A DNA stretch of 64,000 nt from Balneolaceae bacterium (GTDB lineage: Bacteria > Bacteroidota > Rhodothermia > Balneolales > Balneolaceae). Under the pieces are notes generated by a model. The model was not told where the DNA came from. It did no database searches and worked only from the letters and a program-made list of their open reading frames with translations. Both the position numbers and the translations under genes were made by a program. Shown here piece after piece: positions 1-64,000 of this stretch; positions within the stretch are counted from its first letter, which is position 1, and the number at the start of each line of letters is the position of its first letter. The stretch is from positions 62,001-126,000 of the forward strand of contig JAXHMM010000005.1 of NCBI GenBank assembly GCA_034521445.1. The letters run 5' to 3'.

Positions 1-49
1 ATGACCGAGTGTCCCCCTGTGCGGAAGCTATGTTCGCCGGTCCCCGCCA

Positions 50-1645
50 TCAGAACCACCGGGTTTTGGAATGGTCTCGGAGCACCATGCGTGCGGCATT
101 GCGGCCGGCCGCTCCGAAGACGCCCCCTCCGGGGTGGCAGGAGGCCGAGGAGAGGTAGAGTCCGTCAACAGGAGTGCGGTAGTCGCTCATTTCGGGAAGG
201 GGCCGGAAAAGAAACATCTGGTCCAGGCTCATCTCCACGTGCATCACGTTGCCGCGCGGCATGGCGTGCTTTCGCTCGATGTCGAGGGGCGTCTGTATGT
301 AGCGGTCGATGAGACCGCCCTCCAGGTTGGGGGCGTAGCGGGTGAGCACGCTCCAGATCCTGTCGGCCTCCCGCTCGCGTATGTCGTCCCAGTTCACTCC
401 GCCGGCCAGCTCGTAGGGATGCCACTGCGCCCAGGCAAAGAGGGTATGTCCCCCGCTGGGCGCCACATCGTCATCGATGGCCGAAAAGGTCATGGCCAGT
501 ACGGCGGGCTCCTCCGGAGTGCGGCCCGCCCGGTAGTCGCCTATGGCGCGATTCATATAGTCCACCGAGGGCGCCAGAAGCTGCATGCCCTTGTGAATGT
601 GAGGGTCGCCGGGGCAGGCCCGGTACTCCGGCAGCTCCTCCACGGCGCAGCGGATGACCATGCCGAAGCCGTTCCCCACGTTGATGTTCTCCACCTTGCG
701 GTAGAAGTCCGGGTCAAGGTGACCGGCTCCAACAAGACGCATCATGGTGGTCTGCACGTGGGCATTGGAGATCACGGTATCCGCGGCGATCTCTTCCCCG
801 CCGGCGGCGCGCACGCCCCGGACAGCCCCCTCCTCCACCAGAATCTTCTCCACGGGGGTGGCGGTGCGCAAGGTCCCGCCGTGGTCCTCCAGGAATCCTT
901 TCAGGGCCTGGGTGAGCATGCCGCTGCCGCCGCGCGGGTGCTTGGCCCCGCTTCGGTGCAGCATGGACTGCCAGCCGGCGAAGTCGCCCGTCGCAGGGTG
1001 GTCGGGGGTGGGACCCGACTGCGCGGCAAACCAGGTGAGGGCGGCCTTGACGGCCGGGTGCTCGAAGGCATCGTCCACCACCTTGCCGTAGGGACTCAGG
1101 ATCTTCTGCAGGCCGTCCATGTGGTCGCCTTTGGCAAACATGCCGCCGCCCGACCACGGCCCGCGCAGCATCTCTGTGGCCAGATGGCGTCCGGTAGGCG
1201 GTTTAAGAAAGGTGCGCATCACCCCCTCATTCACCCTTCCCCAGAAGTCCACGAAGCTCCGGTAGTTTTCGGCGTCGGCCGGGGAGATGCGCGCAATGGA
1301 ATCGGCCGTGCGTTCCAGGTCGCGGAAAAAGTGGATCACCCCCTCCTCTTCCGGCAGCGGGTAGGACATCATCGGGTCCATGTCGATATATTCCAGTCCG
1401 TACTCCTCCAGTGCCAGCTCTTCTAAGATGCCCGTCTGGTGGATCATAATATGCACCGACGACCCCGTGTCCACCCGGAAACCCTCCGGATAGCCCTCGC
1501 TTCGGAACATGGTTTCGGTCTGAACCGCTCCTCCCGCCTGCTCCTGGCGCTCCAGCACGCAGACCGACCAGCCCTCGCGGGCCAGGTAACAGGCCGTCAC
1601 CAGGCCGTTATGCCCCGAACCCACCACGATTGCATCGTATTTCAT
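50..1645 (-). CDS. FAD-dependent oxidoreductase, PYROXD2/phytoene-desaturase-like
   Basis: A 531-residue flavoprotein of the CrtI/CrtO/PYROXD2 amine-oxidase-like group. It begins with a Rossmann dinucleotide-binding strand (YDAIVVGSGHNGL, residues 3-15) and ends with the family's C-terminal FAD-contact signature (SCHPGGGVFGAAGRNAA). Such enzymes desaturate, saturate or ketolate isoprenoid-like or other hydrophobic substrates; the substrate cannot be told here and no other carotenoid gene is nearby. An upstream in-frame ATG at 1669 is possible. I prefer the ATG at 1645 because it sits directly before the FAD strand, has a GAGG about 11 bases upstream, and leaves the inverted repeat at 1671-1691 outside the gene. 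It is transcribed divergently from sppA. Confidence 0.85.
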   Translation of the reverse strand: MKYDAIVVGSGHNGLVTACYLAREGWSVCVLERQEQAGGAVQTETMFRSEGYPEGFRVDTGSSVHIMIHQTGILEELALEEYGLEYIDMDPMMSYPLPEEEGVIHFFRDLERTADSIARISPADAENYRSFVDFWGRVNEGVMRTFLKPPTGRHLATEMLRGPWSGGGMFAKGDHMDGLQKILSPYGKVVDDAFEHPAVKAALTWFAAQSGPTPDHPATGDFAGWQSMLHRSGAKHPRGGSGMLTQALKGFLEDHGGTLRTATPVEKILVEEGAVRGVRAAGGEEIAADTVISNAHVQTTMMRLVGAGHLDPDFYRKVENINVGNGFGMVIRCAVEELPEYRACPGDPHIHKGMQLLAPSVDYMNRAIGDYRAGRTPEEPAVLAMTFSAIDDDVAPSGGHTLFAWAQWHPYELAGGVNWDDIREREADRIWSVLTRYAPNLEGGLIDRYIQTPLDIERKHAMPRGNVMHVEMSLDQMFLFRPLPEMSDYRTPVDGLYLSSASCHPGGGVFGAAGRNAARMVLRDHSKTRWF

Positions 1646-1670
1646 TGTATAAAATGCCTCATTTTTCATA

Positions 1671-1691
1671 ACATGCCGCTGACCGGCATGT
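1671..1691. promoter_or_regulatory. perfect inverted repeat in divergent promoter, candidate operator
   Basis: ACATGCCG, five bases (CTGAC), then CGGCATGT form a perfect 8-bp dyad between the FAD oxidoreductase start (1645) and the sppA start (1748). There is no T-run beside it, so it is a poor terminator. Its position suits a dimeric regulator controlling one or both divergent genes. The regulator is unknown. Confidence 0.4.
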
Positions 1692-1747
1692 CATACCAAC
1701 CGGAGCGCATGCAGCCAATTCAGAAACAAAACAATTTTTTTTAAAGG

Positions 1748-3550
1748 ATGAAATTTTTTAAAAGTCTGATCGCCGCCACGCTGGGCACCTTCCTCGCCCT
1801 GCTCATTGCTTTTTTCGTTCTTGTTATCACCTTTTCGGGAAGCGGACAGGCCCCTGAGCCCTACATCCGCGACAACACGGTGCTGGAGGTGCACATGAGC
1901 GGCAGCCTGCCTGCGCGCGACGCCCGTTCGCCCCTGGAGGAACTGTTCCCCACCGCCGCCAATTCCGGCGTTTCCCTTCAGTCCCTGCGCGAAAACCTCG
2001 ACAAGGCGGCCTCCCACGACAACATCGGGGGCGTACTGCTGGAGATCGACGTGATGACCGCCGGCTGGGCCAGCCTGGAGGAAGCGCGCCGCATCATCGA
2101 CCGTTTCCGGGAAGATTCCGACAAGTTCATCTACACAACCACCAACGACATCGGCCTCAACGAAAAGGGATACTACCTGGCCTCGGCGACCGACTCGGTA
2201 TTCTCGCCGCCGGAGACCTTCTTCGAATTCGACGGTTTCTACAGCGAGGTTATGTTCCTGGAGGGCCTTTTCAATAAAATAGGCCTGGAGGCGGAGATCG
2301 CACGCCACGGGGAGTACAAGGGGGCCGTGGAACCCTTTATGCAGCAGGAGCTCTCCGAGGAGAACCGCGAGCAGCTCAATGCCATCGTAGGCCGGGCCGG
2401 CGCCACCTTTGTGGAGGCCGCCTCAGCCAAGTCGGGCCTGGAGTCCGCGCAGGTCCACAGCCTGCTCAACGGGCAGCCCCAAATGTCAGCCCGATTCGGG
2501 TATGAGAACGGCTTCATCGACTCTCTTCTCTACCGCGACGAGCTGGAGAACCACATGAAGGGCCGTCTTGGGGTGGACGCAGGCGATGAGCTTCAGACGG
2601 TGGATTTTAAACGCTACACGCGGGTCACCAGCAGCTCCGCCGGACTCACCTCCCCCTCCACGCAAGACAGGATCGCCGTCATCTACGCCTCGGGCATGAT
2701 CGCGCCCGACCCGTTTACCGATTCGCCTTTCGGCGAGGGACAGATGATCAGCACCTCCTTCTTCGAGGAGCAGCTGGAAGAGATCCGGGATGACGGGGAC
2801 GTGAAGGCCCTGGTGGTACGGGTTAACAGCCCGGGCGGTTCCGGCTCCACCTCCGATGCCATATGGCGCATGCTCAACCAGATGCGCGACGAGATGCCCG
2901 TCATCGTCTCCATGGGCGACATGGCCGCTTCCGGGGGCTACTATATCGCCGCCGCGGCCGACACCATCCTTGCCGAGACCAACACCCTTACCGGCTCCAT
3001 CGGCGTCTTCTCCACCAAATTCAACGCCCAACAGCTCTTCAACGAGAAGCTGGGCCTCACCTTCGGCACGGTCACCAGCCACGAGCACGCCGACTGGCTG
3101 AGTCCCTCCCGCGGCTTCACGCCCTCCGAGCAGCAGGCCTTTCAGAAGTATGTCGACCGCTTCTACGATACCTTCATCACCAAGATGGCCGCCTCTCGCG
3201 GCATGGAAAAGCAGCGCATCGACGAGCTGGCCGGGGGACGCGTCTGGACCGGAGAGGCCGCACAGCAGAACGGGCTGGTGGACCTGCTCGGCGGCATGGA
3301 CCGCGCCCTCGAGGTGGCGGCCGCCAAGGCGGGTCTGGAGGCGTACCGCGTGTCCAGCTACCCGGAGCCTGAGAGCCTCTTCGAATTTTTTATGGGCAGC
3401 GCACAGACGCAGGTTCGCTCCTGGGTGCGCAGCCTGGTGCCAGGCTCAACACTTACGGCAGAGGCCGCCATCGAGGCGGAGCGCGCCATGGGCATCTTCG
3501 GGCGCCGCGACCCCCTGACCCTCTTCCCCTACGATATCACCGTAGAATAG
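1748..3550 (+). CDS. sppA: signal peptide peptidase SppA, 67K (long) type
   Basis: A 600-residue membrane-bound serine protease that degrades cleaved signal peptides. One N-terminal membrane segment (about residues 8-29) is followed by two tandem ClpP-fold domains, as in the long E. coli-type enzyme. The Ser/Lys dyad is split between the domains: K191 (HGEYKGAVEPF) in the first and S395 (DMAASGGYY) in the second. VNSPGGSGS near residue 360 is the typical oxyanion-side loop. The start follows an A/T-rich tract and AAAGG abuts the ATG. An MBL-fold gene starts 11 bases after the stop, so the two may be cotranscribed. Confidence 0.95.
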   Translation: MKFFKSLIAATLGTFLALLIAFFVLVITFSGSGQAPEPYIRDNTVLEVHMSGSLPARDARSPLEELFPTAANSGVSLQSLRENLDKAASHDNIGGVLLEIDVMTAGWASLEEARRIIDRFREDSDKFIYTTTNDIGLNEKGYYLASATDSVFSPPETFFEFDGFYSEVMFLEGLFNKIGLEAEIARHGEYKGAVEPFMQQELSEENREQLNAIVGRAGATFVEAASAKSGLESAQVHSLLNGQPQMSARFGYENGFIDSLLYRDELENHMKGRLGVDAGDELQTVDFKRYTRVTSSSAGLTSPSTQDRIAVIYASGMIAPDPFTDSPFGEGQMISTSFFEEQLEEIRDDGDVKALVVRVNSPGGSGSTSDAIWRMLNQMRDEMPVIVSMGDMAASGGYYIAAAADTILAETNTLTGSIGVFSTKFNAQQLFNEKLGLTFGTVTSHEHADWLSPSRGFTPSEQQAFQKYVDRFYDTFITKMAASRGMEKQRIDELAGGRVWTGEAAQQNGLVDLLGGMDRALEVAAAKAGLEAYRVSSYPEPESLFEFFMGSAQTQVRSWVRSLVPGSTLTAEAAIEAERAMGIFGRRDPLTLFPYDITVE

Positions 3551-3561
3551 AGGGGCGTCCG

Positions 3562-4428
3562 ATGGAGATGGGAGCGTTTCGGGTGGAGCAGCTCAGCGAA
3601 GGCCACTTCCGCATTTTCGAGGACGGCCACATCCGGCGCGAGCCCTCCTCGCCCTACGGGCACGGGAAAGAAGGGGGCGGCGTCCCGGAGGGACTGCGCA
3701 GACCCGGCTACCGCATCGGCATAGGACCCATCCTGGTGAGCCGCGGGGACACCCATCTGCTGCTGGATGCCGGTCTGGGATGGGGACTCGACGCAGGAAG
3801 CGCCTACGGGGAGGTCTCCAATGTGCTCACCAACCTGGAGATTTTCGGCCTGGGGGCAGGCGACATCGCTCACGTGGTGCTCTCCCACCTTCACTACGAT
3901 CACGCCGCGGGATGTACCTGGAGCGATGCCGAAAACGTCACGCGCCCCACTTTTCCCAACGCACGCTACCATTTGCAGCGCGCGGAGTGGGACGACGCCC
4001 TGGCCCGCTACGACCGCGACAAGGTGAAGGCCGGGGCCGGCTATGAGCTGGATGAACTTTTCCGCCTGGCGGCCGACGGGCGATTCCATTTTCTGGAGGA
4101 TCGCGAGACCGAAATCGTGCCCGGGATACGTGTCATGCGGACCGGGGGACATACGCCGGGCCACCAGGCGGTGCGTGTGGGAATGCCCGACGAGGAGGGA
4201 GCCTTCTGGTACCTGGGCGACCTGCTGCCTACCCACGGCCAGCTCAATCACTACGACATGCAGCATATGGACCGCGATCCCCTGGAGGCGAAAAAGCAGA
4301 AAGTGCGGCTGCTTAAAAGGATTTACCGGGAGCAGGGCGTGCTTCTTTTCTACCATTCGCGCCACGCCCGTTCGGGCACCCTGCTGAGAGATGAGAGGCA
4401 GCGCTACATACTGAACGAGAAAAGCTGA
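3562..4428 (+). CDS. MBL-fold metallohydrolase
   Basis: A 288-residue metallo-beta-lactamase-fold hydrolase. The di-metal signature SHLHYDH occupies residues 108-114 (H109, H111, D113, H114), and later ligands are visible in GGHTPGH, YLGDLLPTH and the C-terminal YHSRHA. There is no signal peptide, so it is probably cytoplasmic. The family includes lactonases, glyoxalase II-like thioesterases and other hydrolases, and the substrate cannot be read from sequence. It follows sppA by 11 bases and is convergent with rho. Confidence 0.85.
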   Translation: MEMGAFRVEQLSEGHFRIFEDGHIRREPSSPYGHGKEGGGVPEGLRRPGYRIGIGPILVSRGDTHLLLDAGLGWGLDAGSAYGEVSNVLTNLEIFGLGAGDIAHVVLSHLHYDHAAGCTWSDAENVTRPTFPNARYHLQRAEWDDALARYDRDKVKAGAGYELDELFRLAADGRFHFLEDRETEIVPGIRVMRTGGHTPGHQAVRVGMPDEEGAFWYLGDLLPTHGQLNHYDMQHMDRDPLEAKKQKVRLLKRIYREQGVLLFYHSRHARSGTLLRDERQRYILNEKS

Positions 4429-4468
4429 GCGCAACTGTGCGCCATGGCTGCGCCGGGTCGGGAGGCCC

Positions 4469-6001
<1,533 letters not shown>

Positions 6002-6139
6002 AATGCTCGTTTGTATAGCGTTTAAATTGGATTGGAATGAAAATAGGTACGAAAAAAGCTTAGACGACCCCTAAGGGAGTTAATCTCCACTGCAAGCTGA
6101 AGGCAATCCGGGGCGGAAGAAGTTCAGGCAGATATGAAT

Positions 6140-7435
6140 TCAACGGGATTTAGAAAAAGAGAACACCCATTCCCGAACCGTGGCATAAAAGTAAAAACTT
6201 CCTGCAAAAATTACTAATTCACTTTGCAGGTCCCTCATCAGGGAGAGGCGTTCACCGGAGCGGGAAGGAAATTCGGATAATTCCGGAAGGCCGGGCGATA
6301 AATCATCCAACCGGGCCGACCGGGCCGTTTCAAGGTTATAATAATAGATTTTTTTGAATTCCGAAAATGCCTGCAGCAGGTCGGGGCCCGCCTTGTCGCG
6401 CATCAGAGCGAACACCAGCACCGCTTCAGAAACGGGGCGGCGGGCCGCGACGGCCTCCTTGAGTGCGCAGGCAGCCGCGGTATTGTGGGCCCCGTCAAAA
6501 AACCACTCCAGGTCGGGATGAAGCCGCTCAAAACGCGCCGGCAGGGGAAAATTCTGCGGAGCGCGGGTGAGTCCACGTCCCACCGTTACGTCATCCATGG
6601 GAAAGTCATCCGACAGCAGACGTGCGGCGCGCCAGGCCATGGCCAGGTTGTGGGCCTGCACCGGGGGCAGGGCACCCACCCACGCCTCGAAGCCGCCCCC
6701 CTTCTTATCCCGGGACGGCTCCAGTCGAAAGAGACCGTCTTTCAGGGCATAGCGCAAATCGTCCGTGCCGTACAGGGAAGCGCCGCGTTCCGCCGCCGCT
6801 TCACGGATCACTTTCCGTGCGTCAGGACTCACGTTGCCGGTGAGCACGGGCACGCCGGATTTGACGATGCCGGCTTTCTCCCGGGCAATTTCCGGCACAG
6901 TCTCCCCCAGCAGATCGGTATGGTCCAGCGAGACGTTGGTGATGATCGACAGCACCGGAGAGATCACGTTGGTGGCATCCAGTTTTCCACCCAGACCCGT
7001 CTCCACCACGGCCAGGTCCACCTGCCTCTCTGCAAACCACCAGAAGGCGAGGGCTGTGGTCAGCTCGAAATAGGATAGCCTGAAAGAGGTGATAAGGTCT
7101 TCGTGCGTGCGGAAGTAAGCCAGCATCTCTCCGTCGGTGATCATCTTCCCGTCCACCCGGAAGCGCTCGTGAATACGCTGAAGGTGGGGAGAAGTGTAGA
7201 GGCCGGTGCGCCATCCCCCCTCCCGCCAGACCGAGGCGATGAGCGAACAGGTGCTGCCCTTGCCGTTTGTGCCCGCCACGTGCACCGAGGCGAAGCGATC
7301 CTGGGGATTGCCGGACACTTCCAGATAGCGCCTGAAGCGCTCCAGATCGAAGTTGGCCGCCTCCGGACCGGAGGTGGAGAATTTAGGCATCTGCTCCAGA
7401 TAGTCGTGCACCTGGCCGATTCGTTGGAATCTCAT
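6140..7435 (-). CDS. folC: bifunctional folylpolyglutamate synthase / dihydrofolate synthase
   Basis: A 431-residue Mur-ligase-family enzyme that adds glutamate to dihydropteroate and folates using ATP. The P-loop is VAGTNGKGST at 53-62. LYTSPHL and the ALAFWWFAE/VVETGLGGKLDATN stretch are typical of FolC, as is SIITNVSLDHTDLLG. The C-terminal glutamate-ligase domain carries DGAHN. Length is normal for the family. It is divergent from pyrD across 88 bp and lies upstream of rho on the same strand. Confidence 0.95.
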   Translation of the reverse strand: MRFQRIGQVHDYLEQMPKFSTSGPEAANFDLERFRRYLEVSGNPQDRFASVHVAGTNGKGSTCSLIASVWREGGWRTGLYTSPHLQRIHERFRVDGKMITDGEMLAYFRTHEDLITSFRLSYFELTTALAFWWFAERQVDLAVVETGLGGKLDATNVISPVLSIITNVSLDHTDLLGETVPEIAREKAGIVKSGVPVLTGNVSPDARKVIREAAAERGASLYGTDDLRYALKDGLFRLEPSRDKKGGGFEAWVGALPPVQAHNLAMAWRAARLLSDDFPMDDVTVGRGLTRAPQNFPLPARFERLHPDLEWFFDGAHNTAAACALKEAVAARRPVSEAVLVFALMRDKAGPDLLQAFSEFKKIYYYNLETARSARLDDLSPGLPELSEFPSRSGERLSLMRDLQSELVIFAGSFYFYATVREWVFSFSKSR

Positions 7436-7523
7436 GACCTGAAGATAGCGGTATTGACCGGGGGAATCCTAATTTCGTTCTTTTGAGAAGGCTCTGTACC
7501 TTGTCCGGGCTAACCTCGGACAC

Positions 7524-8627
7524 ATGATCATGGTATACCAATCGCTGCTGAAGCCCCTCCTTTTTCGCCTCGAGGCCGAAAAGGCGCATGAGTTGGTCTA
7601 CGATTTCGCACGAAAAATTTCGGACATCCCGCTGGGAAGGGATTTGACCCGGCTGATCTACGGCTACACCTCCCCTGTCCTCGCCCAAGATCTCTTGGGA
7701 CTTCATTTTCCCAATCCCGTCGGCCTGGCGGCAGGATTCGACAAGAACGGGTACCTACCTGAGATACTGGAAGCCGCCGGGTTCGGTTTCATGGAAGCGG
7801 GAAGCATTACCGCGCGCGCCAGCACCGGCAATGCCCGGCCCCGCATGTTCCGCCTGCCCGATGACCACGCCCTGGTGAACCGTATGGGACTGAATAACGA
7901 CGGGGCCCGGACCGTGTGCCGTCGCCTGGCGAATCGAAGGTGTGATATTCCGGTGGGCATCAATATCGCCAAGACGCACGACTCGAAGATTACCGGCGAC
8001 GCCGCCATCAACGATTACGTACTGAGCTACCGGGAAGCACAACACACAGCCGATTACATCACACTGAATATTTCATGTCCGAATACGGCCGACGGCCGAA
8101 CCTTTGAAGAACCAAATGCCCTGGACGAGCTCCTGTCCGCCACCAGGAGCCGCGATGACGCCGGAACGACCCCCACCCTGGTTAAATTTTCATCGGACCT
8201 GCCGCGCGATGAGCTATGGCGCCTGGTGGAACGTTGCGAAGACCACCGGGTGAACGGTTACGTAGCCGTCAATACCACCGGCAGCAGAATGGGATTGGCC
8301 AGCGATCCTGAACGTCTCTCGCAGATCGGGCGGGGCGGACTGAGCGGGCGCCCCTTGTTTTCACGGAGTCTTCGCACCGTTGGATGGATTCGGGAAATCG
8401 CAGGCGACAAAAAACCCATCATTGGAGTGGGGGGCATTGATTCTTTCGAGGCAGCACAGGCCATGCTCCGGGCAGGCGCCGATCTCCTGCAAATCTATAC
8501 CGGGCTGGTTTACGAGGGACCCGGGCTGGTGAGACGCATCAACCGGGGCCTGGCGCGGTATCTCAGGGAGAAGAGCCTGAACTCTCCTGCCAAACTTCGG
8601 CAGAACGCCACGGTCCAGGGTCCCTGA
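7524..8627 (+). CDS. pyrD: dihydroorotate dehydrogenase (quinone), class 2
   Basis: A 367-residue FMN enzyme of pyrimidine synthesis that oxidises dihydroorotate and passes electrons to membrane quinone. It has the class 2 N-terminal amphipathic extension (about 1-45) used for membrane attachment. NISCPNT at 182-188 carries the class 2 catalytic base Ser184. GLAAGFDKNG near 67-76 and the C-terminal GVGGIDS/LLQIYTGLVYEGPGLV contact FMN. A second in-frame ATG at 7530 could be the true start. It is convergent with the next gene, 16 bases away. Confidence 0.95.
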   Translation: MIMVYQSLLKPLLFRLEAEKAHELVYDFARKISDIPLGRDLTRLIYGYTSPVLAQDLLGLHFPNPVGLAAGFDKNGYLPEILEAAGFGFMEAGSITARASTGNARPRMFRLPDDHALVNRMGLNNDGARTVCRRLANRRCDIPVGINIAKTHDSKITGDAAINDYVLSYREAQHTADYITLNISCPNTADGRTFEEPNALDELLSATRSRDDAGTTPTLVKFSSDLPRDELWRLVERCEDHRVNGYVAVNTTGSRMGLASDPERLSQIGRGGLSGRPLFSRSLRTVGWIREIAGDKKPIIGVGGIDSFEAAQAMLRAGADLLQIYTGLVYEGPGLVRRINRGLARYLREKSLNSPAKLRQNATVQGP

Positions 8628-8643
8628 CAGGGAATCCGCAGAA

Positions 8644-11148
8644 TCAACGCAGCGAAATGGGAAAATGGTAGGTACATTGTATGTTGGCCGCCTCACCCTG
8701 CACGTGCACGGGCAGGAAGCGAAGGTGCGCAGGGAATTCGCGGGTCAGGACATCTTCCAGGCCCAGCCCCGTGGTCGAGCCCTGCAGTTCCCATGACAGG
8801 GGTACGCCCTGCCGGTCCACCCTGAAACGGTAGCTGATGGTGCCTTCCAACCTCATACCCTGCAGAGACTCGGGTATGCGCAGATGCTCCATAAAGGCAT
8901 CCAGTCCCTCCCGGATAACAAGCTCAGAGTCCGTCTCTTCGCAGGTACGAAAGTCCCGCGCGGCGGCCTCGCCTGTATCAATTTGCAGTTCGTCGAGCAG
9001 CGCCTCTGCTCTCCCCGCCAGCTCATGTTCCCCGAACTCACTGAGAAAGTCCTCCAGGGCCGCTCGCACGCGATCCCAGTGCGTACCTGCATAGCGGGCG
9101 GAGCGGCCGGTATCCGCAGGCCCCTCATTCTCACGGGTCCTGGCCTCCTCCGCATGCAGTTCGATCGCACGCATATACAGCTCCGGTGCTATAGAAGCCT
9201 GGGAATGATCCTTGGCCATCTGACGCAGCTTCAGGGCGGCTTCACCTGTTGTACGCAGGGTGTCCCTCAACAGGGAGCGGGCGGTCCTTCTCAGGGAATC
9301 CTCAAGCGAAATGGAGGTTTGGTGGTCGGCGCTTCGTTCATAGGCCGCGCCGTAGCGATCACGTCCCTCACGCAGGATCTCCCGGGCGAGGGCCGAGTCT
9401 CCCTGTGCCAGGTAGAGCTGCTCAAGTGAAAAGAGTCCCACCTTGGCCACGGGACTCTCCGGGTAGCGTTCCGCCGCCCTGCGGTAATAGGTGGCTGCGC
9501 TGTCGGGCATGGCCAGTGAGAATCGAAAGTGGTGGCCCAGCTGCAGACTGAGTTCGGCCAGGCGATTGCGCATGCGGTCCTGAGCCTCCGGTGTCAAAGG
9601 AATGGCCTCAAGGTTCAGGTCGATGACCTCACTGGCGCTCTCCTGTTCTTCCGTGTACGGCTCCTCGGGAACAGGTGGGCTTTCCCCGTACCCGCTATCG
9701 GATCCGCCCTGCGTGCGCCAGTTGTCCTGCAACGGCCGTTCTCCCCAGTACGCCCTGAACTGATTCCGGGCTTCCTGTCGCATGGATGGGTTTCGATGGT
9801 TCAGAAATCCGAATAGCGCCCAGTTACCGGAGCCGGGATCCGCATTCCGGTGCGGCGCACCGTAAAGGCGGTCGCTTTGACGCATCTGGTTCTCCCTGAG
9901 GGCTTCCAGCCGCCTGTTTCTCTCCTCCTCCAGCAGTTTTTCGCGTTCCAGGGCTGGTAGGGAGCCCAGCCAGAGCAGACTGTCCATCCGTTGCATGCGA
10001 TGCCGCATTCCCGCATAGTCGCGGTAAGGGGTAGCAGCCAGCGAATCACGGTCCGGATTCAGGATGTTTGAAAAGGCGGAGGGCGAAAGGCCGGATGCGG
10101 AGTCAAAATAGGCTGCCGCTTTCAGATAGTCGGATTGCTGCCGCACATAGAGTGACCCCAGGCGATAGTAGGTGTCTGCCCGTATCCCCGGTACTCCCCC
10201 GGCTGTATTCGAACGCAGGGTTTGCAACAGGTTCAGATAGGTGCGTTCAGCCTGTTCGTGGTTGCCCTTCGCTTCTTCTGTTTTCGCCTGCTCCAGGACA
10301 ATATGATGTCGGTAACCGTAAAATTTGTCGTCCCGGAGCAACTCCCTGAGAATGTCCGCTGATTCCTCGGTATTTCCCATCTTTCGCGCCATATCTGATT
10401 TTTTTACGGCGGACAAGAAGAGGTAGATCGGTTCAGGGTACCCCTGAGACACGTTGGTATACGCATAGTATGCTTCCACCCAGCTGCCTCGTTCTTCCAA
10501 TACCTGTCCGAACAGAAAGTGGGTTCTTGCCCGCAGGTCTCCTGGAGGAAGCTCGCTTGTGGCCTCTTCCAGCATGGTGCGCGACTCGTTCAGCCTCCCG
10601 TTGCGGGCATGCGTCTGGGCCAGCAACGCTTTGGCCTCTGCCCGGTAGTTGCGGTCTTCGGTTACGGCAAGTCTGCCGAGTTCTCCCTGCAGGTAGGCCG
10701 TTTGGAGAGAATCCCTGTTCATTTCGTAAAGCACCCGGCCCTTCCATATTACCGCCTTCTGGCGGTATGCACTCTCCATATCGGATGCCAGCTCGTCAAA
10801 GCTCTGAAGAGCGCGATAGGGTCTCCCCAGATAATACAGGGAGCGGGCACGAAGGAATTGTGCCTCGCCGGTCCACCTGGAGTCAGGAAAGTTCCGAAGA
10901 AGCTCCCCGGTTTTGGCGATGGCCTTCTCGAAGGGTTCCTCCTGTCCCGCCCTTCTTTCGGGAAAGAGCTGGATCCACGGATCTGTAAAGCGGTCGAAAT
11001 CCTGTTGAAGCGCATCCTCTCCTGCCCTGAATTCCTGCTGTGCGTTGTAGAGGCGGTTGTAATAGGCGCGAAAGTCGGTCCAGGACCGTGAAACCGTTGA
11101 ACAGCCGGCCAACAGAAGCGCTAGCAGTATGAACGCCGCCTTTTTCAT
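8644..11148 (-). CDS. TPR lipoprotein with TonB-C-like C-terminal domain (PorW/SprE-like?)
   Basis: An 834-residue predicted lipoprotein: the signal sequence ends in the lipobox LLAGC (Cys16). Most of the protein is helical TPR-like repeat, including the opening RAYYNRLYNAQQEF motif seen in Bacteroidetes TPR lipoproteins. The last ~80 residues (EGTISYRFRVDRQG onward, ending FLPV and FPISL) match the shape of a TonB C-terminal domain. The size, lipobox and TPRs resemble the type IX secretion lipoprotein PorW/SprE, but I cannot confirm that assignment, and the TonB-C tail is not a feature I know from PorW. It lies 67 bp downstream of pyk on the same strand. Confidence 0.7.
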   Translation of the reverse strand: MKKAAFILLALLLAGCSTVSRSWTDFRAYYNRLYNAQQEFRAGEDALQQDFDRFTDPWIQLFPERRAGQEEPFEKAIAKTGELLRNFPDSRWTGEAQFLRARSLYYLGRPYRALQSFDELASDMESAYRQKAVIWKGRVLYEMNRDSLQTAYLQGELGRLAVTEDRNYRAEAKALLAQTHARNGRLNESRTMLEEATSELPPGDLRARTHFLFGQVLEERGSWVEAYYAYTNVSQGYPEPIYLFLSAVKKSDMARKMGNTEESADILRELLRDDKFYGYRHHIVLEQAKTEEAKGNHEQAERTYLNLLQTLRSNTAGGVPGIRADTYYRLGSLYVRQQSDYLKAAAYFDSASGLSPSAFSNILNPDRDSLAATPYRDYAGMRHRMQRMDSLLWLGSLPALEREKLLEEERNRRLEALRENQMRQSDRLYGAPHRNADPGSGNWALFGFLNHRNPSMRQEARNQFRAYWGERPLQDNWRTQGGSDSGYGESPPVPEEPYTEEQESASEVIDLNLEAIPLTPEAQDRMRNRLAELSLQLGHHFRFSLAMPDSAATYYRRAAERYPESPVAKVGLFSLEQLYLAQGDSALAREILREGRDRYGAAYERSADHQTSISLEDSLRRTARSLLRDTLRTTGEAALKLRQMAKDHSQASIAPELYMRAIELHAEEARTRENEGPADTGRSARYAGTHWDRVRAALEDFLSEFGEHELAGRAEALLDELQIDTGEAAARDFRTCEETDSELVIREGLDAFMEHLRIPESLQGMRLEGTISYRFRVDRQGVPLSWELQGSTTGLGLEDVLTREFPAHLRFLPVHVQGEAANIQCTYHFPISLR

Positions 11149-11215
11149 ATACTGACGTGCCTTGAAGGTGGTAGAAGTGCGGACCGTGTCATGGCCTGAA
11201 TGCGAAGATGCAGCG

Positions 11216-12646
11216 CTACGAAATGGTACTCACTTTCACCATATTCGTATGTTTCTTTTTGGTAACGGGCATGCCTGTTGCAAGAACTACACGATCCCCC
11301 GAGTTAACCAAACCGCTCGATTTTAGGTAGTCTTCCATATACCGTACGCTTTTGTCGATGCCAAAGATCGATTCCAGCATTACGGGGATAGTCCCCCAAA
11401 CCAGGGACAGCTGGCGATAGACGATTTCGCTTTCGGTGAAGGCGATGATGGGTACGCGGGGCCGGAATTTGGCGATGCGTTTTGCGGTGTTCCCCGAATG
11501 GGTGATGGTACCGATGGCGCGTGCATCAACGTTGTCAGCAAGCATGACCACGGAATGAGCGATGGATTCAACAATCTGTTTATCCTTCCATTCCGGCTTA
11601 CGAAAATCAAGTCCCCCGTAGATGCGGGAGGAATGATCTTCAATGGATCGACAGATTCGATCCATGGTACGTACCGTCTCCAACGGATAATCGCCTACCG
11701 CAGTCTCCCCGGACAACATGACCGCATCAGATCCGTCAAAAACGGCATTGGCTACATCGGAGCTTTCGGCCCGGGTGGGACGTGAATGGGTTATCATAGA
11801 GTCCAGCATCTGGGTAGCGGTGATGACCGGCTTCCCTGCCATACGACTGCGTTCGATGATGCGCTTCTGAATAAGCGGCACGCGTTCGCTTGCGATTTCT
11901 ATACCCAGATCCCCCCGTGCCACCATCAGGGCGGTAGCCTCCTCGATGATTTCGTCGAGGTGTGTCAGGGCTTCCGGTTTCTCAATTTTAGCAATTACGC
12001 CCGCGTGGCTGCCCGCCGATCGCAGCCTTGAGATAAGCTCCATCAAATCGTTGGGACTACGGACAAAGGAGAGTGCCACGTATTCAACGTCCGCTTGGAT
12101 GGCGAATGCGAGATCCTCCACATCCTTGGAAGTCAGCGAAGACATGGCAAGGTTGACTTCCGGCAGGTTTACCCCCTTTCGTGACTTCAGGCGACCCCCT
12201 TCCAGTACAAGGGCGGTCAGCTTATTGGCATTTTTCTTAATGACCTTCAGTTCCAGCAGCCCGTCATCGATAAGGATCCTGTTGCCTTCGGAGGCATCAT
12301 CGACCAGGCCGGGGTAATCAATGGGAATGCGTTTGCTCGTACCGGTAATATCCTCTGTCGTAATTTCCAGATAGTCACCGGTTTTTATCGTTTGTCCGCC
12401 GTCCATCATGGTCCCCACCCGCACCTTCGGTCCCTGCAGGTCGGCCAGAATGGGAATGCCGACGTTCATATCCGAAGCCACCGTACGCACGGCTTTGATA
12501 GTATCGCTGTGCTGCTGGTGCGTACCGTGCGAAAAATTGATACGGGCCACGTTCATGCCGGCATCAACCAACCCGCGAATGAGCTCTTCGGACTGGCTGC
12601 TGGGACCCAGGGTACATACGATTTTGGTCCTTCGATTTGCTAGCAT
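11216..12646 (-). CDS. pyk: pyruvate kinase
   Basis: A 476-residue glycolytic enzyme converting phosphoenolpyruvate and ADP to pyruvate and ATP. RTKIVCTLGPSS opens the TIM barrel, GPKVRVG (72-78) starts the B domain, and the signature GVIAKIEKPEA contains catalytic K220 and metal ligand E222. MVARGDLGIEI and TATQMLDSM follow. The C-terminal allosteric domain is present in full (SGNTAKRIAKFRPRVPIIAFT). It starts 17 bases after the stop of the lipoprotein gene 12664-13365, so the two are probably cotranscribed. Confidence 0.97.
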   Translation of the reverse strand: MLANRRTKIVCTLGPSSQSEELIRGLVDAGMNVARINFSHGTHQQHSDTIKAVRTVASDMNVGIPILADLQGPKVRVGTMMDGGQTIKTGDYLEITTEDITGTSKRIPIDYPGLVDDASEGNRILIDDGLLELKVIKKNANKLTALVLEGGRLKSRKGVNLPEVNLAMSSLTSKDVEDLAFAIQADVEYVALSFVRSPNDLMELISRLRSAGSHAGVIAKIEKPEALTHLDEIIEEATALMVARGDLGIEIASERVPLIQKRIIERSRMAGKPVITATQMLDSMITHSRPTRAESSDVANAVFDGSDAVMLSGETAVGDYPLETVRTMDRICRSIEDHSSRIYGGLDFRKPEWKDKQIVESIAHSVVMLADNVDARAIGTITHSGNTAKRIAKFRPRVPIIAFTESEIVYRQLSLVWGTIPVMLESIFGIDKSVRYMEDYLKSSGLVNSGDRVVLATGMPVTKKKHTNMVKVSTIS

Positions 12647-12663
12647 AGAAAAGCTTGGACTCG

Positions 12664-13365
12664 TCAGTTACCCTGTGGAATAGTACTTTCCGAGGAGGCC
12701 TCCACATCCAGCGATTCCATCAGCAGCTGATCTATACGGTCAGTATTCGATGATTCGCGCGGGTCCAGGATCTGCTGCGTCTGGGGATCAACCAAAAATT
12801 CATCCACGAAACAGACAATACGCAGCTTTAAAATTTCCTTGTCGGCGCCTATGCTTACCGTCTCAAAAGTGAGACGATGATTCAGGTTTGAGCTGGAATG
12901 ATACTCAAAGTCTTCCCCATTGTAGGTGCCCTTCATATAAATGGAGTATCGGGAGCCGCCGCTTACAAGATCGGTGTCGGGAACGGAAATGCTGTCGGGC
13001 GGAGGATTGACGAAATACTCAAAGGCATTAAAATCGTTGAAATCATCGTAGCCGAGTTCCCCGGCAAAGATGAAATTCTCAATACCTGAGTTGCTTGCGT
13101 CATAATTCAGAATGATTCCCTGGTTGGCCTCCAACCGTGCTTCGCCAGTAGTCTCCAATATAAATGAGCCCAGGTAGAGTTTTACTTCACTCACTACCAG
13201 CTCATTGCCGTTTCGCTCTATGGTCCTGTTTTGTGAACCAACAGGATCTACAAGGAAGGTCATGTTAACCCGCTTGGGAACAGATGGCACGTCCTGCAAA
13301 CATCCGGATAATAGCGACAGCACGAACAGGCCGGCCATCAGCGATACGAACTTCTGTGCTTTCAT
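12664..13365 (-). CDS. hypothetical lipoprotein
   Basis: A 233-residue predicted lipoprotein (signal ending SLLSGC, Cys22). The mature part looks all-beta, with a segment LVVSEVKLYLGSFIL that weakly recalls the MbnP-like family of periplasmic proteins; this is a faint resemblance only. The C-terminal ~40 residues are acidic and serine-rich. Only 17 bp separate it from pyk downstream, which suggests cotranscription, though no functional link is obvious. Confidence 0.7.
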   Translation of the reverse strand: MKAQKFVSLMAGLFVLSLLSGCLQDVPSVPKRVNMTFLVDPVGSQNRTIERNGNELVVSEVKLYLGSFILETTGEARLEANQGIILNYDASNSGIENFIFAGELGYDDFNDFNAFEYFVNPPPDSISVPDTDLVSGGSRYSIYMKGTYNGEDFEYHSSSNLNHRLTFETVSIGADKEILKLRIVCFVDEFLVDPQTQQILDPRESSNTDRIDQLLMESLDVEASSESTIPQGN

Positions 13366-13424
13366 AAGGAATATAGAGTATTAGTAATTAGACGGTTCAA
13401 TATACCTATCAGACCGTCATCGTT

Positions 13425-13456
13425 CAAACGTATACGGTTAACGAATGGCGGGTAAA
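13425..13456 (-). promoter_or_regulatory. possible Bacteroidetes-type promoter
   Basis: On the minus strand TACGTTTG (13432-13425) fits the Bacteroidetes -7 consensus TAnnTTTG exactly. TTTA (13456-13453) lies 20 bases upstream, one base off the -33 TTTG. It would drive the lipoprotein-pyk transcript starting at 13365. Whether this lineage uses that consensus is not established by the sequence. Confidence 0.3.
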
Positions 13457-13502
13457 GCCTATTCTATTCGATCCTCAGAAAATCCTTACCTGCTATAAAT
13501 AC

Positions 13503-13532
13503 AAAAGGCCATGTCCGAAGACATGGCCTTTT
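13503..13532 (-). terminator. intrinsic terminator with UUCG tetraloop, end of susCD operon
   Basis: A perfect 13-bp stem (AAAAGGCCATGTC / GACATGGCCTTTT) encloses four bases. Read on the minus strand the loop is UUCG closed by C-G, the very stable cUUCGg tetraloop; on the plus strand it would be CGAA. This points to use on the minus strand, ending the transcript of the lipoprotein at 13581 and the susD/susC genes before it. The U-tract is short (TTTT), partly within the stem. Confidence 0.8.
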
Positions 13533-13580
13533 GCCTACATTCGAAGATGTCGAATGCGTTGCGGTCTCTTTTTTACCCGT

Positions 13581-14030
13581 TTACTCCCCTTCGATGAAGA
13601 GGTCGTAGTACTTGAGGTTCTCGGCAGGAGCAACATCTCCTCCCGTGAGCTCAAGGGTCAGCTGTCGGGTTGTTCCGGCAGAAATGCCGTCACCGTTCAG
13701 GTTGATGGTGATCACCGTCTGGCTGCTGTTAGCCGGTATGGTAACAGGATTGCCGGATACGATGTCGTAATCATCACCTGTGGCGGTGGTAGCCGAGTCG
13801 TTGACGGCCCAGTTGATGTTGGTCGCAGCACTGCGCTGCGGGCCTATCAACTGCACCTCCACCTGGATCTGTCCGGATCCCTCGGAACGAGTGTCATCCA
13901 GAGGGAAGAACTCAACGACAGTAGGGCCGTCATATTCACGGCTTTCCTGTTCGAAGAGGCCGCAACCTGCCACAGCAATGCAGAGTACTGCGACAAATAG
14001 CGTGCTTTTAGTGATATTTAGGTATTTCAT
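13581..14030 (-). CDS. small lipoprotein with Calx-beta/DUF4843-like domain, susCD-linked
   Basis: A 149-residue predicted lipoprotein (signal ending IAVAGC, Cys23). The mature part is an immunoglobulin-like beta sandwich by pattern: PTVVEFFP, a central NWAVNDSATTATGDDYDI, then ITINLNGDG and LTLELTGG. This Calx-beta-like layout is common in the small lipoproteins that follow SusD in Bacteroidetes. It starts 42 bases after the susD stop and ends just before the terminator, so it is the last gene of the susCD operon. It probably sits on the cell surface as an accessory binding protein. Confidence 0.75.
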   Translation of the reverse strand: MKYLNITKSTLFVAVLCIAVAGCGLFEQESREYDGPTVVEFFPLDDTRSEGSGQIQVEVQLIGPQRSAATNINWAVNDSATTATGDDYDIVSGNPVTIPANSSQTVITINLNGDGISAGTTRQLTLELTGGDVAPAENLKYYDLFIEGE

Positions 14031-14072
14031 GGATGTACGGATTTTATATTCGCGTTAAGCCTGAATGAGCGA

Positions 14073-15575
14073 TCATTCGTAGCCGGGATTTTGGACCAGC
14101 ACGTTCTCACCCTCGGCATTAGCTTCGGAAAGCGCAATTTCTCCACTGGGGAGATTACCGAGAATGATGTAATCCTTGTAGCTGACGGTCTCGACCACTT
14201 CAAACTGGGCGGCGAGCGTGGGATCTTTTACGATATCACGCCCGAGACGCTTGAGATCCCAGTAACGTTGACCCTCAAAAGCGAATTCGCGGCGACGCTC
14301 TTCCAGGATGTCATCCGTAGTGAGCGCGGCAACGGGGGCTATGCCCCGGGCCTGGCGAAGTTCGTTGAAGGGAGCCAAGGGGTCACCGGGTGCGCCATTA
14401 ATCCGTGCTTCAGCTTGGATCAGCTTCATCTCGCTTACGCGAAAGAGAGGTACATCGTCGATGTACTGGCCTTGTTCGGCGTTCCACTTCTGGGTTTCCA
14501 GCGTACGGCTTCCCCCCTCGATGGTGGGATGCGTGGCCCAACAGTTGTTGAGCGCGGTGCTGTTGCCGTCTTCGAAGCAGGGTGCGTACCAGGCCAGACG
14601 GGCATCATCGTTGGAGTAGAGATCCATCAGGCTTTGGGTCGGCACCTGTGCGATCCACTGCTCGGAGGTGTAGGCGGACAGGCCGCTGTTCACCCCGAGA
14701 GCTTCCGCCGAGTTTGCCACGTTAATGACCATGATACCCTCCGGATTAAGACCGGCGGTCTCATCGAACATGGTGGCAACGCCGCCTTCTTGTACCAGCG
14801 AGGCGGTGGTGCTGCTCAGCGCACTGGAAGCGGCACTCTCGGCGGCGCTCCAGTTGCGGGCATACAGCTCAACGCGAGCCTGGAGCGCATAGGCTCCGGC
14901 CTGGGTCCAGTAAGTCGGATTGCCAGTCCCGGACTGGCCGAGCAGGCTGATGCCCTGCTCCAGGTCGGAACGGATCTGGGCATAGACTTCATCCACCGTG
15001 GAACGGCCCCGGAAGTCCGCCTGCTCGGCGGTCTGTACGGGTTCGGTCCGGATGATAATGCCCTGGTTCCAACCCGCCGTTTCGGCGATGGGCGTGGGCG
15101 CTGCAGGCGCCATGCCGGGCTCGTAGCCCAGCGCACGCACCAGGTGATGCATGGCGAATGCACGCATCACATAGGCCTCTCCGCGATAGCGGTTAAGGCG
15201 ATCCTGGGAAATGACTCCTTCATCAATGGCACTGATCAACAGATTGGCCTTGTTGATGAGGTCATAGGTACCGCCCCAGCTGGAGGGCACGGCGCCCTCG
15301 CTGTTTTGGGCCTGCCCGATAAGGCGTGTGGTACCCGGACGGTTGTAGGAGTTGTCTCCCAGTGCTTCGGGTGCGAGCATGTAGGTGGTGGTGTAGGTTC
15401 CACCGTGGAGCTCGCTGTACATTGCCGCGTGGACGGCTTGCACCGCCCCTGCATCCTCGAGCGCTATGGTCTCGGAAATAGATGTGCTGGGCGCGGGCTT
15501 CTCCAGCAACTCCGTACAGGACTGGGTCACTGCTACGATGAGCAGTAACATCAGTATTCGTGTTAGGTTTTTCAT
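14073..15575 (-). CDS. SusD/RagB-family outer-membrane nutrient-binding lipoprotein
   Basis: About 500 residues. The signal peptide ends VTQSC (Cys20), so it is a surface lipoprotein. The N-terminal helical TPR-like region (GEAYVMRAFAMHHLVRALG) and the C-terminal block (VSEMKLIQAEARIN, then EERRREFAFEGQRYWDLKRLG) are diagnostic of SusD/RagB. It caps the SusC channel and delivers substrate to it. The first in-frame ATG is at 15581; I chose 15575 because an AGG lies about 7 bases before it. No glycosidase or peptidase gene is in the operon, so the substrate is unknown. Confidence 0.93.
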   Translation of the reverse strand: MKNLTRILMLLLIVAVTQSCTELLEKPAPSTSISETIALEDAGAVQAVHAAMYSELHGGTYTTTYMLAPEALGDNSYNRPGTTRLIGQAQNSEGAVPSSWGGTYDLINKANLLISAIDEGVISQDRLNRYRGEAYVMRAFAMHHLVRALGYEPGMAPAAPTPIAETAGWNQGIIIRTEPVQTAEQADFRGRSTVDEVYAQIRSDLEQGISLLGQSGTGNPTYWTQAGAYALQARVELYARNWSAAESAASSALSSTTASLVQEGGVATMFDETAGLNPEGIMVINVANSAEALGVNSGLSAYTSEQWIAQVPTQSLMDLYSNDDARLAWYAPCFEDGNSTALNNCWATHPTIEGGSRTLETQKWNAEQGQYIDDVPLFRVSEMKLIQAEARINGAPGDPLAPFNELRQARGIAPVAALTTDDILEERRREFAFEGQRYWDLKRLGRDIVKDPTLAAQFEVVETVSYKDYIILGNLPSGEIALSEANAEGENVLVQNPGYE

Positions 15576-15632
15576 AATCATACCTGATTTAAATGATTCG
15601 ACTGAATGACGTCAATGGAATTATCAATGGCG

Positions 15633-18600
15633 TTAAAAGTCCACTTCTATACCACCATTGATCTGACGTGCAACCGGGATGGAACCTGCCGTGCTCAATG
15701 ACGTCGTCTCCGGATCGTAACCCGGGAACGAAGTGATGGTCAGCAGGTTGAGGCCGGTAACGTACAGTCGCACGTTGCCAAGACCCAGCCGGTCCATCAG
15801 CGAGTTGGGCAGATTGTAACTCAGGGTTGCATTCTTCAGACGAATGTAATTGGTCTTCCAGTAGTAGTTGGTACTGCCGGTGAAGTACCCGTCGGTATCG
15901 GTGTGGTAGAAGTTACCAAACACCAGCGGGGAGGGAATGGGGGTGATGTCACCCGGCTGTCCCCACGATTCAGTAAGCATCTCCAGGATAGGATTGGTAC
16001 CGCTTCCCGACGCCTGGGCCATACCCCAAACGGTCATCTGGGAAGGACGGGAGATGCCGCCGAAGCTGTACTGGAAGAAGAAGTCCAGCGTGAGTCCCTT
16101 GTAGCTCAGGCGGTTGCCCAGGCCTCCGGTGAAATCACTGGCGTAATCTTCATCCCTCTCAACTTCATCCGCCTCGGTGGGCGTATAGGTGATGTCCCCG
16201 TTCTCGTCGTACCACATCGGACGACCGTCGGCGGGGTTCACACCGGCCCAACGAATCTGGTTGAGTGCGCTCTGCGAGCGTCCAACCTCGTAAGGAGTCA
16301 TTGAACCCGGGAAGAGCGCGTCTTCGCCCTCGCTGAGTTCCATGATTTCGTTCTCCGTAGCCGCAAAGTTGAACCGGGACGTCCAGAGGAAGTCGCCGAT
16401 GTCAACATTCACAGAATTAAAGGAGAACTCGATGCCTTCGTTGCGGACATGGCCGATGTTACGCGTGATGCTTCCGAAGCTGCTGTCGCCGGGAAGCGGC
16501 TGGTTGAGCAGCAGCTGGGTGTTGTCACGGCGGTAGACGTCGATGCTACCGGAGAGGCGACCCGCCCAGAGGCTGTAGTCAACTCCGATATTGACGGAGC
16601 CGGATTCCTCCCAGGTCAGCAGCGGGTTGGAAAGCTGCGAGGGGCCGAGACCGCTGACTCCGTTGTAGGAGCCGCTCAGTCCGTAGAGACCGAGTGCGGC
16701 GTAACGGCCGATCTGGGAGTTCCCTGTCACGCCGTAGCTGGCGCGGATCTTGAGATCCTCAAAGGCGTCCACGTTCCAGAAGTCTTCTTCACTGACGGCC
16801 CACGATGCGGCGACCGAGGGGAAGAAGCCCCATCGGTTGTCGGCGCCGAAGCGCGAGGAACCGTCGTAGCGGGCGGTAAGGTTGACGAAGTACTTGTTGT
16901 CGTAGTTGTACTTCAGGTTACCGAAGTATCCGGCAATGCGGAACTCGTCGAACTCACCGCTGGTGCTGGTCGCTTCAGCAGCTGCATCGAGCACGGTAAA
17001 CAGCTCGTTGGGGAATCCAATGCCCGAGGTACCCAGATCGCGGGTGAAGTCGCGGCGGTATTCGCCTCCGAGCAGGCCGGAAAAGTTGTGCACTTCGTCA
17101 AAGGTCTGACGGAAGTTCAGCACGGTGTTGGTCGTGAAGTTCACCGTGGTGTTGATGCCTTCACTCATGGTACCGCCCTGTCCGGGACGAGCCACCGGGT
17201 TGTCGTAGCGGTAGTCGCGTCCGTTTCTCCAGTCCATGCCGAACTGCGTACGCAGGCTCAGCCAGGAGGTGAAGTTGTAGGTCGCCTGCACGTCACCGAT
17301 AATCTGAACGGTGCTGGTGTTACGAGAAACCTCGTTGAACAGGATGGCAGGCTGGCTGCCGGCCCCGATGAATGGGAAGTAGGGGCTGTAGTCGCCAACC
17401 TGAAGGTCAGGGTTGTACTGCGTCATCTGCTCCGTCACATAGGGCTGCGTAAACGGCAGCATGAATGTGGAGCCGGAGAGGGGACAGTTAATATAGTAAC
17501 CGTCCTGGCAGACACCGTTGAACTTCGAGTTGGAGAGGCTCAGGTTCAGCCGTGTGGAAAACTTGGAGCTGACCTGGTGGTCGATGTTCGAGCGCAGCGA
17601 ATAGCGCTGGAACCCGGAATACTTGATCTGGTCATCGTCCTTCTCGTACGCACCGGAAATGTAGAATCGCGTATCCTCATTACCGCCGCTAAGCGACATG
17701 TTGTAGGTCTGCGATGCACCCGGGCGCGTAATGAAGTCGAACCAGTCGGTGCTGGGAACTTCGCTGAAGGGCGTATTGGCAGGAATTCCGTAGGAGGGAA
17801 GCAGGCTGCGGATGACATCGTTGGCCGCCTCCTCGCCGAATCCGGAGGTCCGGTAGGCTTTTTGCAGATACTGAATGTACTGCTGGGAATTCATGTATTC
17901 CACGTTCTCGACGAAAGTACGCGCGCCGCGCTGTACCGAAGCGCTGACCTGCGTTTCGCCGCTCTGTCCACGCTTGGTGGTGATCAGAATCACGCCGTTG
18001 GCAGCCTGCGCGCCGTAAATGGAAGCGGCGGCGGCATCCTTCAGCACCTCGATGGACTCAATGTCCTTCGGGTTGATTCCGTTGAGCGGGGATTCGTCGA
18101 CCTGGCCGGACTGGTTGCTGAAGCTCACCTGTACGCCGTCGACGATCCAGAGGGGATCATCGCCTGCGTTGATGGAGCCGTCACCGCGGATGTCGACTTC
18201 AAATCCGGCACCGGCGGTACCACTGCTGGTCGTCACCTGGACTCCGGCTGCACGCCCCTGCAAAATACCAGCGGTATTCTGAACAGGCACATCTTCGAAG
18301 TCTTCGGAACTGACCTTGGCAATGGAGCCGGTAAGCTCTCGCTTGGACTCCACGCCGTAGCCGGTTACCACCAGCTCGTCAAGTCCGATCTCGCCTTGCT
18401 CCAGCTCCACATCGTGTGTGAGCTGCTGCCCGGCTTCGATGGTTACTTCTGTTTCGTATGCTGTGTAGCCCACGAAGGTCACGCGCAGCGTGTACGTCCC
18501 GGAAGGAACGTCTTCGATGAGATAGATCCCATCGACATCGGCTGCATCGCCTCGTTGAATCGGCAACAGTATGACGTTTGCTGTGGGTACGACATCACCC

Positions 18601-18704
18601 GTCTCAGCGTCAGTCACCGTACCGGTGATACTGCCGTCTTGAGCAAAAGTCATAGGTGCGATAAGGGCTACCATAAATATGGTAGATAGTAGCTTTCTAA
18701 GCAT
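15633..18704 (-). CDS. SusC/RagA-family TonB-dependent outer-membrane transporter
   Basis: About 1023 residues. A signal peptide (MLRKLLSTIF... cleaved after TFA) is followed by a carboxypeptidase-D-like plug extension (GSITGTVTDAETGD to about residue 105), the TonB box/SusC signature LDELVVTGYG, the plug domain (VQNTAGILQGRAAGVQV, DDPLWIVDGVQV, SIEVLKDAAAASIYG) and a long TonB-dependent beta barrel to the C-terminus. A GTG at 18713 is in frame; the ATG at 18704 gives the cleaner signal peptide. It imports a TonB-energised ligand together with the SusD partner 57 bp downstream. Confidence 0.95.
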   Translation of the reverse strand: MLRKLLSTIFMVALIAPMTFAQDGSITGTVTDAETGDVVPTANVILLPIQRGDAADVDGIYLIEDVPSGTYTLRVTFVGYTAYETEVTIEAGQQLTHDVELEQGEIGLDELVVTGYGVESKRELTGSIAKVSSEDFEDVPVQNTAGILQGRAAGVQVTTSSGTAGAGFEVDIRGDGSINAGDDPLWIVDGVQVSFSNQSGQVDESPLNGINPKDIESIEVLKDAAAASIYGAQAANGVILITTKRGQSGETQVSASVQRGARTFVENVEYMNSQQYIQYLQKAYRTSGFGEEAANDVIRSLLPSYGIPANTPFSEVPSTDWFDFITRPGASQTYNMSLSGGNEDTRFYISGAYEKDDDQIKYSGFQRYSLRSNIDHQVSSKFSTRLNLSLSNSKFNGVCQDGYYINCPLSGSTFMLPFTQPYVTEQMTQYNPDLQVGDYSPYFPFIGAGSQPAILFNEVSRNTSTVQIIGDVQATYNFTSWLSLRTQFGMDWRNGRDYRYDNPVARPGQGGTMSEGINTTVNFTTNTVLNFRQTFDEVHNFSGLLGGEYRRDFTRDLGTSGIGFPNELFTVLDAAAEATSTSGEFDEFRIAGYFGNLKYNYDNKYFVNLTARYDGSSRFGADNRWGFFPSVAASWAVSEEDFWNVDAFEDLKIRASYGVTGNSQIGRYAALGLYGLSGSYNGVSGLGPSQLSNPLLTWEESGSVNIGVDYSLWAGRLSGSIDVYRRDNTQLLLNQPLPGDSSFGSITRNIGHVRNEGIEFSFNSVNVDIGDFLWTSRFNFAATENEIMELSEGEDALFPGSMTPYEVGRSQSALNQIRWAGVNPADGRPMWYDENGDITYTPTEADEVERDEDYASDFTGGLGNRLSYKGLTLDFFFQYSFGGISRPSQMTVWGMAQASGSGTNPILEMLTESWGQPGDITPIPSPLVFGNFYHTDTDGYFTGSTNYYWKTNYIRLKNATLSYNLPNSLMDRLGLGNVRLYVTGLNLLTITSFPGYDPETTSLSTAGSIPVARQINGGIEVDF

Positions 18705-18784
18705 AATAGTCACCTTGGTTGAGATTTATTTACAAGCAGCGATTCCACCTGTAGAACCGCTACTTGTCTTTATTGTACATAAAA

Positions 18785-18838
18785 ATAATTAAAAACAAAA
18801 GCCTGCATGCAGGAAAGAAGTGCAATAATTCATGCAGG
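18785..18838 (-). terminator. likely terminator between GWxTD-family gene and susC
   Basis: On the minus strand CCTGCATG (18838-18831) can pair with CATGCAGG (18809-18802), and CCTGCATGCAGG is itself palindromic. It is followed by CTTTTGTTTTT. This would end or attenuate the transcript of the gene 18857-21037 before susC. The loop is 21 nt, so strength is uncertain. Confidence 0.5.
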
Positions 18839-18856
18839 GGGCCTGCTGAGGGAGCG

Positions 18857-21037
18857 CTATCCCTCCTCGATGGTAACGTCTAACGTGCGGCTGAGGCTGC
18901 GTCCTGTAAGTTCGTCGGTTACCTCAATATTCAGTTTATAGTCGCCGGCCTCGAAGGATGAGGTTACTATTTCCAGCACCTGGGAGAAAGACGAGCGGTC
19001 CGTCTCGTTGTTCAGGGTAATATTCACGCCGAGATCCCTTGAACCGAAGAGGCGAGCCAGACCGGACCGTTTTGCCCTCATTTCATAGGAGAAGGTAAAG
19101 CGGGCCCGTCCGCCGGCCGGCTGCTCCAGTTCGTATACCTCATAATATAGATTGAGATTGCTGCCCTCCGGTATGGCACGGTCATGGCTGACCGAAAAGG
19201 GAACGAATCCCTCCCCGCCGGATGATCCCTGGCTGCCGTCCGGCCGGGTGTAGCCGACCATAATGTCGGATATCGTAATATTCTCACCGGAGAGAGGTTC
19301 AGGAATATCCACTACACGATTGGAAACCGCCTTGACGGCACGGTTGAAGGAGGTGTCTCCGTGAAAAAGCGAGTCTACAGGTTCGTCGCTCTTTTCAAGC
19401 TGGCTGCCGGCCACCAGCGTGACATCCTCCTCGTAGGGATAGAGGTTGAATTCCGAGGTAATCCATTCATGGCGGCCTTCCGACAGCCCGTAATTGCGGC
19501 GATCGCGTTCTTTTACGTTACCAAGGCTGTCCAGCGTAACCACGCCGCTGGCCAGCCGGTACTGCCTCCAGGACCTTCGGTTCAGGCGGGTATCCGCCGT
19601 GAGTTGATCGTAATAGCCGGCATCCCGCGGATTGCTCTCCAGGTAGAGCTTGAGGTAGGGACGGCCGCTGTCATCGCGAAAGCGGTAGGGATGCAGCTGC
19701 ATGGGAAGCGTGGGCATGGTCCGCGCATAGCGTGACTGTTCGCGCGGGGCCCTCCGTTCGATCTCCATGAGCCTGCCTGCGTTGGTGTTTTCAAATTCAC
19801 GCGCCAGGCTTGGCGAGAGATCCATATTCAGGTTGTTGTACCGGGTGAGCATCTGGTCAAAGGTCTGCCCGAAATAGCTGTCCAGGGCGGCCAGCTGCTG
19901 GTAGTACATGATTTGGATGAGAAGCGCCGGCGTGATTTCCTGCGGGGGCGGCGTATTGGCCCTTCCCTGGTTGTACTCGCTGAGCGAAATAGCGCCGCTT
20001 GTCTCTTCATCGTCCTGCCCTCCCTGCTGGTTGTCGTTGAGGGCCCTCATATCCTGCACACTGCTGTTGAAACCGGTGGAGGGTTCATAGAGGCGGAAGG
20101 CGCTGTTGGGGATCAGGTCCTCCAGGGCATTGATCTTCTGGAAACGGCTGCCGCCGTCCTGCGTTCCGAACAAAAAGATGGTATTCTGTACACGGTCGGT
20201 GAGATCCCTGTAGATCCAGACTTCGTAGCGGGGGTGTTGATGGGTTTGCCGTACATAGGACTCCAGGTTGAATCGCTGGTCGCCCCGGACCTGCTCGGTG
20301 GGAGAAAACTGGTTCATGGTACTCATGGATCCCATGCGCTGTGAGAGCAGGCTGTTGACCATATTCGAATTGTAGGTCAGCTGGTCCTGCTTGCGGTAGA
20401 AGGGATCGCCGTAGCGGATGTAGATGCGTGCGCGGTCTTCCAGGTCTTTGTCTTCCCTCGTCGGGTAGTGCTCCTCGGTATAGGCTATGCGGTGCCAATG
20501 TTCAATCAGCCGTTCGTTGTATTCGCTGAGCGGCGTGGGGTCGGTCTTATTCCAGAACAGGCGCACCTCGTCCAGCACATCGGCATCTCCCTGTTCGGCA
20601 AGATCCTGCATTTCCTGGTATTCCGCACGGTCAACGAGCGGTTCGAGGTACTGGAGCTCGCGAAGCACAACCTCCCGTTCCTGGGAGATCGACGGGTCGT
20701 TGAGCCCCCAGAAATATATCTCGGAGGCTTTACGGTAGGCCTCCTCTACCTTTTCCCGGCTGGCCACGGCGATGTACCGCTGCGCGAGACGAAACTGGGG
20801 GTCCTCCAGGTTTTTCCATCCCTCTTCCCAGATGGAAAGCGCCTGCCTGATATGGCCTTGCGCTTCCTGGTCTGCGCCCCGCTCATAGTAATCCGAAGTA
20901 TCGGGATTGGCGGCCGAACGGTCTTCGGAGAGGGCTGCCTGCTGGATGCCCACAAGAAGCAGGCAGGCGGTCGCCATTCTGAGCGCCACGGGTTTGGTTG
21001 CCCTTATCACTGCGCGGGATGGAATTAGGGAAGGCAT
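18857..21037 (-). CDS. GWxTD-family domain protein, large, motif degenerate
   Basis: About 726 residues. A hydrophobic segment (MATACLLLVG...) near the N-terminus suggests export. An N-terminal helical/TPR-like part (YYERGADQEAQGHIRQALSIWEEGW) is followed by EDKDLEDRARIYIRYGDPFYR, which aligns with the region after the GWxTD motif in that family (GMIYVLFGPP-type) but lacks the motif itself. The C-terminal half looks like beta domains. The function of GWxTD proteins is unknown. The longest frame starts at 21148, but residues before the ATG at 21037 look non-coding. It is divergent from another GWxTD gene and upstream of susC. Confidence 0.75.
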   Translation of the reverse strand: MPSLIPSRAVIRATKPVALRMATACLLLVGIQQAALSEDRSAANPDTSDYYERGADQEAQGHIRQALSIWEEGWKNLEDPQFRLAQRYIAVASREKVEEAYRKASEIYFWGLNDPSISQEREVVLRELQYLEPLVDRAEYQEMQDLAEQGDADVLDEVRLFWNKTDPTPLSEYNERLIEHWHRIAYTEEHYPTREDKDLEDRARIYIRYGDPFYRKQDQLTYNSNMVNSLLSQRMGSMSTMNQFSPTEQVRGDQRFNLESYVRQTHQHPRYEVWIYRDLTDRVQNTIFLFGTQDGGSRFQKINALEDLIPNSAFRLYEPSTGFNSSVQDMRALNDNQQGGQDDEETSGAISLSEYNQGRANTPPPQEITPALLIQIMYYQQLAALDSYFGQTFDQMLTRYNNLNMDLSPSLAREFENTNAGRLMEIERRAPREQSRYARTMPTLPMQLHPYRFRDDSGRPYLKLYLESNPRDAGYYDQLTADTRLNRRSWRQYRLASGVVTLDSLGNVKERDRRNYGLSEGRHEWITSEFNLYPYEEDVTLVAGSQLEKSDEPVDSLFHGDTSFNRAVKAVSNRVVDIPEPLSGENITISDIMVGYTRPDGSQGSSGGEGFVPFSVSHDRAIPEGSNLNLYYEVYELEQPAGGRARFTFSYEMRAKRSGLARLFGSRDLGVNITLNNETDRSSFSQVLEIVTSSFEAGDYKLNIEVTDELTGRSLSRTLDVTIEEG

Positions 21038-21357
21038 GGCGGTCACAGCTGCATTATGTTGAGGGCCGGAACAGTCTACATTCAGATAAACAGCAAGGCC
21101 AACCGGGACGTTCGAACAAAAGTTACCTGCCAGTCGGCTTGCAATCAAGGTATAATGTTCAAACGGGCCGTGAAAGCCTTTAGTATCGGGTCTTACCCCT
21201 CAACGCCACGGCCGGCAGGAGGAAACGCTGCTGACGGACAAAATAGTCTGCGACGGCAAACGTTATGCACTTTGTGCCACCCGGATTGATTATGAACGGC
21301 AAATTAACGTACATACAAGTGCATCGCACCTACGACTCCATCCCGCAGTTACCACTT
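21038..21357. other. 320-bp divergent intergenic region between two GWxTD-family genes
   Basis: With the starts chosen for both flanking genes this stretch carries no gene. A TATAAT at 21151-21156 on the plus strand could be a -10 box for the rightward gene, but no matching -35 is visible. No strong hairpin or repeat is seen. Both neighbours have longer in-frame extensions into it (to 21148 and from 21265), whose residues do not look like conserved protein. Confidence 0.5.
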
Positions 21358-22800
21358 ATGCCTACCAACATCCCCCGCCTGTCGACATTTCTGCTCTGCC
21401 TGTTCAGTTCGGTCATACTGCTTTCCTGTGCCCGTTCCGCCAACCCTGATATTGAAAGAGGATCCAATTACAAATTTCGCCAGGGCTATCCCGAGGCACG
21501 TGCGGACGCCGTAGGATATATTGACGAGAACGGCGATCCCGGCATCAGCGTGGCTGTTGACCTGGTGTACGGAAGCCTGGTCTACAAGGAGAATGATGAG
21601 GGCGCACTCACGGCCAGCTACGCCATCGATGTTCAGGTCATCGAACAGGGAGGCCTGAAGAGAGTGATCAATTCCGTACGACACACCAACGAGGTGAGTT
21701 CCAATTCTGAAAGCATCGTATATAACCAGGACGTACTCAACTATGAAGACCGCATAGAGGCCAAGCCCGGAACCTACGATGTCAACATTACGGTAACCGA
21801 CCTGAATTCCAGCCGGCAGATTACCCGCATTGCACAAACCAGCATCCCCAACCCGCGGAGCAAGCAAATGGACCTGACCAACATCCGCATGTTCAGCAAG
21901 GACATGGATGTGCAAAACCCGGCCTGGAAGCCGATGACCACCTACGATGTGGCAGGGGATATCGATTCGCTCAAATTTATTTTCCAGGTGGTTAACAGCC
22001 CCTCCGACCGGCCGCTGCAGATTGATACGCGCCTCGTCCGCTACCAATCGGATACCGAGCCGGCCCGGGATATGTACCAGAGCAATTACGGCTCTTCAAC
22101 CCTTGGGCACAAAGGAATAGAATATGACGAGTTTGATGTGGTCCAGTCCAGTCAACGAACCTTTGAACAGGCCGGGAGCGTGCTGATCGAACTCAAATTT
22201 GCTCAGCAGCGACGAGGTAACTACCGCTTCGAAGCCAGCACCTACAGGAACGAGAACGAAGAAGAGTCGATTTTCAAAGGAAGGGACTTCGGTGTGAAGA
22301 GCCAAAATTACCCGGCCGTGCAGAACGCCCGCGAGCTGGCTCGGCCCCTGACTTATTTGATGAACGCCGACGAATACGAGTCCCTGATGTCCATTGAAGA
22401 GGACGACTCCCTTAAAGAAGCCATCGATCGCTTCTGGCTGCGGAATATTGGAAACACCCAGGAAGCGAGAAGCGTAATCCGCATGTACTATGAAAGGGTT
22501 GAGGAGGCCAACAAGCAGTATTCCAACTACAAGGAAGGGTGGAAAACCGATCAGGGCATGATCTATGTCCTCTTCGGCCCGCCCTGGTATACCGAAGAGA
22601 ACCTCGACCGCCAGGTCTGGTCGTACTCCTACAACCGCAACGATCCCGACCTGAACTTCCTGTTCATTCAGCGAAAGTTAAAGACCGAGTTCTACCCATT
22701 TGACAATTATATCCTGCAGCGCAACAACTATTATTACGACACGCAGTATCAGCAGGAGCAGCTCTGGCTTTCGGGACGCATCCTGAACCGAAACATCTGA
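21358..22800 (+). CDS. GWxTD domain-containing lipoprotein
   Basis: About 480 residues. The signal peptide ends SVILLSC, a lipobox. The diagnostic motif GWKTD is at residues 394-398 and continues QGMIYVLFGPPWY, exactly as in the GWxTD family found in Bacteroidetes and relatives. The middle part (about 30-330) is beta-rich and may form immunoglobulin-like domains. An ATG at 21265 is in frame, but the ATG at 21358 gives a clean lipoprotein signal. No molecular function is known for the family. It is convergent with alr. Confidence 0.85.
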   Translation: MPTNIPRLSTFLLCLFSSVILLSCARSANPDIERGSNYKFRQGYPEARADAVGYIDENGDPGISVAVDLVYGSLVYKENDEGALTASYAIDVQVIEQGGLKRVINSVRHTNEVSSNSESIVYNQDVLNYEDRIEAKPGTYDVNITVTDLNSSRQITRIAQTSIPNPRSKQMDLTNIRMFSKDMDVQNPAWKPMTTYDVAGDIDSLKFIFQVVNSPSDRPLQIDTRLVRYQSDTEPARDMYQSNYGSSTLGHKGIEYDEFDVVQSSQRTFEQAGSVLIELKFAQQRRGNYRFEASTYRNENEEESIFKGRDFGVKSQNYPAVQNARELARPLTYLMNADEYESLMSIEEDDSLKEAIDRFWLRNIGNTQEARSVIRMYYERVEEANKQYSNYKEGWKTDQGMIYVLFGPPWYTEENLDRQVWSYSYNRNDPDLNFLFIQRKLKTEFYPFDNYILQRNNYYYDTQYQQEQLWLSGRILNRNI

Positions 22801-22842
22801 CAGCCACGCATCATCGGGGTGCTTGAGCCGGCTCTGCACGGA

Positions 22843-24006
22843 TCAGACCACCGTGCGAGGTATGGAGGAGGGCAGGCGCGTGAGCACCTCGTAGTTCATG
22901 TAGTTGGTCATTTCGCTGAAAGACGCCACGGTCATTTCGTTCTCTCCCTGCCGGCCTATAATCACCACCTCGTCGCCCTTGCGCACGCCCTCGATATCGG
23001 TCACGTCCACCGTCAGCATATTCATGTTCACCAGGCCGGCCACCTGCGCGCGCTGGCCGCGGATCAGCACGCGGCCGGTGTTGGTCAGGTTGCGCCCGTA
23101 ACCGTGCGAATAGCCCACCGGTACGGTGGCGATCTTCTGGTCGCGGCTGGTCAGGTAGGTATTGCCGTAACCCACGAATTCGCCGGCATCGACCGACTTG
23201 GTGCTCATCACCTGGCTTTTCCAGCTTAGAACCCGCTGAAGGGGATCGCGGTGTTTCTTGTCGATGCCCGTATGCTTCTTTACGAAATTCATGTAGGTCT
23301 CGCGGTTGGGCCAAAAACCGTACTGCGCGATGCCAATGCGCACCAGGTCGTGCACGGTCTCGGGGTAATTTAGAGCAGCGGCCGAGCAGGCCGAGTGACG
23401 ATAGCGCGGCTTCAGTCCCTCCTGTTTCAGTTCCCGGCAGCGTTCCTCGAAGCGCTGGATCTGGCGGGTGACTCGTACATGGTTGCTGACGCTCTCAGCT
23501 CCCGCATAGTGGGTGCAGAGCCCCTCCAGGGAGAGTTTATCCTCGTTTCCCCGCACCAGCCGCACCACCTCCTCCAGTCGATCGCGGTCCAGTCCCAGAC
23601 GGTTCATGCCGGTCTCCAGGTGCAGGTGGATGCGCGCCTTGAGGGAGAGCTCGCGTGCCGTGTCAAGAGCGTCCCTGAGGCGGTCCGGCTCGAAGACAAA
23701 GAAAGAAATGCCGTTGCGAATGGCCCACGGCATATTGTCGCTGCTGACCATGCCCATAATCATGATTTCGGTCTCCTCACTCTTTCGCGCCTCCAGGGCG
23801 GCTTGCGCCTCGTGGTCGCTGAACACCCCAAAATAGTCGATGCCGCAGTCCTCAGCCATGGGAACGAATTCCTTTATGCCATGCCCGTAGGCATTGCCCT
23901 TGATGACCGAGCAGAAGGCGGCCTCCCGCCCGATATAGTCCTTCAGGAAACTCACATTCTCCTGGAATTTTTCACGGTCAAGCTCAATGTAGGTGGGCGC
24001 GATCAT
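22843..24006 (-). CDS. alr: alanine racemase
   Basis: A 387-residue PLP enzyme interconverting L- and D-alanine for peptidoglycan. The Schiff-base lysine is K36 (SVIKGNAYGHG), and the catalytic tyrosine on the C-terminal beta domain is Y280 (FVGYGNTY). HLHLETGMNRLGL and ATVPVGYSHGYGR are typical family blocks. Length is normal. It is the last gene of a leftward run that includes an M20 amidohydrolase, an M23 peptidase and a second PLP racemase, 49 bp after the M20 gene. Confidence 0.95.
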   Translation of the reverse strand: MIAPTYIELDREKFQENVSFLKDYIGREAAFCSVIKGNAYGHGIKEFVPMAEDCGIDYFGVFSDHEAQAALEARKSEETEIMIMGMVSSDNMPWAIRNGISFFVFEPDRLRDALDTARELSLKARIHLHLETGMNRLGLDRDRLEEVVRLVRGNEDKLSLEGLCTHYAGAESVSNHVRVTRQIQRFEERCRELKQEGLKPRYRHSACSAAALNYPETVHDLVRIGIAQYGFWPNRETYMNFVKKHTGIDKKHRDPLQRVLSWKSQVMSTKSVDAGEFVGYGNTYLTSRDQKIATVPVGYSHGYGRNLTNTGRVLIRGQRAQVAGLVNMNMLTVDVTDIEGVRKGDEVVIIGRQGENEMTVASFSEMTNYMNYEVLTRLPSSIPRTVV

Positions 24007-24055
24007 GGATACTGGGCGTACATTTGCATTGCGATTTTAATTTGTTTTATGGGAA

Positions 24056-25216
24056 TCATGGCTGCCCGCTGCCATTCAGATCGTCGGCCAAACCTGCAAA
24101 GAGACGTATGCCCGGCTCCAGCAGTCCGTCGGGAAAGTCGTAGGCAGCGTCGTGCAGGCTGGGGTGGTCCGTGCCGCTGCCCAGTCCAAAGAGGGCGCCA
24201 GGGTAGCGGGCCGTAAAGTGTCCGAAATCTTCCGACCAGGGAAAGGGCTCTTCCTTCTCGAGAAGATTATACTGCAATCTATCTGCTGTTTTCGCGATTC
24301 GCGTAACAGCTTTATCATCGTTTTCCGTAACAATGAACCGCTCCACCTGCTCCACTTCTGCTTCCAGTTCGTGTGCCGTGGCCAGCCCCCGGGCCACCTC
24401 CTCCGCCTTCCCCAGCAGGCGCTTCAGCAGCTCCTCGTCAAAAGCGCGCAGGGTGGCCATCACCTCCGCCCGGCCGGGCGAGGTGCCAAAGGCCCGCTCG
24501 CCAAGGCTGGCGTGTATGACGGTCACCTTGGCCGGCTGTTCGGGCGGCACGAAAAACTGCGGCATGGCCGAAAGTGATTCCACCAGCTGCGCCATGGCCA
24601 GGGCGGGACTCCTCCCCTGTTCAGGGTGACCGGCGTGGGAAGTCGCACCCTGCATCCGCGCAATGAATCCGCAGGATCCCGCCGCGAAGACGCCTCGGCG
24701 TACCACCACCTGGTTCTGTTCGTACCCGGGAAGGTTGTGCAGGGCAAATATTCCGTCGGGCTGCAGCTCGTCCACTTCCCCGCTCTCTATCATGGCCCGC
24801 GCGCCCTGGCCGGTCTCCTCGGCGGGCTGGAAGAGCAGGTGCACCCTTCCACGGCGTGGAGGCTGCCTGGCAAGATGGCGGCCCACTCCGCACAGTATGG
24901 CCATATGTCCATCGTGCCCGCACTTGTGACCGGTTTCTTCGTTGCGCGATCGGTAGGGAAAGTCGTTCTGTTCGGGGATGGGCAGGGCGTCCAGCTCGCT
25001 GCGGAAGACCGTGTCGGGGCCCTCCTTTCCGCTGTCCCAGGTGGCGATGATGCCCGTGCCGGCCACGCCGGTCAGCAGCCTGTCGGGGCCGGCTCCGGAA
25101 AGGAACTCCCCGACGGCGGCCGAGGTCTGATGCTCCTCACCGGAGCGTTCCGCTAGCGAATGCAGCTTGTGCCGCAGCTCAACGATTTCGGGCAGGAATG
25201 TCAGGTTCTGTTGCAT
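24056..25216 (-). CDS. M20D-family amidohydrolase (N-acyl-amino-acid deacylase type)
   Basis: A 386-residue metallohydrolase of the hippurate/N-acyl-L-amino-acid amidohydrolase group. Metal-binding blocks are visible: RSELDALPI, HKCGHDGHMA and QPAEETGQGA, with the dimerisation domain between them and the C-terminal PWSEDFGHF. It removes acyl groups from N-acylated amino acids or peptides. A GTG at 25231 is possible; the ATG at 25216 avoids overlap with the M23 gene, whose stop is at 25218. Its place between alr and M23 suggests work on D- or L-amino-acid conjugates. Confidence 0.88.
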   Translation of the reverse strand: MQQNLTFLPEIVELRHKLHSLAERSGEEHQTSAAVGEFLSGAGPDRLLTGVAGTGIIATWDSGKEGPDTVFRSELDALPIPEQNDFPYRSRNEETGHKCGHDGHMAILCGVGRHLARQPPRRGRVHLLFQPAEETGQGARAMIESGEVDELQPDGIFALHNLPGYEQNQVVVRRGVFAAGSCGFIARMQGATSHAGHPEQGRSPALAMAQLVESLSAMPQFFVPPEQPAKVTVIHASLGERAFGTSPGRAEVMATLRAFDEELLKRLLGKAEEVARGLATAHELEAEVEQVERFIVTENDDKAVTRIAKTADRLQYNLLEKEEPFPWSEDFGHFTARYPGALFGLGSGTDHPSLHDAAYDFPDGLLEPGIRLFAGLADDLNGSGQP

Positions 25217-25217
25217 C

Positions 25218-25811
25218 TCAATAAATTTCACCCAGGATGATACGAGGATCGGGATAGCGCCGAAGCGCCTCGCTTATTTCCTCCTCCGCCACCACCCCCG
25301 GCATGTCGGCCTCCCCCGGATCTTCACGGCTGATCTGGAAATGCAGGTGCGGTACCCATCCCCCGTTCTCCTCCTCGGTGCCCAGCCGCGCCAGCAGCGC
25401 ACCTCGCCCGACGTCGTCGCCGGGCTTCCAGCGTTCCAGTGAACCGCGGGACAAGTGGCCGTGAAGGGCCCAGAGCGGTGCGTCCTCCACCCGGTGGCGG
25501 GTCACGATGGTGGGACCGTAGTTGCCCTGCTGGTCGTGGTCGGCAAGGTAAGCGATCTCCCCCCTGCCAAAGGCATAAACCGGCGCTCCGGCCCGGGTCC
25601 ACAAGTCGATGCCCATGTGGATGTTACGCCGTCCCTCGTACTGGGGGGCCAGGTACATGTTCCTGCGCTTCTCGTTGTAGCGGCCAATGGCCCACGGCAA
25701 TTCGCGAATGAAGGAAATATTACGTCTTTGTCCCAGATCAAGCACCGGCGCATCCCCCGGCATCTTCATGACACGATGAAAGGCCCGTTCCCGGAGATCT
25801 TGCTCGCTCAT
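25218..25811 (-). CDS. M23-family (LytM-type) metallopeptidase, no signal peptide
   Basis: A 197-residue zinc endopeptidase. The ligand set is complete: HMGID (H65, D69), ALHGH (H117, H119) and PHLHF (H155, H157). The family cuts peptidoglycan cross-bridges or stem peptides. No signal peptide or membrane segment is visible, unusual for a murein hydrolase; it may act on cytoplasmic muropeptides or leave by another route. Its ATG overlaps the stop of the upstream racemase-like gene by four bases (ATGA), so translation is probably coupled. Confidence 0.85.
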   Translation of the reverse strand: MSEQDLRERAFHRVMKMPGDAPVLDLGQRRNISFIRELPWAIGRYNEKRRNMYLAPQYEGRRNIHMGIDLWTRAGAPVYAFGRGEIAYLADHDQQGNYGPTIVTRHRVEDAPLWALHGHLSRGSLERWKPGDDVGRGALLARLGTEEENGGWVPHLHFQISREDPGEADMPGVVAEEEISEALRRYPDPRIILGEIY

Positions 25812-26878
25812 TCGATTTTCTTGTCGATGTAATCGGAGTTCATGATGCCCAGGGCGCCCATGTACTTCATGCGGAAGCGGATGAAATCACCCACCTGGTA
25901 GCCCGCCTGGTTGTCGCCCACGTCCAGGATCAGCATGTCGGAACTGGCGTCGGCAATGGTCACATCTTCGTGAACGTTGATCAGGTATTCGGGATTGATA
26001 TCCAGGTAACCAATATCGAGAATGGCGCGGTAGGAGGTCTCCCCCAGCTTATCCTCGTCCACCTGGTGCGTCTGCCCCTGGGGGTTGGCGCCCAGCTCCC
26101 CGCTGGGCATCTTGGGCTTATCGGCTATTTCGATAATCTGCGTATACAACTCCATCACCCCCGCCTCCATACCCTCGATGGTGCCGCCCGTATAGAGGTC
26201 GCGTCCAAAGAAAAGGGACTCGCCCACACGAAAGTGGTTGATGCCGCTGGGAAGCTGATTGCGCAACAGCAGGGGGATGGTCACACTTGTGCCGCCCGAA
26301 ACCAGCGGGATGGACTTGTTGAAACGCAGTTCGATGATCTGCTTGTAGAGGGAGAGCTGGATAAGCTTGTCCTCGTCGGGCATCACCCCGTACATGCAGT
26401 TCAGGTTGGTGCCAATGCCGATCACCTCGATGGCGGGCAATTCAAACACCTTCTCGTAAAAGTCGATGAGGTTGTCCCGGATCACCCCCTCCCGCAGATC
26501 GCCCATCTCGATCATGATGATCACCTTGTGGACGGTGTCCTGCCGTTGCGCCTCTTCGGAGAGGGCGTGCAGGGTGGCCAGCTCGGTATTGAGGCTGGCG
26601 TCGGCGTAGCGGACCACCTCCTCCACGGTGTCACGGGGCGGGGGCTTGATGTAGATGGTCATCACCTCCGGGTCAATCTCCTTGATGCGCCGCAGGTTGC
26701 TGACCCGCGAGTCGTGCATCTCGCCAATACCCAGTTCGGCTACCTCCCGAAGAGAGGCCTCATTGCCGCAGAGCAGCTTGGTGGTGATGCCCCATTTGAT
26801 GTCGTTCTCCTTGAACAGCTCGTCCAGGAAACGGTAGTTGTGGCGCAACTTGTCGCGATAGAGTTTCAGATAGGCCAT
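25808..26878 (-). CDS. alanine/ornithine racemase-family PLP enzyme (Orr-like)
   Basis: A 356-residue enzyme with an alanine-racemase N-terminal barrel. It follows the ornithine racemase pattern closely: an N-terminal LRHNYRFL, WGITTKLLCGN with the probable PLP lysine, ASLNTELATLHALSEEA, IIMIEMGDLREGV, GIGTNLNC and LVSGGTSVTIPLL. That family makes D-ornithine from the L form, but some members act on other amino acids. It overlaps the M23 gene by four bases and starts 3 bp after the GNAT stop. Ornithine aminotransferase lies about 4 kb away, so an ornithine link is plausible but not proved. Confidence 0.8.
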   Translation of the reverse strand: MAYLKLYRDKLRHNYRFLDELFKENDIKWGITTKLLCGNEASLREVAELGIGEMHDSRVSNLRRIKEIDPEVMTIYIKPPPRDTVEEVVRYADASLNTELATLHALSEEAQRQDTVHKVIIMIEMGDLREGVIRDNLIDFYEKVFELPAIEVIGIGTNLNCMYGVMPDEDKLIQLSLYKQIIELRFNKSIPLVSGGTSVTIPLLLRNQLPSGINHFRVGESLFFGRDLYTGGTIEGMEAGVMELYTQIIEIADKPKMPSGELGANPQGQTHQVDEDKLGETSYRAILDIGYLDINPEYLINVHEDVTIADASSDMLILDVGDNQAGYQVGDFIRFRMKYMGALGIMNSDYIDKKIE

Positions 26879-26881
26879 ACC

Positions 26882-27325
26882 CTACTTGCTATGCCTGTAT
26901 TCCAGATACTTGTTGGTGAAGTCGTACTTCTCGTAAAGGTGGCGCGCCGGGTTGTCGTGCTCCACGTGCAGCGCCACGTCGCCTTCGGTGCGTTCCAGTA
27001 TACGCTCCATCATGCGGCTGCCCACCCCCTGCCCCCGGTAGTCGCCGTGTGTGGCAATATAGACCAGGATATGCTCGGGGATGTAGCCACCCATGTTGGT
27101 GTCGTTAATCACGACGGCGCCGACCAGCTGCTTCCCGTCGGAGGCCACCAGCACGAAGCCGTCCTGGCCGTTCTCCTCCCCGTAGGCGTAGGCGATGGAG
27201 GCGAGAATGTGTTCGCGGGCATCCCCGAACTCGTCGAGGTGCTCATATAGAAAATCGGCGATCTGGTCCCTGGTAAAAGGCACCTCGCCGCTCTCTTCGC
27301 TGTTGATAATATGCAAGTCAATCAT
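26882..27325 (-). CDS. GNAT-family N-acetyltransferase
   Basis: A 147-residue acetyl-CoA-dependent acetyltransferase. The fold is recognised by VVINDTNMGGYIPEHILVYIATHGDYRGQGVGSRMM in pieces: the beta4 strand, then the pyrophosphate-binding loop YRGQGVGSRM, then LHVEHDNPARHLYEKYDF near the end. An in-frame start at 27436 exists but would overlap the symporter gene; the ATG at 27325 begins a typical GNAT N-terminus. Tight spacing with the Orr-like gene suggests that its substrate is an amino acid or small peptide from the same pathway. Confidence 0.85.
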   Translation of the reverse strand: MIDLHIINSEESGEVPFTRDQIADFLYEHLDEFGDAREHILASIAYAYGEENGQDGFVLVASDGKQLVGAVVINDTNMGGYIPEHILVYIATHGDYRGQGVGSRMMERILERTEGDVALHVEHDNPARHLYEKYDFTNKYLEYRHSK

Positions 27326-27374
27326 AGGCGGGTCTTGTGATTCGGTTAACGGGATCAATGGATGCGTTCCTGCC

Positions 27375-28811
27375 TCACGATCGCCGGCCTGGGAAGAGCA
27401 GGGAAACCGATACGAATACGATGGCCGACACGGCAATACCGAAGACGTTGGCGTCCAGTCCCAGCGGAAGCTGCTGTAAAAACACCTGGAGGCAGACCGT
27501 AGTTCCTCCCCCCATGACCATGGCGGCGATGGCGCCTGCGGGGCTGCTTTTGGGCCAGTAGAGAGCGCCCAGGATGGGAACGAAGAGCCCGGATACCATG
27601 AAGGCGTAGGAATAGAGCATCAGGTTGAGCACGCTCTCCATGGCGCTGGCAATCAGCAGCGCGGCAACGCCGAGTACCAGGGTGGTCACCTGCGAGAACC
27701 GGAGGAAGGAGGTGCTGTCGGGATCCACGTCCCGGAAAAAGCCGATAATGTCCGTGACCACATTGCCTGAGGCCGCCATCAGGCAGCTGTCGGCCGTCGA
27801 CAGTATGGCCGAGAAGTACGCGCTCATCATAATGCCCATCAGTCCCACGGGCAGCACGGTGCGAAGCAGCATGGGAAGTCCCGTCTCGGGGTCAGTTTCA
27901 GCGATATTGGCGGCACCCAGGTAATCAAACATGCCCTGTGCGGCGCCCACCTTGGCGAAGAGTCCCAATGACACCCCCATAAAGGCCATCACAGGCCACT
28001 CGAACAGGCCGGCCATATACCAGGCGCGCTTGGCCGTCTTCTCGTCGCGGCAGGCGTAGATGCGCTGGTATAGGGTCATGCCCACAAACCAGATGGGAAT
28101 AATGGTGGCTCCCCAGTAGACCACGCGCTGCCAGGTCATGTTACCCAGGGAAAGCATGGAGGGGTCCACCGCCGCCTGGATGGCCTCCCATCCGCCCACG
28201 GCGCTATAGGAGATGGGAATGCCGATGAAGACCAGTCCCACCATCAGCAGTCCCCACTGGATGGTGTCGGTGTAGATGACGGCCTTGAGCCCGCCCATAA
28301 CGGTGTAGATTACGGCGACCGAGCCCATGATGATGAGCGCAGTCTGCAGATCGAGATTGGCGAAGGTGCCGTTGGCCAGCTTGGCGCCCGCCAGGATCTG
28401 CGAGCTGGTAAATCCGGCGTATCCCACAGCGGAGATGATGCCGGCCACCAGGGCCACCCTGGCATTGAAGTAGTGTTCGAAGACCTGCGGAAAGGTAAGG
28501 GCCTTGTCAAAGGCCGGGTTGCCCTTGACCTTGGGAATGAGCAGCACGGCCGCCATCCAGGCGCCCAGCAGGCCGGTGAAGAGCATCCAGGAACCCGAAA
28601 GTCCCAGGGTGAAACCCAGTCCCCCGAGTCCGATGGAAAAACCTCCGCCCACGTCTGTGGCCACCACGGAAAGTCCCACGTGGAGGCTGCTCATGTTGCG
28701 TCCCCCCACGTAATAGTCGTCGGCCCCCTTGTTCCTGTGCAGAAAGAAATAACCGAAGCCCAGCATCCCGATCATGTACAGGATGAAGATGGACAGGTCG
28801 ATCCAGTGCAT
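27375..28811 (-). CDS. sodium:solute symporter family transporter
   Basis: A 478-residue inner-membrane protein with about 13 hydrophobic segments. DYYVGGRNM, then GLGGLGFTLGLSGSW, and the helix VAGIISAVGYAGFTSSQI fit the SSS family (LeuT fold). Members import sugars, amino acids, peptides or organic acids with sodium. The substrate is unknown, but its place at the head of the leftward racemase/peptidase run suggests import of amino acids or murein peptides. A terminator at 28850-28883 separates it from the bactofilin upstream. Confidence 0.9.
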   Translation of the reverse strand: MHWIDLSIFILYMIGMLGFGYFFLHRNKGADDYYVGGRNMSSLHVGLSVVATDVGGGFSIGLGGLGFTLGLSGSWMLFTGLLGAWMAAVLLIPKVKGNPAFDKALTFPQVFEHYFNARVALVAGIISAVGYAGFTSSQILAGAKLANGTFANLDLQTALIIMGSVAVIYTVMGGLKAVIYTDTIQWGLLMVGLVFIGIPISYSAVGGWEAIQAAVDPSMLSLGNMTWQRVVYWGATIIPIWFVGMTLYQRIYACRDEKTAKRAWYMAGLFEWPVMAFMGVSLGLFAKVGAAQGMFDYLGAANIAETDPETGLPMLLRTVLPVGLMGIMMSAYFSAILSTADSCLMAASGNVVTDIIGFFRDVDPDSTSFLRFSQVTTLVLGVAALLIASAMESVLNLMLYSYAFMVSGLFVPILGALYWPKSSPAGAIAAMVMGGGTTVCLQVFLQQLPLGLDANVFGIAVSAIVFVSVSLLFPGRRS

Positions 28812-28849
28812 GTGGAAAGAAGCCGCTTAGCTTGTGATTTCCGCTAATG

Positions 28850-28883
28850 AAAAACCCTTGAGCGTCTGTCGCACCCAAGGGTT
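28850..28883 (-). terminator. intrinsic terminator after bactofilin gene
   Basis: On the minus strand AACCCTTG (28883-28876) pairs with CAAGGGTT (28860-28853), followed by a five-base T-run. It lies 80 bp after the bactofilin stop and just before the symporter start, so it ends the actin-like/bactofilin transcript. Confidence 0.75.
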
Positions 28884-28962
28884 GATTGCACAAAATATAG
28901 GCCTATTACGTTCGAATTGCCAACGGGGAGGGCAGCCTCCGCGCCTGCGGCCCGGCGGCCTG

Positions 28963-29430
28963 TCACCAGAGCCGCTCCATCTGGTCGGGATCGCCGGGAA
29001 AGCCGGCGGGTACGGCTTCCTCCTTGCCTTCGGTACGGGATTCGGGAAGCTGCTGATTCCTTTTTTCTGGCCGCCCGTCATCCTTTTCCGGGCTCCGGCC
29101 GTTTCCAGGGCCGGTATCCCCGCTGCGGCCGGCCTGCGTGGGAGGCGGCGAGGTGGCGTATCGGGCCGGGCGGAGCCGTTCGATGTCGGAGAGGGAAATG
29201 GCGTCGGGTCGGTCGGAAAGACTGAGCGCACCCAGGTGGTAGGCACCCTCCTGCAGAAGGATCTTCGCGGTGCGAATGGGTCCGCGTACCTCGGCGCCGC
29301 TAAGGATCGTGACCTTGCGGGCAGCCTCCACCTCGCCACGCACATGGCCCTCCACCACCACTTCGTCAGGCGAGGAGATGGATCCCTTGAATGAGGTGTG
29401 TTTGTCGAAATAGGTGCAGTCTTCCTTCAC
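28963..29430 (-). CDS. bactofilin-family polymer-forming protein
   Basis: A 155-residue protein with a short bactofilin (DUF583) core: SFKGSISSPDEVVVEG, then HVRGEVEAARKVTIL and GPIRTAKILLQEGAY, repeats that build a right-handed beta helix (about residues 10-75). Bactofilins form filaments at the inner membrane and scaffold cell-wall enzymes. The C-terminal half (80-155) is disordered, rich in Pro, Gly, Lys and Glu. The core is shorter than usual, so it may cap or modify filaments. It follows the actin-like gene by 99 bp, apparently as a two-gene unit. Confidence 0.85.
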   Translation of the reverse strand: MKEDCTYFDKHTSFKGSISSPDEVVVEGHVRGEVEAARKVTILSGAEVRGPIRTAKILLQEGAYHLGALSLSDRPDAISLSDIERLRPARYATSPPPTQAGRSGDTGPGNGRSPEKDDGRPEKRNQQLPESRTEGKEEAVPAGFPGDPDQMERLW

Positions 29431-29529
29431 ACTGACCTCTAGACCAAATTAGCTGTAGTCACCGGCTACTCCTTTTTCCGCAGCCTACTTCGCGTTTTCT
29501 TCCGCCGCCACCTGTCGGGCGGCCGGGCG

Positions 29530-30555
29530 TCAGGGCTGCTGGTTCATCGCGCAGACCAGGGTATTTGCGTTGCCCATGTCAATTCCGATGGGAACGCCCT
29601 GATCGATCTGCCGCGAGGTATTGATGCAGTATCCGTTGACGGCCATTTTCTCAGGCTCGTCTGTAATCTGAACGTTGAGGATGCCTTCGAACTGCGAGGA
29701 GATTTGGCTGGTAAGCTCGTTGAAATAGGCCCCGCCTCCCACGATGTACATCTTCGAGCAGTCCTCGAAGTCGGAGTCCTCGAAGGCGTTGGCCACGGCC
29801 GGGCGCACGATGTTCTCGTAATAGGACTTCAGTACGCGCTGGCGCAGGGCGGTCAGGTCGACCATACGCTTGTTGATGTTGATGCGCCCGTTCTGGAAGG
29901 CGTTGTTGAGCTGGTGCTCAGTCTTGAAACCAAGGTAGTGGTTTTTCTGGAGCTCCTCCTTCATCATGTTGATGGCGTAGCGCAGACCCCGCGCGCTGGT
30001 TGCCGTCCGGCGGATGATGCCGTTGGGGGTGCTGAGCACGCCCTCCATGGACCCGTAGCCGAGACTTAGGATAAAGAAGTTGTTCTTTTCGGCCACCGGG
30101 CCGTGGCGCAGGGCGATGATGCCGCCCGCCACTTCAGGAATGACATAGACGTTATCAACGTTTACTGTCACCACCTGACGGCCCATGCCGTCGCCCCTCT
30201 TGAAGGTGGAACTGTCGTAGGAAATGTCGTAGGAGCGGGTCAGCTTCTGCTTGGCCGAATCCTTGTGCAGCTGGAACATTTCGAAGGGGAATCCCATTGT
30301 AAAGGAAAAATTGCTGCCCGCCTTGCTCTGGGCAACCAGCAGGGCGGCCCGGAGCATGACCTCAAAGTCAAGTTCGCCGGGTGCGCAGTTGATGAGCCGG
30401 TGAGGGGACAGCCCTTCCTTGAGGGCCAAGTTTCCGACCATATAGGACTCTTCCTGGTACTCGATCTTGAGTCCGTCCAGAAGGGTGTTGCTTACCCCGT
30501 TCAGCTGTGCCCTGGTTGACTCAAATACACTGGGAAACGAAGAAATATCTACCAT
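29530..30555 (-). CDS. actin-like (ParM/ALP-type) protein, apparently circularly permuted
   Basis: A 341-residue protein of the actin/ParM/Ta0583-like family. Family blocks in order: FPSVF (7-11), YMVGNLAL (38-45), FTMGFPFEMFQ (85-95), VYVIPEVAGGIIAL (136-149), the phosphate-2 region FILSLGYGSMEGVL (161-174), the adenosine loop MYIVGGGAYF (269-278) and MAVNGYC (304-310). The phosphate-1 hairpin, normally at the N-terminus before FPS, is instead at the very end: IGIDMGNANTLV (323-334), seven residues from the stop. The phosphate-2 aspartate is replaced by Ser164. No frameshift explains this: upstream is an AT-rich intergenic region. It likely forms nucleotide-dependent filaments with the bactofilin. 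Confidence 0.85.
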   Translation of the reverse strand: MVDISSFPSVFESTRAQLNGVSNTLLDGLKIEYQEESYMVGNLALKEGLSPHRLINCAPGELDFEVMLRAALLVAQSKAGSNFSFTMGFPFEMFQLHKDSAKQKLTRSYDISYDSSTFKRGDGMGRQVVTVNVDNVYVIPEVAGGIIALRHGPVAEKNNFFILSLGYGSMEGVLSTPNGIIRRTATSARGLRYAINMMKEELQKNHYLGFKTEHQLNNAFQNGRININKRMVDLTALRQRVLKSYYENIVRPAVANAFEDSDFEDCSKMYIVGGGAYFNELTSQISSQFEGILNVQITDEPEKMAVNGYCINTSRQIDQGVPIGIDMGNANTLVCAMNQQP

Positions 30556-30753
30556 TTTATTTTTATTTTATTCACCGGTGCCCGTTTGGGACCTTTTAAA
30601 GCTTGGTTATAATAACAAATTTTTTCGTGAAAAAGCCACTAATTCGCCCAACCCGTACAAATACGTACCTTTCGGCCTGGGCCGCGGCGGCGTGGCACCC
30701 CCGCCGCCGACCTTCGAATCCTCGCTGCAACCCCTAAGCAAATTATCTTATAA

Positions 30754-31980
30754 ATGATTACCAGCCAAGAAGCCACACAACTCGAAGACAAGTACGGCGC
30801 GCACAACTATCACCCGCTGCCCGTGGTCCTCTCCCGCGGAGAGGGGGTTCATGTGTGGGACCCGGAGGGCAACCGCTACTACGATTTCCTATCGGCTTAC
30901 TCGGCCGTCAACCAGGGACATGGCCATCCCAGGGTGGTGCAGGCCCTCACCGAACAGGCCGGACAGCTCTCCCTCACCTCCCGCGCCTTCTACAACGACC
31001 GCCTGGGGGCCTATGAGAAGTACATGAGCGATTATTTCGGCTACGACAAGCTGCTGCCGATGAATACCGGCGCGGAGGGCGTGGAGACAGCCATCAAGCT
31101 CTGCCGTAAGTGGGCCTACCAGAAAAAGGGCATTCCCGAAGGCAAGGCCAAGATCATCGTGGCCGACGGCAACTTCCACGGGCGCACGGTCACTATTATC
31201 TCCTTTTCCAACGACCCGCTGGCCCGAGACGAATTCGGCCCCTATACCCCGGGTTTTGAATCCATCCCCTATAACGACCTGGACGCACTGGAGGAGGCGC
31301 TGAAGGACGATCACGTGGCCGGTTTTATGGTGGAACCCATCCAGGGCGAGGCCGGCGTGGTGGTCCCCGACGAGGGCTACCTTAAAGGGGCCGAAGAGCT
31401 CTGCCGGGAGCACAACGTGCTGCTCATCGCCGACGAAATCCAGACCGGACTGGCGCGCACAGGCAAGAGGCTGTGCGTGGACCACGAGGACGTACGTCCC
31501 GATATGATCATTCTCGGCAAAGCCCTCTCGGGCGGCGCCTATCCCGTTTCGGCGGTCATGGCCGACAATGAGATCATGAACTGCATCAAACCGGGCGAAC
31601 ACGGCTCCACCTACGGGGGCAACCCCCTGGCCTGCGCGGTCGCCATTGCGGCCCTGGACGTGCTGCGCGACGAGAACCTGGCCGAAAACGCCGAAAAGCT
31701 GGGTAAGATTTTCCGAAGCGAGATGCAGAAACTGGTGGACGATATCGACCTGCTCAAGCTGGTGCGCGGCAAGGGCCTGCTGAACGCCGTGGTCATCAAC
31801 GACAGCCCGGACAGCGACACCGCATGGAACATCTGCGTACAGCTCAAGGAAAACGGCATGCTGGCCAAACCCACCCACGGCAACATCATCCGCTTCGCCC
31901 CTCCCCTGGTGATGACCGAGGAGCAGCTTCACGACTGCGTCTCCATCATCGAGAAGACGTTCCGGGAATACGGGGGCTGA
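30754..31980 (+). CDS. rocD: ornithine aminotransferase
   Basis: A 408-residue class III PLP aminotransferase that moves the delta-amino group of ornithine to 2-oxoglutarate, giving glutamate semialdehyde. The opening [21 protein letters not shown] is cut here to its hallmark [47 protein letters not shown] and the PLP-lysine block ILGKALSGG (K256) follow. These features favour RocD over ArgD. It is divergent from the actin-like gene across 198 bp and has its own terminator at 32005-32045. Confidence 0.93.
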
Positions 31981-32004
31981 GCCTTACCCTTCCCTCTTCA
32001 ATCC

Positions 32005-32045
32005 AAGCGGCCTTTCCGGCATTCTCCGGGGAGGCCGCTTTTTTT
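32005..32045 (+). terminator. intrinsic terminator of rocD
   Basis: A perfect 9-bp stem AAGCGGCCT / AGGCCGCTT (32005-32013 and 32032-32040), with inner CCGG pairs in the loop, runs into seven T residues (32039-32045). It begins 25 bp after the rocD stop. Confidence 0.9.
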
Positions 32046-32110
32046 ACGCCCGGCCGCGCCGGTCACACACCGTACCTAATATAATGGATCAGGCGCCGTC
32101 TGTTTTCGGA

Positions 32111-32695
32111 CTAGCTCCGTACGAAGTCCTCAAGGAACCCGTAGTCATGGTTATCCGCGGCCCTTAAGGCACGAATGTAGCGCTTTCGCACTTCTCCCGG
32201 ACCATCCAGGTTGCCCGATCCCCAGGAAAAGGGACTGAGGCCCCACCACCGCTCAAGTATGTGATCGGATACGAGCCGTGCATGTCGCCCATTGCCGTTC
32301 GGAAAGGCATGGATGTAAACCAGCCTGTGATGAAAACATACGACTATTTTATCCGGCCTGAAGGATTCATGCTCTTTCCAGTAGGCCAGGTCATCCAATA
32401 GTTCTCGCAGCGCTACAGGAATTTGAGGCCAATCTATGCCAATATTCTTGTTGCTTCGGCGATAGTTTCCTGCCCAATCCCACACCTTGCCAAACATTTT
32501 CCGGTGCAGCGTGCGCAAAAAATTTTCATCCAGCTCCGCTGGTCCACGCTTCCTAGACAGCCAACGATGTGCTTCCAGAATATTCCTGTGTTCCCAGATG
32601 TTCAGCTCCTCACGTGTTGTGATATGCGATAACCTGAGTCTTTCCTTTTCGTCAGGCTCAAGCGGTGTTGCCCCGTCAGGATGTTCTGTCCCCAT
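32111..32695 (-). CDS. Fic-family protein, 'mobile mystery protein B'
   Basis: A 194-residue Fic-domain protein. The full catalytic motif HAFPNGNGRHAR is at 129-140, fitting HxFx(D/N)GNGRxxR, so AMP-transfer activity is plausible. The N-terminal part (LNIWEHRNILEAHRWLSRKR) and GNYRRSNKNIG are typical of the mobile mystery protein B group, which always pairs with an HTH partner (A). I do not see a clear inhibitory (S/T)xxxE(G/N) helix. It starts immediately after the partner's stop codon. Local GC is lower than in flanking genes, suggesting transfer. Confidence 0.88.
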   Translation of the reverse strand: MGTEHPDGATPLEPDEKERLRLSHITTREELNIWEHRNILEAHRWLSRKRGPAELDENFLRTLHRKMFGKVWDWAGNYRRSNKNIGIDWPQIPVALRELLDDLAYWKEHESFRPDKIVVCFHHRLVYIHAFPNGNGRHARLVSDHILERWWGLSPFSWGSGNLDGPGEVRKRYIRALRAADNHDYGFLEDFVRS

Positions 32696-33160
32696 TTATT
32701 CGCTCCAAAAGGTAGCAGGCTCTTCCACCAGGATCTGGTCAATGTGATCCTTCAACGCCCTTTCCAGCTCATCATCACCCAGACCTTGTTCCTCCAACTT
32801 CATGGAGTGGTCCGTCCTGTTCATGCGTTTCAAGGCGATCTTTCTGGCTTGCTCGCGAACCAGATCTTCCAGCGTGGATTTCGGTACAAAACCGTAGACA
32901 AAGGTTACCCCCAGAGCATCCGCAATTTTCTCCAGCGTCGATATCTTAATTTCTCGCCTGGCTTCGGCCGATTCTATGCGCGATATCCTTGACTGGTCAA
33001 GGTCAGCGCGATCCGCCAGATCGTAGGTAGACATGCCAAGACTTTCACGTATGGTTTTGATCCAGCCTCTTTCTGGCACTGGAAGCTGCAGTAACGGCTT
33101 CAACTTTTTCAACTTCTGATCCAGCTGTTCACGGATAAGCTTTTTGTCCCAATAATCCAT
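32696..33160 (-). CDS. XRE-family HTH protein, 'mobile mystery protein A'
   Basis: A 154-residue DNA-binding protein with a Cro/CI-type helix-turn-helix (MSTYDLADRADLDQSRISRI, residues 43-62). GWIKTIRESLGMS before it and VTFVYGFVP after it are hallmarks of mobile mystery protein A. It probably represses its own operon and may act as antitoxin or immunity partner for the Fic protein, whose ATG abuts its stop. The frame runs open to 33265, but the upstream residues are AT-rich non-coding sequence; the ATG at 33160 is the natural start. Confidence 0.85.
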   Translation of the reverse strand: MDYWDKKLIREQLDQKLKKLKPLLQLPVPERGWIKTIRESLGMSTYDLADRADLDQSRISRIESAEARREIKISTLEKIADALGVTFVYGFVPKSTLEDLVREQARKIALKRMNRTDHSMKLEEQGLGDDELERALKDHIDQILVEEPATFWSE

Positions 33161-33302
33161 AAAGATGATATATCTACCATTGTTTTTATATTTATTAATG
33201 ATAAATATAACATTAATATATGAAATTTCAATGATATTTATAGCATTATCAGAGGACGTCTGCACCAGAGCTTATTAAAGGAGGGGGTACTATGCCCACA
33301 AT

Positions 33303-33337
33303 AAAAAAAGGCAGCTCGCCGTGTGACGAACTGCCTT
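33303..33337 (-). terminator. intrinsic terminator after tRNA-fMet
   Basis: On the minus strand AAGGCAGTTCGTC pairs with GGCGAGCTGCCTT (33337-33325 and 33320-33308, with G-T pairs near the loop), followed by TTTTTT. It starts 7 bases after the tRNA 3' end. Confidence 0.85.
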
Positions 33338-33344
33338 GGATCAG

Positions 33345-33417
<73 letters not shown>

Positions 33418-33561
33418 ATGTAGATGCCTAAGATACGGCCCCTTCCGGGTACTTGTCAATAATTATCTGGAGAATTCTGGCCCTCTCCTTTGAAAACGAG
33501 GAGGAAAAATTATACCATTCCTCTCCTCTCCGAACCGCAACGCCAAAAACATTCACACACC

Positions 33562-34890
33562 ATGTCCGCCGACGAGCTCATTCATCCCCGGAACGTCCAC
33601 GAAATCCTGAACCGGCACATCCTGACGGACGGCTACGACATCGTACTCGACCTGCAGAAGAGCAAGGGCATGATGCTGCACGACGCGCGCAGCGGCAAGG
33701 AGTACCTGGACCTGTTCACCTTCTTCGCCTCCAACCCGCTGGGCATGAACCACCCGGCCCTGGATAACGCCGAATTCCGCGATAAGCTCGGCCGGGTCGC
33801 CGTCAACAAGCCCTCCAACTCCGATATCTACACCGGCGAGATGGCCGAGTTCGTGGACAACTTCTCGCGAGTGGGCATTCCAGGCTACCTTCCCCACTCC
33901 TTCTTCATCGCGGGAGGAGCGCTGGCCGTGGAGAACGCCCTCAAGGTGGCATTCGACTGGAAGGTGCAGAAAAACTTCGAGAAGGGCTACCGCGAGGAGC
34001 GGGGTTTCAAGGTGCTTCACCTTGACCAGGCCTTTCACGGGCGGTCGGGCTACACCCTCTCGCTCACCAACACCGACCCGCGCAAGACGCGCTACTTTCC
34101 CAAGTTCGACTGGCCGCGGATCGCCTCGCCCGCCATGGAATACCCCGAAACCCCCGAACGCGCCGCCTCCGCGGAAGAGCGGGAGCGCAGGGCTCTGGCC
34201 CAGGCGGAGCGCCACTTCGAACGCAACCCCGACCAGATCGCCTGCATCATACTGGAGCCCATCCAGGGCGAGGGAGGCGACCGTCACTTCCGGCCTGAGT
34301 TTCACCGGGCGCTGCGGGAGCTGGCCGACCGCCACGAGGCCCTGCTGGTTCACGATGAGGTGCAGACCGGCGTGGGACTTACCGGACGCTTCTGGGCCCA
34401 CGAACACTACATCAAACCTGACATCCTGGCCTTCGGCAAGAAGGCCCAGGTATGCGGCATTCTGGCAGGAGAGCGCATCGACGAGGTGCCCGACAACTGT
34501 TTCAAGGTCTCCTCGCGCATCAACTCCACATGGGGAGGCAACCTGGTCGACATGGTGCGCTTCGGGCGCATCCTGCAGGTCATCGAGGAGGAGGAGCTGG
34601 TGCAGAACGCCGAACAGAAGGGACAATTCCTGCAAAAGGGTCTCCGGGAGCTGGCCTCGGAACACGAGGTGCTTTCCAACCCACGGGGCAAGGGACTGAT
34701 GTGCGCGGTGGACCTGCCCGATGCGGCCACGCGCGATGCGGTGCGCAGGGCGTGTTTCGAGCGGCAGATGATGATCCTTGGCTGCGGCGAGCGCACCCTT
34801 CGCTTCCGTCCTCCGCTCACGGTGCAGCAGGAGCAGCTGACACGGGCCCTTGAAATCGTGGAGGCCTCCGTGAAGGCGGTGAAAGCATAA
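33562..34890 (+). CDS. lat: L-lysine 6-transaminase
   Basis: A 442-residue class III PLP aminotransferase that moves the epsilon-amino group of lysine to 2-oxoglutarate, giving aminoadipate semialdehyde. The LAT-specific blocks are clear: LDLFTFFASNPLGMNHP, DIYTGEMAEFV, FFIAGGALAVENALK, QAFHGRSGYTLSLTN, EPIQGEGGDRHF and the lysine loop AFGKKAQVCG (about 290-299). The frame opens at 33490, but the ATG at 33562 begins the conserved protein. It is convergent with purL. Aldehyde dehydrogenase at 45801-47171 could oxidise a semialdehyde product, but this is only inference. Confidence 0.9.
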   Translation: MSADELIHPRNVHEILNRHILTDGYDIVLDLQKSKGMMLHDARSGKEYLDLFTFFASNPLGMNHPALDNAEFRDKLGRVAVNKPSNSDIYTGEMAEFVDNFSRVGIPGYLPHSFFIAGGALAVENALKVAFDWKVQKNFEKGYREERGFKVLHLDQAFHGRSGYTLSLTNTDPRKTRYFPKFDWPRIASPAMEYPETPERAASAEERERRALAQAERHFERNPDQIACIILEPIQGEGGDRHFRPEFHRALRELADRHEALLVHDEVQTGVGLTGRFWAHEHYIKPDILAFGKKAQVCGILAGERIDEVPDNCFKVSSRINSTWGGNLVDMVRFGRILQVIEEEELVQNAEQKGQFLQKGLRELASEHEVLSNPRGKGLMCAVDLPDAATRDAVRRACFERQMMILGCGERTLRFRPPLTVQQEQLTRALEIVEASVKAVKA

Positions 34891-34906
34891 CCCTCGAGGC
34901 GTCCTT

Positions 34907-37162
34907 CTAGCCGGCCTGCAGGCTGCGCCCGTCCATGATGTCGTGGAAGACCGAGCTGTAGCTTTCGGCCAGCTTATCCACCTTCAGGCCGGCCATGCCG
35001 CGCATCTCCAGCACGTCGCCCCCCACCGTGCCCAAAGTATGGCAGGGCACGCCCGCATCGGAAAAATGGGCGGTCACATCAGCGGCCTTCTCCACCTCGC
35101 AGGTAACCACCACGCCCGACTGCGCCTCGCTGAACAGGATCTCATGGTCGGTGCCGCCCAGGTCGTCGAGCTCCACGGTGGCGCCCAGGCCTGAAAAGAT
35201 GGCCATCTCGGCCAGGGTCACCGCCAGTCCCCCGTCGGAGAGGTCGTGGGCGGCGTTGAGCAATCCCTCGTGGATGGCTTCCAGCAGGGCGTCCTGCAGC
35301 ATCTTCTCAAAATCCAGGTCGAGCACGGGAGCATCGCCGGCGGTCAGACCGTGGATGGCGTGCAGGTACTCGCTGCCTCCCAGGCCCCTGCGCTCCGCCC
35401 CGATGTAGAGCACAGCATCGCCCTCCCCCTTGAAGGCGGGGGTGGTGGTATGCTTTTCAAGATCCTCCACCAGTCCCAGCATGCCGATGACCGGCGTGGG
35501 GAATACGGCGTGTTTCGGGTTCTCGTTGTAGAAACTCACGTTGCCGCCGGTGACCGGGGTGTTAAAGGTGCGGCAGGCTTCGCTCATGCCGGCCAGCGCC
35601 TCCCGGAAGGTCCAGTAGACCTCCGGCTTGTAGGGATTGCCGAAGTTGAGGCAGTTGGTAATGGCCATGGGCCTGCCCCCGCTGCAAACCACGTTGCGGG
35701 CCGATTCGGCCACGGCGATGGCGCCCCCGCGGCGGGGATTCAGGTAGACGTAGCGCCCGTTGCAGTCGGTCTTGACCGCCAGGCCCTTGCGGGTGCCCTT
35801 CACACGAATCACTCCGGAGTTGCTGGGACCCGGACGATTGACCGTGTTGGTGCGCACCATGGTGTCGTACTGCTCGTGCACCCAGCTCTTGTCGGCGATG
35901 TTGGGTGAGGCCAGCAGGCGCAGCAGGGTCTGGCCGTGGTCGGAGGGATGGTCCAGGCTGCCCGGATCAAAGTTCATGGTATCGTCGAGGTAGGCGGGCC
36001 GTTCGGCCTCGCGCACATATTGTGGCGCGCCGCCGCCCAGCACCAGGCTGTCGGCGGGAATTTCGGCCTTCACCTCCCCGTCCTTCAGGTAGGTCACCTT
36101 GTCGCCGTCGGTCACCTCGCCGATGACCACCGCATTGAGGTCCCACTTTTCGTAGATGTCGATAATCTCCTGCTCGCGGCCCTTCTCGGCCACCACCAGC
36201 ATGCGCTCCTGGCTTTCGGAGAGAAGGAGCTCGTAGGCCGTCATCCCATCCTCACGGGCCGGCACCTTGTCCAGGTCCAGACGCATGCCGCATTTGCCCT
36301 TGGCGCTCATCTCCGAGGAGGAGCAGGAGATGCCGGCCGCGCCCATGTCCTGCATGCCGACCACGCCGCCGTTCTTAATGGCCTCCAGGGAGGCCTCCAG
36401 CAGCAATTTTTCGGTAAAGGGGTCGCCCACCTGCACGCTGGGACGCCTGTCCTCGCTATCCTCGTCGATCTCCTCGGAGGCAAAGGTGGCCCCGTGGATG
36501 CCGTCGCGGCCGGTAGAGGAACCCACGATGATTACGGGATTGCCGGCCCCGCGGGCCACGGCCGAAACCGTCTCGCCCTCCTTGACGATGCCCACGCTCA
36601 TGGCGTTGACAAGGGGATTGCCCTCGTAGCGCTCATCAAAATAGATCTCGCCGCCCACCACCGGCACGCCAAAGGAGTTGCCGTAGTCGGCGATGCCGCG
36701 CACCACCCCATCCAGAAGGAAACGCACGCGGGGCTCCTCCAGGCTTCCGAAACGCAGGGAGTTGAGGCTGGCAATGGGACGCGCGCCCATGGTGAAAATA
36801 TCGCGGTGTATGCCGCCCACACCTGTAGCCGCCCCCTGGTAGGGCTCGATGGCGGAGGGATGATTGTGGCTCTCCACCTTGAAGGCACAGCCAAGACCGT
36901 CGCCGATGTCCACCAGTCCGGCGTTTTCCTCGCCTGCGCCAACCAGCAGCTGGGGTCCTTCGTTGGGCAGCTTCTTGATCTCCAGGATGGAGTTCTTGTA
37001 GGAGCAGTGCTCACTCCACATCACCGAATAGACACCCAGTTCGGTGAAAGTGGGCGTGCGGCCGAGAAATTCCCTGATCTTATCAAATTCCTCCTCGCTG
37101 AGGCCGTGTTCCTTGGCCAGTTCCAGGTTCACTTCGGGTTCCGCGCGGCTGACGTCTGACAT
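34907..37162 (-). CDS. purL: phosphoribosylformylglycinamidine synthase, PurL subunit
   Basis: A 751-residue ATP-dependent enzyme of purine synthesis (FGAR to FGAM), the small-PurL type that works with PurQ and Pur[12 protein letters not shown] near residue 45-55, [37 protein letters not shown] and [15 protein letters not shown] are diagnostic. Two AIR-synthase-like halves are present. The open frame runs to 37270, but those residues are not PurL-like; the ATG at 37162 matches the family. No other purine genes are in the window. Confidence 0.96.
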
Positions 37163-37354
37163 CGGGCGAACTATTTTCGGTGGTGGTTTCCGGTTGAATG
37201 GCGGGGTGCGCGAGGCCGGGGCGTGCCGGTGCCCGGCAGGCCCGGAAAGCGCCCCCGATCGAAGGGGCAAAAGATAGCGAAATCGCTACTTGCATCATAA
37301 TGCCCTACGATTCGTATATTCCATCGCTTGGCAACCCTAACAACGTACCCGACT

Positions 37355-37942
37355 ATGAAAATCAAGGCCATCATCACCGTCGTCATCCTCCTGCTGGTGG
37401 GCGGATACAGCATCAGCAAATACAACACCCTGGTATCCCAGCAAGAGACGGTCAACCAGCGCTGGGCGCAGGTGGAGAACCAATACCAGCGCCGCTCTGA
37501 CCTGATCCCCAACCTGGTGAACACCGTCCAGGGAGCGGCCGACTTTGAGCAGGAGACCCTCACCGAGGTGATCGAGGCGCGCAGCCAGGCCACCTCCATC
37601 CAGGTGTCGTCCGAAGACCTCAACAACCCGCAGGCCCTGCAGCAGTTCCAGCAGGCCCAGAACCAGCTTACCGGGGCGCTCTCCCGCCTGCTGGTAACCG
37701 TGGAAAAATACCCTGAGCTGCAGGCCAACGAGAATTTCCAGGACCTGCAGACCCAGCTGGAAGGTACGGAGAACCGCATCGCCACCGAACGCCAGCGCTT
37801 CAACGAGGCAGTGCAGGGCTATAATACCTCTATCCGGCGTTTCCCGACCAATATCTTCGCCGGCCTGTTCGGCTTCGGGCAGAAAGCCTATTTTGAGGCT
37901 GAAGAGGGAGCCGAGGAGGTCCCCGAAGTGAATTTCAATTGA
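37355..37942 (+). CDS. lemA: LemA-family membrane protein
   Basis: A 195-residue protein with one N-terminal membrane anchor (IKAIITVVILLLVGGYS), then the LemA helical bundle: YNTLVSQQETVNQRWAQVEN, YQRRSDLIPNLVNTVQG, LLVTVEKYPELQANENF, NRIATERQRFNEAVQGYN and FPTNIFAGLFGF. The role is not well defined in bacteria. It starts a cluster with two TPM-domain genes, the usual arrangement of lemA with ygcG-like genes. The frame opens at 37328; the ATG at 37355 fits the family. Confidence 0.93.
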   Translation: MKIKAIITVVILLLVGGYSISKYNTLVSQQETVNQRWAQVENQYQRRSDLIPNLVNTVQGAADFEQETLTEVIEARSQATSIQVSSEDLNNPQALQQFQQAQNQLTGALSRLLVTVEKYPELQANENFQDLQTQLEGTENRIATERQRFNEAVQGYNTSIRRFPTNIFAGLFGFGQKAYFEAEEGAEEVPEVNFN

Positions 37943-37973
37943 CCGCTTGACCCAGGGCATCCGAAAACCAGAC

Positions 37974-38429
37974 ATGGCTATGGCTTTTCTTACCGACGAA
38001 CAGGAACAAACGGTTGTGCGCGCCATCGCGCAGGCCGAAAAACAGACCTCCGGGGAGATCCGCATTCACATGGAGGAGCACGCGCCCCGCGAACCCCTGG
38101 AGCGCGCCGCCCGACTCTTCCACGAACTGGGTATGGATCAGACCGAAGAACAGAACGGAATCCTGATCTATGTGGCCACCGAAGACCACAAGGTGGCCGT
38201 CTACGCCGGCAAGGGCGTCCACCGGCAGGTGGAGGACCATTTCTGGAATGATGTGCTTCAGCTAATTCTGGAACATTTCCGGGAGGAGCGGCACGCCGAG
38301 GGACTCATCGCAGCGGTGGAAAAATCCGCCGCCAAGCTCGCCGGGATGTATCCCTACGCCAGGGGCGACGTCAACGAACTGACCAACAAGATAAGCTACC
38401 GCGAACGCCAGAAACCCGAAAACGAATGA
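37974..38429 (+). CDS. TPM-domain protein, small cytosolic type
   Basis: About 151 residues with a TPM fold: FLTDEQEQTVVRAIAQAEKQTSGEIRIH, then RLFHELGMDQTEEQNGILIYVATEDHKVAVYAGKGV in pieces, and VEDHFWNDVLQLILEHFREE. No signal peptide or membrane segment is visible. It sits between lemA and a ygcG-like gene whose ATG overlaps its stop by four bases (ATGA), so translation is coupled. Starts at 37947, 37974 and 37980 are all possible. Confidence 0.85.
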   Translation: MAMAFLTDEQEQTVVRAIAQAEKQTSGEIRIHMEEHAPREPLERAARLFHELGMDQTEEQNGILIYVATEDHKVAVYAGKGVHRQVEDHFWNDVLQLILEHFREERHAEGLIAAVEKSAAKLAGMYPYARGDVNELTNKISYRERQKPENE

Positions 38430-39232
38430 GGTTCCCCCGCACGTTCCGACTGATCCCCGCCCTGCTTCTTTGCGTCCTTGTCGCCCTGCCTCAGCTTATC
38501 CAGGCCCAGCAGCCGAATTTTCCCTCCGAGCCCAGGGGACACGTCAGCGATTTCGCCGGTTTCCTGAATGCCTCCGAAACACAGCGTCTGGAATCCAAGC
38601 TGCGCACCTACCGCGACACCACCACGACGGTCATCGCCATCGCCACCCTGCAGAGCCTGCAGGGCGCGTCCATCGAGGAGACCGCCACCGCCATGTTCAA
38701 CGCATGGAACATGTGGGAGGACGACCGCGACAACGGCGTGCTCATCCTGGTCTCCGAAGAGGAGCGCCAGCTCCGCATCGAAGTGGGCTACGGCCTGGAA
38801 GGCGCCATACCCGACGTGATGGCCGGCCGCATCATCCGCAATATCCTCACGCCCTCTTTTCGCAAGGGCGACTACTACGAGGGCTTCGACCGTGCCACCT
38901 CGGCCCTTATCCAGCTCGCCTCCGGGGAGTTCGAGGGCGAGCTGACCGAAAGCCGTGAAAGCGGCGGAGACGACGACAGCGGCTCGCTGATCGTCTTCCT
39001 GCTTTTCCTGGCCTTTGTGGTCTACGTCTCCTCCCGACGCGGCGGCGGCAAGGGCGGCGGCAAGGGCAGCCGGCGCCGGCGCACCCTGGGTCCCGGTGGA
39101 TTCATCTTCCTGGGCGGGGGCGGATTCGGCGGAGGAGGAGGCGGCTTCGGAGGCGGCGGCGGAGGTTTCGGCGGATTTGGCGGGGGAGGTGGATTCGGCT
39201 CCGGCGGGGGCGGCGCCAGCGGCGGCTGGTAG
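38426..39232 (+). CDS. TPM-domain protein, YgcG-like, with Gly-rich tail
   Basis: A 268-residue exported membrane protein: signal peptide ending IQAQQ, then a TPM domain (HVSDFAGFLNASETQRLESKL, TTTVIAIATLQSLQG, NGVLILVSEEERQLRIEVGYGLEGAIPD in pieces, to about residue 170), one membrane segment (LIVFLLFLAFVVYV), then a basic stretch and a long tail of Gly, Phe and Ser ending SGGW. The Gly-rich tail is normal for this family. TPM proteins have been linked to membrane stress and PSII repair in plants; the bacterial role is open. Confidence 0.88.
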   Translation: MRFPRTFRLIPALLLCVLVALPQLIQAQQPNFPSEPRGHVSDFAGFLNASETQRLESKLRTYRDTTTTVIAIATLQSLQGASIEETATAMFNAWNMWEDDRDNGVLILVSEEERQLRIEVGYGLEGAIPDVMAGRIIRNILTPSFRKGDYYEGFDRATSALIQLASGEFEGELTESRESGGDDDSGSLIVFLLFLAFVVYVSSRRGGGKGGGKGSRRRRTLGPGGFIFLGGGGFGGGGGGFGGGGGGFGGFGGGGGFGSGGGGASGGW

Positions 39233-39255
39233 GCGCTCCTCCCCTGACGTGACCG

Positions 39256-41721
39256 CTACCCTTCTGCCTTCGATGGCGGGGCCGGGGTGCGGCTCTGGTA
39301 CTCCTCAAGGGTGAACTCGTCCACCTGCACCGCATCCACCCGGGCCAATTCGGCCTTGCGCACCATTTCGCCCTCCTGCTTGGTGAGCACGCCCTTCTCG
39401 ATGGCCTCGTCGATCTGGAAGCGGGGCTGCCGGTCGGGAAGCTCGCCCTTTTTGGCCGCCGTCTTCAGCTTCCGGTAGAGCGGCTCGGCCTCCATTTTCA
39501 GCCGGAAGGCGTTCTCGTACTTGCCCAGGGCCTCGTCGGTATCCTCCGTCAGGTAGATGCCCTCAGTAAGGCGGTCGCGCTGCTCGCCGGGACGCTGCAT
39601 GGCCTGCGCCACATTATGCCCCAGCACGTCGGAAGGCTCGGAGCCGATGCGGTTGATGCGCGACCACAGGGCCAGGGGACCGTGAAAGAGCCATCCCAGT
39701 CCCGGCACCTCGATCTCCCGATAGATGTTGTCGAAGGCCTCCTGAATGCGCGCGAAGGCGTAGTCGAGCGACCATCGCAGGAAGGGCAGGTCTTCCTCCC
39801 TCCTGCCCTCCGCCTCGAAGCGGCGCAGGGTGGCCGTCGCCAGGTACATCCAGCTCAGGATGTCGCCGAAGCGGCCGCTGATCTTCTCCTTGATCTTCAG
39901 CTTGCCCCCGTAGGAGCCCAGGGCAAGGTCGGCCAGGAAGGCGAAGGAGGCGGAGGTCCAGGCCAGCTTGCGGTGATAGCCGGATGCGGGTCCCCCGGGC
40001 GTGGAGGCGAGCGTGCCGCGGGTCAGGCTCAGCAGAAAGGCGCGGGAGCCGTTGCGCACTACGTGTCCAATGTGCTTCCAGAAGGCCTCGTCGAAGGCCT
40101 TCACATCGCCGCGCGTAAGGGCGTCGATCTCCTGGTAGGCGTAGGGGTGGCAGCGGATGGCGCCCTGCCCGAAGATGATCAGGCTGCGTGTGAGAATATT
40201 GGCCCCCTCCACCGTAATCGCAATGGGCACCGCCATGTGGGCGTGCGCAAAGATGTTGCGCGGACCGCGGGAGATGCCCGCACCGCCCAGGATGTCCATG
40301 GCGTCGTTCACAACCTGCCGGCCCATCTCGGTGAAGTGGTACTTGGCAATGGCGGTGACCACGGCCGGCTTGGCCCCCTGGTCGAGTCCCCCGCAGGTGT
40401 AGCGCCGGGCGGCCTCCATCAGGTAGGTGAAACCGCCGATGCGCGCCAGGGGCTCCTCGATGCCCTCGAAGCGCCCGATGTTGATGCCGAACTGCTGCCG
40501 GAAGGCGGTGTAGGCGCCCACGGCGCGGGTTGCCACCTTGGCGCCCGCCACGCTCTCGGCCGGCAGGGAGATGCCGCGTCCCACGGACAGTGATTCGGTG
40601 AGCATGCGCCAGCCGTTGCCGGCCTGCTCGACGCCTCCGATAACGGCGTCGGCCGGCACCACCACGTCCTCCCCGTCGATGGGACAGTTGTAGAAGGGCA
40701 CGCCCAGGGGGTCGTGTCGCCTGCCCAGCTTTACGCCTTCGGTATCGCTGGGGATGAGAGCACAGGTGATGCCCAGGTCCTCGCCCCGGTCCAGCAGATT
40801 TTCGGGATCCTCCAGCTTGAAAGCCAGTCCTATAACCGTAGAAATGGCAGCCAGGGTGATGTAGCGTTTGGTGAAGTTGAGGCGGATATAGAGCTCGCCG
40901 TCCTCCCCGCGGAACAGCTCTCCGCGGGCCGTCATGGAGCCGGCGTCGGAGCCCGCCGTTGGCTCGGTAAGCGCGAAGCACGGGATCTCCTCGCCCCGGG
41001 CCAGGCGCGGCAGGTAGTAATCCTTCTGCTCGTCGGTGCCGTAGTGCACCAGCAGCTCGGCCGGACCCAGGGAGTTGGGCACCATCACGGTGATGGCGAG
41101 GGGGGCGCAGCGGGAGGAGAGCTTGGCAATGATGGCGCTGTGGGCGAGGGTGGAGAAATCGTGTCCCCCGTACTGCTCCGGTATCTCCAGACCAAAGAAT
41201 CGATGCTCCCGCAGGAAATCCCACACCTCCTCCTCGAAACCCTTGTTTACGTAGACCTCCCAGTCGTCCACCATGGCGCAGACCTGCTCCACGGGTCCGT
41301 CCAGAAAGGCCTGCTCCTCCTCGGTAAGTTCGGGATAGTCCTCCGCCATGAGACGGTTCAGGTCGGGGCAGCCGGAGAAGAGCTCCCCGTCCACCCAGAC
41401 GTTGCCCGACTCCAGGGCCGTGCGTTCGGTCTCGGAGATTTTGGGCAGGAACTGCAGGGCGTCCAGCAGCTTCATGAGGGGGCCCGAGAGCAGCGTCCTG
41501 CGCAGGGGCTTCAGGTTAAAGAGGAGGCAGAAGACTGCAAAGAGTCCCAGCAGCCACCAAGGGGCGCCCAGGCCCCAGAGGGTGAGCAGCCCGGCCGCAC
41601 CCCACAGCCACAGCGGCGCGCCGGTAAAACCGAAAAGCAGCGCCACGGCCAGGATGCCGGCGACCAGCAGCCAGGCGGGAAAGTTGTTTAAAAATCCGAG
41701 CGTTTCCGTCAGTGCGTCCAT
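39256..41721 (-). CDS. fadE: acyl-CoA dehydrogenase, FadE type
   Basis: An 821-residue membrane-associated flavoprotein for the first step of fatty-acid beta-oxidation. The N-terminus has about three hydrophobic segments (15-75), then the acyl-CoA dehydrogenase fold: FFGLEIPEQYGG, FALTEPTAGSDAGSMTARGE (the FAD/substrate loop), the middle beta domain with FTKRYITLAAI, ILGGAGISRGPRN and ITVEGANILTRSLIIFGQGAIR. The long C-terminal extension matches FadE (E. coli 814 residues). The tetR-type regulator 37 bp upstream on the same strand probably controls it. Confidence 0.93.
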   Translation of the reverse strand: MDALTETLGFLNNFPAWLLVAGILAVALLFGFTGAPLWLWGAAGLLTLWGLGAPWWLLGLFAVFCLLFNLKPLRRTLLSGPLMKLLDALQFLPKISETERTALESGNVWVDGELFSGCPDLNRLMAEDYPELTEEEQAFLDGPVEQVCAMVDDWEVYVNKGFEEEVWDFLREHRFFGLEIPEQYGGHDFSTLAHSAIIAKLSSRCAPLAITVMVPNSLGPAELLVHYGTDEQKDYYLPRLARGEEIPCFALTEPTAGSDAGSMTARGELFRGEDGELYIRLNFTKRYITLAAISTVIGLAFKLEDPENLLDRGEDLGITCALIPSDTEGVKLGRRHDPLGVPFYNCPIDGEDVVVPADAVIGGVEQAGNGWRMLTESLSVGRGISLPAESVAGAKVATRAVGAYTAFRQQFGINIGRFEGIEEPLARIGGFTYLMEAARRYTCGGLDQGAKPAVVTAIAKYHFTEMGRQVVNDAMDILGGAGISRGPRNIFAHAHMAVPIAITVEGANILTRSLIIFGQGAIRCHPYAYQEIDALTRGDVKAFDEAFWKHIGHVVRNGSRAFLLSLTRGTLASTPGGPASGYHRKLAWTSASFAFLADLALGSYGGKLKIKEKISGRFGDILSWMYLATATLRRFEAEGRREEDLPFLRWSLDYAFARIQEAFDNIYREIEVPGLGWLFHGPLALWSRINRIGSEPSDVLGHNVAQAMQRPGEQRDRLTEGIYLTEDTDEALGKYENAFRLKMEAEPLYRKLKTAAKKGELPDRQPRFQIDEAIEKGVLTKQEGEMVRKAELARVDAVQVDEFTLEEYQSRTPAPPSKAEG

Positions 41722-41758
41722 AGTGCTATACCTCCTTGTAGCTAAATATGCGTTTCTG

Positions 41759-42373
41759 CTATTCCGTGCCCGGTACGGCCCGGACCCGGTAGCCCTGCAG
41801 GATATGATCGAGGGCCTGTTCGATGAAAAGTTCCTGATTGATGCGGGAGTCCAGCCGGCGCGAGAGCACCACCGCCATCACCCCGTGGAGCTGCGCCCAG
41901 AGCGTGTAGGCGGCCAGCACCGGATGGGGCTCCTCCAGTCCCCCGGTGGCCACGCCCTCACGGATTACCTCGGCTACTATTTCGTAGCCCCGGCGGGCGC
42001 GGCGGAATTTTTCGCGGGGGTAGCGAGTCATCTCGTCGGAACTGACCAGGTAGATCACCTGGTATTCGCGGGAGTTTTCCAGTGCATAGCGCACGTAGGC
42101 ACGGGCCAGCTCCTCCAGGCGATCGGTGGCGGGTCCGCTGCGGGAGGCCGCCTCCTCAAGCCGCCGGTTCAGTTCGTCGATGGAGCGCTCCATCACCGCG
42201 TGAATAAGCTCGTCCTTGCTCTCGAAGTGCAGGTAGACGCTGGTGGCCGTGACGCCTGCCTCACGCGCGATCTTGCGCAGCGAGCAGTTGCGGTAGCCCT
42301 CCTCCAGCAGCAGTTTCCGGCAGGCGCGGATCAGCTCCCCCTTCAGTCCGTTGTGTTCCTGCTGTCCGCTCAT
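41759..42373 (-). CDS. TetR/AcrR-family transcriptional regulator
   Basis: A 204-residue repressor-type protein. The N-terminal helix-turn-helix is plain: CSLRKIAREAGVTATSVYLHF (cut: residues about 25-45), followed by ESKDELIHAVMER. The C-terminal domain looks like TetR_C_13/WHG-type ligand-binding helices. It immediately precedes fadE, so a fatty acyl-CoA ligand is likely, as for FadR-like TetR proteins. A perfect dyad at 42385-42399, 12 bp before its start codon, is its probable autoregulatory operator. Confidence 0.9.
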   Translation of the reverse strand: MSGQQEHNGLKGELIRACRKLLLEEGYRNCSLRKIAREAGVTATSVYLHFESKDELIHAVMERSIDELNRRLEEAASRSGPATDRLEELARAYVRYALENSREYQVIYLVSSDEMTRYPREKFRRARRGYEIVAEVIREGVATGGLEEPHPVLAAYTLWAQLHGVMAVVLSRRLDSRINQELFIEQALDHILQGYRVRAVPGTE

Positions 42374-42384
42374 GGCCCTGTCCT

Positions 42385-42399
42385 GGTTAACGGCGTTAA
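42385..42399. promoter_or_regulatory. candidate TetR operator
   Basis: GTTAACG-G-CGTTAAC is a perfect 15-bp dyad ending 12 bp upstream of the tetR-type start codon. Its position would block transcription of the regulator-fadE unit. I did not see the same dyad before other genes in the window. Confidence 0.6.
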
Positions 42400-42456
42400 C
42401 TTATAGTAACGAATTACAGAAATATCGCCTGAAATGCAACGTGCGATCGCAGCAGC

Positions 42457-43131
42457 TCAGGCTTCCTCCCGCAACCGGAAACGAACATAGTGAATGGTCT
42501 TTCCGTTGCGGAGGTGCTTTTCCTCATAGTAGGTCGTGATGCCCAGCAGCTCGTCGTCCGGGCGCTCGCCGTGCACGTCCTCCACCAGCTCCTCCAGGTG
42601 GCAGCCCTGCTCAGAGATGACCTCACGGGTGTAGCCGAAGAGCAGGTCACTGTCGGTCTTCAGGTGGATGGGCGCCCCCGCGGCGAGTACCTGGCGGTAG
42701 ATGGCCAGGAATTTGGGATCGGTGAGCCTCTTGTTGCGGTCGGGCGACCGAGGATAGGGATCGGGGAAAGTGATCCAGATCTCCTCCACCTCCCCGGGAC
42801 GGAAGTATTCGGGCAGATGGTCGATATAGATGCGCAGGAAACGCACGTTGGACAGCTCCTGATCCAGGGCACGCTTGGCGCCCTTCCAGATGCGCGCGCC
42901 CTTGATATCCACCCCTACAAAATTACGGGTGGGATTTCTGCGGGCCAGTTCCAGCGCGTATTCACCCTTGCCGCAGGCCAGCTCCAGGGTGAGGGGATTG
43001 CCGTTTCCGAAGATCTCTGAGGCCCACCGGCCGCGCGGTTTCTCGTCCTCCCCGTCCTGGAAATCGGTCAGCTCAAGGACGTTTTCGAAGGTGCCGATCT
43101 CCTCGAAGCGCTCCAGTTTGTTCTTGCCCAT
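42457..43131 (-). CDS. trmB: tRNA (guanine-N7)-methyltransferase
   Basis: A 224-residue SAM-dependent enzyme that makes m7G46 in tRNA. LELACGKGEYALELA is the SAM-binding motif I, FVGVDIKGARIWKGAKRA the motif II region, and WITFPDPYPRSPDRNKRL the TrmB signature that binds tRNA. LKTDSDLLFGYT follows. The open frame extends far upstream over pdxH; the ATG at 43131 starts the conserved protein. It lies 28 bp downstream of pdxH. Confidence 0.95.
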   Translation of the reverse strand: MGKNKLERFEEIGTFENVLELTDFQDGEDEKPRGRWASEIFGNGNPLTLELACGKGEYALELARRNPTRNFVGVDIKGARIWKGAKRALDQELSNVRFLRIYIDHLPEYFRPGEVEEIWITFPDPYPRSPDRNKRLTDPKFLAIYRQVLAAGAPIHLKTDSDLLFGYTREVISEQGCHLEELVEDVHGERPDDELLGITTYYEEKHLRNGKTIHYVRFRLREEA

Positions 43132-43159
43132 GGCGAATGCTGCTTGCGATTGGTTCTCT

Positions 43160-43819
43160 TCAGGGCGCCAGGCGGCGGATATCCCACGACTCCCCCTCGC
43201 GCCGGTAGACCAGCCGGTCGTGCATACGCTCCTCGCGGCCCTGCCAGAATTCGATGACGTCGGGCCGCAGCAGGTAGCCTCCCCAGAATTCCGGCAGGGG
43301 CACCTCCCCTCCTTCAAACTGCTTTTCGTAGTCACGGAATCGCATTTCCAGCTCCTCGCGCGATTCCACCCTGCGGCTCTGCTCGGAAGCCCAGGCGGCA
43401 ATGCGGCTGGGACGGGGGCGCTGCCGGAAGTACTCCCTCGACTCCGCGCGGCCCAGCTTCTCAACCTCTCCCTCGATGCGTACCTGTCGGCTCATGGCCG
43501 GCCAGTAGATGCAGAGGGCCGCACGGGGATTCTTCTCCAGCTCGCGACCCTTCCTGCTGCGGTAATTGGTGTAGAAACGGAAACCCTCCGGATCAAACCC
43601 CTTCAGCAGTACCACGCGGGAGGAGGGCCGCCCGTCGGGAGTCGCCGTGGAGAGGGTCATGGCGTTGGGATCCATGGGTTCGGCCTCCAGGGCCTGCTCG
43701 AACCACGTCTGGAACTGCTCGACGGGGTCTTCGAACACGCTCCGGTCGTCAAGCGGTTCGCCGGCGTATTCGCGCCGGATGGCGGCCAGCTTTTCCTTGT
43801 CGGGGGGGATGTCCTTCAT
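43160..43819 (-). CDS. pdxH: pyridoxamine 5'-phosphate oxidase
   Basis: A 219-residue FMN enzyme making PLP from pyridoxamine or pyridoxine phosphate. AMTLSTATPDGRPSSRVVLLKGFD in pieces, FRFYTNYRSRKGREL, NPRAALCIYWPAMSRQVRIEG, WASEQSR and the C-terminal WDIRRLAP are family hallmarks. Length is typical. It is upstream of trmB on the same strand. The window is rich in PLP enzymes (three class III aminotransferases, two racemases, threonine synthase), but no direct operon link exists. Confidence 0.95.
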   Translation of the reverse strand: MKDIPPDKEKLAAIRREYAGEPLDDRSVFEDPVEQFQTWFEQALEAEPMDPNAMTLSTATPDGRPSSRVVLLKGFDPEGFRFYTNYRSRKGRELEKNPRAALCIYWPAMSRQVRIEGEVEKLGRAESREYFRQRPRPSRIAAWASEQSRRVESREELEMRFRDYEKQFEGGEVPLPEFWGGYLLRPDVIEFWQGREERMHDRLVYRREGESWDIRRLAP

Positions 43820-43876
43820 AGGGCGCGTGGTATTGGGTCGAATGACGGCAGGGGCTCCGTAGGTAGTAAGCCCGGT

Positions 43877-44458
43877 TCAGGCGAAGTAGTCCGGTTCGTT
43901 GCCGGCTTTCCACTTGATGTTGCAACCCATGCTGGGCTTCTGTCGCTCAAGGGTCTCCCCTTTCTCCAGCAGCAGGTCGAGGGCCTCCCTCAGGTCGCTT
44001 CCATCCACCGGCTCGTCGTTGCCGGGGCGGCTCTCGTCAAACTGTCCCCGGTATACCAGCTCCAGGTCGCTGTCGAAGAGGAAGAAGTCCGGCGTACAGG
44101 CCGCACGATAACGCCTGGCCACCTCCTGGGATTCATCGTATAGGTAGGGAAAGGGGAAATCAAGCTCCTCCCCCAGCTCCTTCATCTTTTCCGGTCGGTC
44201 GTCGGGGTAGTTCGATACGTCGTTGGAGCTGACGGCGACCACCTCCACTCCGCGGGAGGCGTATTCCCTCGCCAGATCGACAAATTCAGGCAGTATATGC
44301 TTGACGTAGGGACAGTGATTGCACATGAATACGACCAGCAGTGCCTCGGCGCCTTCGTAGTCATCCAGGGAGACCTCGCGGCCGCTGAGGGCGTCGGTCA
44401 GCTGAAAATCGGGGGCGCGGGTACCCAGGTCGAGCATGGTGGAGGGAGTAGCGGACAT
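43877..44458 (-). CDS. thioredoxin-like redoxin (AhpC/TSA-type)
   Basis: A 193-residue cytosolic thioredoxin-fold protein of the group with APDFQLTDALSGREVSLDDY, then VVFMCNHCPYV holding a CxxC motif (CNHC), SSNDVSNYPDD and RAACTPDFFLFD, where the cis-proline follows Thr. The C-terminus has PSMGCNIKWKAGNEPDYF, typical of this family. It may act as a thiol peroxidase or disulfide reductase. The frame opens at 44527; the ATG at 44458 fits the family start. Upstream lies the structured element 44574-44671. Confidence 0.88.
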   Translation of the reverse strand: MSATPSTMLDLGTRAPDFQLTDALSGREVSLDDYEGAEALLVVFMCNHCPYVKHILPEFVDLAREYASRGVEVVAVSSNDVSNYPDDRPEKMKELGEELDFPFPYLYDESQEVARRYRAACTPDFFLFDSDLELVYRGQFDESRPGNDEPVDGSDLREALDLLLEKGETLERQKPSMGCNIKWKAGNEPDYFA

Positions 44459-44573
44459 AATGCGTCTGCTTAATTTGCGGTTAGCCTTGACGTCGTTCGC
44501 AGGGCTAAAACTACAAAGAAATGCCAAAAACAGTTCCGTTGCCCGGGAAAAATCTTATCGTAAAGAGGGGCCT

Positions 44574-44671
44574 AAAAAAAAGAAACCCGATACCTGCGGG
44601 ATTCAGGTGATTATCTATGCTTAGAAAGCTACTGTCGCCAGTAGAATAGATGTGCTCCGCAGATACCGGGT
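44574..44671 (-). ncRNA. structured RNA with terminator tail (unidentified)
   Basis: Read on the minus strand, ACCCGGTATCTGCGG (44671-44657) pairs over all 15 positions with CCGCAGGTATCGGGT (44599-44585), two of them G-U. Inside are a second helix ATCTAT/ATAGAT (44651-44646 with 44618-44613) and an apical hairpin CTACTG-GCGA-CAGTAG (44644-44629) capped by a GNRA tetraloop. The tail is TTTCTTTTTTTT. This could be a small noncoding RNA, the 3' end of the radical SAM mRNA, or a large intrinsic terminator. It does not match SRP RNA, tmRNA or RNase P RNA as I know them; a 6S-like RNA is not excluded. Confidence 0.5.
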
Positions 44672-44739
44672 CCTTTAGGTCAGGTGCTTGTCCCATTGAA
44701 CGTAAATCGGGACCAAATGTTTCGAAGGCCTGCCGGTGA

Positions 44740-45804
44740 TCAGCTCCCCTCAAACAGCTCGCCCTGGTTGCCCTTGTAACGGACGAAGGCACCGGTATTC
44801 AGCTCAACCTTCTCCCGATTGAGTCTCATTTTTCCGACGTGCATGTAAAACAGCGAGCGTATCTGCTCCGCAAAATTTCCCTCCGCATGAAAACGCTTGC
44901 CGAACTCCGAGACGTTCAGCTTGCCCTCGCGCATCTCCCGCACACGGTTCAGCACCTTATCCCTGCGGTCCGGGAAGTGCTGCTCCAGCCAGTCGCTGAA
45001 AAGGTCCTTGACCCCGTAGGGCAGCCTCAGGATCGTGTAGCCGGCGTGTTCAGCTCCGGCATCGGCGGTGGCCTCCAGAATTTTCGGGATTTCGTGATCG
45101 GTCAGGCCCGGCACCACGGGGGCCACATTCACCCCGGTTGAGATACCGTGTGAGGCCAGCTTTTCGATAGCCTCCAGGCGGCGGTAGGGCTGCGAGGTGC
45201 GCGGCTCCATCACGCGGGCCAAATCGCGGTCGAGGGTGGTTACCGAGAGGGTGACGTGCACCGCACCGACCTCCGCCAGCTCCTGCAAAATGTCGAGATC
45301 GCGGGTGACCAGGTGGTTTTTGGTGATCAGGCTCACGGGGTTGCGGTAGCGCGCCAGCACCTGCAGGCACTGCCGGGTTATTTCAAGTTCACGTTCGGCC
45401 GGCTGGTAGGGATCGGTCACCCCGCTCATCATAATGGTCTTCGGAGACCATGAATCCGACGACAGGCGCGCCTGCAGCTTTTGGGCTGCATCGTATTTGA
45501 CCAGGATGCGCGACTCAAAGTCCAGCCCGGCCGAAAAGCCCAGGAATTCGTGCGTGGGACGGGCGTAACAGTAGATGCATCCGTGCTCGCAGCCCCGGTA
45601 GGGATTGAGGCTCACCTCGAAGGGCAGATCGGGGCTGTCGTTGGTGGCCAGCACCTCCTTGGTGTCGTCGGCGTAGAAGCGCGTATGCCGGCCGGGTTTC
45701 TCCCCCGTCTCCTCGTCCAGCTCGTAGTCGGTGTACCGCCCCTCGAAACGGTTGGCGGGATTGTCCGAGCTGCCCCTGCCCCGTATGGGATTGCGGTCGG
45801 TCAC
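44740..45804 (-). CDS. radical SAM protein, PA0069/Rv2578c family
   Basis: A 354-residue radical SAM enzyme. The cluster-binding motif is CEHGCIYCYAR (CxxxCxxC). The family-specific opening NPIRGRGSSDNPANRFE, then EVSLNPYRGC, IMMSGVTDPYQPAE, LITKNHLVTRDLDIL and VNVAPVVPGLTD fit the PA0069 group related to DNA-photolyase-like SplB proteins, of unknown substrate. No ATG fits. A GTG at 45804 overlaps the stop of the aldehyde dehydrogenase as GTGA and gives the expected N-terminus, so I use it. Confidence 0.88.
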   Translation of the reverse strand: MTDRNPIRGRGSSDNPANRFEGRYTDYELDEETGEKPGRHTRFYADDTKEVLATNDSPDLPFEVSLNPYRGCEHGCIYCYARPTHEFLGFSAGLDFESRILVKYDAAQKLQARLSSDSWSPKTIMMSGVTDPYQPAERELEITRQCLQVLARYRNPVSLITKNHLVTRDLDILQELAEVGAVHVTLSVTTLDRDLARVMEPRTSQPYRRLEAIEKLASHGISTGVNVAPVVPGLTDHEIPKILEATADAGAEHAGYTILRLPYGVKDLFSDWLEQHFPDRRDKVLNRVREMREGKLNVSEFGKRFHAEGNFAEQIRSLFYMHVGKMRLNREKVELNTGAFVRYKGNQGELFEGS

Positions 45805-47171
45805 TGTTGGCTGACAAAAACGGTTTTGCGGTTGACGAATTCGCGAATACCCTCCCGCGAGAGCTCCCGCCCGTAGCCCGACTCCTTGACGCCGCCGAAG
45901 GGCTGGCGCGGGTCCGAGGCCACGAAGCTGTTCACGAAGCAGCAGCCCGCCTCCAGGCGGTTGGCCGCGATCTCCTCGGCGCGCGCCGTGTCCCGCGAGA
46001 AGACGGCCGCACCCAGGCCGTAGGAGGTGTCGTTGGCGATTTCGACCGCCTCCTCTTCCGAACCCGCCCGGATCAGGGAGGCCACCGGTCCGAAGAGCTC
46101 CTCCTCCCACGCCGGCATGCCAGGCTCCACATCGGTCAGCACGGTAGGAGGATAGAACCAGCCCCGCCCCTCGGGAAGGTGTCCCCCGAGCAGGCATCGG
46201 GCGCCCTCCTCACGGCTGACGCGCACCTGCCGGTGGAGGTTGACGCGCAGATCTTCCCGGGCCATGGGTCCCACGTCGGTCTCTTCGTCAAAGGGATCGC
46301 CAGTCTTTTGGGCATTCATCTTCTCCACCACCAGCTCGCTGAAGGCATCGAATACAGAGGAGACCGCGATAAAACGCTTCGCGGCGATGCAGCTTTGTCC
46401 ACTGTTGATCATCCGCGAGGTGACGCAGGTTTCCGCGGCCATCTCCAGGTCGGCGTCCTCCAGCACCAGGTAGGGGTCGCTCCCTCCCAGCTCAAGCACC
46501 GTCTTCTTGAGCGTGGCTCCCGCCTGCGAGGCCACCGCCTTGCCGGCCCGCGTGCTGCCGGTGAGCGTGACCGCTGCGATGCCGGGGTTTTCAATGATAT
46601 CCTGGACCTGGTTCACCTCCGCCACCACCGTCCGGAAGAGATCGCCGGGCACACCGGCCTGATGCAGCAGGGATTCGATCCTCAGGGCGCATCGGGTGAC
46701 GTTTTCAGCGTGCTTGAGGAGGGCGCCGTTGCCCGCCATCAGGGCGGGAGCGGCGAATCGGAAGAGCTGCCAGAAGGGAAAGTTCCAGGGCATGATGGCC
46801 AGCACCGTGCCCATCGGCCGGAAGGCCAGGTAGCTGCGTCCCCCGTCCGCCTCCAGCGGTTCATCGGCCAGGAACTCCCCGGCCTTGTCGGCATAGTACT
46901 CGCAGACCCAGGCGCACTTTTCGGCCTCCGATACGCCCTGCGCCAGCGGCTTGCCCATCTCCCGGGCCATCAGTTCGGCCAGCTCACCGCTCCGCCCGCG
47001 CAGCAACCGGGCCGCCTCGCGCATCACCCCGGCGCGGTGCTCGAAATCGGTCCTGCCCCAGCGCTTTTGGGCCTCGGAGGCGTCGCGGACCAGGGTGCGG
47101 ATCTCCCCGTCGGACATAGCTTCGTATTGCTCGATGGTATCGCCGGTGGCGGGATTGACGGACTGTATCAT
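45801..47171 (-). CDS. NAD(P)-dependent aldehyde dehydrogenase, succinate-semialdehyde type
   Basis: A 456-residue ALDH-superfamily enzyme. PWNFPFWQ holds the oxyanion Asn130, LELGGSDPYLVL the general base Glu227, and NSGQSCIAAKR the nucleophile Cys261. The short form and SINPATGE-like opening resemble succinate-semialdehyde dehydrogenase of the GabD/Sad type. It is 69 bp downstream of a class III aminotransferase, the layout of a GABA or omega-amino-acid degradation pair. Its stop overlaps the radical SAM start (GTGA). Confidence 0.9.
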   Translation of the reverse strand: MIQSVNPATGDTIEQYEAMSDGEIRTLVRDASEAQKRWGRTDFEHRAGVMREAARLLRGRSGELAELMAREMGKPLAQGVSEAEKCAWVCEYYADKAGEFLADEPLEADGGRSYLAFRPMGTVLAIMPWNFPFWQLFRFAAPALMAGNGALLKHAENVTRCALRIESLLHQAGVPGDLFRTVVAEVNQVQDIIENPGIAAVTLTGSTRAGKAVASQAGATLKKTVLELGGSDPYLVLEDADLEMAAETCVTSRMINSGQSCIAAKRFIAVSSVFDAFSELVVEKMNAQKTGDPFDEETDVGPMAREDLRVNLHRQVRVSREEGARCLLGGHLPEGRGWFYPPTVLTDVEPGMPAWEEELFGPVASLIRAGSEEEAVEIANDTSYGLGAAVFSRDTARAEEIAANRLEAGCCFVNSFVASDPRQPFGGVKESGYGRELSREGIREFVNRKTVFVSQQ

Positions 47172-47240
47172 AGCTGTCGTTTACGCTTGGTGTTAACGGT
47201 ATATTGAAACAAGCCGCACGCTACGTCCATTCGTCCCGGG

Positions 47241-48437
47241 TCAGCCTTGACCCGCCGCCCGCTCCTCCTCTACGCAGTCTCTTATGGTGTGCAAACTTTC
47301 CTCCAGCAGCTCATCCCCGATGACCAGCGGCGGGGCCAGGCGCACCAGGGTGTCTGAGTGCAGGGTCCACCCCAGGATAATTCCCTGCTCCAGGCAGCGG
47401 GTCACCACGCGGCGGGTAAGGCCGGCGCTCTCCAGCTCCATGCCCAGCATGGCGCCGCGCCCCCGCACCTCCACGATGCCCTCGCCGGTCAGTATTCTTC
47501 GGGCAGCGGACTCGATCTGTTTCGCACGTGCGCCGTAGTCGCCCCGCAGGAGCTCCTCCAGGGCGGCCAGGGCGGCCGCGCAGCTGACCGGGTGTCCCCC
47601 GAAGGTGGTTACGTGGTTGAGGGGCGGGTCCTTGCGGAAGACCTCGAATACCTCGCTTGAAGAGACGAAAGCCCCTATGGGCATGCCGCCTCCCATGGCC
47701 TTCGCCAGGCAGAGCACATCGGGCGTCACCCCGTAGTGCCAAAAGGCAAAGAGGCTGCCGGTCCGGGAAAATCCGGTCTGTATCTCATCGAAGATGAGCA
47801 GGGCGCCCGCCTCGCTGCAGCGCCGCCGGACCTCCCGCAGCCACGCCACCTCAGCCGGTATGATGCCGCCCTCCCCCTGCACCGGCTCCAGGATGACCGC
47901 GGCGGTCTCCCCGTCGATGGCATCCAGTCCACCGCCGTTGAAATCGAGGAAGTGGACGTCCGGCAGCAGGGGCAGATAGGGATCGCGGTAGACGTCCCGG
48001 CCGGTGACGCTGAGCGAACCGTGGGTGTCGCCGTGGTAGCCGTGCCGGAAAGCCACCAGCTTATGCCGGCCGGTATGTTTCTTGGCCAGTTTGAGGGCGC
48101 CCTCCACCGCTTCGGTCCCGCTGTTAACGAAATAGACGCGGTCCAGCGAACCGGGCAGCTCTCCGGCGAGGCGCGCGGCCAGACGGGCCTGGGGACGCTG
48201 GACATATTCCCCGTAGACCATTACATGCAGGTGGCGGTCGACCTGCTCCTTCACCGCACGCACCACCGCGGGATGACGGTGTCCCAGCGAGCTGACGGCG
48301 ATGCCCGAGATGAAGTCGGTGTATCGCCTGCCGTCGGCCGTATGTATGAAACAGCCTTCCGCACGCTCCACTTCCAGTCCCACAGGCTCGTCGCTGGTCT
48401 GGGCAATATGACGGTAAAAGCTTTGGCTGTCAGTCAC
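47241..48437 (-). CDS. class III aminotransferase (aspartate aminotransferase family)
   Basis: A 398-residue PLP aminotransferase. Blocks in order: DFISGIAVSSLGHRHPAVV, FVNSGTEAVEGALKLAKK, RHGYHGDTHGSLSVTG, ILEPVQGEGGI, IFDEIQTGFSRTG and CLAKAMGGGMPIGAF with the PLP lysine K246. It resembles acetylornithine and omega-amino-acid transaminases; the specific substrate is unclear. The following aldehyde dehydrogenase suggests that it makes a semialdehyde. It is divergent from the large T9SS protein across 262 bp; I see no clear promoter there. Confidence 0.85.
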   Translation of the reverse strand: MTDSQSFYRHIAQTSDEPVGLEVERAEGCFIHTADGRRYTDFISGIAVSSLGHRHPAVVRAVKEQVDRHLHVMVYGEYVQRPQARLAARLAGELPGSLDRVYFVNSGTEAVEGALKLAKKHTGRHKLVAFRHGYHGDTHGSLSVTGRDVYRDPYLPLLPDVHFLDFNGGGLDAIDGETAAVILEPVQGEGGIIPAEVAWLREVRRRCSEAGALLIFDEIQTGFSRTGSLFAFWHYGVTPDVLCLAKAMGGGMPIGAFVSSSEVFEVFRKDPPLNHVTTFGGHPVSCAAALAALEELLRGDYGARAKQIESAARRILTGEGIVEVRGRGAMLGMELESAGLTRRVVTRCLEQGIILGWTLHSDTLVRLAPPLVIGDELLEESLHTIRDCVEEERAAGQG

Positions 48438-48699
48438 TTGGCGCTTACTAATGAGACTCTAACTTACTCGTATTGCTTGGTAATTAGTATAATAAACACA
48501 AACGGCATAAGGGAAGCGCCATTTATCCGGTTCCATTCCCTCCTTTCTTTCCCAGTCCATGGCGTCGCTTGAAAAAGACAAAATAATTGTGTGTCTGATA
48601 AAATATCAGCAAGTTTCCATCGCCGATAGCAACTATCCCGACTGGAACCTCAGAGAAATTTCCCCTCTGTAAGCGATATTTAACACACATCAGCACCCC

Positions 48700-51600
48700 A
48701 TGAACCGTTTTTCCGGGCACCTGCCTGCCATGCTGACAGCCGGTGCCATCGTACTGGTCCTGGCTGCAGGAATCTTCCTTGACCTGCGCATGTCTCCCCT
48801 GGCAGACGAACCGCAGGCTGGCATCAGCTCGGACGATACGCAGCTCAGCCTGGAAAAGAGCCAGCGGCCCAAAGGTGCTTTCAACCGCCCGCGCTACGAA
48901 TACTTTTTCCGCCTGCTGCGCGACCCGGCCACCAACGCCATCCCTCCAGACGTACGTGTGCGGGAGCTGAATTACGCTCGCAACCTGCCCCGCATGGCCG
49001 AGCTTCCGCGCCAGGGGGCCCAGCCTGCCGGCTTCGACTGGAGCAACGCCGGCCCCTCCGACGTGGGGGGACGAACCCGCGCCCTGGGCATCGACCGCCG
49101 CAACCCCCAGGTGCTCATCGCAGGCGGGGTATCCGGGGGCATCTGGAAATCCACCGACGGCGGGGCGACGTGGGACCTCAAGACGCCGGACGCCGAAAAC
49201 CTGAGCGTCACCGACCTGGTGCAGCACCCCGGGCAGCCCGACACCTGGTACTATGTGTCGGGGGAGATCGCGGGCAACTCGGCCAGCGGCAACGGCGCCT
49301 TCTACTACGGCAGCGGGGTCTTCCGATCCACCGACAACGGGGAGAGCTGGAGCCGCATCACCTCCAACACCGACAACCCAACGGTGGTGGACGATCCTTT
49401 CGACATCATGTCGCGCGTGGAGGTGAATCCCGCCACCGGCAGTCTCTTCGTCTGCAGCAACGGCTTCGGGGTCTACCGTGCGCCCGACGGACAGCATTTC
49501 GAAAGCCAGGCCGTGCTGGGCAACCCTGTCAGCATGATGCACTGCGACCTGGAGGTCACCTCCTCGGGCACCCTCTTCGCCGCCCTCTCCACCGAAAAAA
49601 TTGCGGAAGGCGCCAACGTACCGCAGCAGACCGGCCTCTTCATGTCCACCGACAACGGCGACTCCTGGACCGACATCACGCCTTCGGGCTTCCCGCAGGC
49701 CCACGGGCGAAGCGTGCTGGCCGCGGCGCCGTCGGACGGAGACATCCTCTACGTTCTCACGGAGAAACTGGAATCTGAGACCAACCAGGGAATAAGTTTT
49801 TTCCGCCTGGACCTCAATGAAAACGAAGTCTCCCCTGATCGGGCGGGCAATCTGCCTGACTTCCGCAGCGGCGGCGACGGGTCGGGATACATGAATCTGC
49901 AGGGAGGCTACAACATGGTGGTCGCGGTAAAACCCGACGACCCGGATTTCGTACTGGTCGGCGCCACCAACCTCTTCCGATCCACCGACGGCTTCGCAAC
50001 GGCGCCCGCAGGCGGCTACGACATCGACAACGAGTCGCAGGTGAACCAATACTGGATCGGTGGCTACGCGCATGACAACTCGTTCGGTCTCTACCCGGGA
50101 CAGCACCCCGACCAGCATGTGATGACCTTCGACCCCTCCAATCCCGACCGCATGTTCGCGGGCACGGACGGGGGCGTATCGCTGACGCAGAATGTGACCG
50201 CCTCCGAGGTCTCCTGGACTCCCCGAAACGACGGCTATATCACCTCGCAGTTTTATACTTCCGCCATGCCGCCCGGGGAGAACGACGACCGGCTGATGGG
50301 CGGCACACAGGATAACGGAACACCTTACTTCCGTTATCCCGGGGGAGGCAGCCGGATCACCTCCGAGGACATCTCCCTGGGAGACGGGGGATACGCCTTC
50401 TTCACCCTCGACTATCTATATGTTTCCCGGCAGCGGGGAAGTATCGTCAAATATACAACCAACGGGAGCGGCGAACCTCTTCGCTTTGACTGTGTACACC
50501 CTTCGGGGGTGGATAGAGAACAGCTTCTTTTCATCCACCCCTATACGGTGGATCCCAACGACCAGAACGTCATGTACTTTCCAGACCAGAACAGGCTCTG
50601 GCGCAACTCGGGCGTAAATGATATCGACAACAACAACCCGAGCTGTCCGGGTGCCTCTACAGGCTGGGAAGTCCTCCACGAGGCTGCCGCGCCGCACGGT
50701 TATACCATCAGCGCCCTTGAGGTAAGCCGCTCGCCGGGCAACGTTCTTTTCTATGCCGCCTCTTCCCCCGAACAGCCGCCCCTGGTCCGGCGGCTGGATA
50801 ATGCCAAAAACAGCAGTTCCACACCTGTGGATATCTCCATTCCGGGAGCGGCCGACGGGGCCTGGGTGAAAGACCTCGCCCTCAGCCCGGTCAACCCCGG
50901 CGCCGGGCAGGTCGAGCTGCTGGCCGTGATGTCCAACTACAATATCGAAGGACTATGGCACAGCGACGACAGCGGACAGACCTGGGAGGCGGTCGAAGGC
51001 AACCTCTCCGGCGGAGGAGGTGAAACAGGGCCCTCGCTGCGCGCTGCCGCGATTCTGCCCACCGATGAGGGACCGGTCTACCTGGTGGCCACCAGCACCG
51101 GCCTCTACCGCACCCATACCCTTGACGGTTCCGACACGGTATGGGGACAGGAGGCCGAATCCGAAATCGGAAATGCGGTGACCGATCACCTCGACCTGCG
51201 CGTAGCCGACGGCGATGTGGCTGCGGGCACCCACGGAAGAGGCATGCTCTACGGGAATTTCCTTGGAAACACCGACGCCCCCACCATCGCGGTCAACCCA
51301 GGCAGCGGACGTCCGGGTGAGGAGGTGACGGTTACAGCCAGCGACTTTACCTTCAGCGATAACGCTGCGGGCAACGAGGTTTTCTTCAATGACGCACGCG
51401 CCGAGGTGCTCAGCTCTGAAGCGCAGGAGCTCCGTGTGGTGGTACCACGCAATGTCCTTCCCCGCGAGGAATCCAGCCGAACCGCCTCCCTGCGCGTTAC
51501 CACCGACAACCAGACCCTCACCACCGCCTTCGAGGTGCTGCCGCCCCGGCAGAACAGTCTCAGCCAGAATTTCCCCAATCCCTTCGGCGGCACTACGCAG

Positions 51601-51831
51601 ATCCCCCTCGATCTGCAGCAGGAGAGCCGGGTGACCCTCCGCGTATACAACATCCTGGGACAGGAGGTCTTCGCGCCTTATGAGGGTGACGTTTTCCAGC
51701 CGGGCACCTACAACATACCTATCGATTTCAGCGACAGGGCGAGCGGTACCTATCTCTTCCACGTCATCGCAGAGCCCACGGGCGGGGGCGATCCCTTTAT
51801 CGACTCCCGGCCCATGACCCTCGTAAAGTAA
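48700..51831 (+). CDS. secreted BNR-repeat (sialidase/VPS10-like propeller) protein with T9SS type A sorting domain
   Basis: A 1043-residue secreted protein. The N-terminus is hydrophobic (about 8-30). Multiple BNR/Asp-box repeats follow: IWKSTDGGATW, VFRSTDNGESW, LFMSTDNGDSW and LWHSDDSGQTW, which build beta propellers. An IPT/TIG-like domain (PTIAVNPGSGRPGEEVTVTA) is near 860-950. The end, NSLSQNFPNPFGGTTQI then VYNILGQEV and GTYNIPIDFSDRASGTYLF (parts), is a type A T9SS sorting domain. The enzymatic or binding role is unknown; no sialidase catalytic set is evident. It implies a working type IX secretion system. Confidence 0.9.
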   Translation: MNRFSGHLPAMLTAGAIVLVLAAGIFLDLRMSPLADEPQAGISSDDTQLSLEKSQRPKGAFNRPRYEYFFRLLRDPATNAIPPDVRVRELNYARNLPRMAELPRQGAQPAGFDWSNAGPSDVGGRTRALGIDRRNPQVLIAGGVSGGIWKSTDGGATWDLKTPDAENLSVTDLVQHPGQPDTWYYVSGEIAGNSASGNGAFYYGSGVFRSTDNGESWSRITSNTDNPTVVDDPFDIMSRVEVNPATGSLFVCSNGFGVYRAPDGQHFESQAVLGNPVSMMHCDLEVTSSGTLFAALSTEKIAEGANVPQQTGLFMSTDNGDSWTDITPSGFPQAHGRSVLAAAPSDGDILYVLTEKLESETNQGISFFRLDLNENEVSPDRAGNLPDFRSGGDGSGYMNLQGGYNMVVAVKPDDPDFVLVGATNLFRSTDGFATAPAGGYDIDNESQVNQYWIGGYAHDNSFGLYPGQHPDQHVMTFDPSNPDRMFAGTDGGVSLTQNVTASEVSWTPRNDGYITSQFYTSAMPPGENDDRLMGGTQDNGTPYFRYPGGGSRITSEDISLGDGGYAFFTLDYLYVSRQRGSIVKYTTNGSGEPLRFDCVHPSGVDREQLLFIHPYTVDPNDQNVMYFPDQNRLWRNSGVNDIDNNNPSCPGASTGWEVLHEAAAPHGYTISALEVSRSPGNVLFYAASSPEQPPLVRRLDNAKNSSSTPVDISIPGAADGAWVKDLALSPVNPGAGQVELLAVMSNYNIEGLWHSDDSGQTWEAVEGNLSGGGGETGPSLRAAAILPTDEGPVYLVATSTGLYRTHTLDGSDTVWGQEAESEIGNAVTDHLDLRVADGDVAAGTHGRGMLYGNFLGNTDAPTIAVNPGSGRPGEEVTVTASDFTFSDNAAGNEVFFNDARAEVLSSEAQELRVVVPRNVLPREESSRTASLRVTTDNQTLTTAFEVLPPRQNSLSQNFPNPFGGTTQIPLDLQQESRVTLRVYNILGQEVFAPYEGDVFQPGTYNIPIDFSDRASGTYLFHVIAEPTGGGDPFIDSRPMTLVK

Positions 51832-51842
51832 TGCCTGGCCTT

Positions 51843-52757
51843 TCAGGCGTGCCGCAGCAGCAAGACCGCCGTAAGCAGCGCCACAAAAAAGAGGGAAGCC
51901 CCGTATTTGATGCGCATGACCGTACGGTAGCCCTCGCGCCGGTAGATCTTCTCGCGCAGGACACGCCGTATGGCCCCGCCCAGCGCCAGGGCGGCCAGGA
52001 CCAGCGGCACTACCAGCCACAGCCTCGGATAGAGCGGCCAGAAGGCGCAGGTCAGCAGCAGCACACCGGCGCCCCACGCCCCGGTAAAGAAACGCACCAC
52101 CCCGACGGGCCCGTAAACCAGGGCGAAGGTGCGGTCGCCCCGCGCGCGGTCCTCCTCCGCCTGGTAGGCCTGGGAGACCGGGTAGAGACTCAGGATCACC
52201 AGGGTCGCCCCAAGTGCGCCGGGCGCAGCCACCCAGGCGTCCACATACCCGGGGGAGGCCGCCAGGTAGCCCATCAGTACGCCGTTGATGCCTGTGCTGA
52301 TCCCGATGGCCGCCAGGCTCTTCAGCGGCGCCCCTTTCCAGCGGGCGTGCGGGGTGGAGTAGAGCCAGAAAAGCAGCATGCTCAGGGCGTAAACCGCGGC
52401 AAAGGCGAAGCCCGACAGCCACCAGGCCAGCAGGAGTCCCACACCCTGAAGTGCCAGGGAGGCCGGCAGCATCCAGCGGCGCATGGGCGGAGGATGGCGC
52501 AGCCCACCCACCGGACCCGTGTCGCGGTCCCAGTACGAATTGTAGGCCGTGGCACCCCCGAAAAGCAGCAGGTGCACATTCAGCAGCTGGGCCAGCCACA
52601 CCCCCCAGGGCATCACGCCCGCCAGCGCCCCGCCCAGCAGGTAGCAGCCGGAGAGGATGCCCAGCTGGTAGTGCGGGCGCAGGTGAACCGCAAAGTGCAG
52701 GACCTGCCGGGGAAGAGAGACAGGCTCGGCCGCGCGGTGTGTCTCGGGGACGTTCAT
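51843..52757 (-). CDS. UbiA-family prenyltransferase
   Basis: A 304-residue inner-membrane protein with about nine hydrophobic segments. The first aspartate-rich motif is NSYWDRDTG (NxxxDxD) and a later acidic loop reads QAYQAEEDRARGDRTFA. The family transfers prenyl groups to aromatic or other acceptors (quinone, haem or lipid pathways). The substrate is not clear, and no quinone genes are next to it. The in-frame ATG at 52796 is possible; 52757 gives the better N-terminus. It is convergent with the T9SS gene. Confidence 0.85.
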   Translation of the reverse strand: MNVPETHRAAEPVSLPRQVLHFAVHLRPHYQLGILSGCYLLGGALAGVMPWGVWLAQLLNVHLLLFGGATAYNSYWDRDTGPVGGLRHPPPMRRWMLPASLALQGVGLLLAWWLSGFAFAAVYALSMLLFWLYSTPHARWKGAPLKSLAAIGISTGINGVLMGYLAASPGYVDAWVAAPGALGATLVILSLYPVSQAYQAEEDRARGDRTFALVYGPVGVVRFFTGAWGAGVLLLTCAFWPLYPRLWLVVPLVLAALALGGAIRRVLREKIYRREGYRTVMRIKYGASLFFVALLTAVLLLRHA

Positions 52758-52869
52758 GATAATGTCAGCATAGGCATTTTGGCACTTCCGATCCACTTCC
52801 GGTGGCTGACAGGGGCCGCTAAAAGAGCTATATTAAAGCTTTACGTCTTTTCAACACCGGCCAGCTCCC

Positions 52870-53769
52870 ATGCACACCCTCCTCGAACGCAGTCCCGCCA
52901 TGGAAACCCTCCCCCGCCGGGAGTGGCAGGAGCGCCGGCGACGCCACCGGGCGCGCGTCTCCGGGCTCATCGACGACTACCTGCAGGCAAGGCAGCGCCA
53001 GGAGAAGGACCCCGTCATGGATTTCCTATTCGAGTACTACGCCTTCCGTCCCTCCCACCTCAAACGCTGGTCGCCGGGCTTCGGCGTGCGCCTGGAGGGG
53101 GTGGAGGATCTGTCCGGCTGGGAGCTGGACGGGCTGACCGCCGTGGAGGGTGTCGCCTGGCTGGATCCGGGGCGTTTTCCGCGGGACCGCCTCTCCTCCC
53201 TGCACTGGATACTGGGCATGCTGAAGGGCACCCGCAAGCGCGCCCCAAATTTCGGCTGCTACGGCATGCACGAGTGGGCCATGGTCTACAAGGCTGATCA
53301 GGTGCGCCACGAGCAGATCCCGCTGCGCATGGAGCCCGATGAGCTGGCCCGATTCGTGGAATCACGTCCCCCGGCCTGCACCCACTTTGACGCCTTCCGC
53401 TTCTTCACCGAGGAGGCCCGGCCCCTGAATCGACGTACACTCAACCGTGACAGCTTCGCCGAAAACGAGCAGCCCGGCTGCCTCCACACCAACATGGACC
53501 TCTACAAGTGGGCGTTCAAGTTCCAACCCTGGATCTCCGGGGAGGCCCTGCTGGAGGCCTTCGAACTGGCGCTCCGGGCGCGGATAGTCGACATGAAGGC
53601 CAGCCCCTACGACCTGCGGGAAAGGGGGCTCGAGCCCATCCGCATCGAGACGCCGGAAGGCCGGCGTGAATACGTGCGCCGCCAGAACGAGCTCTACGAG
53701 CAGTCCCGGCCTGTGCGCAAGCGCCTCATACGGGAGTACGGGCGGCTGGCTAAATGCTTCGGTACGTAA
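52870..53769 (+). CDS. conserved protein of the family often labelled 3-methyladenine DNA glycosylase
   Basis: A 299-residue soluble protein. Strongly conserved-looking blocks: PVMDFLFEYYAFRPSHLKRW, NFGCYGMHEWAMVY, CTHFDAFRFFTEEARPLNR, EQPGCLHTNMDLYKWAFK and DMKASPYDLRERGLEPIRIET. I recall this family from databases as '3-methyladenine DNA glycosylase', but I see no helix-hairpin-helix or AlkD-like repeat, so I treat the role as unproved. An ATG at 52900 is an alternative start. It is divergent from ubiA and upstream of the zeta-toxin module. Confidence 0.7.
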   Translation: MHTLLERSPAMETLPRREWQERRRRHRARVSGLIDDYLQARQRQEKDPVMDFLFEYYAFRPSHLKRWSPGFGVRLEGVEDLSGWELDGLTAVEGVAWLDPGRFPRDRLSSLHWILGMLKGTRKRAPNFGCYGMHEWAMVYKADQVRHEQIPLRMEPDELARFVESRPPACTHFDAFRFFTEEARPLNRRTLNRDSFAENEQPGCLHTNMDLYKWAFKFQPWISGEALLEAFELALRARIVDMKASPYDLRERGLEPIRIETPEGRREYVRRQNELYEQSRPVRKRLIREYGRLAKCFGT

Positions 53770-53846
53770 GTATGGGCACTCAGCTTGATCTCTCTATTAA
53801 AGCAGATACCAATCGCATGTCGCGAGAATATTAACAGCCTGTCAGA

Positions 53847-54446
53847 ATGGCCGAAATCTCCACCTCGAAGCAGATGATCCTCATTGGCGGGCCCAATGGA
53901 TCCGGCAAGTCAACCTTTGCCGAAGAACTGCTGGAATCCCACGATTTACACTACATAAGTGCCGACGATATTGCCTTCGAATTGAATCCCTCGGATCCAT
54001 ATTCCGTGCGGCTCCAGGCGGGGAGGGAGTTTTTTCGCCAGCTAAATACCTCCATAAAGGACGAAAAAAGTATACTGATCGAATCTACGTTGGCCGGGAA
54101 ATCACTTGAATCCATTATCAGAAATTCCAGAAACAAGCATGGTTACAGGGTTACGATCATCTACATCTTCCTGAAAAAGGTTGAGACCTGTATCCAAAGA
54201 GTGGCGGAACGGGTTGAAAAGGGAGGTCATCATGTTCCGGAGGATGACGTCATACGACGGTATAACCGGAGTCTTAACAACTTTTGGAACCTATACAAGC
54301 AACAGGCAGATCATTGGTATCTGTATTACAACGGATCAGATAATTTCGAGGAATTTGCCTATTATATACCAAACAACCTTCATGTGCTGAACGATGACTT
54401 GTTTCGCAACTTTAAAGAAATGGTGACAAGTGATGAGCGAGATTAG
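53847..54446 (+). CDS. zeta-toxin-family kinase
   Basis: A 199-residue P-loop protein. The Walker A motif GGPNGSGKST is at 14-23. SADDIAFELNP (38-48), IESTLAGKSLESII and IIYIFLKKVETCIQRVAERVEKGGHHVPE match zeta toxins, which phosphorylate UDP-N-acetylglucosamine and block wall synthesis. The substrate is not proved here. Codon use and GC are lower than in neighbours, suggesting transfer. A 69-residue gene overlaps its 3' end by 14 bases and may be its antidote. Confidence 0.85.
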   Translation: MAEISTSKQMILIGGPNGSGKSTFAEELLESHDLHYISADDIAFELNPSDPYSVRLQAGREFFRQLNTSIKDEKSILIESTLAGKSLESIIRNSRNKHGYRVTIIYIFLKKVETCIQRVAERVEKGGHHVPEDDVIRRYNRSLNNFWNLYKQQADHWYLYYNGSDNFEEFAYYIPNNLHVLNDDLFRNFKEMVTSDERD

Positions 54447-54642
54447 CAAAAAAAGAGCACGTGAGCTGGCCGCTGAGTTCAGACGCCTGGGGCAGCGTGG
54501 CGTCGACAGGGCCCGGGCAGAGAATCACCGTTTGGGTCTTCCCAATGTGATGGAAAAAGACGGGGAAGTCGTCTACGAACTACCGGATGGCACCATTACG
54601 AGGAATAGGCCCGAAATCCTCGAAAGGCACGACAACGCCTAA
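54433..54642 (+). CDS. small protein, candidate antitoxin of the zeta-toxin gene
   Basis: A 69-residue charged protein: a basic helical N-terminus (KKRARELAAEFRRLGQRG) followed by ENHRLGLPNVMEKDGEV and a VYELPDGTI tail, a shape seen in small partners of zeta-type toxins. It starts inside the toxin gene (14-base overlap), so translation is coupled. A GTG at 54430 is in frame too. Its stop overlaps the end of anmK on the other strand. Antitoxin function is inferred from position only. Confidence 0.6.
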   Translation: MSEISKKRARELAAEFRRLGQRGVDRARAENHRLGLPNVMEKDGEVVYELPDGTITRNRPEILERHDNA

Positions 54643-55826
54643 ACCGGGAAGGAGATCTTCCCCAGGTTCACCCTCCGGCCCGCATGCCCGCGCGAGGCGA
54701 TGACAAAGCCCTCTCCCGCCAGCAGCTCGTTGGCCAGCACGGCAAAGATGGCGGCCTCCTTGGCATCCGGCGGCATGCCCAGCGCCTCGGTCGTCATGAT
54801 CTCCGCCCCCTCCAGCAGATGCCGCAGGTTCTCACGCAGCACCGGGTTGTGCACCCCTCCCCCGCTCACGTAAATCTCCGGCAGCTCCTTGCGCGGCAGG
54901 CGGCGCACCGCCTTCGCGATGGTCTCCGCGCTGAACCAGGTGAGAGTGGCCACCATATCCTCTTCTGTTTTGCTGAATCCCGCGCGCTCCGCGCATTCGT
55001 CCACCCACGCCAGGTTGAACATTTCCGGCCCCGTGGTGCGCGGCACGGGACGTTTCAACCAGGGGTGCTCCAGCAGCTCCCGCAGCAGTCCGGCGTGTAC
55101 CGTTCCCCTGCGGGCCCGCTCGCCGTCGCGGTCGAAGGGCTCTCCAGAGGCACGCTGCACGAACTTGTTGATGAGGATGTTTCCCGGTCCGGTATCGGTG
55201 CTGATGGGCTCTCCCCCGCCGGCCGGCAGCCAGGTAAAGTTGGCGATGCCCCCGATGTTCAGCAGCAGGCGGGAGGCCCCGGTACCGGCGTAGAGCATGC
55301 GGTCCACCAGGCTGGCCAGGGGCGCCCCCTCCCCGCCGGCCGCGATGTGCTTCTGGCGGAAATCGCTTATGGTGATGATGCCTGCGGTGCGCGCCAGCTG
55401 GTCGCCGTCGCCGATCTGCAGCGTGGCGTCGGGCCACTCCTTCTGCCCGTGCAACGACTGCGGGGCGTGGTAGGCGGTCTGCCCGTGGCTGCCGACGGCG
55501 TCCACCTCCTCCGGCCTCACCTCCCACTCCTCCAAGGCGTCCAGCAGCAGGGATCCGTGGTAGCGTCCCAGCCAGGTGTGTACCTGCGTGAGACGGCGAA
55601 GGGAGACCTCCTCGACCGAGACCACCGGCTCCAGCCTTTCGACGGTCTCCGGTGGATATTGCACCGTCTTGAACCGTTCCAGCTCCAGCCGGGTCGTACG
55701 CCCCCCTCCCCCGATGCGGCATAGGGCAATGTCGAGGCCGTCCAGGGAGGTGCCCGACATAAGTCCAGCGATGCGGCGGTTTTCCCGGCCGGCCACCTCC
55801 GAAAGATGGGCAAGCGACTTGTTCAT
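54639..55826 (-). CDS. anmK: anhydro-N-acetylmuramic acid kinase
   Basis: A 395-residue sugar kinase of murein recycling that opens and phosphorylates 1,6-anhydro-MurNAc to MurNAc-6-phosphate. GLMSGTSLDGLDIALCRI is the ATP-binding signature, DAVGSHGQTAYH the catalytic region, and LLNIGGIANFTWLP and DTGPGNILIN are typical. The frame opens at 55856, but the ATG at 55826 (GGAGG abuts it) suits the family. No murQ is seen here. The dap genes, alr and an M23 peptidase elsewhere in the window belong to the same wall metabolism. Confidence 0.95.
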   Translation of the reverse strand: MNKSLAHLSEVAGRENRRIAGLMSGTSLDGLDIALCRIGGGGRTTRLELERFKTVQYPPETVERLEPVVSVEEVSLRRLTQVHTWLGRYHGSLLLDALEEWEVRPEEVDAVGSHGQTAYHAPQSLHGQKEWPDATLQIGDGDQLARTAGIITISDFRQKHIAAGGEGAPLASLVDRMLYAGTGASRLLLNIGGIANFTWLPAGGGEPISTDTGPGNILINKFVQRASGEPFDRDGERARRGTVHAGLLRELLEHPWLKRPVPRTTGPEMFNLAWVDECAERAGFSKTEEDMVATLTWFSAETIAKAVRRLPRKELPEIYVSGGGVHNPVLRENLRHLLEGAEIMTTEALGMPPDAKEAAIFAVLANELLAGEGFVIASRGHAGRRVNLGKISFPV

Positions 55827-55881
55827 CCTCCTGAGTTCAAATATCTTGGGGATCAATCGTTCAGACCTTAGCTTAACAAAG

Positions 55882-56130
55882 ATGGGACAATTAAACGAAT
55901 CGGATTACCAGGCCTACGAGGAGGACCTGGAGCTGCTGGTGGATACCCTCCGCCAGTGCTTCGAGGCCGAAAAGGCGCGCTACTACGTGGTGGGGCACCA
56001 GAACGCGCTGTACATCGAGATCGAGGGACTGGAACTGCTTGACCGGGAGATCATCGAAGAAGTGGCCGGCCCGGTGCTGGACGAGCTCGACATGGACTTC
56101 GACGAGATTGCCCTCCTCCCCATGAAGTGA
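55882..56130 (+). CDS. small acidic protein of unknown function
   Basis: An 82-residue, strongly acidic protein with alternating helical and beta patterns: ESDYQAYEEDLELLVDTLRQ, then ARYYVVGHQNALYIEIEG and LLDREIIEEVAGPVLDELD, ending DFDEIALLPMK. No signal peptide, membrane segment or known motif is visible. It lies between anmK (divergent, 55 bp) and threonine synthase (104 bp downstream, same strand). I do not recognise a family. Coding is supported by codon periodicity, the ATG after an A/T-rich leader, and plausible composition. Confidence 0.65.
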   Translation: MGQLNESDYQAYEEDLELLVDTLRQCFEAEKARYYVVGHQNALYIEIEGLELLDREIIEEVAGPVLDELDMDFDEIALLPMK

Positions 56131-56234
56131 GCCGCCCTGCCGGCAGCCGAAGGGGCGCGGGCGCCCTTGTCCCGGTTCCCGGCTATGCCTATTTTCAACC
56201 AACCGCCGACCCTGCACCAGGACGCACCTTCCCT

Positions 56235-57947
56235 ATGGAGAGCACCAACACCGGATACGAACTTCGCTGCGTGGCCAACGGCCACCTCAACTCCGAAAAG
56301 GAAACCACCACCTACTGCACGCAATGCGACAGCGTGCTGCGCGTGCACTACCAGGAGGTGTCCCCGCACATCCAGTATCCCCTCAAAAAGATCGCGGCCG
56401 AACCTATGAAGACCCACCCTTCCGCCCTGAAGCGGTTGGACCGTCTCTCGGAGCGTTACGGCGGAGATCTGTGGGTCAAACTGGAGTACGAGCATCCCAC
56501 GGGATGTTTCAAGGACCGCGGCAGCTATATCGAGGTGCAGAAAGCCCTGGAGCTGGAGGCCGACGCCATCTGCCTGGCCTCCACCGGCAACATGGCGGCC
56601 TCTGTGGCGGCCTATGCCTGCTATTTCAGGCTGCCATGCTTTGTCTTCGTGCCCGAAAAGACCACCGACGCGAAGATCGCCCAGGCCACCGTCTTCAACG
56701 CCAACATCATCCGCATCAAGGGCGATTTCAGTACCTGCGAGGCCCTCTGCCGCAAGTTCGCCCGCTCGGGCAACTACTACCTGGCCGGCGACTACGTATT
56801 CCGCGAGGAGGGACAGAAATCTTTCGCCTACGAACTTCTGGAACAGGGCGGCGACGACTTTGACTACATCTTCATCCCGGTGGGCTGCGGCACCAACTTC
56901 GGCGCCATCCACAAGGGTTTCAAAGAGCTGAAGGCGGCCGGACAGGTGGACCGCATCCCGCGCCTCATCGCCGTGCAGCCCGAGCAGAGCTCCCCGGTGG
57001 TGGAGGGCATCTTCAAAAGGGAGAAGATTATTAAAAAACAGGTCAGCACCATGGCCCAGTCGGCGGCGGTGTCCGACCCGGTGGACTTCCACAAGGTGCT
57101 GCTGGGTATAGAGGAGACCGACGGCCTGGCCTACACGGTCACCGAGGACGAGATCCTGCAGTCGCTGAAGGAGATGGCCGTGGAGGAGGGCCATTTCACC
57201 GAGCCCGCCAGCACCCTGCCCCTGGCCGCGCTCAAGAACAACCTCGAGGAATTCACCGGCAGGAAAAGTCTTTTTGTACTGACCGGATCGGGCCTGAAAG
57301 ACACCGGCGTGGTGGCCAAGCACTCCCTCTCCTCCCCCGTGCTCTCCCCCGACCTGGACCGGGTGATCAACTACATCAACTCGGGCTATATCGAAATGCA
57401 GGAACAGTCCTGGGGCAAGTCGCGCGACACCTTCATGGCCAACCTCAAGATGGACGAAGACCACCAGAAGATCTACAACGACTACGTGGCCAACATCAAC
57501 AGGAAGGGCAAGACGCTCAGCAACAACGAGATCGAGGTGCTGCAGTCGCTGGTCTTCAACGAGGACCTCAACCTGGAGTACCCTGCCGAGGTGCTTGACT
57601 ACAAGCTCACCATGCGCAAGCACGGGCTGGTGAATGCCGCCGTAAAGCTGCGTATCAACGACGAGGAGATCATAACCGAGGCCAAGGGCGTGGGTCCCAT
57701 CGACGCCATCCTGACGGCCATCAAGTCGGAAACCGACAACATTCTTCCGCTGGAGATCCGCAACCACGAGGTGGAGATATTGAGTCCCGACACCGACTCC
57801 CTGGTGATGGTCACCCTCACCCTGGCCAAGGGAAACAGCGAATGGGTCTCCAAGGGCGCCTCCCCCGACACCCTTGAGGCCGTGGTGCAGGCTTTCACCA
57901 AGGGACTGGCCATCGCCACCAAGGCCGCCTCAGGCGAGGAAGCCTGA
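56235..57947 (+). CDS. thrC: threonine synthase fused to a LeuA-dimer-type regulatory domain
   Basis: A 570-residue protein. The first ~400 residues are a PLP threonine synthase (O-phosphohomoserine to threonine): an N-terminal zinc-ribbon-like part (C12, C28, C31), HPTGCFKDRGSY with PLP-lysine K93, ASTGNMAASVAAYA and PVGCGTNFGAI. A linker (about 405-446, INRKGKTLSNNEIEVLQSLV) resembles the LeuA subdomain that precedes its regulatory domain. Residues about 447-563 then match the LeuA dimer domain: NAAVKLRINDEEI, AKGVGPIDAILTAIK, and a second unit ending WVSKGASPDTLEAVVQAF. That domain senses Leu or Ile in isopropylmalate and citramalate synthases. The start at 56235 is chosen by family. Confidence 0.9.
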   Translation: MESTNTGYELRCVANGHLNSEKETTTYCTQCDSVLRVHYQEVSPHIQYPLKKIAAEPMKTHPSALKRLDRLSERYGGDLWVKLEYEHPTGCFKDRGSYIEVQKALELEADAICLASTGNMAASVAAYACYFRLPCFVFVPEKTTDAKIAQATVFNANIIRIKGDFSTCEALCRKFARSGNYYLAGDYVFREEGQKSFAYELLEQGGDDFDYIFIPVGCGTNFGAIHKGFKELKAAGQVDRIPRLIAVQPEQSSPVVEGIFKREKIIKKQVSTMAQSAAVSDPVDFHKVLLGIEETDGLAYTVTEDEILQSLKEMAVEEGHFTEPASTLPLAALKNNLEEFTGRKSLFVLTGSGLKDTGVVAKHSLSSPVLSPDLDRVINYINSGYIEMQEQSWGKSRDTFMANLKMDEDHQKIYNDYVANINRKGKTLSNNEIEVLQSLVFNEDLNLEYPAEVLDYKLTMRKHGLVNAAVKLRINDEEIITEAKGVGPIDAILTAIKSETDNILPLEIRNHEVEILSPDTDSLVMVTLTLAKGNSEWVSKGASPDTLEAVVQAFTKGLAIATKAASGEEA

Positions 57948-57953
57948 GCCGGC

Positions 57954-58709
57954 CTACCGCAGCACGTCCTCCAGCTCCAGGGAGGCGTCGCTCTGCTCGT
58001 CGCGGTATTTTACAATGAGCGGGCAGGCCATGCTGAGTCCCTTTTCGGCGGCCCAGGTGCTCTGCATGGGACGCGTGCCCGGAATGACTACCGCCCGCTC
58101 GGGGATGGGATCGCCTTTCTCCAGTTTCACTTCCTGCACGCAGTCGTAGACGGGAATGGACTTCGACAGGGTCACACCCGGGGCGATGACGGCCCCGCGC
58201 CGCACCTGTATGCCTTCCACAATCACTGAGCCCGCGCCTATAAAGCAGTCGTCCTCGATCACCACCGGGGCCAATCCCACAGGCTCCAGCACTCCGCCCA
58301 GCTGCACGCCGGCCGAGAGGTGCACGTTCTTGCCCACCTGGGCGCAGGAACCCACCAGCACGTGACTGTCGATCATGGTGCCCGAATCGACGTAGGCACC
58401 GATGTTTACGTAGGCCGGCGGCATGACGATCACGCCCTGGGCCACAAAGGCGCCGCGGCGCACCGAGGAGCCGCCCGGCACCAGCCGCACGCCGTCTTCG
58501 GCCAGGAACCAGCGCGGCGGCAGGTTGTCCTTGTCCACAAAGCCCTCGTAGATGCCCGAATACTCGGTGTTCTTGCCGGCCTGAAAGGCGGCCAGTATGG
58601 CCTCTTTCACTTTCACGTTGGCCTGCCAGCGGTCGCCGCTCTTCTGGGCGGCGCGGATCTTGCCGGCCTCCAGTTGATTGAGGATCTCTTCCCAGTTCTC
58701 TTCACTCAT
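57954..58709 (-). CDS. dapD: tetrahydrodipicolinate N-succinyltransferase
   Basis: A 251-residue enzyme of the succinylase branch of lysine and meso-diaminopimelate synthesis. The left-handed beta-helix hexapeptide repeats are clear: VRRGAFVAQGVIVMPPAYVN, IGAYVDSGTMIDSHVLVGS, VHLSAGVQLGG and VIEDDCFIGAGSVIVEG. The N-terminal helical part is shorter than in E. coli (274 residues). It is the last gene of a dapB-dapA-dapD run. It is convergent with thrC, 6 bp away. Confidence 0.95.
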   Translation of the reverse strand: MSEENWEEILNQLEAGKIRAAQKSGDRWQANVKVKEAILAAFQAGKNTEYSGIYEGFVDKDNLPPRWFLAEDGVRLVPGGSSVRRGAFVAQGVIVMPPAYVNIGAYVDSGTMIDSHVLVGSCAQVGKNVHLSAGVQLGGVLEPVGLAPVVIEDDCFIGAGSVIVEGIQVRRGAVIAPGVTLSKSIPVYDCVQEVKLEKGDPIPERAVVIPGTRPMQSTWAAEKGLSMACPLIVKYRDEQSDASLELEDVLR

Positions 58710-58754
58710 GATCTCGGTTCCTTGAGTTGAATGGTTAACGGTGGACAGGCGCGG

Positions 58755-59636
58755 TCATTCGGGCTGGTCGCGCAGCCAGCCCGCAATACGCCGGTCGGCC
58801 TCGGCCAGGAGCGCGCTGTCGGCCACCTCGGCGTCGGTGAGCGGGGGACGCAGCACGGAGGTGCTGATCCAGCCCTTCTCCTTCAGCAGCACCTTGGCGG
58901 GTATGGGATTGGGCGCCGAAAAAAGCGCGTCGGTACACTCCTGCCACAGGGGAAGCAGCAGGGGGCCCCCGCCCTCCAGGCACTCTTCCACGTAGCGGTG
59001 GGTGGCCTCGGGCCATACGTTGGAGGCCACCGATACCAGTCCGTTGCAGCCAGCCATGGCAAAAAAGGGCGTCATTCCGTCATCCCCGCTGTAGAAGGCC
59101 AGCCCGGGCGCCGTTTTGCGGTAGTGCTGGTATTCGGCAATGCTGCCGCTTGCCTCCTTTACAGCCCAGAGGCTGGGGTGCTCGCACACGGCCTTGAGCG
59201 CGGCGGGATGGAGCTTCACGCCGGTGCGCGAGGGCACATTGTAGACCATGCAGGGGCGGTCGGCCACGTCCAGCAGGGAACGGAACCAGGAGGCCTGCCC
59301 CTTCTCGCCCGGTTTGGCGTAGAGGGGGGTGACCAGCAGAAAGGCGTCCACCTCGAAATCCTTGCAGTATTCAATCCACTCAATCTGCTCGTGCAGATTG
59401 AAGCCGCCCACCCCCACCATGACAGGCACGTCGCGGTCCAGGCTGCAGGCGGTCTCGACTACCTTCTTTTTGTCTTCAAGCGAGAGGGCAAGTCCCTCGC
59501 CGGTACTGCCCAGGATGAGCACGCCGTTGCCGGCGTCGTCCTGCCTGCGTATCAGCGAGGCGAGATCGTCGCGGTGCACGTCTCCGCCCTCGTCCATGGG
59601 CGTAACCAGTGCGGTCCAGAGTGAGGTATGCTTCAT
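58755..59636 (-). CDS. dapA: 4-hydroxy-tetrahydrodipicolinate synthase
   Basis: A 293-residue TIM-barrel aldolase joining pyruvate and aspartate semialdehyde. The Schiff-base lysine K160 (AVKEASGS) and the tyrosine Y132 (VYNVPSRTG) are present, with LGSTGEGLALSLEDK near 42-56. The open frame extends upstream into dapB; the ATG at 59636 matches the family. It lies 45 bp upstream of dapD and 49 bp downstream of dapB. Confidence 0.95.
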   Translation of the reverse strand: MKHTSLWTALVTPMDEGGDVHRDDLASLIRRQDDAGNGVLILGSTGEGLALSLEDKKKVVETACSLDRDVPVMVGVGGFNLHEQIEWIEYCKDFEVDAFLLVTPLYAKPGEKGQASWFRSLLDVADRPCMVYNVPSRTGVKLHPAALKAVCEHPSLWAVKEASGSIAEYQHYRKTAPGLAFYSGDDGMTPFFAMAGCNGLVSVASNVWPEATHRYVEECLEGGGPLLLPLWQECTDALFSAPNPIPAKVLLKEKGWISTSVLRPPLTDAEVADSALLAEADRRIAGWLRDQPE

Positions 59637-59685
59637 GGCGCTGTCCGGTTTGCGTTGCTCGGCCGGTCCGCCGTGCGTGACCCTC

Positions 59686-60387
59686 TCAGTTTTCAGGGTC
59701 GCTACGCCGGGAGGCGATCCGGTCGAAGAGTTCGGAAAAGTCGTGAAAGCCGGGCTCCGCCGCGCCGGCGTGCAGCTGCCGCGCCGCCCAGAGGGCGCCT
59801 TTGGCAAATACGGTCCGCTCGTGGGCTTCATGCTGCAGGGTGAGGGTCTCCGGGCGGGTCTTCACGGTGAGCCTGTGGATGCCCTTGATATCGCCCTTGC
59901 GCTCGGAGGTGATCTCCGCCTCCCTCCCCAGCCACTCCTTCCAGGCCAGGGCGGTGCCGCTGGGGGCGTCCTGCTTTTGGGCGTGGTGCACCTCGTGTAT
60001 ATGGAATACGGGCTCGTCCAGCACGCCCGAACCCACCGAAATAACACCCAGGCAGTGGCGTATGATGTTCATGCCCAGGCTGAAGTTGGAGGCGCGGATC
60101 CAGGACGTGCCCCGCTTCCGCAGGCGCGCGTCGAGGTCGCCGGGCCACTCAAAACCGGTGGTCCCCCAGGCGGCGGGCACCTCCGAGGCGAGCACCGTCT
60201 CCAGGATCTCCCCCGCGGCGCCGGGCGGCACGAAGATCACGGCGGCATCGGCCTCCCGCAGCGCCTCCTCCGTCGGAGCGTTCGAGCTGTCGAAGGGGCC
60301 CGTCACCCGCTCGCCGGGCAGAAGACGCAGCACTTCGCCGCCGGTCTTGCCGGTGCCGATGACCGCTATGTTTATGTCCGTATCCAT
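59686..60387 (-). CDS. dapB: 4-hydroxy-tetrahydrodipicolinate reductase
   Basis: A 233-residue NAD(P)H enzyme of lysine/diaminopimelate synthesis. NIAVIGTGKTGGEV is the Rossmann motif, GTTGFE the cofactor loop, and HEVHHAQKQDAPSGTAL (131-147) the catalytic and substrate-binding signature with His134/135 and Lys138. The ATG at 60387 is preferred over 60420 because the Rossmann strand follows at once. First gene of the dapB-dapA-dapD run; the 137 bp before it should hold the promoter. Confidence 0.93.
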   Translation of the reverse strand: MDTDINIAVIGTGKTGGEVLRLLPGERVTGPFDSSNAPTEEALREADAAVIFVPPGAAGEILETVLASEVPAAWGTTGFEWPGDLDARLRKRGTSWIRASNFSLGMNIIRHCLGVISVGSGVLDEPVFHIHEVHHAQKQDAPSGTALAWKEWLGREAEITSERKGDIKGIHRLTVKTRPETLTLQHEAHERTVFAKGALWAARQLHAGAAEPGFHDFSELFDRIASRRSDPEN

Positions 60388-60524
60388 GGATGATGGTGCG
60401 TGCAGCTTGTCAATGCCCAAGTATAACCTTTTCGGCAGGCATATTCATACGAGGCAGGGCGCATTTGCACTATTGGGCCCCGATGAATTAGATTCTCTGC
60501 GGACCTCTCAACCAATCCTGCCTC

Positions 60525-61793
60525 ATGGAATCACTTGTCATCGCCGCCCCGGTCTTCACCAACGACGCCGTCGTGCTGGGCATCCTCCTGCTGGTGCTCG
60601 CCCTCATTTTCGTTACCTCAAGCAGCAAGAAACCCTTCTGGCAGAAGTTTTACACCTTCATCCCCTCCCTGCTGCTCTGCTATTTCGTACCCTCCATCCT
60701 GAATTCGCTGGGACTGATCTCCGGGGAGGAGTCCAACCTCTACTTTGTCGCCTCCCGCTACCTGCTGCCCGCCAGCCTGGTGCTGCTCACACTGAGCATC
60801 GATTTCAAGAGCATACTGGGACTGGGCCCGAAGGCCATCATCATGTTCCTGGCGGGCACGGTGGGCATCATGCTCGGGGGACCCCTGGCCGTGCTGCTCT
60901 TCGCCTGGGTGGCTCCCGACGTGCTGATGGGCACCGGCGCCGACGAGATCTGGCGGGGACTCTCCACTGTGGCGGGAAGCTGGATCGGGGGAGGAGCCAA
61001 CCAGACAGCCATGTTCGAGATTTTCAATCCCAGCTCAGAGCTCTTTTCAGCCATGGTGACGGTGGATATCATCGTGGCCAACATCTGGCTGGCCTTCCTG
61101 CTCTACGGAGCGGGCATCTCCGAGCGCATCGACGCCTGGTTCAAGGCCGACGCCACCCCCATCACGGAGCTACGCAAGAAAATTGAGGATTACAAGGCGA
61201 GCATCGCCCGCATCCCCGACCTGGCCGACATCACCTCCATCTGCGCCGTTGCTTTCGTGGTCACGGCCATCGGACACCTGGGCGCCGACGGCATTGCCCC
61301 CTGGATCGCCGAGAACGCCCCCCAGCTCAGCCGTCTCAGCCTCGACTCCCGCTTCTTCTGGATCATCGTCATCGCCACCACGCTGGGACTGGCCCTCTCC
61401 TTTACGCGTGCCCGCAAGCTGGAGGGTGCCGGAGCCTCCAAGATAGGAAGCCTCTTCCTCTACGTGCTGGTGGCTACCATTGGCATGCAGATGAACGTGC
61501 TGGCCATCTTCGAGAGCCCCGGCTTTTTCCTCATTGGACTGACCTGGATCATCATCCACGTGATCATTCTCTTTGTGGTGGCCAAGATCATCAACGCCCC
61601 CTTCTTTTTCGTCGCCGTAGGCAGCCAGGCCAACGTGGGCGGGGCGGCCTCGGCCCCCATCGTGGCCTCCGCCTTCCACCCCGCCCTGGCGCCGGTGGGC
61701 GTGCTGCTCGCCGTACTGGGCTACGCCCTGGGCACCTACGGGGCCTACCTCTGCGCCCTCATGATGCAGTACGTGAGTCAGTTTGCCGGCTGA
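60525..61793 (+). CDS. DUF819-family membrane protein
   Basis: A 422-residue inner-membrane protein with about ten to twelve hydrophobic segments. LSTVAGSWIGGGANQTAMFE and the mirrored C-terminal FFFVAVGSQANVGGAASAP are DUF819 signatures and show an internal two-fold repeat, as in sodium-coupled or keto-acid transporters of elevator type. The substrate is unknown. It is divergent from dapB and 73 bp upstream of the serine-hydrolase-like gene. Confidence 0.88.
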   Translation: MESLVIAAPVFTNDAVVLGILLLVLALIFVTSSSKKPFWQKFYTFIPSLLLCYFVPSILNSLGLISGEESNLYFVASRYLLPASLVLLTLSIDFKSILGLGPKAIIMFLAGTVGIMLGGPLAVLLFAWVAPDVLMGTGADEIWRGLSTVAGSWIGGGANQTAMFEIFNPSSELFSAMVTVDIIVANIWLAFLLYGAGISERIDAWFKADATPITELRKKIEDYKASIARIPDLADITSICAVAFVVTAIGHLGADGIAPWIAENAPQLSRLSLDSRFFWIIVIATTLGLALSFTRARKLEGAGASKIGSLFLYVLVATIGMQMNVLAIFESPGFFLIGLTWIIIHVIILFVVAKIINAPFFFVAVGSQANVGGAASAPIVASAFHPALAPVGVLLAVLGYALGTYGAYLCALMMQYVSQFAG

Positions 61794-61866
61794 GCGCGGG
61801 ACCATTTGATGCTGAATTCGAAGAGGAGGATGCCTATATTTGGCCTTGCCACCAGAACCGTCCCCC

Positions 61867-63135
61867 ATGCTCCGCATCCTGAAATTCATCGGCGCCTTCC
61901 TGGCCACTCTCCTGGTCGTCGTACTGCTCGTTTTCGGCTTCAACTTCGATCCCCTGCTGAGCCTCATCGAGAACAGCGACGACCTGCAGGAGGGCTCCGA
62001 ATGGGTGGCCCAGGCCAGCTCCCTGCAGGGGCTCACCGAGTATGTGGCGGCCCATCCCGGGCGCGTCTCCATCCTCTCGACCAGCCTGCAGAACCCCGAC
62101 TCCACCCTTGCCTACGGCCCGCACGCCCCACACACCATGGGCACCCTGGGCAATTTCTTCCTGCTGGCCGAGTTTGCGCGCCGGGCCGAGGCCGGCGAGC
62201 TGGATCCCTCCCATACCGTGCCCCTGGAGGCCGTGGAGCGCTACCAGCTGCCCTACATGGACGCCACCAACCACCGCAACGCGCTCCGCAGCCTGGCGGA
62301 GGGCGAAGATATACGGTCTGCAGAAATAGGGCGGCGGATCACCCTCGGGGCGCTCATGCAGTCGGCCGTGCAGTTCAATGACCTTGCCGCCTCCGACTGG
62401 CTCTGGTTCCGCCTGGCCGGGGAGGGCGGCGAAAACCTGGACGCCCTCATGGCCCGCATGGGACTGTCCGACACCGAACTTCCCCTCCCCTTCAGCGGAC
62501 TCTACACCGTCCTGAATCCACACCTGGCGGGCGCCACGTGGCCGGCGCACCTGGACAGCCTGGGTCGCATGGACCGCCGGACCTTCACCGACTCGGTCAT
62601 AGCCGCCGCGCGGCGCCTGCATGACGATCCCGCCTTCCGCGAACGGGTGCAGGACACCTTTCGCCGCCATGAGGGAATGGGCATCGGTTTCACGCAGCAG
62701 CGCGACGCCCTGGCCCTCTTTCCCAAGTCCACCGCCGCCGAGCTGGCCGGGCTCATGGAGGGCCTGCAGCGCGACAGCCTCCTCTCGTCCGCCGTATCCC
62801 GGCGCATCAAGAGCTACATGGACTGGCCCCTCGAGGGAGGACGGCTCACCCAGGACTTCTCCTCCTACGGCGCCCTCTACGACTCCCGCCTGGGCATGGC
62901 CAACGGCATGGACTACGGGTCCTCCGCCTACACCGGTGAACCCTTCGCGCAGACCGTCTATTTCGATCCCCTGCAGGTGGCCTTCTGGTTTCATATGAGC
63001 AGCAACCTGATGCACCAGGATTTCCAGCAGCGCCTGATCTGGGACCCTGCCCTGCGCCGGGCCACGGCCCAAGCCATCCTCGAGGCCGGATCAGCCACCG
63101 CACCAACCGATACGCTGAACCCCGAACAACCATGA
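61867..63135 (+). CDS. class A beta-lactamase-fold protein, catalytic residues missing
   Basis: A 422-residue exported protein with an N-terminal membrane anchor (FIGAFLATLLVVVLLVFGF). The pattern EFARRAEAGELDPSHTVPLEAVERY, ITLGALMQSAVQFNDLAASDWLWFRLA matches the serine-hydrolase/class A beta-lactamase fold. However the SxxK site reads T93-L-G-N96 and the SDN-like triad reads QFN, so acyl-enzyme chemistry is unlikely. It may bind peptidoglycan or a partner. Its last bases overlap the next gene's ATG (ATGA). Confidence 0.7.
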   Translation: MLRILKFIGAFLATLLVVVLLVFGFNFDPLLSLIENSDDLQEGSEWVAQASSLQGLTEYVAAHPGRVSILSTSLQNPDSTLAYGPHAPHTMGTLGNFFLLAEFARRAEAGELDPSHTVPLEAVERYQLPYMDATNHRNALRSLAEGEDIRSAEIGRRITLGALMQSAVQFNDLAASDWLWFRLAGEGGENLDALMARMGLSDTELPLPFSGLYTVLNPHLAGATWPAHLDSLGRMDRRTFTDSVIAAARRLHDDPAFRERVQDTFRRHEGMGIGFTQQRDALALFPKSTAAELAGLMEGLQRDSLLSSAVSRRIKSYMDWPLEGGRLTQDFSSYGALYDSRLGMANGMDYGSSAYTGEPFAQTVYFDPLQVAFWFHMSSNLMHQDFQQRLIWDPALRRATAQAILEAGSATAPTDTLNPEQP

Positions 63136-63620
63136 GCCGATACCACCTCATCTACCTGATCTGGCTGCTCCCGGCCTACCTCCTCTTTCTCTGCATCCAC
63201 CAGGTGACGGTCTACAACGGGGTGGTCGACACCTTCGAAAACGGCAAGACCTATACGGCCGAGGTGGTAGAGTTCGAACTCAAGCAGATCGCAGCCCAGA
63301 CCAACGGCTACGTAGTGCTCCGCTTCCAGACCGGGCAGGAGCAGGTGCAGCGCCGCCTCTCCCTCCCCGTCGAGATGGCCGCGTCCCTCCAGGAAACCGC
63401 CGTCATTCCCGTGCGTTACCGGCCCGATGCTTTCCAGGAGATTGTCATGGTGCCTACCTACAACACCCAGAAGGGACTGGCCCTGACCAACATGGGCATG
63501 GCCCTGGTGGGCTTCCTGATTACCCTGCCCATCGCCTGGATCGCCCACCGCTTCGCCGGCAGGAGCATCGCGGGGGGCGAAGAACAACTTGTCATTGAAC
63601 GCATCGACCGCGATGAGTAA
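63132..63620 (+). CDS. DUF3592-like small membrane protein
   Basis: A 162-residue protein with an N-terminal membrane segment (LIYLIWLLPAYLLFLCIH), a central beta-rich domain (TAEVVEFELKQ, VVLRFQTGQEQVQRRLSLP, VIPVRYRPD) and a second membrane segment (MGMALVGFLITLPIAWIAH). The layout resembles DUF3592. Function unknown. It overlaps its upstream neighbour by four bases and the downstream methyltransferase start by eight, so the three are likely one operon. Confidence 0.75.
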   Translation: MSRYHLIYLIWLLPAYLLFLCIHQVTVYNGVVDTFENGKTYTAEVVEFELKQIAAQTNGYVVLRFQTGQEQVQRRLSLPVEMAASLQETAVIPVRYRPDAFQEIVMVPTYNTQKGLALTNMGMALVGFLITLPIAWIAHRFAGRSIAGGEEQLVIERIDRDE

Positions 63621-64000
63621 CGAGAGCTCCCGAGGCACCCTCTACCTGCTTCCCAACACCCTGGGCAAGACGCCCGAAAACAACACCATCCCTGAGTACG
63701 TGCTGCGGGTCATCCGCTCCCTGGATCACCTGGTGGTGGAAAACACCCAGGCGGCCGTGCGCTACCTGCAGTGGGTGGGCGATGCCAAACCGGAATATGA
63801 AATCCAGTTCCGCGTGCTCAACAAGAAGACGCCTGACCACGAAATCGCCTCCTTCGTCAAGCCACTGCGCGAGGGCCACGACGTGGGACTGCTCTCGGAG
63901 GCGGGCATGCCCGCAGTGGCCGACCCCGGCTCCGCGCTGGTGCAGCTGGCCCACGCCGAGGGCGTCCGCGTGGCTCCCCTCACCGGACCCTCCTCCATTT
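63613..64000 (+). CDS. RsmI-like SAM-dependent methyltransferase, N-terminal part
   Basis: The ATG at 63613 opens a frame that runs off the window after 129 codons. It starts SSRGTLYLLPNTLGKTPENN and continues HLVVENTQAAVRYLQWVG, SFVKPLREGHDVGLLSEAG, PAVADPGSALVQLAH and PLTGPSSI. These are the tetrapyrrole-methylase-fold blocks of the YabC/RsmI family; members of this Bacteroidetes subgroup are often annotated only as SAM-dependent methyltransferase. The 3' part lies beyond the window. Confidence 0.88.
   Translation, partial: MSNESSRGTLYLLPNTLGKTPENNTIPEYVLRVIRSLDHLVVENTQAAVRYLQWVGDAKPEYEIQFRVLNKKTPDHEIASFVKPLREGHDVGLLSEAGMPAVADPGSALVQLAHAEGVRVAPLTGPSSI

Follow-up and report, generated by a model that had tools for sequence, protein, structure and literature searches.

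Background

Dh-cParM1 (8x1i) is a chromosome-encoded ParM (PMC12270681). In this protein, as in the pCBH ParM of Clostridium botulinum (6ixw, 6izr), the phosphate-1 (P1) motif stands at the N-terminus. FcmB of Nostoc, also a bacterial actin near the ParM group, is reported to act in cell morphology (mSphere 2025, PMC12645912) and provides a precedent for a ParM-like actin moved to that role; the FcmB paper mentions neither permutation nor bactofilin (PMC12645912). The protein described here is encoded in a window of 64,000 nucleotides (the whole stretch of DNA analyzed) from a Balneolaceae bacterium. Like Dh-cParM1 it is chromosomal and has, by prediction, the actin fold. This fold is already known, whereas a circularly permuted natural actin, which the protein almost certainly represents, appears to be new: no described natural permutation of actin was found in the open literature, subscription papers and preprints lying mostly outside the search.

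The gene and its motifs

The gene occupies 29530..30555 and is read from the minus strand, with its ATG at 30555 and its stop codon at 29530. It encodes 341 amino acids; its description as a circularly permuted actin-like protein draws on the translation, Pfam, 88 relatives and AlphaFold2. The protein starts with MVDISSFPSVF and ends with VPIGIDMGNANTLVCAMNQQP. Its new N-terminus (residues 1-12; 30520..30555, minus strand), defined by structural alignment and conservation, contains strand E2-8 with the FPSV block, of which P8 and S9 are invariant (33 members). The P1 motif IGIDMGNANTLV is found at residues 323-334 (29554..29589, minus strand), recognized by conservation, by the model strands and by a HMMER match to BiP, and the GIDMGN near the C-terminus is the sole P1-like motif in the protein. 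The ORF translation thus bears out the preliminary description, which placed the start at FPSVF and this motif seven residues ahead of the stop. That description did not mention the strand, the bactofilin downstream or the altered phosphate-2 (P2) motif.

In the alignment of the 88 relatives, a linker region (residues 310-322; 29590..29628, minus strand) connects the invariant G308-Y309 to the P1 hairpin, and a helix, H301-316 in the AlphaFold2 model, lies ahead of it. The spacing from Y309 to G324 is 14-16 residues in 86 of the 88 aligned sequences and 34-36 in the other two. The two sequences with the long linker are apparently L033 and L035, both from Bacteroidales.

Conservation of the order among relatives

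Among 92 genomes searched within the same family, 12 others gave a match, and eleven of the matches are near-full and 37-70% identical to the window protein; apart from one whose start is lost to a contig end and one small fragment, these matches start at the FPSV strand and stop a few residues past the P1 motif. A contig scan of one genome per species across bacteria and archaea yielded no relatives with a single-sequence query and 80 loci when the first alignment was used as the query. These loci include isolates (Fodinibius, Belliella, Lunatimonas, Cyclobacterium and Chitinophaga) and metagenome-assembled genomes (MAGs) of Bacteroidales, Balneolales and Ignavibacteriaceae, and the permuted order is common to all of them, barring one whose start is missing because the contig ends there.

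The 88 distinct full-length relatives, which are 34-70% identical to the window protein, come from Balneolaceae, Cyclobacteriaceae, Chitinophagaceae, Odoribacteraceae and one Ignavibacteriaceae MAG. All 88 have P1 at the C-terminus, with G324, D326, G328 and N329 invariant, and none has an N-terminal P1 motif (GxDxG). The orthologues therefore share the order, as the preliminary description had asked to be checked, and the extra N-terminal motif or upstream P1 that it named as contrary evidence is absent: when the 600 bases upstream were read in all three forward frames, neither the window nor the 80 loci showed a P1-like motif.

An artefact was considered as well, in which a truncated or frameshifted gene, a misassembly or a chance motif would have produced the permuted order. 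It is ruled out for all practical purposes by the conservation in 88 of 88 relatives and by the empty upstream frames, and the same order recurs in isolates (Fodinibius, Belliella, Cyclobacterium and Chitinophaga) as well as in MAGs. Because the order is the same in 80 loci and in 11 genomes of the same family, with an invariant P1, neither sequencing error nor chance can account for it.

Profile searches with natural and rotated sequences

In its natural order, the window protein matches the Pfam profile ALP_N with residues 6-144 on profile positions 20-148 (36.6 bits; cut-off, 26.3), and the missing N-terminal part of the profile is the usual site of the P1 hairpin. This match from position 20 agrees with the earlier claim that the blocks follow the order of actin-like proteins such as Ta0583 and ParM, minus the N-terminal P1. 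When the last 20 residues were moved to the front, the score rose from 36.6 to 46.0 bits and profile positions 1-148 were covered; with a shuffled 20-residue segment at the front it was 36.3 bits, that is, without gain. The Ignavibacteriaceae member rose from 54.1 to 66.0 bits on rotation.

PHROG 691, a profile independent of Pfam ALP_N, responded in the same way: rotation raised the window protein from 65.1 to 74.7 bits (65.3 with the shuffled segment), the Ignavibacteriaceae member from 86.2 to 98.9, and a Chitinophaga member from 81.3 to 83.7, and it brought a Lunatimonas member, unmatched in its natural order, to 75.0. The member L084 showed no PHROG gain on rotation, because neither its natural nor its rotated order matched. 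When 27 residues were moved in a Chitinophaga sequence whose tail is longer, the ALP_N match disappeared, probably because the longer tail lengthens the join; a sister of this sequence, of which a 20-residue segment was moved, showed a slight PHROG gain.

The permuted order is also recovered unaided in the HMMER match to BiP, in which the natural sequence aligns in three blocks: residues 317-339 with 23-45 of BiP, 98-179 with 151-240, and 252-289 with 340-379. Bt ParM and MreB are both matched by the rotated profile in collinear fashion, and in Bt ParM the match spans the join without a gap. Against the PDB, rotation raised the MreB structure 7zpt from 23.1 to 24.6 bits and brought a Bt ParM fusion from unlisted to 31.8 bits, gains that are modest overall and are taken as supporting evidence only. 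Counted by hand, 23 residues lie from the P1 Asp (D326) through the join to P8, compared with 23 in Bt ParM and 20 in MreB. As for the MreB profiles of Pfam, residues 185-278 of the window protein match MreB-like_C with 25.8 bits, below the cut-off of 27.8, and a Chitinophaga member reaches 31.4 bits, above it; MreB_Mbl gives 15.0 bits with the window protein, under its cut-off of 27, and 28.1 bits with one relative in natural order.

Predicted structure

AlphaFold2, supplied with 33 relatives, gave a confident actin fold (pLDDT 93.6, pTM 0.91), with C-terminal strands at E322-327 and E331-337. Dh-cParM1 (8x1i) is the best match to solved structures (VIA), with a Z of 27.7 and an rmsd of 2.9 over 300 aligned residues; it is followed in the list by pCBH ParM, CorM and Ta0583, and then by Alp7A, BeeR, Hsp70, actin and MreB. 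The matches to actin, MreB and Hsp70 have Z values over 20. The structure prediction that the preliminary description called for thus yielded the actin fold, with model residues 1-320 aligned to ParM and Ta0583.

In all 50 structural matches listed, the model is aligned from residue 1-2 to about 316-322, and the partner starts just past its own P1 hairpin, at residue 18-24 in Ta0583, MreB, actin and most ParMs and at about 60 in CorM and BeeR, in the latter two because of N-terminal extensions. In ParM, Ta0583, MreB, actin and Hsp70, the part aligned with the new N-terminus begins at about residues 18-32, and the first AlphaFold2 model gave the same picture. The structural aligner preserves chain order, and the pieces left over are the hairpin of the partner and the tail of the model, as a permutation requires.

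In short, the invariant order, the profile matches restored by rotation and the limits of the AlphaFold2 alignments together support a natural circular permutation of the actin fold, and we regard this conclusion as nearly certain. The preliminary description had proposed exactly this from the window, and it is now backed by the order in 88 of 88 relatives, by two profile libraries and by the AlphaFold2 model.

Judging from the confidence of the model, the C-terminal P1 hairpin very probably lies in cis in the usual N-terminal slot, and we infer that D326 faces the phosphates. A hairpin at the end of a chain is the kind of element that is able to swap, and it might instead be inserted into the neighboring subunit, giving nucleotide sites made of two chains and a filament held together by strand exchange. 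The hairpin does sit on a linker of 14-16 residues, with 34-36 in two members; however, the common linker is short, and the hairpin strands are confident in a single-chain AlphaFold2 model (pLDDT 94 for residues 321-330 and 88 for 331-340), so that we consider such a swap rather improbable. A mean-field coupling analysis of the hairpin contacts comprised 88 sequences with an effective number of 32.5, too low in diversity to be informative.

Active site

By alignment, D326 corresponds to the P1 Asp and G273-275 to the adenosine motif; both are invariant in the 88 sequences, and the GGG (29731..29739, minus strand) is aligned with the GGG of MreB. Equally invariant is E141 (30133..30135, minus strand), which by alignment is the counterpart of Q137 of actin and is aligned with the E of 'RIINEPTAAAIAY' in BiP. 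The P2 loop, S164-L-G-Y-G-S-M-E171 (30043..30066, minus strand), has in the alignment of 88 a Ser in place of the canonical Asp: position 164, which is aligned to the P2 Asp of BiP, pCBH ParM, Bt ParM and MreB, is Ser in 85 sequences, Gly in two and Asn in one, and never Asp. E171 of the same loop is invariant in the 88. The P2 Asp is thus replaced family-wide, while the other catalytic positions are invariant.

Judging from these residues, the permuted actin is very likely to bind nucleotide. In actin, D154, the residue that matches the P2 Asp, takes part in metal coordination (PMC3510490); slower hydrolysis or different metal binding may therefore follow from the change of Asp to Ser. The family may accordingly hydrolyze slowly or bind metal in an altered manner, and with the P2 Asp lost, ATP hydrolysis could be absent.

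These features bear on whether the protein polymerizes. It might be a non-polymerizing, nucleotide-bound switch or an adaptor for bactofilin, comparable to Arp4, an actin-related protein for which ATP has been proposed to be structural (PMC3510490). The replacement of the P2 Asp in 88 of 88 sequences and the close bactofilin neighborhood would fit such a switch, but the invariant P1 Asp, E141, E171 and GGG fit a retained nucleotide chemistry, and filament formers (pCBH ParM, CorM and BeeR) are among the closest folds. A switch of this kind therefore seems doubtful, though it is the alternative to be taken most seriously. The permuted protein probably polymerizes into filaments.

Bactofilin neighborhood

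The next gene downstream, on the same strand (28963..29430, minus strand), encodes a bactofilin of 155 amino acids, which matches PF04519 with 38.9 bits (cut-off, 27.9) on profile positions 38-96 of 98. A profile derived from unambiguous examples recognized, directly or closely downstream of the permuted actin, a bactofilin gene of the same orientation in 71 of the 80 loci (69 in the search window and two with the start called slightly further upstream). In ten of ten loci tested with Pfam, the downstream bactofilin was confirmed above the PF04519 cut-off. The sample of 80 loci is heavy in Chitinophaga, and the link is found also in Balneolaceae, Cyclobacteriaceae and Ignavibacteriaceae. The bactofilins of the window, limited to profile positions 38-96, and of the Fodinibius-type loci tested, with the first third missing, are short; those of the other groups have the full domain.

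Nine of the 80 loci, some of them at contig ends, have no downstream bactofilin. Conversely, the bactofilin is kept in locus L142 (G015), where the actin is reduced to a weak 26-residue remnant (about 1948-2013; E 0.03), so that the permuted actin can be lost and, in at least one genome, the bactofilin does without it. The flanks of L142 are the same, an ornithine-type aminotransferase and a sodium/solute symporter. In locus L092 (7039-8573), the permuted actin and the bactofilin are separated by a 377-residue protein that we take by eye to be TPR-like, and what look like ATP synthase genes follow this stretch. Elsewhere in the window (32111-33265, minus strand), an XRE-type regulator is followed by a presumed Fic-like protein containing the motif HAFPNGNGR; to the eye, the two resemble the 'mobile mystery protein' A/B pair.

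The genome that contains the window also encodes a separate MreB (C5:254763; 462.8 bits) and two further genes with the actin fold, whose sizes would suit Hsp70 and FtsA; at another place it has a second bactofilin, this one full.

The best profiles are ParM/ALP and PHROG 691, 'partition protein', which might suggest a DNA partition protein of the ParM type whose termini have been altered. However, no relative was found by tblastn in 72,556 plasmids, 50,697 phages or 2.9 million viral contigs, nor did a rotated and a native member have any tblastn match among the plasmids; moreover, the next gene in 71 of 80 loci is a bactofilin rather than an evident ParR. A role in DNA partition is thus very improbable.

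Distribution and origin

The nearest named relatives of the host are Fodinibius and Aliifodinibius. In Bacteroidota (in the GTDB sense), the permuted actin was found in 24 of 395 genomes, at full length save for one fragment at a contig end. Among 296 genomes of the phylum, all 12 ALP_N matches begin at profile positions 16-21, so that no cousin in canonical order was found there as a parent. In the gene tree, the Chitinophagaceae are grouped (100/100), as are the window protein and Fodinibius (100/100), and the Balneolaceae are placed in two spots; together with the distribution, this indicates that the permutation is older than the spread of the family. Two genomes (G220 and G261; loci L114, L115, L117 and L118) have two permuted actin paralogues each, on separate branches of the tree. 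Circular permutations usually arise by duplication of a gene and subsequent trimming of both ends. No duplicated or partly trimmed intermediate of the permuted actin was found.

Putative function

The best explanation as a whole, which we consider reasonably likely, is a chromosomal actin of the ParM/Ta0583 (ALP) group, permuted, nucleotide-binding and probably filament-forming, that goes with a bactofilin. Strand three of subdomain IA would open the chain, and strands one and two, together with the P1 loop, would close it at the C-terminus, after the last helix and a short linker. The C-terminal hairpin would return in cis to the slot normally filled by the N-terminus and bring D326 to the phosphates; ATP or a similar nucleotide would then be bound, and polymerization would follow. 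With Ser at P2, altered hydrolysis or metal binding might let the filaments last longer. From the gene order, it seems fairly likely that actin and bactofilin have a joint putative function; the two genes are probably co-transcribed, and their products would work as a cytoskeletal pair located at the cell envelope and not in DNA partition.

A more elaborate version, which we rate as a long shot, makes the P1 hairpin a C-terminal plug exchanged between subunits, such that polymerization would complete the nucleotide site. If true, the exchanged plug and the P2 Ser would give a slow, long-lived filament for co-assembly with bactofilin.

Since the P1 hairpin has changed to the C-terminus and has stayed in that place throughout the family, in Bacteroidota and related lineages alike, the actin fold evidently tolerates new termini. 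The family therefore makes it possible to ask, on evolutionary evidence, which connections of the chain are important for nucleotide switching and for polymerization. The conserved pairing of the permuted actin with bactofilin suggests a cytoskeleton of two components, so far unstudied, in a large group of bacteria of which some can be cultured (for example Chitinophaga and Cyclobacterium). Such actins will be overlooked or wrongly assessed wherever annotation depends on finding P1 at the N-terminus.

Comparison with known actin-like proteins

The pCBH ParM shares the actin fold with the permuted family (Z 26.6, rmsd 2.8, 295 aligned residues), and 6ixw is matched by the profile with 38.0 bits. 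In both pCBH ParM and Dh-cParM1 the match starts at residues 21-23, past the N-terminal P1, whereas the permuted family has P1 at the C-terminus and a bactofilin as its neighbor; pCBH ParM, moreover, has the P2 Asp where the permuted family has Ser. Ta0583, the archaeal actin homologue (2fsj, 2fsk, 2fsn), resembles the family in the order of its blocks and in its fold (Z 25.4, rmsd 2.6, 287 residues aligned from residue 19), but its P1 is N-terminal and it is not permuted. CorM of Anabaena (9rmi), another bacterial actin near the ParM group (Z 25.4), has the canonical order and is matched from its own residue 60 on. MreB likewise shares the actin fold (Z 21.1, rmsd 3.0) and has a Glu at the position of E171; however, its P1 is at the N-terminus, and it is present as a separate protein in the very genome that encodes the permuted actin.
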